Source: a virus. Taken from it: a DNA stretch of 32,266 bases. Positions within the stretch are counted from its first letter, which is position 1. Every line of letters begins with the position of its first letter. The notes below the pieces were generated by a model, which was not told the DNA's origin, did not search any database, and saw only the letters and a list, made by a program, of their open reading frames with translations. A program made the translations under genes and the position numbers. This document shows positions 1 through 32,266 of this stretch, in pieces. The DNA is taken from positions 1-32,266 of IMG/VR virus record IMGVR_UViG_3300037517_000941; one strand, written 5' to 3'.

Positions 1-157
1 GACCTGCCACCACCACATTTTCACCGGGAACAAAACCACCGATGTACTTATCCAATCTGGTGAACCCGGTGGGCAATCCAATAGTTTTAATTTCGGATTT
101 GCTTCGTTTCTCCAAGTTATCAAAGCTGTCACCGAGTAGAGTAATCAGGTCAACAGC
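1..157. repeat. terminal redundancy, left copy (circular overlap)
   Basis: These 157 bases recur in the same orientation at 32110-32266 with one mismatch (T at 127, G at 32236). The repeat lies inside the helicase gene, and joining position 1 to 32109 restores one uninterrupted reading frame. This fits an assembly overlap of a circular or circularly permuted genome better than a physical terminal repeat. The mismatch changes one codon (Ser versus Arg) and could be a population variant or a read error. Confidence 0.93.
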
Positions 158-550
158 TTGTCCGTTTTCGTTCAGTTGTATTTCATCAATAGTTTTTTGA
201 ACTTCCGACATGGACTGCATTATTTCACTTCCGTTGGTCAGGTCATTGACAATTTTTGTCAAGTCAATAGTCAGGGTTTTGCGGATGTATTCCTGATGCA
301 ACATTGAAACCAACCGAGTAATGCTTTCTCCTGTGTAGTAGTTGTTCAGTCCTGCGATGTCCATTGCCATATCCCGGTGCTTCATTACCACCGCCACGTT
401 GTCGATGTGTTCGTTGTTCAGGTACATCGCCTGAATGGTCAAACATAGGGTGCGGTATTTTGGCACGGTGAACCATTCACTGCGTACCGTTGCGGTAAGG
501 TCAAGCTGCTTACCTTGCAACCACGTTCCGAGTATTTGTTGCTCAATCAT
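1..550 (-). CDS. dnaB: replicative DNA helicase, DnaB family (N-terminal part; continues at 32109)
   Basis: This is the first 183 codons of the phage replicative helicase; the remainder is at 31424-32266, where the circle closes. It starts at ATG 550-548, overlapping the stop of the upstream gene by ATGA, so the two are translationally coupled. The N-terminal part is the helical DnaB N-domain (reads MIEQQILGTWLQ at the start) and the linker follows. Walker A lies at about residues 181-189, right at the left edge of the window. Joined length is 411 aa, slightly shorter than cellular DnaB (about 450-470 aa). It would unwind DNA at the fork, loaded by the protein encoded just upstream. Confidence 0.93.
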   Translation of the reverse strand, partial: MIEQQILGTWLQGKQLDLTATVRSEWFTVPKYRTLCLTIQAMYLNNEHIDNVAVVMKHRDMAMDIAGLNNYYTGESITRLVSMLHQEYIRKTLTIDLTKIVNDLTNGSEIMQSMSEVQKTIDEIQLNENGQAVDLITLLGDSFDNLEKRSKSEIKTIGLPTGFTRLDKYIGGFVPGENVVVAG

Positions 551-1143
551 GGTAAATAATTTATGGCCTTCGCCTGTTCAACTTCCATAGGTTTCAAAAA
601 TGGGATGGTGTTTGCAAGTTTGGTTTTCCAGTTCTTAATCTTTTTTCCGTGACCATCCACCCACCCGGCTTCCACCCATTGATTGTATTTGGCTTCAATA
701 GGGTAACGATAACCGGGTTTCAGTCCTTTCATTCCGTATTCGCAAAATTCTTCAAGCGTAGGTATTGTATTTGTATTTCTTTTTTTATTTACAATTACAT
801 TTTCATTTTCATTTTCCATATGTTTAACATATGTTTTTGATATGTTATTCATATCTTTTTTTATTCTGTTATTCCTACGACTTTCGGAATATGCCTTACG
901 TTTTTGAACTTCCGCAGACAACCTTTCATTCAGGTAGTTACCATTTTCATCCTTTACAAACTTTGAAAATATATCTTCATCATATGTGCCACATATCTGT
1001 AACATATCTTTTTCAGTCAGTATGCCTTTTTGGTGTTGTAGGCATAGCAGGGTAATGTATTTTCCTTTTTGTTCCATAGTCAAAAGCATTGTTCCGGTCA
1101 GGAAGTCGCTGGAATAAAATAGGAATGCTGGGTCTTTGCTCAT
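547..1143 (-). CDS. replisome organizer / helicase loader-like protein
   Basis: 198 aa. The N-terminus (DPAFLFYSSDFLTGTMLLT, then a KGKYITLL stretch) resembles the YdaU/DUF1376-type start of phage replication proteins, with a basic, Asn-rich linker at about 95-130 and a C-terminal region rich in Trp and Lys. It ends in an ATGA overlap with dnaB, which is the classical place for an origin-binding protein or helicase loader. The gene contains two arrays of 11-bp repeats (817-860 and 970-1013) that are out of phase with codons, as in lambda gene O, where the origin lies inside the initiator gene. The function is inferred from N-terminal pattern and context; there is no catalytic motif. Confidence 0.6.
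   Translation of the reverse strand: MSKDPAFLFYSSDFLTGTMLLTMEQKGKYITLLCLQHQKGILTEKDMLQICGTYDEDIFSKFVKDENGNYLNERLSAEVQKRKAYSESRRNNRIKKDMNNISKTYVKHMENENENVIVNKKRNTNTIPTLEEFCEYGMKGLKPGYRYPIEAKYNQWVEAGWVDGHGKKIKNWKTKLANTIPFLKPMEVEQAKAINYLP
817..860. repeat. iteron array 1, four 11-bp repeats
   Basis: The hexamers CATATG (817), CATATG (828), GATATG (839) and CATATC (850) are spaced exactly 11 bp apart, each followed by a short T-rich tract. The period is not a multiple of three, so it cannot come from a protein repeat and points to selection on the DNA. About one helical turn per repeat places all copies on one face and phases the A/T tracts, as in initiator binding sites or bent DNA. The array lies inside the putative replisome organizer gene, so it is a candidate origin. 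Confidence 0.7.
970..1013. repeat. iteron array 2, four 11-bp repeats
   Basis: TATATC (970), CATATG (981), CATATC (992) and CATATC (1003) again repeat every 11 bp. The core is the same as in array 1, which lies about 110 bp away. The coding phase differs in successive copies. The two arrays together give eight copies of CATATS-like units within 200 bp. Confidence 0.65.
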
Positions 1144-1349
1144 TGTTTTTGTCCTTTCAAGGTTAATTTTTTACACTGGTTGTAATAGATGATTTGCAGG
1201 TCAAGTTTCATCCAAAGGTACTCACATTGTAATAACGTAAGCACCTTGTTTTCTCGCCTGTAATTTTCATACTCTTTGCGCAGTTCAAGTTCTGCGATTT
1301 GTTCGTCACAATATGCGACTGGTAATGGTGTGGGTTTGTAAATGTTCAT
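1140..1349 (-). CDS. hypothetical protein (69 aa) downstream of structured RNA
   Basis: 69 aa, starting ATG 1349-1347 (MNIYKPTPLPVAYCDEQ) and ending in an ATGA overlap with the replisome organizer gene. The protein is charged in the middle (about 20-35) with a hydrophobic/aromatic C-terminal half; no known domain is recognised. The frame is open further upstream to an ATG at 1487, but that extension reads through a stable RNA fold (1356-1421), so the 1349 start is preferred. The start codon immediately follows a run of eight U that ends the hairpin, suggesting attenuation control. Confidence 0.6.
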   Translation of the reverse strand: MNIYKPTPLPVAYCDEQIAELELRKEYENYRRENKVLTLLQCEYLWMKLDLQIIYYNQCKKLTLKGQKQ

Positions 1350-1421
1350 AAAAAAAACACCCACACTTTCAAGAGTTGAACCCGGCCCCAAGATAGCCGC
1401 CTCTTTACTTGCGTGGGTGTT
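1350..1421 (-). ncRNA. structured leader RNA / attenuator-like element
   Basis: On the minus strand an 11-bp helix (1421-1411 with 1366-1356; one G-U pair) closes a 44-nt interior. Inside it a 5-bp helix AAGAG/CTCTT is separated from the outer helix by an asymmetric internal loop AAGUA/GAAA, which contains the AGUA/GAA signature of a loop E (sarcin-ricin) module. The apical part is G-rich. A run of eight U follows (1357-1350), then ATG at 1349. This looks like a terminator or attenuator built on a larger folded RNA. It is not a tRNA: there is no D-arm and too few bases. Confidence 0.5.
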
Positions 1422-1516
1422 GATTATATTTTTTCTCATTTGCTTGGTTTTCGGCAGGGGGTTCAGTCCTGTTATTCCGATATGCAATTATAAAACAAAG
1501 ATTTTAGATTTCCAAA

Positions 1517-1735
1517 TTATTCGTTACAATATTGTTGATTTTCGTGGTAATCAATGTCGCTTTGTTCGTCACGTTCCCATTCAATCGTCTGGGTGATGTA
1601 CCATTGCCATCCCTTTTCCCATTCTTTAAACTCATCGGAGTTTAATTCAAAAGGATTTTCGCCTTCGGTTTCGTAGTAATTAAACTGCTGACTGGCTATC
1701 CAGCCCATTTCAAAAGGTGTTTTTGTGTTTTCCAT
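1517..1735 (-). CDS. small RMF/CrpP-like protein
   Basis: 72 aa, acidic, Trp-rich. The pattern F..GW.A...F, then NPFELNSDEFKEWEKGWQW, resembles the small ribosome modulation factor/CrpP-like fold (GW.A...NP......W..GW), often found in phages with unknown function. It is the first gene of the leftward early block, expressed from the TATATTTG promoter directly abutting its ATG. Binding to ribosomes or RNA is only inferred from the fold resemblance. Confidence 0.5.
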   Translation of the reverse strand: MENTKTPFEMGWIASQQFNYYETEGENPFELNSDEFKEWEKGWQWYITQTIEWERDEQSDIDYHENQQYCNE

Positions 1736-1769
1736 GCTGCAAATATAATATAGAAAACTATACTTGCAA
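1736..1769 (-). promoter_or_regulatory. early promoter, Bacteroidota type
   Basis: On the minus strand: TTG (1769-1767), 19-bp spacer, TATATTTG (1747-1740), then CAGC and the ATG at 1735. This matches the Bacteroidota consensus TTTG/TTG-N19-TAnnTTTG. The transcript would start at or next to the ATG, giving a leaderless mRNA. Confidence 0.7.
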
Positions 1770-1798
1770 TAGTTTTTGTTAAATTATTTTTATCAAAG

Positions 1799-1807
1799 TT
1801 ATCCACA
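1799..1807 (+). other. DnaA box
   Basis: TTATCCACA is an exact match to the strict DnaA-box consensus and sits in AT-rich intergenic DNA. The phage encodes its own DnaA domain IV protein (30940-31395), which supplies a plausible binder besides host DnaA. Only one perfect copy was noticed here. Confidence 0.55.
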
Positions 1808-1846
1808 ATATAAGAATATCGAACTTTTACGAATAAACTTTGTGCA

Positions 1847-2116
1847 GTGAAGAAGCATACGAAGGTATATCTTGACCATTTCGGCTATGACAAAAGTGAT
1901 TTCATCCCTTGTGAGGTGTGTGGCGCACAAGCTGTGGACATTCACCATATCGAAGCCCGGGGGATGGGTGGAAGCAAACACGCTGATGTGATTGAAAACC
2001 TGATGGCGTTATGTAGAAAAGACCATGCCCGATACGGGGATAACAAGTCATTCAAAGATTGGCTCAAAAAAGTTCACGCACTTAAACTTGAACAGGCGCA
2101 CAGAGATACTGATTGA
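1847..2116 (+). CDS. HNH endonuclease
   Basis: 89 aa, GTG start. The motif CEVCG (about 23-27), then DIHHIEARGMGG (about 31-42), then NLMALCRKDHARYGD is a compact HNH nuclease: a Cys pair for zinc, the catalytic His pair and the C-terminal N...H. It is the first gene on the plus strand. HNH proteins often sit near terminases in phages; here it is separated from terminase by about 5.5 kb and could equally be a free-standing nicking or homing enzyme. The downstream gene overlaps its 3' end. Confidence 0.85.
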   Translation: MKKHTKVYLDHFGYDKSDFIPCEVCGAQAVDIHHIEARGMGGSKHADVIENLMALCRKDHARYGDNKSFKDWLKKVHALKLEQAHRDTD

Positions 2117-2621
2117 GTTAGCCAATTCCAAATGGCTTCCTGACTTCTGTAATAAAATTGGAAGTCATGTCGCTGCCGACCTACAACAACACCTTTTGCT
2201 AATATGCTGTGAAATGGATGCCGACCGCCTGATACAACTGCACCAAAGCAATGGACTGGTGTACTACCTTGTCCGGGTGGGGTGCAATGCGGTCAACGGC
2301 AACAGATACACAAAGTTTTATCGGGACTTTATCCGTTCAATGGATCCGCTGCCTGATGAATACGATGAGGAAGCCGAGGACTACGATGAAACCCACCTGC
2401 GTAAAAAACAAGAAGCGGTGCAATCGGTAAACTTCAAAGAGGTGGCTAATCACTTTAACCGTTCCGAATGGTACGTGGTTAAACTATGGCAGCTATGGGA
2501 AGACAAACAAAGCATGGCATTGATGGCCCGGGAAACGAAAATCAATTACCGGGAGATTAGCCAAATCATAAACGCAATCAAAACACAAATCAAAGAAAAA
2601 TATAATGAATACGATGACTGA
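2088..2621 (+). CDS. sigma-70-like / HTH transcription regulator
   Basis: 177 aa from TTG 2088; an ATG at 2025 is possible but would overlap the HNH gene by 92 nt. The N-half (KWLPDFCNKI, then DLQQHLLLICCEMDADRLIQLHQSNGLVYYLVRVGCNAV) resembles the sigma region 2-like part of small phage sigma-type proteins in Bacteroidota phages. An acidic linker (PDEYDEEAEDYDE) follows, then a helical C-terminal region (EVANHFNRSEWYVVKLWQLW and YREISQIINAIK) that looks like helix-turn-helix. The assignment is by pattern and context; a DNA-binding protein without sigma activity is the main alternative. It could recognise the CTACTTTTATAGATAG element found at six genes. Confidence 0.5.
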   Translation: MNRRTEILIELANSKWLPDFCNKIGSHVAADLQQHLLLICCEMDADRLIQLHQSNGLVYYLVRVGCNAVNGNRYTKFYRDFIRSMDPLPDEYDEEAEDYDETHLRKKQEAVQSVNFKEVANHFNRSEWYVVKLWQLWEDKQSMALMARETKINYREISQIINAIKTQIKEKYNEYDD

Positions 2622-2859
2622 CATTTTGGGAGTGGCCGCATTGTGCGTTCTGCTTTCCCGGTACTTTTTCCCACCGATGATTTCATTTGTCTATGCCTTG
2701 GACAGCCGTTACCGCAAGACAATCAAACCTTTTGAATGCGGTTTCTGCCTATCGTGGTGGACAGGGCTGGTATGGTTTACCGTTGAATTTGGATTGTACG
2801 GAGTTATTTATGGTGCATTATGTGCTATATTTGGGGCCTTAATTGACCGATACCTATGA
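2605..2859 (+). CDS. small membrane protein with CxxC motif
   Basis: 84 aa with two or three hydrophobic segments (about 8-26 and 50-80) separated by a cytosolic or periplasmic loop holding FECGFCLSWW. No family is named with confidence; similar short proteins with a Cys pair followed by a Trp-rich segment occur in phages. ATG codons at 2605 and 2614 are both possible; the first follows an A-rich stretch. It overlaps the preceding gene and its stop overlaps the next start (ATGA). Confidence 0.7.
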   Translation: MNTMTDILGVAALCVLLSRYFFPPMISFVYALDSRYRKTIKPFECGFCLSWWTGLVWFTVEFGLYGVIYGALCAIFGALIDRYL

Positions 2860-2942
2860 CACTAATTGAAATCACATTGACTGGCATCGCTATGGGGGTT
2901 GTCTTACCCTGTGTTTGTTACTTTATAATGACTCGTATATGA
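2856..2942 (+). CDS. 28-aa membrane peptide
   Basis: A very short frame with one hydrophobic segment (reads MTLIEITLTGIAMGVVLPCV and on to MTRI). Both ends are ATGA overlaps with the neighbouring genes, which is how most adjacent genes in this genome are joined; this is the main evidence that it is translated. No function can be assigned. Confidence 0.5.
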   Translation: MTLIEITLTGIAMGVVLPCVCYFIMTRI

Positions 2943-3145
2943 CACCTGAACAGCGTTCACTTTGCCTTGACTTGAAGTCGCATATTGAGAGGATAAACAA
3001 GACCGGCACTTACTCACTTGAAGCTGGGTACTATGCCAAATTAAACGAAGTACACAGACAGTTGTACGGACAACCGTTCCCAGCGTGTCGCAGTTGTATG
3101 TTTGATGCACTAAAAAAACTATATAGGGAAGCACTCAATGGTTAG
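2939..3145 (+). CDS. hypothetical small Cys-containing protein
   Basis: 68 aa from ATG 2939 (MTPEQRSLCLDLKSHIERI). Mostly helical; it carries CRSCMFDALKKLY near the C-terminus, a CxxC followed by an amphipathic helix. It overlaps the upstream peptide by ATGA and the downstream glycosyltransferase by 8 nt. Function unknown. Confidence 0.65.
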   Translation: MTPEQRSLCLDLKSHIERINKTGTYSLEAGYYAKLNEVHRQLYGQPFPACRSCMFDALKKLYREALNG

Positions 3146-3899
3146 TATTATTCATGGCGGCAATGCAGGGGATTTGATTTACTCACTCCCGGCAATGAGA
3201 GCAGCATCCCGGTTGCACGATAGCAAGGTGCACCTTTATTTACAGGTGGATGTACCAGCGCAATACAATTTCAATCACCCAATGGGCAAGGTGCAAATGA
3301 ATTTAAAGATGGCACAGATGCTCGTGCCGTTGCTGATGTCTACGGATTTCATAGGTAAATGCACAATCACAGATGAAGCCGCAAAATGCGACTACAATTT
3401 TAACCTATTCAGGAAGTTTCACAATTACACGGGCCACATCAGCCAGTGGTATTTTCATATCTACCCCGAACTGACCTGCAACCTTGCCGAGCCGATACAC
3501 TTTGATGTGTGGCAATTAGGCAACCATCAAATCATTTTAAACCGCACAGCCCGTTATCACAACCCGACATTTGATTATTCCATCCTGCGCAGGTATCAGG
3601 ACAAGATTAAATTTGTAGGGCTTGCCGATGAATACCGCATCATTTCGGCCAAGCTGCCCGACATTGAACACATCCAAGTCAATGACTTTGCGGAATTGTG
3701 CGGCATCATAAAGGGCTGTGAGATATTTGTCGGCAACCAGTCAATGGCCTATGCCATAGCGGAGGTAATGAAACATCCCCGTGTTGTTGAAATCTGCCCG
3801 ACTGCGCACAATGTCATTCCAACGGGCGACAATGGGTTTGGTGCATGGACAATAATGAACTTAACACAAATACTAAAATCAAAATATGAGCAAAACTAA
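3138..3899 (+). CDS. GT-B glycosyltransferase, GT9 (heptosyltransferase)-like
   Basis: 253 aa. Begins with HGGNAGDLIYSLPAMRAA (residues 6-23), the acceptor-side signature of GT9 heptosyltransferase-like enzymes (GD-hhh-PA). The C-terminal part has FVGNQSMAYAIAEVMKHP (about 196-213), matching the nucleotide-sugar side of the fold. It is shorter than cellular heptosyltransferases (about 320-350 aa). It overlaps the SAM methyltransferase gene downstream by 14 nt. The likely role is modification of a phage virion component or host surface glycan; the substrate cannot be read from sequence. Confidence 0.65.
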   Translation: MVSIIHGGNAGDLIYSLPAMRAASRLHDSKVHLYLQVDVPAQYNFNHPMGKVQMNLKMAQMLVPLLMSTDFIGKCTITDEAAKCDYNFNLFRKFHNYTGHISQWYFHIYPELTCNLAEPIHFDVWQLGNHQIILNRTARYHNPTFDYSILRRYQDKIKFVGLADEYRIISAKLPDIEHIQVNDFAELCGIIKGCEIFVGNQSMAYAIAEVMKHPRVVEICPTAHNVIPTGDNGFGAWTIMNLTQILKSKYEQN

Positions 3900-4503
3900 A
3901 TCACCTATCACGGGCAAGGTAGCCAAAAAGGCATTTGTCAAAGGTGGTGTGCAATACTACACCGATGACTTGTTAAACATCTTCTGCAAAAAGTTAGACC
4001 AATCAGGCATGGTGGGCGGTGGCAAAGAAGATGAACGCAATGCCGATGAGTTAAACCAAACCCGATTGGAACGCATCCGCAAAATATCAGGAAAGGATAA
4101 CCCCACCATTTTAGATTACGGCTGCGGCACTGGTTTAATGGTTACTTTTATGCAGGATGCTGGTATTGATTGCGATGGTTATGACCCTTATAACGGATAT
4201 TATGCCGATGTTTTATCCCTTAAAAAGGACTATGATGTAATTGTGCTGACCGAGGTAATAGAACACCTGACAGCACCATTTGCCGAGTTGGCCGAAATAA
4301 AAGAGTTCTGCCACCCCGGTAGTAAGATAATGATTGAGACATCCTTTGCAGATTGGCTGACCGAAAATGACGAATACATTGAACCAGCCGTTGGTCATTG
4401 CACAATTTTCAGCCATGCCGGGCTTGACCATTTGATGGCGCAGTTCGGTTTTGTTCCTGACAATCACATCAACAGAAACGTAAGAATATATGCAGTGGGT
4501 TAA
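3886..4503 (+). CDS. class I SAM-dependent methyltransferase
   Basis: 205 aa. Motif I ILDYGCGTGLMVTF at about 75-88, the acidic loop GYDPYN at about 97-102, and VIVLTEVIEHL at about 118-128 are typical of UbiG-like class I methyltransferases acting on small molecules or sugars. The N-terminal 60 residues are basic and may be an added substrate-binding segment. It lies between the GT9-like glycosyltransferase and a DNA methyltransferase fusion. It lacks DNA-methylase motif IV, so DNA is unlikely to be the target; a glycan or peptide is plausible. Confidence 0.75.
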   Translation: MSKTKSPITGKVAKKAFVKGGVQYYTDDLLNIFCKKLDQSGMVGGGKEDERNADELNQTRLERIRKISGKDNPTILDYGCGTGLMVTFMQDAGIDCDGYDPYNGYYADVLSLKKDYDVIVLTEVIEHLTAPFAELAEIKEFCHPGSKIMIETSFADWLTENDEYIEPAVGHCTIFSHAGLDHLMAQFGFVPDNHINRNVRIYAVG

Positions 4504-5731
4504 ATTAACACAGGTTCGGCCAAACCCGAACAATCCCCGTGTCATCCGGGATGATAAGTTTGCAAAGTTGAAGCAGTCAATTATTGACTTTCCTGAAATG
4601 CTGGAAAAGCGGCCTTTGGTTTGCTATACCGAAGGCGAACATTACATCGTGCTGGGTGGCAATATGCGACTGAAAGCATTATCGGATATTGGTGCAAAAG
4701 AGATACCGATTATTTTGGCAGACGAATGGACACAAGAACAACGGGCGCAGTTTCTGATTAAGGACAACGTGGGCTTCGGTGAGTGGGATTGGAACGCACT
4801 TGCAAACGAATGGGATGCAGAGAAATTAACAGAGTGGGGTTTGGATTTGCCACCAATGGATGCAATAGAGTTGGAAGCAGAAGAAGATGATTACGAAATG
4901 CCCGATGAATTGCAGACAGATATTGTGCTGGGTGATTTATTTGAAATTGGTGAGCATAGGTTGCTTTGTGGGGATAGTACAGATAGCGATGCGGTTGCAA
5001 GGTTGATGGATGGTGTAAACGATGCCTTTTGTTTTACATCACCACCATATAATGCCGGGGATAGTGCAAAGTTATCGGGAAATATGGCAAGTGCGAATAG
5101 AGCAAATTTATATCAATCATACGATGACGAACAAAGTCCCAATGATTGGAAGCAATTATGCATAGCGACCATAAACAATGCTATGATGCATTGCAAAGTT
5201 GTCGCATACAACATACAAATGTTGGCGAACAATAAGATAGCATTCCTGTCATTGCTTAATGACTACAAACAAAATCTTATTGATATTGCAATTTGGAATA
5301 AGGAACACGCTGCACCTCATGTGGCTGAAAATGTAATGGCAAGTACTTTTGAATTTATTTTGTTTTTATCACCAAAAACAAATCCTACGAAAGCAATTAC
5401 TACTGGTAAATTTAGGGCGGTACAAAATGTATATTCTGCACCACCGCAGAGAAACAATGAATTTGCAAAACATCACGGTGCAACATTTCCAATGCATTTG
5501 CCCGAATGGGTGATTAAAACATTCACCACCAATCAACCAGTGCTTGATTTATTTTGTGGAACAGGAACCACAATGGCTGCTTCACACCAACTTAAACGCA
5601 AGTGCTACGGAATGGAACTTGACCCGAAATACTGCCAAGTAATTATCGACCGAATGATTAAACTTGACCCGACACTTGAAATCAAACGTAACGGGCAAAC
5701 TTACAACCGACAAACAACCGATGGCCAATAA
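4490..5731 (+). CDS. ParB-like nuclease domain fused to DNA methyltransferase
   Basis: 413 aa. Residues 1-95 form a ParB/Srx-like domain (VRPNPNNPR, then VLGGNMRLKAL at about 54-64). Residues about 145-390 form a DNA methyltransferase with GDLFEIGEHRLLCGDS, catalytic TSPPYN (about 183-188) and SAM-binding DLFCGTGTTMA (about 351-361). Motif IV before motif I defines the beta class; TSPPY favours N4-cytosine but N6-adenine is possible. Such fusions are common in phages and probably protect phage DNA from host restriction. No cognate restriction gene is adjacent. The stop is overlapped by the start of the next gene. Confidence 0.88.
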   Translation: MQWVKLTQVRPNPNNPRVIRDDKFAKLKQSIIDFPEMLEKRPLVCYTEGEHYIVLGGNMRLKALSDIGAKEIPIILADEWTQEQRAQFLIKDNVGFGEWDWNALANEWDAEKLTEWGLDLPPMDAIELEAEEDDYEMPDELQTDIVLGDLFEIGEHRLLCGDSTDSDAVARLMDGVNDAFCFTSPPYNAGDSAKLSGNMASANRANLYQSYDDEQSPNDWKQLCIATINNAMMHCKVVAYNIQMLANNKIAFLSLLNDYKQNLIDIAIWNKEHAAPHVAENVMASTFEFILFLSPKTNPTKAITTGKFRAVQNVYSAPPQRNNEFAKHHGATFPMHLPEWVIKTFTTNQPVLDLFCGTGTTMAASHQLKRKCYGMELDPKYCQVIIDRMIKLDPTLEIKRNGQTYNRQTTDGQ

Positions 5732-6098
5732 ATTAGACAACCTGAAAAAGGGTGATGGTTTTGATGCTCACCCTGATAGAATTAACAGGAACGGCAGACC
5801 AAAAAAGTACGTCACCCTTTTGAAAGAGCAGGGCTACAAACTTGCCGAAATAAACGACACCATTCAGGCAATGTTGTCAATGGACCTTGACGAATTGAAA
5901 GAAGTGTGGCAGAACCCCAAGGCAACGGTACTTGAAAAGACCATTGCAAACGCCATGCGGAAGTCACTTGAAAAGGGCAGCTTGTATTCCATTGAAACTT
6001 TGCTTTCAAGGGTGTACGGCAAACCGAAAGAAACGGCCGATGTAAACCAGACGGTCACAGGCGAAATCAAAATAACTTTAAATCTGGATGGGCAATAA
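5721..6098 (+). CDS. DUF5681-like protein, putative small terminase subunit
   Basis: 125 aa from ATG 5721, inside the end of the methyltransferase gene. The N-terminus has the DUF5681-like pattern (GDGFDAHPDRINRNGRPKK), a basic Asn/Gly-rich arm common in small terminase-like phage proteins, followed by helices containing MDLDELKEVW and ETLLSRVYGKPKE. It would recognise DNA and recruit the large terminase (7630), although three small genes and a glycosyltransferase lie between. The small-terminase role is inferred from pattern and position. Confidence 0.55.
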   Translation: MANKLDNLKKGDGFDAHPDRINRNGRPKKYVTLLKEQGYKLAEINDTIQAMLSMDLDELKEVWQNPKATVLEKTIANAMRKSLEKGSLYSIETLLSRVYGKPKETADVNQTVTGEIKITLNLDGQ

Positions 6099-6279
6099 AC
6101 AGACAGCAGTTGAATGGTTGCTTGAAAACCTGAAAGAAAGTTTATCTATTGAACAGGCAACTGCGGTAATAAACAAGGCCAAAGAAATGGAACGGCAACA
6201 GATTATGGATGCGGTAAACGCCACCATGATTGACGATGACCTGAACGCATACGAATATTTTACTGAAACATACGAATGA
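6088..6279 (+). CDS. small conserved-type phage protein, paralogue of the 27359-27580 product
   Basis: 63 aa. The frame QTAVEWL (6-12), AKEMERQQIMDA (30-41) and a C-terminal YFTETYE match the plan of the 73-aa protein at 27359-27580 (QTALDIF, AKEMEKEQIENA, YYQKTYG). Function is unknown; helical and acidic. It starts inside the end of the previous gene (11-nt overlap) and its stop overlaps the next start by ATGA. Confidence 0.7.
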   Translation: MGNKQTAVEWLLENLKESLSIEQATAVINKAKEMERQQIMDAVNATMIDDDLNAYEYFTETYE

Positions 6280-6452
6280 AAAATATATTAATAATTTTAT
6301 CAACAGCAATAATATATTATTTTATTATTGCTTTTATTAAAGCAGAAATAAACTCTTTTAATTGGAGTTCAGTAGATAGGGGGATGTATGTTTTAACTTT
6401 ACTTCCTATATTGTTTTTTGTTTTTGTATTTTTAAAAAAAATTGATGTCTAA
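6276..6452 (+). CDS. small two-helix membrane protein
   Basis: 58 aa, two strongly hydrophobic segments (about 3-21 and 37-53) around a short polar loop (KAEINSFNWSSVDRG). Very AT-rich compared with its neighbours, suggesting recent acquisition. The ATGA overlap with the upstream gene supports translation. Function unknown; a superinfection-exclusion or membrane toxin role is possible but unsupported. Confidence 0.6.
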   Translation: MKNILIILSTAIIYYFIIAFIKAEINSFNWSSVDRGMYVLTLLPILFFVFVFLKKIDV

Positions 6453-6467
6453 ATACGTAACATACAA

Positions 6468-6605
6468 ATGAAATACACCACACAGCGTAAGCGTAGAAAA
6501 AGGCCGATGCACAAAAGAGACACCAAGCTCCGCACAGCTTGTCTTAAAATAAAGTCACCCGAAATCAGGCGGCTATTTGCAGAAATTAAAAAGCTATTCA
6601 AATGA
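6468..6605 (+). CDS. 45-aa basic protein
   Basis: Highly basic (begins MKYTTQRKRRKRPMHKRDTK), ending with an amphipathic helix (IRRLFAEIKKLFK). Its stop overlaps the following glycosyltransferase start by ATGA. The charge suggests nucleic-acid or membrane association, but nothing else can be said. Confidence 0.55.
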   Translation: MKYTTQRKRRKRPMHKRDTKLRTACLKIKSPEIRRLFAEIKKLFK

Positions 6606-7660
6606 AAGCGTTAGCCCTTTGGGAAGGGATGGGTGGAGTTGAATACCACCGCCTATACACACCACTAAAACGATTGCAGATTGATTACCCTGATGACATC
6701 ACGGTTAGCATATCGCAGAACTTTGAACGCAATGGAATACCGCATTTATCTAACTACGACTTGGTCATCTTCAACAGATGGCTGGGAGAGAACCACTACG
6801 AGATACTCCACTATTTGGCAAAGAACAATATCAAATACATCGTGGACATTGACGACTATTGGGTATTGCCAAAACACCACCCGACATATAAGTACTTCCG
6901 GGAACATAAACTGAAACAGCAAATTATTGACGGGATCCGGTATGCCGATGGTGTGACCACCACAACCGACTATCTTGCGCAAAAGATATCCAAGTACAAC
7001 CACAATGTGCAGGTGCTGCCCAACGCACTTGACCTGACAGATGACCAGTGGCTTTCAACCCCACAGGAACGAGAATACTTCACCTTTGGCTGGGTGGGTG
7101 GACTTACCCACAGCAATGACATCATGATACTATCGGAAGCAATCGAACGCATCTGCAATGAGCATGACAATGTCCGCTTTGTTTTGTGCGGATGGATGGC
7201 AAATAACTACATTTGGGATAGCATCTTGTACAAGTTCAATGGAAACAACCCGGTGCTTCGGCCACAGGTATTGGTCAGCCATGCACAACAGCCCAACGAG
7301 TACGGCAATTTCTACCGCCTGTTTGATTGTGCGTTAGCACCATTGGAACAGAACGAGTGGAATAGCTGCAAATCCGAACTGAAAATAATTGAAGCGGCTG
7401 CATACGGATTGCCGGTTATCGCATCGGGAGTTGAACCATACCTGCAACACCTGAACAATGCAGGGGTGAAGTTCTGCCTGAACACACCAGATGAGTGGTA
7501 TAAAGCAATGAAACAGGCAATGGAAAGCCAACCCGAAGCAAACAAAATCAGAGGGGAAGCAAATCAGGTTTACTGCAATGAACACCACAACCTTGAAGCC
7601 ATAAACAAAGACAGATTGGAATTTTATCAATGCACATTAGCTACACCCGGCCATTCGTAA
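6602..7660 (+). CDS. glycosyltransferase, GT4-like (GT-B fold)
   Basis: 352 aa. Recognisable features are an N-terminal Rossmann half with DLVIFNRWLG (about 53-62) and IKYIVDIDDYW (about 77-87), the domain linker VQVLPNALDL (about 136-145), FGWVGGLTH (about 159-167), and the C-terminal donor-binding signature SELKIIEAAAYGLPVIASG (about 257-275). This is the usual GT4 arrangement. The 3' end overlaps the terminase gene by 31 nt, so it is expressed with morphogenesis genes, which hints at a virion or cell-surface target. Partner candidates are the GT9-like enzyme and the SAM methyltransferase at 3138-4503. Confidence 0.82.
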   Translation: MKALALWEGMGGVEYHRLYTPLKRLQIDYPDDITVSISQNFERNGIPHLSNYDLVIFNRWLGENHYEILHYLAKNNIKYIVDIDDYWVLPKHHPTYKYFREHKLKQQIIDGIRYADGVTTTTDYLAQKISKYNHNVQVLPNALDLTDDQWLSTPQEREYFTFGWVGGLTHSNDIMILSEAIERICNEHDNVRFVLCGWMANNYIWDSILYKFNGNNPVLRPQVLVSHAQQPNEYGNFYRLFDCALAPLEQNEWNSCKSELKIIEAAAYGLPVIASGVEPYLQHLNNAGVKFCLNTPDEWYKAMKQAMESQPEANKIRGEANQVYCNEHHNLEAINKDRLEFYQCTLATPGHS

Positions 7661-8817
7661 CGGATTACCAACGGGCGATACTTGACAGCCCAGATAGGTA
7701 CACCGTGACCGCTGCTGCTACGAAAGTTGGCAAGACAGCGAGCCATATTATTTGGCTGTTTGAACAGGCATTGAAGCTAAAAGAAAACCAATCCGTGTGG
7801 TGGGTTGCACCCGTTTACCAACAAGCGGAAATCGCATTCAGGCGGATGCGTAACCAAGTGACCGTGCGTGATTTTTTCAAGGTCAATGAAAGCAAGTTAC
7901 GATTGACACTTCCAACCGGGGGGATAATTGAATTTAAATCAGCAGACAAGCCCGACAACCTTTATGGTGATGATGTCTATGCAGCCGTGTTTGATGAGTT
8001 CACACGGGCGAGAGAAGATGCGTGGTATGCCCTGCGTTCTACCCTGACCAAAACAGAAGGCAAGGCAAAGCTAATCGGTAACGTGAAAGGCAAAAAGAAC
8101 TGGGGATATAAGCTATCCGAACGGGCAAGGATGGGCGAACCGAACTACGGGTTTTTCAAGATTACCGCTTATGACGCAGTCAATGCAGGTGTCCTGAAAC
8201 TTGAAGAAGTGGAACAGGCCAAACGTGACTTGCCGCAGCACATATTTTCCGAGCTGTATCTTGCCGAGCCAACCGAAGATGGTAGCAACCCGTTTGGATT
8301 GAGCTACATTTCGCAGTGTATTGCACCGATTTCCACCGCACCTGTTGAGTGGTACGGCATTGACCTTGCAAAGTACAGCGACTACACGGTGATCATTGGC
8401 CTTGACTCCGAATACAGGGTGTGCTATTTTGACCGCTTTCAAAAGGACTGGGCGCAGACAGAACAGCACATCATCAGGGTGGTAGGCAACACCCCTGCTG
8501 CCATAGATAGCACGGGAGTAGGTGACCCGATTGTTGAGAAGATACAACGGCATTGCCCCCGTTCCGTTGGGGTGAAGTTCACATCGGTAAGCAAACAACA
8601 GATGATGGAGCAGTTGACCGCTGACGTTCACGCTGGGCTGATTAAGTTCCCAGAGGGAATAATCGCAGATGAAATGCGTAACTTTGAATTTGAACACACG
8701 GCAACGGGGTTGCGTTATTCTGCACCATCAGGGTTGCACGATGACGCTGTATGTGCGTTGGCACTTGCCCGGTATTGCAGCCAAAAGAATAAGAAAGGGG
8801 TATTTGTCATAATATGA
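7630..8817 (+). CDS. terL: terminase large subunit
   Basis: 395 aa. ATPase domain: Walker A AATKVGKT (about 28-36) and Walker B AAVFDEFTRA (about 118-127). Nuclease domain: GIDLAKYSDYTVIIGLD (about 243-259), AIDSTGVGD (about 291-299) and GLHDDAVCALALA (about 368-380), giving the RNase H-like acidic residues. It packages DNA into the prohead through the portal (20050-21801). Length is at the short end for large terminases. The start lies inside the preceding glycosyltransferase gene. Confidence 0.93.
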   Translation: MHISYTRPFVTDYQRAILDSPDRYTVTAAATKVGKTASHIIWLFEQALKLKENQSVWWVAPVYQQAEIAFRRMRNQVTVRDFFKVNESKLRLTLPTGGIIEFKSADKPDNLYGDDVYAAVFDEFTRAREDAWYALRSTLTKTEGKAKLIGNVKGKKNWGYKLSERARMGEPNYGFFKITAYDAVNAGVLKLEEVEQAKRDLPQHIFSELYLAEPTEDGSNPFGLSYISQCIAPISTAPVEWYGIDLAKYSDYTVIIGLDSEYRVCYFDRFQKDWAQTEQHIIRVVGNTPAAIDSTGVGDPIVEKIQRHCPRSVGVKFTSVSKQQMMEQLTADVHAGLIKFPEGIIADEMRNFEFEHTATGLRYSAPSGLHDDAVCALALARYCSQKNKKGVFVII

Positions 8818-8894
8818 AAATACTCTTTACCATAGCCATATACGAAATAATCAAAACAACAGCCATACATTTGTGGTATAAAATAGTAAAATGA
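8814..8894 (+). CDS. 26-aa hydrophobic peptide
   Basis: Reads MKILFTIAIYEIIKTTAIHL and six more residues. ATGA overlaps join it to terL upstream and to the tail chaperone gene downstream, so it bridges the two exactly. It may serve mainly to keep ribosomes moving between genes; no product function is evident. Confidence 0.5.
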   Translation: MKILFTIAIYEIIKTTAIHLWYKIVK

Positions 8895-9484
8895 AATTAC
8901 CAAAGAATTGGAACCAAATAAGCATAGCACAATTCCAAGAATTGCAGCTATTGACAGAGCCGAGTTTTGACAATCAGCTCAAAACTTTGTCCATTTTATC
9001 AGGCAAAAAACTGGACCAAATAGAGGAAATGCGGATTGTGGACATCACGGCTGCATTAGCGAAACTTGCATTCATGGCAGAATTACCCACCGCAAAAAAC
9101 GTGGGTAGCTTCCGCATAGGAAATACCCTGTATAAATTCGCAGCCAATCAGCACCACTTACAAGCGCACCAATTTATCATGGTGCAGGACTTGTTTGCTG
9201 AAAAGGACAAATGGGTGCAGAACTTGCACATGATTATGGCAGCCCTGTGCGTTCCTTACCGGATATTCCCACCCAAACGCAAGGAAGTAAAGACAGATGA
9301 CTTCGAAAAGATTGCTGCGCAGTTCAGGGAGAAGATGCCGATTTCATTTGCGTATGCCTACACGCTTTTTTTTTCTCTATGCTTGCCGGAATTACTCGAA
9401 GCTACCCAAGTATTTTTAGAGCAGGAAGTGGAGAAGTTGAAGAAGATAGCCGAAGAAAAGACCGCCCCGCCATCAGTTGGCTGA
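8891..9484 (+). CDS. tail assembly chaperone-like protein
   Basis: 197 aa. It follows the plan of tail assembly chaperones in Bacteroidota siphoviruses: LPKNWNQISIAQFQELQ start, a mid-domain around YKFAANQHHLQAHQFIMVQDL, and an amphipathic C-terminal helix region MPISFAYAYTLFF with a charged tail. A nine-T run (9366-9374) with zero-frame codons CTT TTT TTT lies about 110 bp before the stop, and the downstream gene is in the -1 frame, the classic G/GT arrangement. It would hold the tape measure protein during tail assembly. No conserved catalytic residues are expected. Confidence 0.65.
   Translation: MKLPKNWNQISIAQFQELQLLTEPSFDNQLKTLSILSGKKLDQIEEMRIVDITAALAKLAFMAELPTAKNVGSFRIGNTLYKFAANQHHLQAHQFIMVQDLFAEKDKWVQNLHMIMAALCVPYRIFPPKRKEVKTDDFEKIAAQFREKMPISFAYAYTLFFSLCLPELLEATQVFLEQEVEKLKKIAEEKTAPPSVG
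9367..9373 (+). other. putative -1 ribosomal frameshift heptamer
   Basis: T TTT TTT in the frame of the 8891 gene is a canonical X XXY YYZ slippery site within a run of nine T. After slippage, reading continues from 9373 in the open -1 frame through 9690, giving a fusion of about 266 aa. No strong downstream pseudoknot was identified by eye. Confidence 0.5.
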
Positions 9485-9690
9485 AAATGGTGGACAACAT
9501 AGCAGGGGGTGACAGGACAAAGTGGGATTTCTTTTTGAATATGCCGCTTGTTGAGTTCTTAAACGCAGTCAGTTTCCAAACAGAAAAGGACAGGGCAAGG
9601 ACAGAACGATTAAACACCGCAGCGCAGTCGGCAAAGTCTGCCAAAGATAGCACCGTTTACAAGATTGCACTTTTGCAAGAAATGTTGTAA
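9379..9690 (+). CDS. tail assembly chaperone, frameshift extension (GT-like)
   Basis: Overlaps the previous gene in the -1 frame. The conserved-looking part SWLKMVDNIAGGDRTKWDFFLNMPLVEFLNAVSF begins within the overlap, before the first well-placed ATG (9487), so the frame was probably entered by frameshifting rather than by independent initiation. An ATG at 9379 is the most upstream one in this frame. The helix-rich C-terminus (TEKDRARTERLNTAA) is charged. As in lambda G/GT, the long form would bind the tape measure protein and the tail tube. Confidence 0.6.
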   Translation: MLAGITRSYPSIFRAGSGEVEEDSRRKDRPAISWLKMVDNIAGGDRTKWDFFLNMPLVEFLNAVSFQTEKDRARTERLNTAAQSAKSAKDSTVYKIALLQEML

Positions 9691-9807
9691 GTTTGAAATA
9701 CCGTTGGTGTAAGCAGGAATGAATACTGCCTTTGAGTAGCATCTCACTTTGTGAGGACATGGGTGCAAATCCCATACGGATGAAGCCCCGGCCATTGTGT
9801 CGGGGTT
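9691..9807 (+). ncRNA. multi-hairpin structured region with tRNA-like T-arm
   Basis: A 132-nt gap that can fold into successive hairpins: ATACC/GGTGT (9698-9710), GCAG/CTGC (9713-9729), CTCAC/GTGAG (9743-9755) and ATGGG/CCCAT around a 7-nt loop TGCAAAT (9759-9775), then a terminator-like hairpin (9784-9807). CCGT (9701-9704) can alternatively pair with ACGG (9776-9779), which lies directly against the T-arm, giving a cloverleaf-like layout. Arm spacings and a four-pair acceptor exclude a normal tRNA. It could be a degenerate tRNA, a processing signal or a regulatory leader. Confidence 0.35.
9784..9807 (+). terminator. hairpin, terminator-like
   Basis: AGCCCCGGC pairs with GTCGGGGTT around a 6-nt loop (nine pairs, two of them G-U), followed by TTCTACTTTT. 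It separates the chaperone genes from the neck gene. The T-run is broken, so it may be an RNA-processing or pausing element instead. Confidence 0.5.
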
Positions 9808-9808
9808 T

Positions 9809-9822
9809 CTACTTTTATAAGT
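9809..9822 (+). promoter_or_regulatory. late start-proximal element, copy A
   Basis: CTACTTTTATAA placed 14 nt (from its C) before the GTG at 9823 and directly after a hairpin. One of six copies of a CTACTTTTATAGATAG-like element. TACTTTTA resembles the -7 box TAnnTTTG with a final-base change; no -33 box is consistent across copies. Confidence 0.45.
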
Positions 9823-10407
9823 GTGAACATTACCAAAGCGCAACTGGATGCAATCAACAAAGGGTTGCTGGATAAGTTCGGGATACCCGACAGCCCTATG
9901 CCTAATTCATTACTTGCTGACCTTGTTATTGGAGTTGCACAGCGTTTAATTGATGCCATCCGTGAGGACATGGAACGAAAGGACTTGAAGTCCACAGGCA
10001 ACTTGATTGCGGAAACGGGTGTGGGTGATTTCATTGAAACACCAAGCGGAGTGACCGTGCCGATTATGATGTCAAAATATTATCTGTATGTTGACCAAGG
10101 CAGAAGGCCCGGAAACAAACCACCAATTCAGTCGCTTGAAAATTGGATAAGAAACAAACGAACGGTGTATGCAAAGGTGAAGCCAAAGGAAGGGCAAACA
10201 ATGGATGAAGCGGTCAGGTCATTTGCGATTGCTATATCTCGCAAAATAGCATCCAAAGGAACAATAAAGCGGTTCGGTTACAAAGGCGGTAACTTTATAG
10301 GGGATGTGCTGACCCCTGCCAATATAGATGCAATCGCACAGCACTTGGGAGATGCCTTGGGTAAACCCATAACCGCATACGTTACAAGTGAGATTGCCAC
10401 TACATAG
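9823..10407 (+). CDS. neck / tail completion protein, HK97 gp10-like
   Basis: 194 aa, GTG start. The central pattern YYLYVDQGRRPGNKPPIQSL, then WIRNKRTVYAKVK, then FAIAISRKIASKGTIKRFG is typical of HK97-gp10/minor head-tail joining proteins (Y.V..GR.PG..PP...L..WI, then A.ai...i...GT). It would sit at the head-tail interface. It is the first gene after the structured gap and is followed by its own hairpin. Confidence 0.65.
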   Translation: MNITKAQLDAINKGLLDKFGIPDSPMPNSLLADLVIGVAQRLIDAIREDMERKDLKSTGNLIAETGVGDFIETPSGVTVPIMMSKYYLYVDQGRRPGNKPPIQSLENWIRNKRTVYAKVKPKEGQTMDEAVRSFAIAISRKIASKGTIKRFGYKGGNFIGDVLTPANIDAIAQHLGDALGKPITAYVTSEIATT

Positions 10408-10425
10408 GTAGGCGAAAACCTACTT
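10406..10425 (+). terminator. hairpin with T-run
   Basis: GTAGG (10408-10412) pairs with CCTAC (10419-10423), loop CGAAAA, plus two outer pairs; followed by six T. It lies right after the neck gene stop. The CCTAC arm is also the beginning of late element copy B, so the two signals share bases. Confidence 0.5.
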
Positions 10426-10435
10426 TTTTAGGTAG
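10419..10435 (+). promoter_or_regulatory. late start-proximal element, copy B
   Basis: CCTACTTTTTTAGGTAG ends directly at the ATG (10436). It shares CCTACTTTT and a GTAG/GATAG-like end with the other five copies and abuts a hairpin. Confidence 0.5.
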
Positions 10436-11632
10436 ATGGCAATTACAATCAATACCGAGCCGAATGATGTAAGCCCGGTTTATTCCGATGTTTCATACGT
10501 GGTTACTTCTACCAACTACGCACAGGCAAATTTCAAGTTTATTGCGGTAATCAAAAACGCATCAGGCACTACCATTGCCAAACTGAAAGCCCCGATATTT
10601 CACGGAACTACCGACAAGGGTGTGTTCAACATCAGCCGTATCCTGCAAAATTATGTGACCTACGATTTCACCCAAAACCTGACAGCGGTAAGCAAGTGCA
10701 ATAATAGCTATCTTGCATACAGCGTGGAATTTGGTGAGGAGTATGGCGGCACGGAATATCTTGCACTTGCAACCGACACGGGTAAATATGTATGGAATGG
10801 CCTGTTTAATCTGTACGGAAGTGAAACACCCGAAACTTACAAGATAAATGTCACACCCAATTCAGCCAAATTTCTCACCCGTGTACGGCCAAGGATTGTA
10901 ACCCGTGAGCAGTACGACTACCTTTATTTTTTGCTGCTCGGTTTTAACATCGAACCAAAGGTGATGGCATACAATGCCGCAGGTTCAGTGATTGCCACAA
11001 GCTATTTGAAGCTACCTTGGACTGCGAGTACAGCAGACACATCACAATTCATGGTTAGATTTGGCGCAGGTGTGGTTCAGTTAAACGCACTCACAGCAGG
11101 GGAGTTGACATCGGGAACACCCGGCAGCGTTGTGCCTGTTGGCACGGCATATTACACCATACAGTTCACCCAGACGATTGGTGGAAATTTCAGCGAAGTG
11201 TACCGCTTTGATGTGGTGGAAGAATGCAGCAAATATGTGCCGCAATACCTTTACTTCCTGAACCCGTTGGGTGGCTTTGAAAGTGTGCGTTGCAGCATGG
11301 CATCACGTGACAAATACAGCGTGAGCAGAAAGCAGTTTAAACGCAATAACTACACCCTGACAGGAAACACATTTGCGTATGACAAAACAAAGCATGGGAT
11401 GACTTCGTATGCTACTGAAAAGACAAAGCAAGTGGTGCTGAACACAAACTGGCTGAATGAAACCGAATTTGAATGGCTGCAAGATTTGATTGCTTCGCCT
11501 GTGGTTTTCTTGGGTGACATTCCTGTCAATATCACAGACACCAATTATGAGGTGTTTGATTATATTGATGGCCCGAACAACCTGCAAATTACCGTTGAAT
11601 ATACCGAGCCGGAAAGGTTGCAAAACGCATGA
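10436..11632 (+). CDS. structural protein, putative distal tail/baseplate component
   Basis: 398 aa, beta-rich with many Thr, Asn and aromatic residues and no enzymatic motif. It lies directly upstream of, and overlaps by ATGA, the 928-aa tail protein, and both precede the tape measure. The two would make up the tail tip. The end of the protein (about 330-395) reads like a receptor- or partner-binding beta domain. The function is inferred from position; no family was recognised. Confidence 0.5.
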   Translation: MAITINTEPNDVSPVYSDVSYVVTSTNYAQANFKFIAVIKNASGTTIAKLKAPIFHGTTDKGVFNISRILQNYVTYDFTQNLTAVSKCNNSYLAYSVEFGEEYGGTEYLALATDTGKYVWNGLFNLYGSETPETYKINVTPNSAKFLTRVRPRIVTREQYDYLYFLLLGFNIEPKVMAYNAAGSVIATSYLKLPWTASTADTSQFMVRFGAGVVQLNALTAGELTSGTPGSVVPVGTAYYTIQFTQTIGGNFSEVYRFDVVEECSKYVPQYLYFLNPLGGFESVRCSMASRDKYSVSRKQFKRNNYTLTGNTFAYDKTKHGMTSYATEKTKQVVLNTNWLNETEFEWLQDLIASPVVFLGDIPVNITDTNYEVFDYIDGPNNLQITVEYTEPERLQNA

Positions 11633-14415
11633 ATAACGTAAGATTAGTTTGCGGTGGGTATAGCGTGGATTTGCCTACCGATTTTGGAATACAGATTAAC
11701 AAATCCATTGCCGACATCCGTGAACCTGAAAGCAGGTCATCGGATTGGACAAAGACATTCACGTTACCCGGTACAAAGACAAATAACAAGCTGTTCACCC
11801 ACTTGTTTGATTTGAACTTGAGCATCCGCAATACGACTGCGACCAATTTCAGTCCTGATTTCAATCCTAACCTGAAAGCCGATGCGCTGTTGACCGTGGA
11901 TGAAGTAACGCAGATAGAAGGTTTTATCCGTTTGTTGTCGATTAAGGTTAACGACCTGAACCAAATTGAGTACGAATGCTCCATGCACGGGCAGTTAGCT
12001 GACCTTACTGCCAAGATTGCGGACAGCAAATTGAGTGATTTGGACTTTACCGAGTACAATCACATCATGAGTGACACTAACATTTTCAATTCGTGGGACA
12101 CTTCGATAATAAAAAACAGCAGCGGCTATGTGAATTTTAGCGGTGGCGCACCTATTGGTGAGGGCTATGTGTACACTTGGTTAGACAATGGCAGATATCC
12201 TGATTATAGCACATTCCAAACCGATGACATGAGTGTGTGTCTATATGCCAAAAACATTGTAGACAAGATTTTCAGCGGTGCTGGGTACACATATACAAGC
12301 GGTTCGTTTTTCAACACAGCGCAGTTCAAAAGATTGGTTGTGCCTTGCCCCACTCAATTCCCGGTATTGCCCGAAGCCGAAATACAATCACGGCAATTCC
12401 TTGTTCAAAAGTCATCAGGGCAGACCATAACCATTCCGCAAAAGATTACATTCCAAACGGAGATAAGTGACCCTTCAAACCAATTCAATACGACAACCAG
12501 TGAGTTCACGGTTGGCAAGACAGGGCAGTATGACTTGTTTATTTACAATAAATCCACATTAAATGTAACTTTTAATTCTGTTGTAACCCAAAATATTCAA
12601 CAGCGTTTCAGTTGCATTTATTCTATATATGTCAACGGCATCAGGGCGGCAGTAAGAAATGGGCAGCTTCAAATTGTTACACACACCACAACCCCTGAAA
12701 CAAAAATAATCACATTTGATGAAACAATTTTAGTGGGTGAAAGTTTGGCATTAAATCAGGGTGATGTGGTGTCTATTTTACTTGACAACATTCAAATAAA
12801 TGGTCAGTTGATTGCGGCCAGAACAGACATCACATTAAATTCTTTTATTCAAAATTCTGGTACTAAATTTTACAATCAAATTGTTGATGCACCGGGATAT
12901 AACAATACAATAGATTTTATTGGGTTTTTCAATGAGGAAACAAAACAAGCGGAATTTTTAAGGTGGATTTTCAGGATGTTCAATTTATATGTTGAACCAA
13001 CTGAAATGACAAACGAGCTTTTAATTCTGCCACGTGAGGAATTTTACATCAACACCGTAAGAGATTGGACAAAGAAAAGGGATTTGTCACAACCACTTGA
13101 CATCATTCCAATGGGTGAACTTGAAGCAGGTAAATATATCTTTACCCATCAAGAGGGTGATGACGAAGGCAACAAAGAATACAAATCCGATTACAATCGA
13201 ATATATGGCGACAGACAGATATTTATTGAAAATGATTTTGTCAAAGATGAAAAGAAAATTGAAACAGGATTTGGTGCTTCTATTTTAAACTCATTTCCAA
13301 AGGATGACAAAACACTAACCTATATTGACAATGGCGACAATCTAAATTTCAACACTGGTAAAATCAGGATATTGCAATATGCTGCGTTGTCTTGCAATCC
13401 TTATTTAGTTTATAATGGCAAAGTAAGAGTGCTTGGTGGCACATCTACCAACAAAACAAAATATCCATACACAGGGCATTTGGACAATCCAAAAACACCT
13501 ACATCGGATATTAACTATGGGATGCCAAGATTTATAGGTATTCCAGCAGGTACAGAAATGACCAACAATAATTTGTTCAATGCTTACTGGTCAAAGTATA
13601 TGTCCGAAATTATAGACAAGGACAGCAAGATAGTAAGAGGCCATTTCTACCTGACCCCGGCTGACATGGAAAAGTTGTCATTCCGTGACCTGTATTTCTT
13701 TGATGGCAATTACTTCCGGTTGAATAAGATTGAGGATTACGACCCAATTAACCCATCTGTCAACATCTGTGAGTTTTTGTTCCTTAAAGCAGGGCCGACA
13801 TTCACGGCAACGACAGGAAGCGTGGGCGGTGGTGGAAGCCAAGGCAATGACAATATAAAAGATGAAAAAGACCCCGAAGGTGGCAAGACAACGAATAAAG
13901 TAATAAGTCAGCGTGGCTTCAATATAGGTCAATACAATGATGCCGGGGATGGCATAATGGTAGGGAATATCCTTTCAAACTTTGGAAACAGAAACGCTGC
14001 CTTTGCAACCAGCGGAGTGACTTTCATTTGCGATGATAGCATTGTAATTGGACAAGCACCACCATCAGGTTACGCAGGATGCAACGAAGTGTGGATGCAA
14101 GGGCAGTTAATACAACCTAACAATTTTGGAACAAACCGATTTGTATTTCCGACAGCAAACTATACTGCTGAAATGGACAAGGACATCATTATCTTTTCAG
14201 CAGGGGGAAATCACACCATTACATTGCCCCCGGTTGGCACATCAACATCGAAAGGGTTTTGGATAGTCAAAGCAGAATCGGGTGGAACATTACGCATAGA
14301 AGCACAAAGTGGGGAATACATAGATGGAAGTGACCATTACAACATCAACAACCAATGGGGTACAGCATATTTGGTATGCAACGGGTCAAGGTGGTACGCA
14401 TTAACAAACAAATAA
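11629..14415 (+). CDS. large tail tip / baseplate protein with fibre-like C-terminus
   Basis: 928 aa. The N-terminal 120 residues (IREPESRSSDWTKTFTLPGTKTNN) match the pattern of a conserved tail protein in Bacteroidota phages. The mid-part is beta-rich and AT-rich in DNA (about 12540-13520). A Gly-rich hinge near 725-735 precedes the C-terminal domain (about 860-928; reads HTITLPPVGTSTSKGFWIVK and ends in GSRWYALTNK), like the terminal domain of many tail fibres. It is likely the host-contact protein of the tail tip. It is followed, 1 nt later, by the tape measure gene. Confidence 0.55.
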   Translation: MNNVRLVCGGYSVDLPTDFGIQINKSIADIREPESRSSDWTKTFTLPGTKTNNKLFTHLFDLNLSIRNTTATNFSPDFNPNLKADALLTVDEVTQIEGFIRLLSIKVNDLNQIEYECSMHGQLADLTAKIADSKLSDLDFTEYNHIMSDTNIFNSWDTSIIKNSSGYVNFSGGAPIGEGYVYTWLDNGRYPDYSTFQTDDMSVCLYAKNIVDKIFSGAGYTYTSGSFFNTAQFKRLVVPCPTQFPVLPEAEIQSRQFLVQKSSGQTITIPQKITFQTEISDPSNQFNTTTSEFTVGKTGQYDLFIYNKSTLNVTFNSVVTQNIQQRFSCIYSIYVNGIRAAVRNGQLQIVTHTTTPETKIITFDETILVGESLALNQGDVVSILLDNIQINGQLIAARTDITLNSFIQNSGTKFYNQIVDAPGYNNTIDFIGFFNEETKQAEFLRWIFRMFNLYVEPTEMTNELLILPREEFYINTVRDWTKKRDLSQPLDIIPMGELEAGKYIFTHQEGDDEGNKEYKSDYNRIYGDRQIFIENDFVKDEKKIETGFGASILNSFPKDDKTLTYIDNGDNLNFNTGKIRILQYAALSCNPYLVYNGKVRVLGGTSTNKTKYPYTGHLDNPKTPTSDINYGMPRFIGIPAGTEMTNNNLFNAYWSKYMSEIIDKDSKIVRGHFYLTPADMEKLSFRDLYFFDGNYFRLNKIEDYDPINPSVNICEFLFLKAGPTFTATTGSVGGGGSQGNDNIKDEKDPEGGKTTNKVISQRGFNIGQYNDAGDGIMVGNILSNFGNRNAAFATSGVTFICDDSIVIGQAPPSGYAGCNEVWMQGQLIQPNNFGTNRFVFPTANYTAEMDKDIIIFSAGGNHTITLPPVGTSTSKGFWIVKAESGGTLRIEAQSGEYIDGSDHYNINNQWGTAYLVCNGSRWYALTNK

Positions 14416-14416
14416 A

Positions 14417-16426
14417 ATGGCAGAAACAATAGTTGGAATAAAACTTAACGCATCGGTAAGCGGTGCGGAACAGGTTAAAAAGTTAAAAGAAGAAATCAAG
14501 GCGGCCGAAGCCGAAGCCAAAAAGATTGCAAAAGAATTTGGTGAAAGCAGTAAGGAAGCACAAAAGGCAGCCGAAAAGGTTACCAAATTAGCGCAAGGGC
14601 TTGACAGCTTCAAATCTATAAAAACCCAAATCAGGGAAGCTACTCAGGAAGCGGTAAGGTTAGCGCAGCAGTTTGGTGAATTTTCACCGGAAGCTGTTGC
14701 CGCTGCCAAAAGAGTTGCAGAACTTAAAGACCAAATGGGCGATTTTCAACAGCGTGTTGCAGGTTTGAACCCCGATAAATTTGAAGCTGTTGCAACAGTT
14801 GCACAAGGTTTGGCTGGTGGCATTTCTGCCGTTACTGGTGCAATGGCTTTATTCGGTGCTGAAAGTGAAGATGTACAAAAAACAATGATGCAAGTGCAGG
14901 GTGCTATGGCATTTGCACAGGGTATTCAGCAGCTTTTAAATATGCAGAACGCATTGGGTGCGGTGGCTACAATGATACGTACAAATGTTGTGACTGCATT
15001 TACAACTTTGAAAGGTGCAATGGCTGCCACAGGTATCGGTCTTTTAATTGTAGCTATTACGAGTGCAATTCAGTATTTGAATGATTTAGGTTCGGAAGCA
15101 GAAAAGGCAGCTGAAAGGTCAAAAGAAGCACTTGATTTCATTGATAGGGTTTCGCAGAAAGATGTAAAATCAATGGAATTAGCCATTGAAAAAAGAAAAT
15201 TAGCAGGTGCAAGTGAAAAAGTATTGCATGAAACTCGTATTAGATTTATGAAAATGCGTGTACGTGATTTAGAAGATGAATTAAAAAAAGATGTTGGTAA
15301 TTTAGAAGTACAAGAAAAATTAACAGAAGCACGTCAAGCTATAGAATTAGAAAATCTTAAATTTCAAAACAAGGTTCGAGATGAAGACACAAAAAAACGT
15401 CAAGAACAGAATGCAAAAAACGAGGAATTAAGAAAAGCAGACGAACAAAAAAGAAAAGAGCAACGGGAAAAAGAAGCTGCTGATGCACTTGAAAGACGTG
15501 CCACATTATTGGCATTGGAACAAGATACACTTGCCCAGCAGATTGCCGCTGCCGATGCCGCATTTGCAACACGAATAAAGGGCTATAAAGAAAAGAATTT
15601 TACCGAAATTGAAATCAACAAACTTCGTGATGCAGAACTTGAAAAAGTAAGGACTGAATTTTATGCCAAACAACAGGCAGAACAGGAAAAGGCAGCAGCA
15701 GACGAAAAAGCACGAAAGGAAAAGGAAGCAGCCGATGCAATAAAGGCAACCGATGACTACTACAAAAAACAGCAGGTTGCACTTGTCGGAAATAACGAAG
15801 CACTCGCACAACTTGAAGTTGAGAGGTTACAATCCCAAATAAATAATGCAAAGCAATTTGGTCAAAGCACCGTTGATTTGGAATTGCAACTTGCCCAAAA
15901 GAAAAAGGAAATTTACGATGCTGATAAAAAGGCAAAAGAGGATAGCGAAAAGGCAAAACAAGAAGCACAAATGGCAACATTAAATGAAGCCGTAAATGCT
16001 GTTGGTGCGCTTGGTGGTATCTTAAAAGAGGGAAGCGATGCAGCAAAGGCAGCGGCACTTTTGGATATTGCAATCAAAACAGGTGTAGGTTTTGCACAGG
16101 GTTTGGATATTGCTCAAAAAGGTGCAGCAGCAACAGGCCCAGCAGCTCCATACGCATTCCCAATATTTTACGCACAACAAGTCGCAGCAGTATTGGGTGC
16201 GATGTCACGTGCAAAAGCTATTTTGAAAGGTGGTTCAGGGGGAAGCGGTGGCGGTGGTGGAATGGGTGCGGTAGGTGCTGCACCTTCACCAATGACTCCA
16301 CTAACAGGCGGCGCACTCCCGGAAGAAGGTCAGTTCGGTGGCATGGGTAGAGTGTACGTTCTTGAAGGCGACATCACCAAAACGCAGACCCGTGTCCGCA
16401 GGTTAAGAAATACAAGTGTCGTTTAA
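14417..16426 (+). CDS. tape measure protein
   Basis: 669 aa. Coiled-coil Ala/Glu/Lys-rich at 1-130 and about 225-520, hydrophobic helices around 130-220 including GIGLLIVAITSAIQYL (about 206-221), and a Gly/Ser linker (about 605-622) before a short C-terminal segment. At about 0.15 nm per residue this would set a tail of roughly 100 nm. It lacks an obvious peptidase or lytic transglycosylase domain. The stop overlaps the region of the next signal element. Confidence 0.85.
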   Translation: MAETIVGIKLNASVSGAEQVKKLKEEIKAAEAEAKKIAKEFGESSKEAQKAAEKVTKLAQGLDSFKSIKTQIREATQEAVRLAQQFGEFSPEAVAAAKRVAELKDQMGDFQQRVAGLNPDKFEAVATVAQGLAGGISAVTGAMALFGAESEDVQKTMMQVQGAMAFAQGIQQLLNMQNALGAVATMIRTNVVTAFTTLKGAMAATGIGLLIVAITSAIQYLNDLGSEAEKAAERSKEALDFIDRVSQKDVKSMELAIEKRKLAGASEKVLHETRIRFMKMRVRDLEDELKKDVGNLEVQEKLTEARQAIELENLKFQNKVRDEDTKKRQEQNAKNEELRKADEQKRKEQREKEAADALERRATLLALEQDTLAQQIAAADAAFATRIKGYKEKNFTEIEINKLRDAELEKVRTEFYAKQQAEQEKAAADEKARKEKEAADAIKATDDYYKKQQVALVGNNEALAQLEVERLQSQINNAKQFGQSTVDLELQLAQKKKEIYDADKKAKEDSEKAKQEAQMATLNEAVNAVGALGGILKEGSDAAKAAALLDIAIKTGVGFAQGLDIAQKGAAATGPAAPYAFPIFYAQQVAAVLGAMSRAKAILKGGSGGSGGGGGMGAVGAAPSPMTPLTGGALPEEGQFGGMGRVYVLEGDITKTQTRVRRLRNTSVV

Positions 16427-16427
16427 A

Positions 16428-16442
16428 CCTACTTTTAAAGAT
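16428..16442 (+). promoter_or_regulatory. late start-proximal element, copy C
   Basis: CCTACTTTTAAAGAT ends at the ATG (16443). A weak 5-bp pairing AGGTT (16400-16404) with AACCT (16426-16430) lies just upstream, overlapping the tape measure stop. Confidence 0.45.
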
Positions 16443-17450
16443 ATGGAATTACCAGTGTACAAAATTGTGGTCAATGATGACGATGAAACAGGGGTTGAGT
16501 TTGTTTCTCTCGTTGACCGCCCAGCCATACAAAAAGACTTCATGCTGTTCAAAGACCAATTTGTTGATCCGACAGCAAACGAAACAGAAGATGAATTTAT
16601 CAGCCGTTGCATCCCGGTAATGATTGGCGAAGGCATGGAGCAAGACCAAGCCGCTGCCGTGTGTTACAGCAAATGGGAAAGCAGACAGAAATTTGAAAGC
16701 TATGATGACTACCCCGAAGCGGCCAAAGAAAATGCAAAGGTTGCTTTGCGTTGGGCCGAAGAAAACGGATGGGGTGACTGCGGAACAGCGGTGGGTAAAA
16801 TCAGGGCTAATCAGTTAGCTAATGGTGAAGCCATCACCCGTGACACAATTGCACGAATGGCAGGGTTTGAAAGGCACAGACAGAACAGCGACAAGGAATT
16901 AGGTGACGGATGTGGCCGCCTGATGTGGTTGGCTTGGGGTGGTGATGAGGGTATCGAATGGGCAAGTCGCAAATTGCAACAGATAGACATGAGACAGGCA
17001 TACTCGGTTCAGTCCGAAGAAAAGCGCATCGTGACAGGCCCGGCAATGTTAGCCGATTTACCCATTTACCGCTACGATGACATCAGGGGTGAGTACTACG
17101 TGACCTTTGATGCCGACACCATTTGGAAGATAGCAAAGAAATTTGTCCGCAATGATGCCTATAAAGCAGTCAATACCGACCATGCCAACCCCGTGAAAGA
17201 GGGTGTCCACATGATTGAGTCATACTTCATTGACCGCAAACGTGGTGTGATGCCACCTACCGGGTACGAAGATGCAAAGGATGGCAGCTGGTTCCTGACC
17301 TATTTAATAGACAATGAGGAAATATGGGCAAAAGTTAAGGATGGCGAATGGAAAGGTTTCAGCGTTGAGGGGCTTTTTGACATGGAAGAACAGGATGAAG
17401 TCCTTGAAATGATGCGTGAAATAACCGCCATGCTGAAAAATTTTGCATAG
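16443..17450 (+). CDS. XkdF-like prohead protease with inserted domain
   Basis: 335 aa from ATG 16443; an in-frame GTG at 16416 would add nine residues read from the signal element. The N-terminus (VNDDDETGVEFVSLVDRPAI) and the C-terminal half (about 195-330: YYVTFDADTIWKIAKKF, HANPVKEGVHMIESYFIDR, WFLTYLIDNEEIWAKVKDGEWKGFSVEG) match the XkdF putative serine protease family. Between them lies an unrelated segment (about 55-180: CIPVMIGEGMEQDQAAAVCYSKWE, then GKIRANQLANGEAITRDTIARM) known as a separate module in phage head proteins. It would cleave scaffold and capsid. Confidence 0.75.
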   Translation: MELPVYKIVVNDDDETGVEFVSLVDRPAIQKDFMLFKDQFVDPTANETEDEFISRCIPVMIGEGMEQDQAAAVCYSKWESRQKFESYDDYPEAAKENAKVALRWAEENGWGDCGTAVGKIRANQLANGEAITRDTIARMAGFERHRQNSDKELGDGCGRLMWLAWGGDEGIEWASRKLQQIDMRQAYSVQSEEKRIVTGPAMLADLPIYRYDDIRGEYYVTFDADTIWKIAKKFVRNDAYKAVNTDHANPVKEGVHMIESYFIDRKRGVMPPTGYEDAKDGSWFLTYLIDNEEIWAKVKDGEWKGFSVEGLFDMEEQDEVLEMMREITAMLKNFA

Positions 17451-17457
17451 GGCAAAA
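17441..17457 (+). other. hairpin before copy D element
   Basis: TTTTGC (17441-17446) pairs with GCAAAA (17452-17457), loop ATAGG. It straddles the protease stop codon. The T-run needed for a terminator is absent. Confidence 0.4.
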
Positions 17458-17461
17458 CATA

Positions 17462-17478
17462 ACTACCTTTTAAGATAT
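17462..17478 (+). promoter_or_regulatory. late start-proximal element, copy D
   Basis: ACTACCTTTTAAGATAT ends at the ATG (17479), 16 nt from the C of CTAC. It has one extra C compared with the others, so the match is slightly poorer. It lies just after a hairpin. Confidence 0.4.
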
Positions 17479-18045
17479 ATGGAATTTAAATCAGAATTAG
17501 CCGAAATGAAGTTATCTCTTGCCGCATTCATGGCAGAGGTAAAGCAGCGTTTCAGCGAAGAACCTGTGCCTGCTGCGTTTGGTGAGTTGACTTTGGTTGA
17601 CGGAACTATCGTGGTTTTCGAAGGCGAGGAACTTGCCGCTGGAATGCTCCTGAATGTTAAAGGCGAAGAAGGCATCGTGCCTGCACCTGATGGAGTGCAT
17701 GAAACTACCACTGGTCTTTTGGTGACAACCAAAGATGGTGTGGTTGAAATGATCGAAACCAAAGAAGAAACTCCCGTTGAGGAAGTTGAGGTTGAAAATC
17801 AGTTTGCATCCGTTGAGCAGTTCGACGCACTCCGTGCCGCTAACGAAGAACTGGCAGCGAAAATCGCTACCCTTGAAACTGCACTTGTCAACATACTGGG
17901 CAAAGTTGAAGAAACTTTCAGCGTGTTTGAAAAGTTTGCAGCCACCACCCCTGAACCGACCAAAAAGCCATTCGGTTCAGTTAAACCCGAAAAAGAGGAA
18001 AATTTCTTTGGCTTTGTTTCCGCAATCAAATCAATCAAAAAATAA
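17479..18045 (+). CDS. putative scaffolding protein
   Basis: 188 aa from ATG 17479 (an upstream TTG at 17443 in the same frame would read through the signal element). The N-terminal helix (SELAEMKLSLAAFMAEVKQRF), an acidic, repetitive middle (EETPVEEVEVEN), a coiled coil (FDALRAANEELAAKIATLETAL, about 117-138) and a basic C-terminus (KSIKK) fit a capsid scaffold. It sits between the protease and major capsid genes, the usual place. No homologue was recognised. Confidence 0.55.
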   Translation: MEFKSELAEMKLSLAAFMAEVKQRFSEEPVPAAFGELTLVDGTIVVFEGEELAAGMLLNVKGEEGIVPAPDGVHETTTGLLVTTKDGVVEMIETKEETPVEEVEVENQFASVEQFDALRAANEELAAKIATLETALVNILGKVEETFSVFEKFAATTPEPTKKPFGSVKPEKEENFFGFVSAIKSIKK

Positions 18046-18054
18046 AATAAAATC

Positions 18055-19002
18055 ATGGCATTTGACGTAACAGGTCTCACCAATTACACCAAAGAGGAAA
18101 GCTTACAGCTTCTGACCAAAGCGATGTTCACCGCCAAAACTGCAAATCTTTTGCAGGGTGCTGGACAGGTTCTCCCCGGTATCAAATCTGCTGAAATACT
18201 GCCTTTGCTGTATTCAGACGTTTACTTCCAATCTGACAGCTGCTCTTATCAGACCAGTGGCAACACTACCCTGTCCAAGCGCACCCTGACCGTTGGAAAA
18301 GTTAAGGTTCAGGAAACTTTGTGCCCCAAAGACCTTGAAACCAAATACACACAGAAAGCTCTTGCCGCAGGTGAAGCTATCGACATGGGTGTATTTACCG
18401 AGCAAATCGGAGCTGAAAAAGCAGCTAAAATGGCCGAAGCTATCGAAACTTCAATTTGGCAGGGTGATACCACAGGTGGTGTTGGCAACTTGGGTTACTG
18501 GGATGGCTTCCTGACTATCCTCGGAGACCTCGGTTTCGGTGGTGCAGGTGACCCTATCAAAGGTAACGTGGCTAACGCTTACGCTTCTATCACTGCTTCC
18601 AACATCGATGACATCATCACTACCATTTACAGCGTTATCCCTGCTGAACTGCTTGGAAAACCTGACCTGATGATTGCTATGGGTACAGATACTTTCCGTC
18701 TTTACAGACAGTGGTTGGTAACTTCTAATCTGTTCCACTACCCTGCAAACGAAATCGCAGAGATGGAAATCGTTGACCCTATCAGTGGCATTAAGATTTA
18801 CGGTCTGCACGGTATGAACGGCACAAACAAAATCGTTGCTGGTCTGTGGAGCAATTTCTTCTTGGGTACTGACATGATGAACGAAGAAGAAGAATTTGAA
18901 TTCATCTTCAATCCTTTCGAGCGCAGAGTACAATTCCACACCGCTTTCAAATACGGATGTCAGGTTGCTTACCCTGAGCAAGTTGTTCTTTTCACACTCT
19001 AA
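18055..19002 (+). CDS. major capsid protein
   Basis: 315 aa, no signal sequence. Contains QSDSCSYQTSGNTTLSKRTLTVGKVKVQETLCPKDLE in the N-terminal third and the C-terminal EFIFNPFERRVQFHTAFKYGCQVAYPEQV, which resembles the beta-rich domain ends of HK97-fold capsids seen in Bacteroidota phages. Codons are enriched in high-expression choices (GCT, AAC, ATC) compared with neighbours, consistent with abundant product. It lies 9 nt after the scaffold gene, and a strong hairpin follows. It is assumed to be the HK97 fold. Confidence 0.8.
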   Translation: MAFDVTGLTNYTKEESLQLLTKAMFTAKTANLLQGAGQVLPGIKSAEILPLLYSDVYFQSDSCSYQTSGNTTLSKRTLTVGKVKVQETLCPKDLETKYTQKALAAGEAIDMGVFTEQIGAEKAAKMAEAIETSIWQGDTTGGVGNLGYWDGFLTILGDLGFGGAGDPIKGNVANAYASITASNIDDIITTIYSVIPAELLGKPDLMIAMGTDTFRLYRQWLVTSNLFHYPANEIAEMEIVDPISGIKIYGLHGMNGTNKIVAGLWSNFFLGTDMMNEEEEFEFIFNPFERRVQFHTAFKYGCQVAYPEQVVLFTL

Positions 19003-19030
19003 TTTTAACCGAATAGAGAAAGTTTAACCC

Positions 19031-19057
19031 GGGGGGTGGGGAAAAACCCTACCCCCC
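19031..19057 (+). terminator. strong hairpin after capsid gene
   Basis: GGGGGGTGGGG pairs with CCCTACCCCCC over 11 positions (one G-U), loop AAAAA, followed by TTTAATTT. It would reduce read-through from the capsid gene or stabilise its mRNA 3' end. Confidence 0.75.
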
Positions 19058-19076
19058 TTTAATTTAAAAAAAAAAT

Positions 19077-19589
19077 ATGCCTTGTGTATTAACCACCGGA
19101 TTTACCTTGGACTGCAAAACCGCAGCAGCAGGTATCAAAAATATTTGGCTCGTGGAATTCGATGCCAAATCTACTCTCACCAAATCATCAGGCGAAGTTT
19201 CTGCCCACACTTTGAGTGGTGGCAAAAGCTACTTCAAGTATGAACTTGAAAAGGAAACCGGGTCTATGACTTGGAGAACCATTCCTTCAACTGAAAACGG
19301 AACTGTGTTTTACGAAGCTGACCTTGTTGCACGTTTGCACAAAGTTACCACTGCACAGCGCAACGAGATTAAACTTCTCGCACAGAACAGAATGTTAGCC
19401 ATTGCCCTTGATGCAAGTGGTGACTACTGGCTGCTGGGTGCTGACTATGGTGTTCAGTTGCAGCAAAGTGAAACAAACTTCGGACAAGCGTTTGGAGATT
19501 TCAAAGGTCATGTATTAAATTTTCTCCACAAAGAAACCGATTTACCTTTGAAAGTTCAGGCCGCTGTTGTAACTTCGCTGGGTCTTTGA
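19077..19589 (+). CDS. major tail tube protein-like
   Basis: 170 aa. The pattern FYEADLVARLHKVTTAQRNEIKLLAQNRMLAIALDASGDYWLLGADYGVQL is typical of the tail tube family in Bacteroidota siphoviruses (N-terminal GFTLDCK, a central gTvfFe segment, then LL.kNrl...). It has its own hairpin on either side, which isolates it as an independently expressed, abundant product. A tail tube role is inferred from pattern. Confidence 0.62.
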   Translation: MPCVLTTGFTLDCKTAAAGIKNIWLVEFDAKSTLTKSSGEVSAHTLSGGKSYFKYELEKETGSMTWRTIPSTENGTVFYEADLVARLHKVTTAQRNEIKLLAQNRMLAIALDASGDYWLLGADYGVQLQQSETNFGQAFGDFKGHVLNFLHKETDLPLKVQAAVVTSLGL

Positions 19590-19616
19590 TTTTTCATAGT
19601 GTTTTCATGCAGAAAG

Positions 19617-19640
19617 GGTCGGGTTTTCCCGGCCTTTTTT
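19617..19640 (+). terminator. rho-independent terminator
   Basis: GGTCGGG pairs with CCCGGCC around a TTTT loop (one G-U pair), followed by six T. Classic form, 28 nt after the tail tube gene stop. Confidence 0.85.
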
Positions 19641-19657
19641 GTTTAACATGAAACCGA

Positions 19658-19674
19658 CCTACTTATATAGATAG
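19658..19674 (+). promoter_or_regulatory. late start-proximal element, copy E
   Basis: CCTACTTATATAGATAG ends 1 nt before the ATG (19676). A TTTTTTG lies 18 bp upstream of TACTTATA (the T-run of the terminator), giving a possible -33 box here only. It immediately follows the terminator. Confidence 0.5.
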
Positions 19675-19675
19675 G

Positions 19676-20053
19676 ATGCTTTACATTACAAAGGGCGGCA
19701 CACCTGAACTGATCATCACTGGCAGGGAAAAAGTAACGGTTTCACCCGTGTACTATCTGCTTGTTTTTGAAAGTGAAATGTCGCAGGAACAAAAGGCATT
19801 CATCGTTACCGATACAAGCACAGCACCCAACAGATACCAACTTTTTTCATTTGTAGAGGGCAGCAGCACCGCAAAAACATTGGCCGTTGGTACACATTAC
19901 TGGGCTTTGTACGCACAAACTTCCCCGACCAATACCAATCCATTACTTGCATCGCAGGAAATTGACCGGGGATTGGCCTATGTTACCGCATCACATACCG
20001 CATTTAACGACCATGAGGTCAATACAACCATTAAGCAGCACCATATAGGATGA
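19676..20053 (+). CDS. hypothetical structural protein
   Basis: 125 aa, beta-rich (YYLLVFESEMSQEQKAFIVT). No family recognised. It sits between the tail tube and portal genes and overlaps the portal gene by 4 nt; probably a minor virion protein. The final 20 residues are polar (NDHEVNTTIKQHHIG). Confidence 0.55.
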   Translation: MLYITKGGTPELIITGREKVTVSPVYYLLVFESEMSQEQKAFIVTDTSTAPNRYQLFSFVEGSSTAKTLAVGTHYWALYAQTSPTNTNPLLASQEIDRGLAYVTASHTAFNDHEVNTTIKQHHIG

Positions 20054-21801
20054 GTTTCGATTTACTACGCATAAATTTCACTGAGTCAAAGTTGCCTAAA
20101 TTCAAGGAAAACAAGAATAAAGGCATCGTGACCTATGGGGAAAAGAACGATTTTCCTGATACGTTACTTGAATTTTACAACAGAAGCCCAAAACACGGGG
20201 CTATTGTAAGGCAAAAAGCCCGTTTTGTAGCAGGTGAAGAAACCTTGGTGGATGGCAACCCCAGCGCAGTTAAGGTAATTGAATACGTGAACCCTTATGA
20301 GGGTATTCAAGAGTTCAAAAATAAGTTAGCTCTCGATTATGAATTGTTCAACGGATTTGCGTATGAGGTGCATTACAACAAAGTGGGGCAAATTTCTGCT
20401 TTGTATCACGTAGATTTCAGCAACATTCGGACACTTGACCACGAAATCTATATGTATGCAGAGGATTGGAAAAAGGCGAAGCATGAGGACATGAAGCATT
20501 ATGCTCCGTTCAATCCAAACAAGGCACAGCCGATGGAAGTGCAGTTGTTTTATTTCCGTGAATACGCACCTGCCTTGGGTGTTTATCCGTTGCCCCCTTA
20601 TCAGCATTGTTTGCAGTACATTGAAATCGATGTTGAGATAGCCAACTTCCACAACAACAACATCCGCAACGGATTTGCCAACGGCACACTGGTTCAGTTG
20701 TTCAAAGGTCAACCGACAGAGGAAATTGCCTTTAACTTTGAGAGGAAGTTCAAGCAGAAAACAACCGGCACAGACAACGCAGGTGGTGTGCTTATTCAGT
20801 TTAACGAAATGAATGAAAAGTCGGCAGAGATTGCACACCTGCAACCTTCCGACATGGACAAGCAATTCCTGCAACTTAACGAAACGGTGCAGGATGAAAT
20901 CTTTATCGGCCACAACTTCCCGAAAATTCTGCTGGGTTATGCAACCGAAGGCGCACTTGGTCAGCGTAATGAAATGATTGAAGCATACGAGTTGTTCCAC
21001 AAATCATACGTCAACAAACGTCAAGTAAAACTTGACACTTGCCTTGAAAATACCCTTGAATACGTTTATCCCGGTATTGAATTAGATACCAAAGACAGCG
21101 ATTTCTTGGGTGTTGATTATGTGGCATTGTACCAGTTTGGCATTGTAAGCCGTGAGGAAGCACGTGAAGCACTCGGATTGCAAAACACCACTATTCAGGC
21201 GCAGAAGTTTGACGGTCACACTTGCGAATTTCATAAATGGTCGGATAATGACTTGTCGGTTTTTGCCAAGTTTGGTGCTGATGAAAGCGAATTTGAGGAA
21301 GTGAAACTTACATTTGAACTTACCACCAAAGAAAAAAGGGTACTGGCTGTGGTAAATTCCGATGAAAAAGCCACATTGAAAGACATTTCAACAGCCACAA
21401 AAATAGGTGAAGAAGAAGTCATCAAGATTTTGAAAACTTTGCAGGACAGCGGTAAGATAAATTGGACTAATAACGCAATCAAAATCACCGACATTGGCCG
21501 TGGAGAGATTGCAGACACCGAACTGCCTAAACTTGAACTGCGATACAAGTACGATTTAGATCCTGATGCGTTGCCGTTGCAGCCCGGTGGTGAAAGCCGT
21601 GAGTTTTGTGTCCGCATGATGCAAATGGGTAAACTTTACACTCGTGATGAAATTGAACAAATGTCGCAAATCATGGACTATTCAGTTTGGTTAAGACGTG
21701 GCGGTTGGTACACCGTTCCAAACACTGACCCACCATTGCACATTCCGCATTGTCGTCACGAATGGAAACAAAGAATAGTAAGGAGAAAATCAAATGGCTA
21801 A
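20050..21801 (+). CDS. portal protein with winged-helix and MuF-like C-terminal extension
   Basis: 583 aa. Residues 1-400 look like a portal of the HK97 type (N-terminal FKENKNKGIVTYGEKNDFPDTLLEFYNRSPKH, then RQKARFVAGEE; the central region holds NEMIEAYELFHKSYV). About residues 421-490 form a winged-helix-like segment (TTKEKRVLAVVNSDEKATLKDISTATKIGEEEVIKILKTLQDSGKI). About 514-575 form a MuF-like tail (SREFCVRMMQMGKLYTRDEI, GGWYTV, HIPHCRHEWK) with Cys/His residues. The fusion suggests an added role after DNA ejection or in head assembly. Confidence 0.78.
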   Translation: MSFDLLRINFTESKLPKFKENKNKGIVTYGEKNDFPDTLLEFYNRSPKHGAIVRQKARFVAGEETLVDGNPSAVKVIEYVNPYEGIQEFKNKLALDYELFNGFAYEVHYNKVGQISALYHVDFSNIRTLDHEIYMYAEDWKKAKHEDMKHYAPFNPNKAQPMEVQLFYFREYAPALGVYPLPPYQHCLQYIEIDVEIANFHNNNIRNGFANGTLVQLFKGQPTEEIAFNFERKFKQKTTGTDNAGGVLIQFNEMNEKSAEIAHLQPSDMDKQFLQLNETVQDEIFIGHNFPKILLGYATEGALGQRNEMIEAYELFHKSYVNKRQVKLDTCLENTLEYVYPGIELDTKDSDFLGVDYVALYQFGIVSREEAREALGLQNTTIQAQKFDGHTCEFHKWSDNDLSVFAKFGADESEFEEVKLTFELTTKEKRVLAVVNSDEKATLKDISTATKIGEEEVIKILKTLQDSGKINWTNNAIKITDIGRGEIADTELPKLELRYKYDLDPDALPLQPGGESREFCVRMMQMGKLYTRDEIEQMSQIMDYSVWLRRGGWYTVPNTDPPLHIPHCRHEWKQRIVRRKSNG

Positions 21802-22345
21802 TTTCGCATATTTCGTAAGTGAGCAGGATGTCAAGAAGAATACCCCGATTGACGAAAACGTTGATAGCAAGTTGCTTCAAACTGCCATGCGTACCGCACA
21901 GGATGTATATATCCGTGATATTTTGGGCAGCACCTTGTATGACAAGATTTGTGATGACATCAATGGGGCTGGGCTTGGTGGTAATTACCTGACATTGGTC
22001 AACAAATACGTTGCACCTTGTCTGTATCACTACGTGATTTTGGATAGTATGCTTCCATTGACCTACAAAATGATGAACAAGTCAGCAGCAAGTCGTGGAG
22101 CAGAAAATGCAAATGCGGTGGATGTTGACCAGCTTCGCATGATTGAGCAGCGTTATCAAAACAAGGCCGAATACTACGCTGAAAGATTGCGTTTGTACCT
22201 TGCCGAAAATGATACACTTTTCCCCGAATACCAAAACCCTGCGAGTGGACTTGACGTGATCAATCCACAGAACCAATATTTATTTGGTGGCTTTTATTTG
22301 GGCGAAGATGATGACTATAAATTTTTACGTGGTTTCTTTTCATGA
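21794..22345 (+). CDS. head-tail connector, DUF6712/gp6-like
   Basis: 183 aa. The N-terminal pattern SEQDVKKNTPIDENVDSKLLQTAMRTAQDVYIRDILGSTLYDKI matches the conserved head-tail adaptor of Bacteroidota phages (NTPID.NVD...I..AQD..I...LG..LY). It would attach to the portal ring. It overlaps the portal gene end by 8 nt. A helical, soluble protein with an acidic C-terminus (GEDDDYKFLRGFF). Confidence 0.7.
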   Translation: MANFAYFVSEQDVKKNTPIDENVDSKLLQTAMRTAQDVYIRDILGSTLYDKICDDINGAGLGGNYLTLVNKYVAPCLYHYVILDSMLPLTYKMMNKSAASRGAENANAVDVDQLRMIEQRYQNKAEYYAERLRLYLAENDTLFPEYQNPASGLDVINPQNQYLFGGFYLGEDDDYKFLRGFFS

Positions 22346-22390
22346 ATAAAGTCAGGACAAAAAACGAAAACAAACTGAAACTCTATCTCA

Positions 22391-22855
22391 ATGGTAACAA
22401 TCAACCAACTACTGGAAGCACTCGAAACTGCCGGGAACAACCACAAGCAGATAAAGGCAACCATCGTAAATATTGAGCCAAACATCAATACAAGCGGTGA
22501 GCAGCTTTATCCGTTGATGCGGATTTTTCCTGATGGTTCACAGGTGACCGTTGACAAGGTGATTTACCGCTTTGCGGTTGCCATTGCTGACAGGCATCGT
22601 GAAGATTTTACCGATGCAGTAGAACGCATCAGCGATATGCACACGGTGATGTTGGACATTTACTCAATGCTGCGCTACGTTTACCGAAACAACATAGCCG
22701 GAACATGGGTAATCAACGACAGCATTACACCCTTTTATGACGCCCAAACGGACATCGTTAGCGGAGTTGCAGCCGTTATCGAATATCATTGTCCAAATTT
22801 GAGAGATTACTGCGACACACCAAATAACAATTTAACATTCCCAACAATAGAATAA
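22391..22855 (+). CDS. putative head-tail joining / tail terminator protein
   Basis: 154 aa, mixed alpha/beta. Reads ATIVNIEPNINTSGEQLYPLM and IYRFAVAIADRHREDFTDAVERISDMHTVMLDIYSML. No family recognised with confidence. The position between the connector and a decoration-like protein suggests a tail-terminator role. A 45-nt gap precedes it, and a start at 22342 in another frame does not fit as a gene. Confidence 0.45.
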   Translation: MVTINQLLEALETAGNNHKQIKATIVNIEPNINTSGEQLYPLMRIFPDGSQVTVDKVIYRFAVAIADRHREDFTDAVERISDMHTVMLDIYSMLRYVYRNNIAGTWVINDSITPFYDAQTDIVSGVAAVIEYHCPNLRDYCDTPNNNLTFPTIE

Positions 22856-22856
22856 A

Positions 22857-23126
22857 ATGAGTACTTCAACACAATTTATGGCAGGTTTCACCGGATGCAA
22901 GGTGATAAGTAACACAAGCGCAAATACCGGCCGTTGGCAGGGCTTTGTCGTAAACGCAGATGCAGTTGTTTCCGCTGCCCTTGACAAAAATGCGGCAAGT
23001 GTAATGACAACCCTTGGACTGACAGGCGTAACCCTGAAACAAGGCACGTTCATTTCGTTGCCCGATGGTGACTATTTCAGCAGCATAACCCTGACAAGCG
23101 GCAGCATCGTAGCGTATAACGTATGA
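22857..23126 (+). CDS. small decoration-like structural protein
   Basis: 89 aa, small residues and beta-rich (TGVTLKQGTFISLPDGDYFSSITLTSGSIVAY). The phrase VTLKQGT.IS.P.GDYF..ITLTSGS is typical of the trimeric decoration or spike-like proteins of Bacteroidota phages. It has no transmembrane segment. It starts 1 nt after the previous stop and overlaps the fibre gene by ATGA. Confidence 0.5.
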   Translation: MSTSTQFMAGFTGCKVISNTSANTGRWQGFVVNADAVVSAALDKNAASVMTTLGLTGVTLKQGTFISLPDGDYFSSITLTSGSIVAYNV

Positions 23127-23938
23127 TAAGGCGAGGTATTGGTGTAGGGAGCTTTGTTGCGGCAGGCGGTGGCGGAACCGATGCCGATGCACAAGCATTC
23201 ATCACGGCTGCTGCCATAACCGATGCCACGCAGCAGAGTGCCATCAACACTTTGGTGGTTAATTTGAAAACCTATGGCATTTGGACAAAAATGAAAGCAC
23301 TTTATCCTTTTGTTGGTGGCACGGCTACAACTCACAAATGGAATTTGAAAGACCCCCGTGATTTGGATGCTGCATTCAGGTTGGTATTCTACGGTGGAAT
23401 TACGCACAATGCAAATGGTATTTCCGGAAATTCAACCAATGGTTATGCTGATACTTTTTTAACAGAAAGTACATCTTTGAATATAACAAGTAAACATATA
23501 TCAATGTATCAAAGAAATGTTTTACCATCTTTTTCTAATACATCAATGGGTATATCTGATGCTGTAAGTCCGACAAACGCTACAAGATTTTACTTAAATT
23601 TTAATAATGCTAACTTCTCGTGTATAGGACAGCAACAAACAAATTTAGCCGCAGTTGTAACACCACAGCGAGGTATGTTTATTTTGTCTAAAATTACAAC
23701 TGGACAATTTAAGTATTTTCAAAATAATTTAACACCTACAATTAAAAGCGGTGGAACTGATAGTAATATAAATAGAAGTTTCAGTTTATTAGCAGTAAAT
23801 AATGGTTCAAGTATTGCAGAATTTTCAAATGCAAATTTGGCTTTTGCATCCATTGGTGACGGCCTAACCGACACCGAAGCCGCTAATTTTTACACCGCAG
23901 TACAGGCATACCAAACAACTTTATCTCGCAACGTATGA
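23123..23938 (+). CDS. receptor-binding / tail fibre-like protein with LamG-type core
   Basis: 271 aa. The N-terminus (DADAQAFITAAAITDATQQSAINTLV, then GIWTKMKALYPFVGGTATTHKWNLKDPRDLDAAFRL) and C-terminus (FASIGDGLTDTEAANFYTAVQAYQTTL) follow a plan seen repeatedly in Bacteroidota phage fibres; the central part is predicted beta-sandwich (concanavalin/LamG-like). The central DNA (about 23430-23830) is much more AT-rich than the flanks, as expected for an exchanged host-range module. It is probably the receptor-binding component. Confidence 0.6.
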   Translation: MIRRGIGVGSFVAAGGGGTDADAQAFITAAAITDATQQSAINTLVVNLKTYGIWTKMKALYPFVGGTATTHKWNLKDPRDLDAAFRLVFYGGITHNANGISGNSTNGYADTFLTESTSLNITSKHISMYQRNVLPSFSNTSMGISDAVSPTNATRFYLNFNNANFSCIGQQQTNLAAVVTPQRGMFILSKITTGQFKYFQNNLTPTIKSGGTDSNINRSFSLLAVNNGSSIAEFSNANLAFASIGDGLTDTEAANFYTAVQAYQTTLSRNV

Positions 23939-24183
23939 CCTTAAAAGATTTAACCCCGGAACAATACAGCACCTATGTAGGGCTGTTGACTGAAACTGAC
24001 AAAGATTTGCTCGTCGGCCAATGGTACATGGATGACAGCTACTTCAACCCCATTCAGGACAATGACGATAGGTGGGTAATCTCCGTTGAAGAAATCAGTC
24101 AATGCGTTAACCCTGATTTTATGTGGGTGCAAAACTTGCCGCTTATTCCGTATGTTCCCAAACCTGCACCGCCCTTTCCCTGA
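23935..24183 (+). CDS. hypothetical protein paired with the fibre gene
   Basis: 82 aa, acidic with many Trp and Pro residues (GQWYMDDSYFNPIQDNDDRWVISVEE). It overlaps the fibre gene by ATGA and ends one base into the next gene (TGATG). It may be an accessory of the fibre (chaperone or partner). Function unknown. Confidence 0.55.
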   Translation: MTLKDLTPEQYSTYVGLLTETDKDLLVGQWYMDDSYFNPIQDNDDRWVISVEEISQCVNPDFMWVQNLPLIPYVPKPAPPFP

Positions 24184-24341
24184 TGAAAAACGAAACTGAA
24201 ACCATCGTAGGTAGTTGGCTTTTATGGTTGGCCGGGGCTGCTGCAAAGTTGCTTCCGATTATTCAATTCCTGTCTTTCACCGCTGCCCTTGTTTTATCCT
24301 GCATTGGCATTTACAAGTTCTTTAAATATGGCAAAAAGTAA
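24183..24341 (+). CDS. small membrane protein, holin candidate
   Basis: 52 aa from ATG 24183. Two hydrophobic stretches fused into a long membrane region (about 11-46: SWLLWLAGAAAKLLPII, then FLSFTAALVLSCIGIY) ending in a basic tail KFFKYGKK. Size and charge distribution fit a holin, and it directly precedes the lysis genes. Confidence 0.5.
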   Translation: MKNETETIVGSWLLWLAGAAAKLLPIIQFLSFTAALVLSCIGIYKFFKYGKK

Positions 24342-24345
24342 GGAG
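24340..24345 (+). promoter_or_regulatory. Shine-Dalgarno-like site
   Basis: AAGGAG lies 8 nt before the ATG at 24354. It is one of few such sites in a genome in which genes otherwise lack Shine-Dalgarno sequences. Confidence 0.5.
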
Positions 24346-24353
24346 ATAGTAAA

Positions 24354-24632
24354 ATGGCAACCGAAAAGCAAACGGAAACTGGGCAGACACACGAAGTCAG
24401 CCAACAAACACAAGTCAGCAAAACCATACCGAGGACAAGGAAGATGAAACTGAAAGGATATTTTAAACCCACCCCCAAGCGGTTCAGGGTATTAGGTGAC
24501 AGCATTGCCGCTGCATCTTTGTTCGTTGCCGGGCTTAACCTTGACCATCCCAAGTTGATGCTGATTTCAGGTGTGTGCGGTGCGGTCGGCAAGTTCGTGA
24601 CCAATTTCTTTGCGGAGGATGAAACGAAGTGA
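24354..24632 (+). CDS. hypothetical protein of lysis region, holin-like
   Basis: 92 aa. A polar, Gln/Thr-rich N-terminus (about 1-30), then a basic segment MKLKGYFKPTPKRFRVLGD and a hydrophobic C-terminal part (SIAAASLFVAGLNL, then LMLISGVCGAVGKFVTNFF). The latter segment resembles phage membrane proteins of unknown function placed next to endolysins in Bacteroidota phages. It could be the holin or antiholin. Preceded by a clear Shine-Dalgarno-like site. Confidence 0.5.
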   Translation: MATEKQTETGQTHEVSQQTQVSKTIPRTRKMKLKGYFKPTPKRFRVLGDSIAAASLFVAGLNLDHPKLMLISGVCGAVGKFVTNFFAEDETK

Positions 24633-25125
24633 TTGGCTTTTTGTGCTTTGTGGTGTACTTATCACTGTGCTTGTCTTTGGGCATTGCCCGACACAACAAA
24701 AACCACAGGCAGACACAGGACTGGTAGATAGTTTAAATGCCGAAATTGACAGCATCAAAAACGAGTATGCTGCGCTGTTGATCAACCGACCTGAAAAGAT
24801 AAAAACCCTTCGCCAAATTAGGACAAAATATGTCCACGATACGCTGACCATTACCCAGCTTCAAAAAGACACGGTTAAACTTGCCGCCCTGATTGACGAA
24901 AATCAACTTTGCTGGGAGATTATCTCCGATGACAGCGTGGTAATTTACAGCCAAGAGCAAGTCATAAAATTACAAGATAGTGCGATAACGCATTTAGAGG
25001 CCATTACAGCCACTCAAAATAAGCAGTTGGTACAATGTGCCACAGATAACAATAAAATGCGTAGGAAACGAAATGCGTGGCGAAATATCGCAATCTTATC
25101 ATCATTATTATTCATAGCAAAATGA
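24619..25125 (+). CDS. Rz-like spanin, putative
   Basis: 168 aa from ATG 24619. N-terminal hydrophobic anchor (WLFVLCGVLITVLVFG, about 6-21), then a long coiled-coil-rich, periplasm-type region containing SLNAEIDSIKNEYAALL and IKLQDSAITHLEAITATQNK. The C-terminus is hydrophobic (NIAILSSLLFIA). This matches an inner-membrane spanin (Rz) that bridges the envelope during lysis. The gene overlaps the upstream one and ends in ATGA with the endolysin gene. Confidence 0.55.
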   Translation: MKRSDWLFVLCGVLITVLVFGHCPTQQKPQADTGLVDSLNAEIDSIKNEYAALLINRPEKIKTLRQIRTKYVHDTLTITQLQKDTVKLAALIDENQLCWEIISDDSVVIYSQEQVIKLQDSAITHLEAITATQNKQLVQCATDNNKMRRKRNAWRNIAILSSLLFIAK

Positions 25126-25751
25126 AAGCACTGCAAGAACTACTGAACAAAAACGGGGCAAACCTGAAAGCGGATGGGGTTATCGGCCCGAAAACAACCG
25201 AAGCACTGGCCAACTACATAGCCAATGAGCTGAAAAAACGCAAGTGGTTGCCGCAATACCACGGGATTGTATGGCTTCGCACGGATGATAAGCTGACAAA
25301 TAAGTTTGAAGATTACTGCGTAGTCTACAAATACGGGCAAATTGTCTACGTTTGCCCTGCATCCACTACCGCAGGTGACTTCTATGTTTACAATCCTCTC
25401 ACCGTTGGTGGGATAAATGGCACAGCAGTAGCCACTGAACAGCAGGTTGTCGGTTCACACCGCTTTGTAACAGGTGCAAAATGGTCTAATTTGTGGCTTG
25501 GTGCTCCTTATTTTCAGCAGATTTTGCCGATTACCATCTACCGGGATGGGACAAAAGACAGACAACTTGACCAAAAAGTGACGCAGTTCGGGTTGTTTGG
25601 CATAAACTTTCATCGTGCCGGGCTGGGTGACTGGGTAAATAAGTGGTCGGCAGGGTGTCAGGTTGTACCTGATAAGCACTGGTTCGAGATTGTGAAGCGT
25701 TTTAACGCAGGGCAGACCATTGATTTTACCCTATTTTGCACATTCGGATAA
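25122..25751 (+). CDS. endolysin with peptidoglycan-binding and L,D-transpeptidase (YkuD)-like domain
   Basis: 209 aa from ATG 25122. Residues 1-35 match a peptidoglycan-binding-1 domain (LQELLNKNGANLKADGVIGPKTTEAL). The C-terminal half has FGINFHR (about 159-165) and WSAGCQVV (about 175-182), the His and SxGC motif of the YkuD fold. This type occurs as lysis enzyme in phages of Bacteroidota; it would cut or modify peptidoglycan cross-links. No signal peptide is seen, so a holin or spanin is needed. It is the last plus-strand gene, ending at a converging hairpin. Confidence 0.72.
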   Translation: MKALQELLNKNGANLKADGVIGPKTTEALANYIANELKKRKWLPQYHGIVWLRTDDKLTNKFEDYCVVYKYGQIVYVCPASTTAGDFYVYNPLTVGGINGTAVATEQQVVGSHRFVTGAKWSNLWLGAPYFQQILPITIYRDGTKDRQLDQKVTQFGLFGINFHRAGLGDWVNKWSAGCQVVPDKHWFEIVKRFNAGQTIDFTLFCTFG

Positions 25752-25769
25752 GCAAAATTCTGTAAAATT

Positions 25770-25789
25770 GCTCATTCCATTGAGCAAAA
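25770..25789. terminator. bidirectional hairpin between convergent blocks
   Basis: TTGCTCA (25770-25776) pairs with TGAGCAA (25783-25789), loop TTCCAT, 7 bp, flanked by A-rich runs on the left and AAAAT on the right. It separates the end of the lysis gene from the end of the early block. Confidence 0.65.
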
Positions 25790-25812
25790 TCACTCAATGC
25801 TTTGTGTAAAAA

Positions 25813-26076
25813 CTATCGGTGGACATCCACCAAGTTGATAAGGTGTTCGATTGAAAACTTGACAATGTAAGTCAACTCACCGCACACAATAATTGTCAAC
25901 GGCTTTTTTGGTGTGCTGCGATTGTCGGGCATCATGCAGTCAATTTTGTACAAACATACGGGGAATGTCGGCTCTTGGTACAAATCAACTTCGGAAGGTG
26001 CAATCCCCATTTCATACAGGGCATCTTCCATTTCATCCCCTGCAATAACTTCCAAACATAAAGGAGTGTGAAACAT
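25813..26076 (-). CDS. hypothetical protein
   Basis: 87 aa (MFHTPLCLEVIAGDEMEDALYEMG). It starts one base before the end of the metallophosphoesterase gene (TAATG). Not recognised; may be a partner of the phosphoesterase. No transmembrane segment. Confidence 0.55.
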   Translation of the reverse strand: MFHTPLCLEVIAGDEMEDALYEMGIAPSEVDLYQEPTFPVCLYKIDCMMPDNRSTPKKPLTIIVCGELTYIVKFSIEHLINLVDVHR

Positions 26077-27083
26077 TAGTAAACTCTCCCTTCTATTATG
26101 CGGTAATTTTCTACGTGGAAATTGCGGTTGGGTAGCACGGTCACGATAGCACCACCATGATTTTGTTTGATGTAGCCATAGGGGTTGTATTCAGGGGTAA
26201 GTGTGCAATGACACCCGGTGGAAAAGCAAACAATCTCATCGCCTTTCAGGTTGTTTTCGTGGTGGCTGGATGTTTGGTGATGGTGGCCGATAAGCAGCGA
26301 AGATTTAGCCCTCATAAATGCACCACGTGCCGGGTTAACCGGAGCCATGATTGACTTTTGAAATTCGTGGCCGTGCAGGATGTCAAGTTTCCCGGCCTTT
26401 ATCCGTTCCCTGAACACTACTTTAATATCATATTTTTTAAGATGCAGTTGTTCTTCAAGCGTGATACCATCCAAATCTTCAATGGCACGGGCATTGGATA
26501 GCAAATAATGACGCATCCGTTCTTCGTGATTGCCGAACTTGTACCAAATGGGCAGGGTTGGAAATTCCTCACGTAGCAACTGGAAGAAACTGCGTGTCAT
26601 TATCAATTCCTCACGAATGCTGGGCCGTTTGGTTTCCTGCAAAAAGCGGCTGACCATATACATATCAATTATGTCACCGTTCAGCACAATGCCTGTAATG
26701 CCTTTTTCTTTGCCATATTCCAACGATGCCTGAATAGCAAGTGGGTCATGTTCGGGAAAGTGAATGTCGGACATGACAAGGTATTTTCCTGATGGCAGCA
26801 CAACATCCTTTCGGACTGGCAGCTTTGTGTAAAGACCAAACTTTTTCAGGCCTTCTTCGATGGTAGATTTTCCGGGCATATTTTCGCTGTGTTTTTTTGC
26901 GTACGAATTACTACCCATTGAACCTGTGGCTGCTCTTATTTGCTTTCGTACCGCATCCACGTTTGGCCATACTCCGGGGTTTTGTTCGTAAATTAACTTG
27001 GCGAGTGTTTGTTTTGGGAGCATCAGCTGCCCATCCATCATGTGCTGATGCATGATAGATTTGACGATTTCAATTTTAGTCAT
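26076..27083 (-). CDS. calcineurin-like metallophosphoesterase with N-terminal helical domain
   Basis: 335 aa. Metal-binding motifs in order: SDIH (105-108), GDIID (136-140), GNHEE (184-188), HGHE (237-240), GHHH (266-269). This is the full calcineurin-like phosphoesterase set, so the enzyme is probably active on a phosphoester (a nucleotide, a nucleic acid end or a phosphoprotein). Residues 1-95 are unrelated and may be a HTH-like DNA-binding domain, with LAKLIYEQNPGVWPNVDAVRKQIR. It is preceded by the late-type element (copy F), unlike the other minus-strand genes. Confidence 0.82.
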   Translation of the reverse strand: MTKIEIVKSIMHQHMMDGQLMLPKQTLAKLIYEQNPGVWPNVDAVRKQIRAATGSMGSNSYAKKHSENMPGKSTIEEGLKKFGLYTKLPVRKDVVLPSGKYLVMSDIHFPEHDPLAIQASLEYGKEKGITGIVLNGDIIDMYMVSRFLQETKRPSIREELIMTRSFFQLLREEFPTLPIWYKFGNHEERMRHYLLSNARAIEDLDGITLEEQLHLKKYDIKVVFRERIKAGKLDILHGHEFQKSIMAPVNPARGAFMRAKSSLLIGHHHQTSSHHENNLKGDEIVCFSTGCHCTLTPEYNPYGYIKQNHGGAIVTVLPNRNFHVENYRIIEGRVY

Positions 27084-27099
27084 CTATCTATAAAAGTAG
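27084..27099 (-). promoter_or_regulatory. late start-proximal element, copy F
   Basis: On the minus strand CTACTTTTATAGATAG ends immediately at the ATG (27083), the best copy of the six. It is preceded by the GCCCCTGC/GCAGGGGC stem (27159-27103). Confidence 0.55.
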
Positions 27100-27102
27100 T
27101 TA

Positions 27103-27159
27103 GCCCCTGCGATTGCTAACATCCACCAAAAAGTCGATGAATGCTAACAAGGCAGGGGC
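27103..27159 (-). other. inverted repeat hairpin with internal duplicated GCTAACA
   Basis: GCCCCTGC (27103-27110) and GCAGGGGC (27152-27159) are exact inverted repeats enclosing 41 nt. Inside, GCTAACA occurs twice (27114-27120 and 27143-27149). On the minus strand a further hairpin TTCATC/GGTGGA (six pairs, two wobble) can form in the loop. It lies between the 27187 gene end and the copy F element; it may end the upstream transcript. Confidence 0.45.
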
Positions 27160-27186
27160 AATATACAACATTAAACCAAATACCAT

Positions 27187-27369
27187 CTAATTTGTCAGGG
27201 CTGTGCCGTTCAATTCATCCTGCCACACCCTTATTTTGAACCAGTCATCCACGCTTGGAATGTCATCAGGCATATCAGCATAGTTGTATGGCTGTGCTTC
27301 AATGATTTCATCCTCGCATGGTGGCAGCCATTGTTCTATTGACTTCGGGGTTTCACGTTTATTCAGCAT
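27187..27369 (-). CDS. hypothetical acidic small protein
   Basis: 60 aa (MLNKRETPKSIEQWLPPCEDEI). Pro- and Asp-rich, no recognised domain. It overlaps the previous gene by 11 nt and is the last gene before the hairpin at 27103-27159. Function unknown. Confidence 0.55.
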   Translation of the reverse strand: MLNKRETPKSIEQWLPPCEDEIIEAQPYNYADMPDDIPSVDDWFKIRVWQDELNGTALTN

Positions 27370-27580
27370 TGTTACCTCCGTATGTTTTTTGATAGTAATT
27401 TTCTAATCCATTTTCGTCAACAAAAGATGCAGTATAATCTACATTGTCTTGTCCTGCTTGATAAGCATTTTCAATCTGCTCCTTTTCCATTTCTTTGGCT
27501 TGTTCAAAATCGTGTTGCATCACCCATTGTTCGTGCATACCTAATTTGCTGAAAAAAATATCCAACGCTGTCTGTTTCAT
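27359..27580 (-). CDS. small phage protein, paralogue of the 6088-6279 product
   Basis: 73 aa with QTALDIFFSKLG (3-14) and FEQAKEMEKEQIENAYQAGQ (about 25-44), and a C-terminal NYYQKTYGG. It shares its arrangement with the 63-aa product at 6088-6279, the same family in the other half of the genome. The ATGA overlap with the upstream gene suggests coupling. Function unknown. Confidence 0.65.
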   Translation of the reverse strand: MKQTALDIFFSKLGMHEQWVMQHDFEQAKEMEKEQIENAYQAGQDNVDYTASFVDENGLENYYQKTYGGNNAE

Positions 27581-27975
27581 TTTTCAATCTCCTTCAATGC
27601 AATGGTGTCACTTCCTGCCACATACACAGCAGGTTGAATGATATCCCCATCATCGGTAACAGGCAGCACCCCTTTTTCTTCCGACTTGTATGCCCATTTA
27701 GCAAGGTCTTCAATGGTGTTCATTTTCATTTTAGCAGCTGACCATTCATCAAGGTGGTCAAACTTCCAGCGACCTGCACCGGAACGACACTGGATTTCAA
27801 AGCCCATGTGCTGAAATGTCTTGCCATACATCTGTGCTTCGTTTATGGCCTGTGATTGTATCTGCTCCTTTGCCGCTTTGATTTGCTTTTCAATGCGGGT
27901 GAGTTGGCAGAACGCATCCAAAGCGGATGCGTTGCCTTCCTCTACATCAAATAATAAATTCACGATGTCCATCAT
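27577..27975 (-). CDS. Gp157-like hypothetical protein next to recombinase
   Basis: 132 aa, helical N-terminal region (about 1-50; LFDVEEGNASALDAFCQLTRIEKQIKAAKEQI) and a mixed C-terminal region (GKTFQHMGFEIQCRSGAGRWKFDHLDEW). The pattern resembles Gp157-like proteins that accompany phage recombinases. It overlaps the Rad52-like gene by ATGA and probably acts with it. Function inferred from context. Confidence 0.55.
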   Translation of the reverse strand: MMDIVNLLFDVEEGNASALDAFCQLTRIEKQIKAAKEQIQSQAINEAQMYGKTFQHMGFEIQCRSGAGRWKFDHLDEWSAAKMKMNTIEDLAKWAYKSEEKGVLPVTDDGDIIQPAVYVAGSDTIALKEIEK

Positions 27976-28433
27976 GGCTTCAATATTATTACTTCCTTGA
28001 AGTTACCGAGATTAACCCACTCCACCAGCTTTGTCAACTTGTCCTGCGCCCAGTCAGGGATATACTTTTCGTTGCATTCGATGAACACCTTGGGGTAATC
28101 ATACAGGCATCGGCCCAAACCGAACTGCACCGCAGCCCTTTTCATTGCATCACTGATACCACCCTTTTCAGGTTCGATATTTGTCTTTGATGCACCATCT
28201 TCCCGGTAGACAAATTGACCATCCAAATACACGGTCAATCGGCAGATAAAGCCGTTGGTTATCTCCCTGAACTCCGATTTCCAATTTATCGGCCCGAAGG
28301 CAGCGTCAAAGCGTTGCATTACGCATCTGTTGTTAATGTACGGCACGACAATCATTTTGCCTGTGCTGGTAACTGATTGCACACGCCATTCAATCTCGTT
28401 TGGCTGAATAGGTGCGGTTAGTGTTTCATTCAT
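27972..28433 (-). CDS. Rad52-type single-strand annealing protein
   Basis: 153 aa. VVPYINNRCVMQRFDAAFG (about 29-47) and KGGISDAMKRAAVQFGLGRCLYDYP (about 90-114) are hallmarks of the Rad52/DdrA-like annealing family in phages. It would pair complementary ssDNA during replication or recombination. It is shorter than many members, but both key blocks are present. A near-SD AAGGA precedes the start. It works with the SSB-like protein at 29961. Confidence 0.85.
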   Translation of the reverse strand: MNETLTAPIQPNEIEWRVQSVTSTGKMIVVPYINNRCVMQRFDAAFGPINWKSEFREITNGFICRLTVYLDGQFVYREDGASKTNIEPEKGGISDAMKRAAVQFGLGRCLYDYPKVFIECNEKYIPDWAQDKLTKLVEWVNLGNFKEVIILKP

Positions 28434-28474
28434 TGTCCTTGGAATATTAAAGTGTTTGTCTTGATTTTGCCTTG

Positions 28475-28699
28475 TTATTTTAAATTGTCCGTGTGGATTG
28501 TGCCCAAAATCCTGATTAAGGTTGGCAGAATTTCAGCAGGGATGCTAACGCATTTGCGGCCATCTTGACCGGGTGCAAATTCCTGAATGAAATAAATGGT
28601 GTTGCTGTCATCTTCCCAGTCAATGTTGTAGGTGACATCATCGTGTTCAAATTTGGCAGAGTAGCTGCCTGTGTGTGTGACTTTTATTTGTGTTTCCAT
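28475..28699 (-). CDS. hypothetical small protein
   Basis: 74 aa, beta-rich and acidic (GSYSAKFEHDDVTYNIDWEDD). It starts directly after the TATATTTG promoter. No family recognised. The following gene (Rad52-like) is probably transcribed with it. Confidence 0.6.
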   Translation of the reverse strand: METQIKVTHTGSYSAKFEHDDVTYNIDWEDDSNTIYFIQEFAPGQDGRKCVSIPAEILPTLIRILGTIHTDNLK

Positions 28700-28734
28700 G
28701 ATGCAAATATAATATACTTTTTTATATTTTCAAA
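28700..28734 (-). promoter_or_regulatory. early promoter, Bacteroidota type
   Basis: On the minus strand: TTTG (28734-28731), 19-bp spacer, TATATTTG (28711-28704), CATC, then ATG at 28699. An exact consensus match. The transcript would be leaderless or nearly so. It overlaps the 3' end of the upstream gene. Confidence 0.72.
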
Positions 28735-28904
28735 CTTTCTGCAATTTTTTTTATCAGGTCATCCGAAATCGGTTCAGCGTTAAATCCTTTTTTCCGATAT
28801 TTTTTGAGTGTCTTTTCAAGTTCGTCATCAGGAACCGGCTCAAAGGATAGCATCTGGTCTTTCCAATATACCACCGTTTTGTAACCACGATCTTCCGTTG
28901 TCAT
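28722..28904 (-). CDS. hypothetical small protein
   Basis: 60 aa (MTTEDRGYKTVVYWKDQMLSF), basic/acidic mixed, with a helical C-terminus. Not recognised. It overlaps the PD-(D/E)XK gene by ATGA and ends under the promoter of the next gene. It may be a partner of the nuclease-like protein. Confidence 0.5.
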   Translation of the reverse strand: MTTEDRGYKTVVYWKDQMLSFEPVPDDELEKTLKKYRKKGFNAEPISDDLIKKIAESLKI

Positions 28905-29389
28905 ACCTTTTTAAATTCATTCAATTTTTCTATTTGTAAATTATAACAATCATCTTTAAATGACCAACCATTAACATCAAAGCTATCCTTTTTGTTAAAT
29001 GTTGCTTCATTGAAAAAATCGTTTTTTTGTTTATAACCTAACAAATAACACTCTTCAAAATTTTCATTTATTCTCAAAAAAAAATAAAAATCACATTTTT
29101 GTTTTGTGTTAAAATTAGAAATACTGCATAAATAGTTAGGTTTAGGTATCACAGTTGTTCTTTTGGTTTTAACATCTATCTTAAAATTATCTATCATTAA
29201 ATCATAATCATAGGTAGAATTAAAACTTACATTGTAACCGTTTTTTTTAAAAATATCATAAATAATAATTTCACCCAAAGCTCCAAATATATTGCTATTT
29301 CCTTTTGTAATAGAACCTTTTAGCTCTTTAAAATTGTATAATTTTTTTGCTCTTTCAATTTGTTCCTGTGATATTTTTATAATTTGCAT
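28901..29389 (-). CDS. PD-(D/E)XK nuclease-like protein (AT-rich moron)
   Basis: 162 aa. The segment FGALGEIIIYDIFKKN (E40), STYDYDLMI (D61/D63) and IDVKTK (D72-x-K74) follows the restriction-endonuclease-like core E...D...(D/E)xK. The DNA is far more AT-rich than the neighbours, a sign of transfer. A 17-mer (acc t/g at t/a gggtgcatt) occurs at 29390-29406 and 29431-29447, and AAGGTATG occurs at both gene starts. Could be a homing or resolving nuclease, or a defence/exclusion gene. Confidence 0.55.
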   Translation of the reverse strand: MQIIKISQEQIERAKKLYNFKELKGSITKGNSNIFGALGEIIIYDIFKKNGYNVSFNSTYDYDLMIDNFKIDVKTKRTTVIPKPNYLCSISNFNTKQKCDFYFFLRINENFEECYLLGYKQKNDFFNEATFNKKDSFDVNGWSFKDDCYNLQIEKLNEFKKV

Positions 29390-29447
29390 ACCTTATTGGG
29401 TGCATTATTGCTAAACAGCTGGTAAACTACACCTGATAGGGTGCATT
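29390..29447. repeat. direct repeat pair upstream of the PD-(D/E)XK gene
   Basis: The 17-mers at 29390-29406 and 29431-29447 agree at 15 of 17 positions, 41 bp apart. The second lies at the end of the 29427-29630 gene and the first just before the nuclease gene start. It could be a scar of insertion or an operator. Confidence 0.5.
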
Positions 29448-29630
29448 CACAATCTCAAAGGCCGTGTCAATTACTTGCTGTTCCTTTTTGCTTTTGTACT
29501 TGCTGGGATTGTTCAGGGCCTTTATCACGGTGGCATAACTTGCCACACCTTTACAGGCATCGACAACCTGCATCTTCATGCCTTTACGGGCGTGTGTAAT
29601 AAAGTGTTTGCGTTTATCTTCGTGTGTCAT
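29427..29630 (-). CDS. hypothetical small protein
   Basis: 67 aa, basic (MTHEDKRKHFITHARKGMKM, then KGVASYATVIKALNNPSKYKSKKEQQVIDTA). Resembles short HTH-type DNA-binding proteins, but a clear domain cannot be claimed. It overlaps the DUF1599-like gene by 17 nt. Confidence 0.55.
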   Translation of the reverse strand: MTHEDKRKHFITHARKGMKMQVVDACKGVASYATVIKALNNPSKYKSKKEQQVIDTAFEIVNAPYQV

Positions 29631-29961
29631 TTTTTTTGTTTATTATGTGATTTGCAAATTCGGTCATTAACTTATCAACTTCATAAGTATTTTTATCTTC
29701 TGTGTTGTTTTCATTTTTGGTTGCAATTTTCAGCAGGATAAGATACCCGATAAGGTCATTGAGTGTGTCCTCATCGGGTGCTTCCATCCCGGTTGTTTTG
29801 ATGCGGCTCAACTTGTCATCAATGCGGACAAGCAACTGCTCTGTGGTGGATGCCTTGCTGAAAACTCGCACCGGATCCAGTGCGGAGTTTCCATACTTGG
29901 CATTCTTTTCCACCAACATTGAGCAGATTTGGTCGCAGGTTTCAATGATTTTGTTCTGCAT
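29614..29961 (-). CDS. DUF1599-like (nucleotide pyrophosphohydrolase-like) protein
   Basis: 115 aa. LVEKNAKYGNSALDP (about 16-30) and RIDDKLSRI (about 46-54), followed by DTLNDLIGYLILLKIA (about 64-79), form the pattern of DUF1599, an all-alpha NTP-pyrophosphohydrolase-related family. It may adjust nucleotide pools during phage replication. It starts at a TAATG overlap with the SSB-like gene. Confidence 0.7.
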   Translation of the reverse strand: MQNKIIETCDQICSMLVEKNAKYGNSALDPVRVFSKASTTEQLLVRIDDKLSRIKTTGMEAPDEDTLNDLIGYLILLKIATKNENNTEDKNTYEVDKLMTEFANHIINKKNDTRR

Positions 29962-30296
29962 TAGAACGGTAAATCGTTTTGTTCGTTTTCCATTTGGGCA
30001 GCATAGTCATTTTTGAAGTTTTCCATGATGCCCCCTTTGTCCGCTTTGAAAAGATTTTCTCTGCTTACATTTTTGTTAGTTACATTATTGTAACTTTTAG
30101 CACCCCCCACATAGGTTGCAGGTTTCTTCGCTTCCCGTTCTTCTTTTGACTGCGACAAGGCAATGTAATGGGTTTCTCCGAACTTTCCTTCGGTCTTTCT
30201 TTCAGCACATACGAGCTTGATGTACTTCTTTCCGTTCTTGGCGGTAGTGATTGCCTCACTGGGCAGGTCACTTAAACATATATCGAGTATTAACAT
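29961..30296 (-). CDS. single-stranded DNA-binding protein-like
   Basis: 111 aa. Basic N-terminal beta-rich region (SEAITTAKNGKKYIKLVCAERKTEGKFGETHYIAL) and a C-terminus that ends in QNDLPF, the acidic-hydrophobic tail of bacterial SSBs, which recruits replication partners. It would coat ssDNA for the Rad52-like protein and DnaB. Family-level identity is inferred from the tail and context. It has its own TATATTTG box. Confidence 0.6.
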   Translation of the reverse strand: MLILDICLSDLPSEAITTAKNGKKYIKLVCAERKTEGKFGETHYIALSQSKEEREAKKPATYVGGAKSYNNVTNKNVSRENLFKADKGGIMENFKNDYAAQMENEQNDLPF

Positions 30297-30308
30297 GGTG
30301 CAAATATA
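30297..30308 (-). promoter_or_regulatory. early promoter, -7 box only
   Basis: On the minus strand TATATTTG (30308-30301) followed by CACC and the ATG at 30296, identical in layout to the promoters at 1740, 28704 and 31400. No convincing -33 box was seen here. Confidence 0.5.
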
Positions 30309-30319
30309 GTAAATTAAAC

Positions 30320-30943
30320 TTAAAATATACGCAACTGGGCTGCAAAATCTTTGTATCTTTTTTCTGCTGCTGCAAAATAATCATGGTCAAGTTCGCACCC
30401 GATAAAATCAAGTCCTGCTTTATGTGCGGAAATTCTGCTGCTGCCACTTCCCAAATGGGTGTCCAGTATTTTATCGCCTTGCTTTGCGTAGTTCTTAAAA
30501 ATCCAATCGTAAAGAGCAACTGGTTTTTGAGTTGGGTGTATTTTATGGGTTTGGTTATGTTTGTGGATTGAATACCTATAAATTTTAGCTGGTTTTTTCA
30601 ATCCCATAGAAACCCAAGCATATTCAGCAGAAGCAAAATTATCAACTGTTTGTGCTTTATCCCATATTAAAAAATACTCGCTTGGTGGCATTACAAAATT
30701 ATTTGCACCCCAAACTATTTGATTTTTTGAAACTCTAAATAATTCGTTAAAATATTCTTCAGTAGGTTTTTTATCCCATTCTAATTTATCTTTATAATTT
30801 CCTTTAACACCACCTAATCTTAAACTACCTTTTTGTAGTCTTTCTAAACCATAAGGCGGGTCAACAACTGCCAAATCAAAATACTTGTCAGGATAGCGTG
30901 ACATTAAGGCCATGCAGTCCTCGTTGTAAACTTCACTTATCAT
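30320..30943 (-). CDS. DNA methyltransferase, beta class (N6-adenine likely)
   Basis: 207 aa. VYNEDCMALM start, catalytic DPPYG (28-32), HPTQKP (136-141) and SAM-binding ILDTHLGSGSSRIS (159-172), then GCELDHDYF. The order DPPY before the SAM motif defines the beta class. It probably methylates adenine in a short DNA motif, protecting phage DNA; the region between the motifs (about 35-125), which includes target recognition, is more AT-rich in DNA than the flanks. The start overlaps the DnaA-like gene by ATGA. Confidence 0.9.
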   Translation of the reverse strand: MISEVYNEDCMALMSRYPDKYFDLAVVDPPYGLERLQKGSLRLGGVKGNYKDKLEWDKKPTEEYFNELFRVSKNQIVWGANNFVMPPSEYFLIWDKAQTVDNFASAEYAWVSMGLKKPAKIYRYSIHKHNQTHKIHPTQKPVALYDWIFKNYAKQGDKILDTHLGSGSSRISAHKAGLDFIGCELDHDYFAAAEKRYKDFAAQLRIF

Positions 30944-31395
30944 ATCTGTTCTGCAAAGTTTTGATAAGCATTTTTCACCGCTTCCACCTTCCGGGCAAAT
31001 GATTTGTCAAAAGTCATCAGGTTGTCCACCGTTTCAATGCTGTGTATCATTGTGGAGTGGTCACGGCCACCGCATATTTGCCCGATTTTTTGCAACGATA
31101 ACGAGGTTTTATGCCGCAAAATCCAAATGAATATTTGCCGCAATTCCAACACCTCACGTTTACGGGCTTTCACCTTGATAAATTCGGGCTGGTAGTACGG
31201 AAATACAGACCTGATTGCAAGGTGTGTGGCCTTGATATGCTCATCATCCTTGTCAATGTCCTGTACTTTCAGCACGGTTTCCAATTCCCTGATGCGGATT
31301 TGCTGGTGTCTGATTACTTCTTTCATTCTGTCGATTTCACTTTGGCGAAATGTTGTGCGGCTGTTGCGCTGTGGTGCTTTTAATTGTGTTCTCAT
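30940..31395 (-). CDS. DnaA domain IV (DNA-binding) protein
   Basis: 151 aa. A coiled coil at about 17-45 precedes a C-terminal domain with SLSLQKIGQICGGRDHSTMIHSIETV (about 98-123), the signature helix of DnaA domain IV that reads the DnaA box. The ATPase domains of DnaA are absent. It lies next to DnaB and has its own early promoter. It could bind the perfect DnaA box at 1799-1807 or interfere with host DnaA. Confidence 0.85.
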   Translation of the reverse strand: MRTQLKAPQRNSRTTFRQSEIDRMKEVIRHQQIRIRELETVLKVQDIDKDDEHIKATHLAIRSVFPYYQPEFIKVKARKREVLELRQIFIWILRHKTSLSLQKIGQICGGRDHSTMIHSIETVDNLMTFDKSFARKVEAVKNAYQNFAEQI

Positions 31396-31430
31396 GCTGC
31401 AAATATAGTTTAATTATTTATATTTAGAAA
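31396..31430 (-). promoter_or_regulatory. early promoter, Bacteroidota type
   Basis: On the minus strand TATATTTG (31407-31400), CAGC, then ATG at 31395. The -33 position reads TTTC, one mismatch from TTTG, with a 19-bp spacer. It lies between the dnaB stop and the DnaA-like gene. Confidence 0.6.
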
Positions 31431-32266
31431 ATATATTCAACTGTTTTACCCATAAAATTGCATTGCAGCGTTCCTGTCATCCCATTACGGCACTTGCTGA
31501 TAATGAGTTCAGCATCTTCAAGTTCAGGTGGATTGCCGCCATTCTTCTGGGCTTCGTAGTAATCAGGTCGGTAAGGGAATAACACCGTGTCCGCATCCTG
31601 TTCTATGGCACCAGACTCCCGAAGGTTTGCCAACTTTGGGCGGCTGTTTCCTTCCTCTGTTCCCCTGTTAAGTTGTGACAAGGGCATCACCGTACATCCG
31701 CATTCTTTGGCTATCAGTTTGCATTGCCGGGATATGTTGGCGATTTCCTGCTCCCGATTTTTACCGCCTGTGCTTTTGACCAACTGCATATAGTCAATGA
31801 TTACCAAAGTGGGTTTTACCTTCATGGTTTTTATTCGGGTTTTGATTTGTGCTATGTCCAGCATTGTGCTGTCCTCTATTTGAAATTTGTAATCAATGAG
31901 CAGTAATTCACGTGCGATATTCTCCAATTCAAATTCATTGACATCAGCGTTTCTCACTTTTAGGTTGTCCACCCGACCAAGGGATGAAAGTATGCGGTCT
32001 GCAAGTTGTTCTTTTGACATCTCCATACTGAACATTATAACCCTGCCACCCAGCTTTGCATGAGCAATCCCGATGCTGACTGCAAATGCTGTCTTACCCA
32101 TGCCGGGCCGACCTGCCACCACCACATTTTCACCGGGAACAAAACCACCGATGTACTTATCCAATCTGGTGAACCCGGTGGGCAATCCAATAGTTTTAAT
32201 TTCGGATTTGCTTCGTTTCTCCAAGTTATCAAAGCGGTCACCGAGTAGAGTAATCAGGTCAACAGC
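31424..32266 (-). CDS. dnaB: replicative DNA helicase, DnaB family (C-terminal part; starts at 550 across the join)
   Basis: Codons about 132-411 of the helicase, including the RecA-like motor: Walker A GRPGMGKT (about 182-189), FSMEMSKEQLADRI, Walker B LVIIDYMQL (about 284-292), the arginine-finger region PLSQLNRG (about 325) and SRPKLANLRESGAIEQDADTV. The set is complete, so the enzyme should be active. The first seven residues of any apparent TTG start at 32224 are an artefact; the true start is at 550. Confidence 0.95.
   Translation of the reverse strand, partial: AVDLITLLGDRFDNLEKRSKSEIKTIGLPTGFTRLDKYIGGFVPGENVVVAGRPGMGKTAFAVSIGIAHAKLGGRVIMFSMEMSKEQLADRILSSLGRVDNLKVRNADVNEFELENIARELLLIDYKFQIEDSTMLDIAQIKTRIKTMKVKPTLVIIDYMQLVKSTGGKNREQEIANISRQCKLIAKECGCTVMPLSQLNRGTEEGNSRPKLANLRESGAIEQDADTVLFPYRPDYYEAQKNGGNPPELEDAELIISKCRNGMTGTLQCNFMGKTVEYIF
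32110..32266. repeat. terminal redundancy, right copy (circular overlap)
   Basis: Same 157 bases as 1-157, with G at 32236 where the left copy has T at 127. Joining the ends at this overlap gives about 32,109 bp. Confidence 0.93.

Follow-up and report, generated by a model that had tools for sequence, protein, structure and literature searches.

Helical-turn iteron arrays conserved as DNA inside a DUF1376-like phage gene: a likely intragenic replication origin

The stretch of DNA analysed here (the window) comprises an entire virus record, 32,266 bases long. Positions 1-157 and the last ~157 bases of the window are nearly identical, with at least 1 mismatch, and lie inside dnaB; the genome therefore appears to be circularly permuted, with dnaB split across the ends. 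The gene under study, listed with its features in Table 1, is read from the minus strand, which corrects the strand of the original prediction. The ATG of dnaB (548-550) overlaps its stop codon. By direct search, DnaB was located downstream in the window and in 21 of the 91 relatives that could be tested, and in several of the remaining relatives the next gene encoded a TOPRIM-DnaB primase-helicase. This gene context is a direct observation. No RNA family and no tRNA were found.

Table 1. Positions of the initiator gene, its internal repeats and the adjoining helicase gene in the window
Feature	Position	Strand	Remark
Initiator/replisome-organiser gene, 198 aa	547..1143	-	DUF1376-like winged helix, disordered linker and helical C-terminal domain
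Winged-helix domain (residues about 8-80)	904..1122	-	
Array A, 11-bp iterons	970..1008	-	Within the winged-helix coding region; 981, 992 and 1003 constrained, 970 (TATATC) degenerate and unconstrained
Codons of residues 81-96 (KRKAYSESRRNNRIKK)	856..903	-	C-terminal end of the long helix that follows the wing; inferred to set iteron specificity
Array B, four 11-bp iterons	817..855	-	In the linker coding region; adjoins the AT-rich repeat directly
(GAAAAT)3 and AT-rich tail (TTTTCA repeat on the plus strand), putative DNA-unwinding element	785..816	-	GAA/AAT codons invariant across the family
C-terminal helical domain	598..759	-	Differs between homologues
DnaB helicase, N-terminal part	1..550	-	Gene runs on across the circular junction at 32266
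DnaB helicase, C-terminal part	31424..32224	-	

Several other features of the genome were recorded. A Rad52-family single-strand annealing protein is encoded at 27972-28433 on the minus strand (Pfam E 1e-17), a ParB-like nuclease fused to a DNA methyltransferase (phrog_498, 413 aa) at 4490-5731 on the plus strand, and a second methyltransferase at 30320-30943. Between the last plus-strand gene and the convergent minus-strand genes lies a 22-bp tandem repeat of 2.5 copies (25757-25811), which may be a terminator or a binding site. Downstream of dnaB, the minus-strand gene at 30940-31395 encodes a 151-aa protein with a DnaA domain IV (Bac_DnaA_C, E 3e-16), in which no ATPase domain was found; similar proteins were present near 10 of 101 relatives. 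A perfect DnaA box, TTATCCACA, is located at 1799-1807, upstream of the initiator operon in an intergenic region that is divergent and AT-rich, and the 151-aa protein could possibly bind it.

The AlphaFold2 model of the initiator protein (pLDDT 84) showed a winged-helix domain followed by a long helix that ends at about residue 94, then a predicted disordered linker at about residues 96-125, and a helical C-terminal domain. The modelled stretch begins at codon 2, and model residue i is protein residue i+1. Both array B and the AT-rich repeat are held in the DNA of the predicted linker. The same domain layout was predicted for L022, a class-2 allele. The window protein matched PHROG ‘primosomal protein’ families weakly, and its score against DUF1376 (PF07120) was 20.7, under the Pfam gathering cut-off of 30.1. 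Among 60 homologues, 44 matched DUF1376 (E<=0.01) and 48 matched phrog_9327, and others matched replication-initiation, O-like, DnaD-like and replisome-organiser families; the ‘O-like’ PHROG (phrog_678) matched 6 members. No match at E<=0.01 was found among the 60 members to Phage_rep_O (PF04492), which lambda O itself matched at 6e-36, or to RepA_N (PF06970). A sequence search of the PDB with the window protein found nothing, and the fold search against the PDB returned only generic winged helices, with a best Z of 5.8 to ORC2 and Z of 3.7-4.1 to Rep/initiator entries, none of them a confident match. The original prediction had called the gene a replisome organizer, and the call was supported by the PHROG primosomal and initiation families and by the DnaB gene immediately downstream.

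Within the gene, the copies of a hexamer recur in two groups at a step of exactly 11 bp. The words of array B are CATATG (817), CATATG (828), GATATG (839) and CATATC (850), and those of array A are TATATC (970), CATATG (981), CATATC (992) and CATATC (1003). In gene orientation, array A occupies nt 136-174 and array B nt 289-327, with GAAAATGAAAATGAAAAT directly after array B. TRF independently detected both arrays with a period of 11 (812-860 and 971-1009). CATATG occurs only 3 times in the 32,266 bases, always within these arrays, and the scan of the window revealed no further run of three or more [CG]ATAT[GC] at 11-bp or 12-bp spacing. A run of four together with a run of three arose in 6 of 20,000 permutations of the synonymous codons of the gene (P about 3e-4). 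Only two 100-bp stretches of the genome are less stable than 763-862. The hexamer positions and the 11-bp spacing reported in the original prediction held for both arrays, as did its argument that protein sequence cannot explain the periodicity because 11 is not a multiple of three. Its copy at 970 had to be corrected, since this copy reads TATATC and relatives show only background codon use there, leaving three constrained copies in array A. The flanking (GAAAAT)n repeat was absent from it and counts as part of the feature.

Scans of viral and genome contigs gave a homologue set of 273 distinct genes, 102 of them non-redundant, mainly from Bacteroidota phages with some from Clostridia MAGs. 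Although Bacteroidota account for most hosts, the CATATG-class genes L238-L244 come from MAGs with the label Clostridia, possibly owing to a phage host jump, a binning error or a wide host range. In the lag test, the protein was held fixed, the synonymous codons of each gene were permuted within that gene, and lags 4-35 were scored. Lag 11 was outstanding (mean Z 1.96), with Z above 2 in 56% of the 102 non-redundant genes; lag 22 was the main echo (1.20), and the other lags in the range fell between about -0.15 and 0.6. The 42 genes of the non-CATATG classes gave a mean Z of 1.89 at lag 11. Applied to lambda O as a control, the same procedure returned lags 20, 23 and 24, which are the annotated lambda iteron spacings. 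Two checks suggested with the original prediction were covered by these tests: the 11-bp phase was kept in homologues while codons drifted, a strongly positive outcome, and codon shuffling did not explain the phasing.

The codons themselves were also constrained. In 66 non-redundant class-1 (CATATG) genes, the array B codons matched the iteron in 173 of 173 cases, against 82 expected. The codons of array A copies 1-3 were GAT in 40/40, ATA in 50/52, TGT in 45/53, ACA in 23/25 and TAT in 37/39 cases, and this result is free of selection because the class was defined without array A. The constrained copies of array A were those at window positions 1003, 992 and 981, whereas the fourth (970) was not constrained. 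Free codon drift was seen at residues 81-93, in the SESRR segment, where the amino acids are equally conserved. Across 81 genes, the E-N runs encoding (GAAAAT)n used GAA 288/288 times and AAT 221/221 times, against backgrounds of 0.78 and 0.64; with these codons invariant, the repeat is kept as DNA. Our results showed that the iterons are DNA-level elements and not a by-product of the protein sequence, and that their spacing is conserved. Bent DNA and T-tracts, raised as an alternative in the original prediction, were rejected as a conserved property, since GC-containing classes retain the spacing and the CCACGGCA and ACGAACGTA classes keep the helical-turn step without T-tracts. Sulfitobacter phage pCB2047-C had no 11-bp array, and no named phage or plasmid matched well; the searches returned only MT837034, a gut contig without annotation, and distantly related DUF1376 genes from proteobacterial phages.

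In other members of the family the place of the arrays is taken by alternative words that again step by 11-12 bp, namely ACGAACGTA, CCACGGCA, GCAATGCA, CAATCGTA, ATACC and CCTAA; in detail, the further classes are CCACGGCA/GGCAATGCC, GCAATGCA, CAATCGTA, ATACC..GGTA, CCTAA/AGGTT, ACTAGT and TGCGAACGC. The 12-bp step was seen in some B arrays (L422, L409 and several CCACGGCA genes). The location of array B beside (GAAAAT)n is general across classes, whereas array A is present in some classes and absent from several others. Outside class 1, arrays A and B of one gene shared 4.2 6-mers, compared with 1.15 shared with array B of other classes (permutation maximum 2.15).

Both the sequence classes and natural recombinants between them were observed directly. 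L021 and L022 share the C-terminal domain of the window protein but differ in the N-terminal half, and at both array positions they have ACGAACGTAWT repeated at an 11-bp step. L022 belongs to class ACGAACGTA and the window to class CATATG; L022 and the window form one natural exchange pair, and L070 and L025 another. L188 and L265-L270 differ in their N-domains but retain SESRR-like segments and CATATG. In L337 (gene 2501-3211), the HTH is of class 1 and array A of the CATATG type, yet the segment is of the KQR type and array B of the ATACC class; L337 is an apparent mixed recombinant, which suggests that array A need not match.

The part of the protein that follows the iteron word was mapped with 12-residue protein windows, using segment identity as the predictor of the same word in gene pairs (AUC). 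With the first classes, the AUC was about 0.5 for residues 1-40 and 57-84, about 0.7 for residues 41-60, and 0.93-0.94 for residues 81-96. Since the region used to assign the first classes overlapped with the codons of residues 84-96, the assignment was repeated strictly downstream of residue 96 with at least 2 hits, which gave the same result. With the redefined classes, residues 85-96 gave an AUC of 0.924, and of 0.923 among pairs with core identity <55%, in which residues 1-80 reached at most 0.49. When the CATATG-CATATG pairs were left out, residues 85-96 were still the best predictor (0.906), but relatedness raises all segments in that comparison. The iteron class patterns were chosen after looking at the arrays, so the AUC values are descriptive. 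SESRR.N-type segments paired with CATATG in 12 N-domain clusters, and a single N-domain cluster of 182 genes contained several segment-word pairs. An independently found human-gut contig, MT837034, combines a QRQREN segment with ATACC..GGTA repeats, as the pattern predicts. The HTH region 41-60 was rejected as the specificity determinant, with an AUC of 0.67-0.74 overall and 0.49 between distant pairs; its overall value is attributed to array A and relatedness.

The covariation of segment and word is an observed result. Residues 81-96 are probably the specificity element contacting the iteron, a contact inferred from covariation without binding data. The main alternative is linkage, as residues 81-96 adjoin array B on the DNA. 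Linkage is weakened by the free drift of the segment codons and by the distant-pair result, and is not fully excluded.

We consider it likely that the locus is an intragenic origin of the lambda-O/RepA_N-like type, consisting of iterons and an unwinding element, in a DUF1376-like primosomal/initiator family, with both origin activity and binding inferred. The arrays would be iterons bound by the protein of the same gene, and with the (GAAAAT)n tract they would form the phage replication origin. Copies of the protein on the 11-bp iterons, one per helical turn, would all lie on one face of the DNA, and their assembly would melt the AT-rich (GAAAAT)n tract adjoining array B. The opened DNA would be passed to the replicative helicase DnaB, the product of the next, overlapping gene. 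Residues 81-96, at the helix end after the winged-helix domain, would set which iteron word is recognised, and this segment with array B, and with array A where present, would be exchanged between phages as a specificity module. The mechanism is modelled by analogy on lambda O, SPP1 gp38 and pSK41 Rep (PMC7466680, PMC6316719, PMC5703833). Binding, melting, helicase loading and the start of replication at the arrays are inferred, with no binding, footprint, origin-activity or replication-profile data. The reading of the repeats as origin iterons in the original prediction was supported, the binding of the purified protein to the region remaining an inference, and the lambda O precedent that it cited for an origin inside an initiator gene fits (PMC7466680; lambda O control). 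The GC-skew check that it proposed showed a sign change near the gene but was confounded by gene direction and was uninformative. Against the origin reading, array A is missing in several classes and non-cognate in L337, some B arrays step 12 bp and not 11, and the perfect DnaA box some 660 bp upstream likewise recurs in most close relatives.

The best surviving rival, which we regard as unlikely, is that the arrays bind the encoded protein for control (as an operator, or for copy-number or incompatibility) while replication starts elsewhere, most plausibly in the intergenic region 1737-1846. In its favour, the perfect DnaA box is found upstream of the gene in most of the 23 relatives examined, the AT-rich divergent intergenic region includes the fourth least stable 100-bp stretch (1741-1840), and the phage encodes the DnaA-domain-IV-like protein. 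Against it, there is only one box, and the window contains no more DnaA-like sites than chance would give (4 vs 7.2 expected); the box lies anywhere from about 610 to 1420 bp from the gene; the arrays abut an invariant AT-rich repeat, which is the layout of known origins; and a position 135-330 nt inside a gene would be unusual for an operator. The region 1741-1840 with its conserved DnaA box is retained as a possible rival origin or transcription control site.

A second rival, very unlikely and already contradicted, is that the periodicity comes from conserved protein sequence and that class and segment are linked by shared descent only. Array A does lie in conserved wHTH residues, array B in a conserved peptide (KDM..IS.TY..HMENEN), and segment 81-96 physically beside array B. 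However, lag 11 remained outstanding after codon permutation with the protein fixed, the codons of the SESRR segment, whose residues are no less conserved, drift while the iteron codons are invariant, the linker that contains array B and the (GAAAAT)n tract is predicted to be disordered, and the same word goes with SESRR-type segments over 12 N-domain clusters. Phage pac sites may lie inside genes and partition sites are repeat arrays, but a packaging, partition or other phage DNA site lying in the gene by chance is made very unlikely by the membership of the gene in primosomal/initiation families beside DnaB, by an array word that follows a segment of the same protein, by the adjacent invariant AT-rich repeat, which has no packaging rationale, and by the location of the terminase genes elsewhere (7630-8817).

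Beyond the intragenic origin itself, a bolder reading, to which we lean only slightly, is that the family represents a naturally diversified initiator-origin recognition code. A helix end of roughly 16 residues (SESRR.NR, KA.ESV..RW, KQR..A..GW, N[LI]S..A..TW and other types) would read an 11-bp word, one of several, that lies a few codons downstream in the same gene, and the swap of one short cassette would change origin specificity. If this is true, cassette swaps would perhaps allow escape from incompatibility, superinfecting relatives, satellites or origin-targeting nucleases; selection on iteron words has a precedent in the phage nuclease that targets the iterons of a satellite (PMC8263062). 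The parallel specificities and natural recombinants make initiator-origin recognition and its change testable by a 16-residue swap. Most metagenomic phages have no mapped origin, and the origin signature proposed here can be read from sequence for a large, mostly uncultured phage group (273 distinct genes). It would also assign a role to DUF1376-like proteins, for which Pfam gives no function or origin. In addition, the family provides a clear case of a peptide conserved because of the DNA that writes it.

Lambdoid phages, SPP1 and RepA_N plasmids already provide examples of intragenic iteron origins. Apparently new, as far as the open-access literature was searched, are the helical-turn arrays, the presence of a second array within the DNA-binding domain, the mapped segment and the many different specificities; no report of intragenic iterons in DUF1376 genes was found there, and most subscription journals were outside the scope of the search. 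The window protein itself belongs with DUF1376 (PF07120) and the ‘primosomal protein’ PHROGs 9327, 3992 and 6451. In phage SPP1, the gene of the origin-binding protein gp38 likewise contains direct repeats and an AT-rich unwinding element (oriL; PMC6316719), whereas SPP1 has a second origin, oriR, and the scan of the window found no second array. In lambda, the origin lies inside the O gene, in the DNA encoding the linker between the DNA-binding and C-terminal domains, several iterons are followed by an AT-rich tract, and the next genes supply helicase-loading functions (PMC7466680). The lambda iterons differ in being 18-19-bp inverted repeats spaced 20-24 bp apart, whereas the family of the window has 11-bp (some 12-bp) steps, often a second array within the DNA-binding domain, no PF04492 match, and the phage's own DnaB in place of P. 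The RepA_N protein pSK41 Rep also has a winged-helix N-domain, with Rep boxes located centrally within rep, and its central linker, encoded by ori, is dispensable as protein (PMC5703833). The AlphaFold2 model aligned weakly (Z 3.7-4.1) with the Rep-DNA/initiator entries 5kbj, 4pql and 4pt7, which we take to be pSK41-type RepA. The RepA_N (PF06970) initiators are those of plasmids, whereas the family described here is from phages, lacks a RepA_N match, and has helical-turn iterons and an inferred specificity segment after the wing. Modular exchange of the N-domain together with the origin has occurred naturally in pPR9 (PMC5703833).

Follow-up and report, generated by a model that had tools for sequence, protein, structure and literature searches.

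A conserved DnaA box at a fixed distance from the rightward promoter of a phage genome: a candidate late-gene switch

Introduction

What is a single, exact DnaA box doing in the divergent gap of a phage genome that also encodes the DNA-reading domain of DnaA? The initial annotation of this locus described the box, in a 111-bp AT-rich gap between leftward and rightward gene blocks, and a protein with only DnaA domain IV, and proposed that the phage either recruits host DnaA to its own origin or competes with it. The observation is confirmed and is stronger than had been claimed: the gap is 23.4% GC, the box recurs in the same gap of related phages, and Pfam and structure matches bear out the domain-IV-only protein. 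Recruitment of host DnaA to a phage origin appears unlikely; the single box tracks the rightward promoter, and repeat arrays sit in the initiator gene. Because the box lies at a fixed distance from the presumed late-gene promoter, a gene switch is the more likely role than a replication start.

Results

Genome Layout and the Divergent Gap

The window (the whole 32,266-nt stretch of DNA that was analysed) is a circular phage genome: its first and last 157 bp agree except at one position, and dnaB spans the circular join. The single difference (1–157 against 32110–32266) exchanges Ser and Arg in DnaB and suggests either variation in the population or a mistake in sequencing or assembly. The leftward block comprises the 72-aa first gene, the initiator, dnaB, the DnaA domain IV (DnaA-IV) gene, a methyltransferase, and an Erf-like protein; the rightward block holds the HNH and sigma-like genes, terminase, portal, and others (Table 1). 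A further predicted protein at 4490–5731 is ParB-like in its N-terminal region and also contains a DNA methyltransferase; it has PHROG matches to both. When genomes were scanned with the sigma-like protein, one cellular record came up, a Flammeovirgaceae MAG contig that looks like a phage, and because that record stands alone we infer, rather than assign, a Bacteroidota host.

Table 1. Features of the gap, its flanking genes, and the candidate replication region in the window
Feature	Coordinates	Strand	Basis or remark
Replication initiator candidate, primosomal-protein-like	547..1143	-	Weak DUF1376 match
11-bp repeats, CATATG type, inside initiator gene, candidate origin	812..860	-	Repeat search; codon shuffles
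Second 11-bp repeat cluster, initiator gene	971..1009	-	Repeat search
72-aa protein, first gene of leftward block	1517..1735	-	ORF list; kept in relatives
Bidirectional promoter region, 111 bp, 23% GC	1736..1846	.	GC count, relatives
Leftward -7 element TATATTTG, full consensus	1740..1747	-	PMC6847099 consensus; predicted +1 is the A of ATG (1735)
Leftward TTG, candidate -33 element (-34 to -32)	1767..1769	-	Sequence
DnaA box TTATCCACA, -48 to -40 of rightward start	1799..1807	+	Sequence, relatives
Rightward -7-like element AAACTTTG	1835..1842	+	PMC6847099 consensus save A for T at -12
HNH protein, first gene of rightward block, GTG start	1847..2116	+	PF01844, 9.5e-07
Sigma-like two-domain helical protein, 177 aa, second gene of rightward block	2088..2621	+	TTG start; longer ORF from 2025
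DnaA domain IV-only protein, 151 aa, leftward (putatively early) block	30940..31395	-	Pfam, alignment, structure model

The gap is bordered by an ATG at 1735 on the minus strand and a GTG at 1847 on the plus strand, and its GC content compares with 42.6% for the window. Its box, TTATCCACA, matches the strict bacterial DnaA box consensus. The looser pattern TTATNCACA occurs once in the 32,266 bases, at this box, against 1.97 expected, so the genome-wide number is not unusual; within the gap the box is unusual, TTATCCACA arising in just 6 of 20,000 dinucleotide shuffles of the 111 bp. With one TTATNCACA per window genome, there is no oriC-like cluster of boxes, and a search of the gap for iterons or further boxes turned up just a weak 14-bp two-copy repeat (1773–1802). 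A second box overlapping the first (TTTTACACA) is found in two members (loci L005 and L045) and is not conserved.

Conservation of the Box in Relatives

Relatives were gathered in two ways. An IMG/VR scan with the DnaA-IV protein gave 51 loci, of which 16 were left out for want of one gap flank; TTATCCACA is intact in 34 of the 35 with both flanks, the exception (L048) reading TTATCAACA. An IMG/VR scan by a pattern of the gap that accepted any base at the nine box positions gave 57 contigs, and TTATCCACA is present in 56 of these gaps, L048 again being the sole exception. The two sets share many contigs and include near-duplicates; the first comes down to 22 distinct gap sequences, counting the window, and the second to 32 distinct stretches of 140 bp. 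The search for the box in the same gap of related phages, which the initial annotation had put forward as a check, came out in its favour among these relatives. Of 33 distinct cores, 31 have a gap of 111 bp and the other two have gaps of 100 and 121 bp, and mean information content over 31 distinct cores is 1.98 bits per column in the box versus 1.72 in the rest of the gap. As the whole gap is highly conserved, the box stands out just modestly among close relatives.

Distant members are more telling than close ones. L135, L137, and L138, whose identities to the window are 68%–72% for HNH, 38%–43% for the first gene, and 64%–66% for the sigma-like protein, carry TTATCAACA, as does the MAG contig L184, and two other distant members (L140, L145) retain TTATCCACA. 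In these loci the box varies at position 6 alone, and there between C and A alone; the variant lies at L135:2380, L137:3099, and L138:5952, and also in L048 and L184. We could not link TTATCAACA in these five loci to changes in DnaA-IV, as L138 alone among them yielded a full protein and this keeps GGRDHST. The MAG of L184 has 107 TTATCMACA sites versus 60 for the reversed control. Among 60 HNH relatives below 79% identity (L124–L183), the box or its variant is kept in five; the other 55 have no TTWTNCACA (the C form) in the stretch searched upstream, up to about 200 bp and shorter in five.

The initial annotation also paired the box with the DnaA-like protein. In 25 gap-bearing records (the 24 longer ones of the 57, plus the window), TTATCCACA occurs exactly once in each and the DnaA-IV gene in 22, including all 14 longer than 20 kb; the three that lack it are fragments shorter than 20 kb. 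Judged by the refuting case that the initial annotation named (DnaA-like gene kept, box missing), the pairing therefore stands among close relatives, which keep both. It fails in a distant DnaA-IV group, whose proteins are 27%–36% identical by tblastn (one truncated match, 45%): of 11 such loci scanned for TTWTNMACA near the gene pair, eight have none, and the remaining three have it elsewhere or within the sigma-like gene. Since this group keeps DnaA-IV without a nearby box, reader and box are not universally paired.

Two cultured phages, Flavobacterium Muminvirus tooticki and Polaribacter P12002L, likewise have small annotated DnaA-IV proteins outside the structural-gene block, in P12002L near a primosomal gene. 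They differ in that identity is about 33%–36% over half the protein and the gap-box arrangement is absent from both: P12002L has zero TTWTNCACA in its genome, and the one TTATCCACA of M. tooticki (4644–4652) lies inside a gene. The model developed below is for this reason not anchored in a cultured phage.

Promoters and Spacing

In Bacteroidota the -7 element reads TAHHTTTG; its first T falls at -12, the following A at -11, and TTTG spans -8 to -5 (PMC6847099). The leftward element fits this consensus; the rightward elements (AAACTTTG or AAAATTTG) do not, having A at -12 in 39 of 39 loci (distinct first loci, counted by hand after filtering for A at -11 and TTTG with the -12 base free). Because A replaces the nearly invariant T, the rightward promoter should, from its sequence, be weak alone. 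We dropped the absence of a -33 element as proof of this weakness, since the -33 motif is described in the same source as much less evident in Flavobacterium johnsoniae (PMC6847099), and kept the A at -12 as evidence. The predicted rightward +1 is the G of the GTG start, so that each of the two divergent messages is predicted to begin at the first base of its start codon, without a leader; leaderless mRNAs are uncommon in Bacteroidota, making up 5.5% of mapped mRNAs in F. psychrophilum (PMC9723704).

The box is centred at -44 of the rightward start. Its first base lies 36 bp from the rightward -12 in 35 of the 39 loci and 37 bp from it in the other four. On the left, box and promoter element are mostly 59 bp apart, with 58, 48, and 69 bp in others and 68 bp in L184. 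In the close lineage of L113, L118, and L017 the left side alone is 11 bp shorter and the box stays at -44. Genes have been gained between the gap and HNH (L011, L017, L023, L039) and between the gap and the first leftward gene (L031, L108, L145), all of them outside the promoter-box-promoter unit. This combination of fixed right spacing, variable left spacing, and outside insertions indicates that it is the rightward promoter to which selection ties the box. The left-hand distances differ by nearly whole turns of the helix, which may hint at contact with the left promoter as well and to that extent speaks against the reading below; we put no weight on it.

With moderate confidence, we favour the view that the box serves a leaderless late promoter as its activator site and that DnaA-IV, putatively made early in infection, reads it.

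The Putative Reader of the Box

The 151-aa protein matches Pfam Bac_DnaA_C (2.6e-16) and, up to E = 0.1, nothing else in Pfam; an AAA+ domain III was accordingly not found in it by Pfam. Its structure model, a long N-terminal helix (12–43, low confidence) followed by domain IV, superimposes on the domain IV structures 1j1v and 3pvp at 1.4–1.5 Å (target-normalised TM 0.87–0.90), and its helix-turn-helix bears the DnaA signature GGRDH[ST]. In the 1j1v alignment, with E. coli DnaA residue numbers assigned by hand, the phage protein is identical at R399, R407, Q408, L422, D433, H434, and T436 and has serine for T435; for all of these save R399 and T435 we presume the roles generally ascribed to them in DnaA. 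T435 reads bases and R399 and S400 lie in the minor groove (PMC9638019). Two proteins (L031:4649–5104 and L073:3965–4420) are mosaics, of the window type to about residue 115 and of the other type from there to the C-terminus, suggesting that recombination took place inside the recognition helix.

The recognition motif GGRDHST is constant throughout the close group, and the DnaA of the Flammeovirgaceae MAG has it too. Phage DnaA-IV and host-type DnaA could thus both bind the box, and host DnaA might read it and activate or repress the rightward promoter, so that late transcription would follow the replication cycle of the host or the amount of free DnaA. The retention of GGRDHST by the MAG DnaA is consistent with this, as is the strict bacterial consensus of the box. 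DnaA is a known activator and repressor (PMC8203912, whose reference list includes DnaA-stimulated activation of ori-lambda). A DnaA box near a promoter and a DnaA helix-turn-helix are what our locus shares with that precedent; the proposed reader differs in being a phage domain IV alone, with no ATPase switch. Host DnaA acting alone would have no need of a phage domain IV gene, and such a gene is present in 14 of 14 gap-bearing records above 20 kb. We consider control by host DnaA unlikely and favour activation by phage DnaA-IV.

Repeat Arrays in the Initiator Gene

Were the gap an origin or an accessory origin site, host DnaA would help to open its AT-rich DNA and to load the phage DnaB. The gap is AT-rich, adjoins the block of dnaB and initiator, and holds a strict box, and some plasmid origins have just one DnaA box. 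Cumulative GC skew reaches its minimum near the gap, though divergent transcription gives the same pattern. Against an origin in the gap are the lone box, a spacing that tracks the rightward promoter, and the repeat arrays of the initiator gene.

A tandem-repeat search over 21 loci found five types of array in the initiator slot (CATATG, GAAACGCAGAT, AAACGACAATC, TGTTAA, and ATAAAGCAAATA). In nine examples the array sits between an N-terminal domain that varies with it and one of two C-terminal domains, and close relatives (window 547–1143; L007, L014, L027, L039, L013) have initiators mixed from exchangeable domains with matching arrays. Codon-preserving shuffles reached a period of 11 in 0 of 1,000 trials for L007 and L014 and, more weakly, in 17 of 1,000 for the window; the arrays of L027 and L039 have codon-multiple periods with no significant 11-bp period and are therefore indistinguishable from protein-level repeats. 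As 11 is not a multiple of the codon, these results indicate that at least some arrays are DNA signals, and they are most simply read as origins swapped together with their initiators. The gap box stays unchanged while arrays and domains are exchanged. The repeat array within the initiator gene is the most likely place for replication to start, and we reject the gap as origin as the main reading (one box, rightward spacing, arrays elsewhere), judging it quite improbable.

Origins of the lambda O type have iterons inside the initiator gene. The likeness here is of repeats in the linker of a two-domain initiator beside a helicase gene; it concerns the candidate origin at 812–1009 and not the gap, and differs in the several interchangeable domain and repeat types.

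A Candidate Sigma-Like Partner

The second rightward gene encodes a protein one homologue of which matches Sigma70_r2 weakly (0.012) and another a sigma PHROG at 0.0016. Its model has a mean pLDDT of 77. Sigma factors occupy nearly all of the first 31 Foldseek rows, with a best E of 0.068 and hence no match below 0.05, and VIA Z is at most 8.3, in the range that the tool deems common for helical models. No Pfam match to DUF6456 was found in the protein at E ≤ 10.

In a related phage group, all 17 records with both genes have DnaA-IV immediately before the sigma-like gene, with 193–196 bp from the DnaA-IV domain match to the next match. These belong to 25 records picked from the distant HNH loci L124–L183, mostly ones that already showed either gene, so that co-occurrence is biased: the sigma-like gene is present in 21, DnaA-IV in 18, and neither in four. 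One of the 18 is the record of L138, which is of the window type and has the two genes apart. DnaA-IV without the sigma-like gene occurs in none of the 25, and the sigma-like gene alone in three (a record that ends just upstream of the gene, one of 17.9 kb, and one of 29 kb).

Competition, the second proposal of the initial annotation, would have DnaA-IV mainly blocking the boxes of the host oriC, the phage box being a side target or a feedback site for its own operon. A DNA-reading domain without AAA+ could act as such a competitor, and yet the fixed spacing to the rightward promoter and the adjacency to the sigma-like gene in related phages would both go unexplained; we think this unlikely, although the DHST reading residues are shared with the Flammeovirgaceae DnaA. 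That the box is there by chance, as the roughly two TTATNCACA expected in the window might allow, is scarcely credible given its retention in 56 of 57 gaps, even with the modest contrast in information content.

Discussion

The activator reading can be set out as a sequence of steps. The leftward promoter, with its full Bacteroidota housekeeping consensus, would drive the early replication block including DnaA-IV. The rightward promoter keeps TTTG at -8 to -5 and has A at -12, and would be weak unaided. Early-made DnaA-IV would bind TTATCCACA at -44 and recruit RNA polymerase through a putative activation surface, and the late operon would then yield the HNH and sigma-like proteins and the packaging, head, and tail genes. 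The sigma-like protein is perhaps a co-reader of the box with DnaA-IV and may strengthen late transcription or extend it. The observations comprise conservation, spacing, promoter elements, gene order, and domain identity; DnaA-IV binding to the box, activation by that binding, the early and late timing, and the sigma-like role are what we infer from them.

A related arrangement is known from gene transfer agents (GTAs). GafY, a homologue of DnaA domain IV, activates GTA genes with the sigma-like GafZ, which works as an antiterminator; GafY is proposed not to act via oriC and binds upstream of the GTA promoter, contacting RpoD (PMC9632790, PMC11150451). GafA is a fusion of both domains with DUF6456 as its C-terminal family (PMC9638019), and is also reported in roseophages (PMC9638019, PMC6363796). 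Our phages share with the GafY/GafZ pair of Caulobacter, and with GafA in Rhodobacter, a small DnaA-IV-like DNA-binding protein as putative activator, perhaps a sigma-like partner, and structural genes of phage type that the two would control, and in the related phage group the two genes are adjacent. The differences are several: these are phages with Bacteroidota-type promoters, their sigma-like protein lacks DUF6456 and in the window is encoded in the presumed late operon, and a true DnaA box lies near the promoter, whereas the GafY site is placed at about -120 with IHF. It counts against our model that the known GafY site is not a DnaA box; ACTATG was mutated there. The mechanism would be similar in its working to that of GafY, by analogy rather than by demonstrated family membership. 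A literature search, with subscription titles mostly outside it, found no control of late promoters by phage DnaA-IV beyond the GafA and GafYZ work.

A broader proposal, which we make tentatively and think somewhat doubtful, is that Bacteroidota phages in general switch on their late genes through a DnaA-IV reader and a sigma-like partner, the operator being in this case a genuine DnaA box. If it is true, control of the GafYZ type in GTAs would have branched from a phage strategy that is far older, in which the DNA-reading domain of a replication initiator was turned into an activator of the transition from early to late transcription. The DnaA domain IV gene of P12002L is annotated as a replication initiation protein, and if the one described here is a late-gene activator, annotations of this kind for phage DnaA-IV may name the wrong process. 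The promoter is short, conserved, and has a single site, and with reader, site, and partner named, the role of a domain-IV-only DnaA becomes directly testable.
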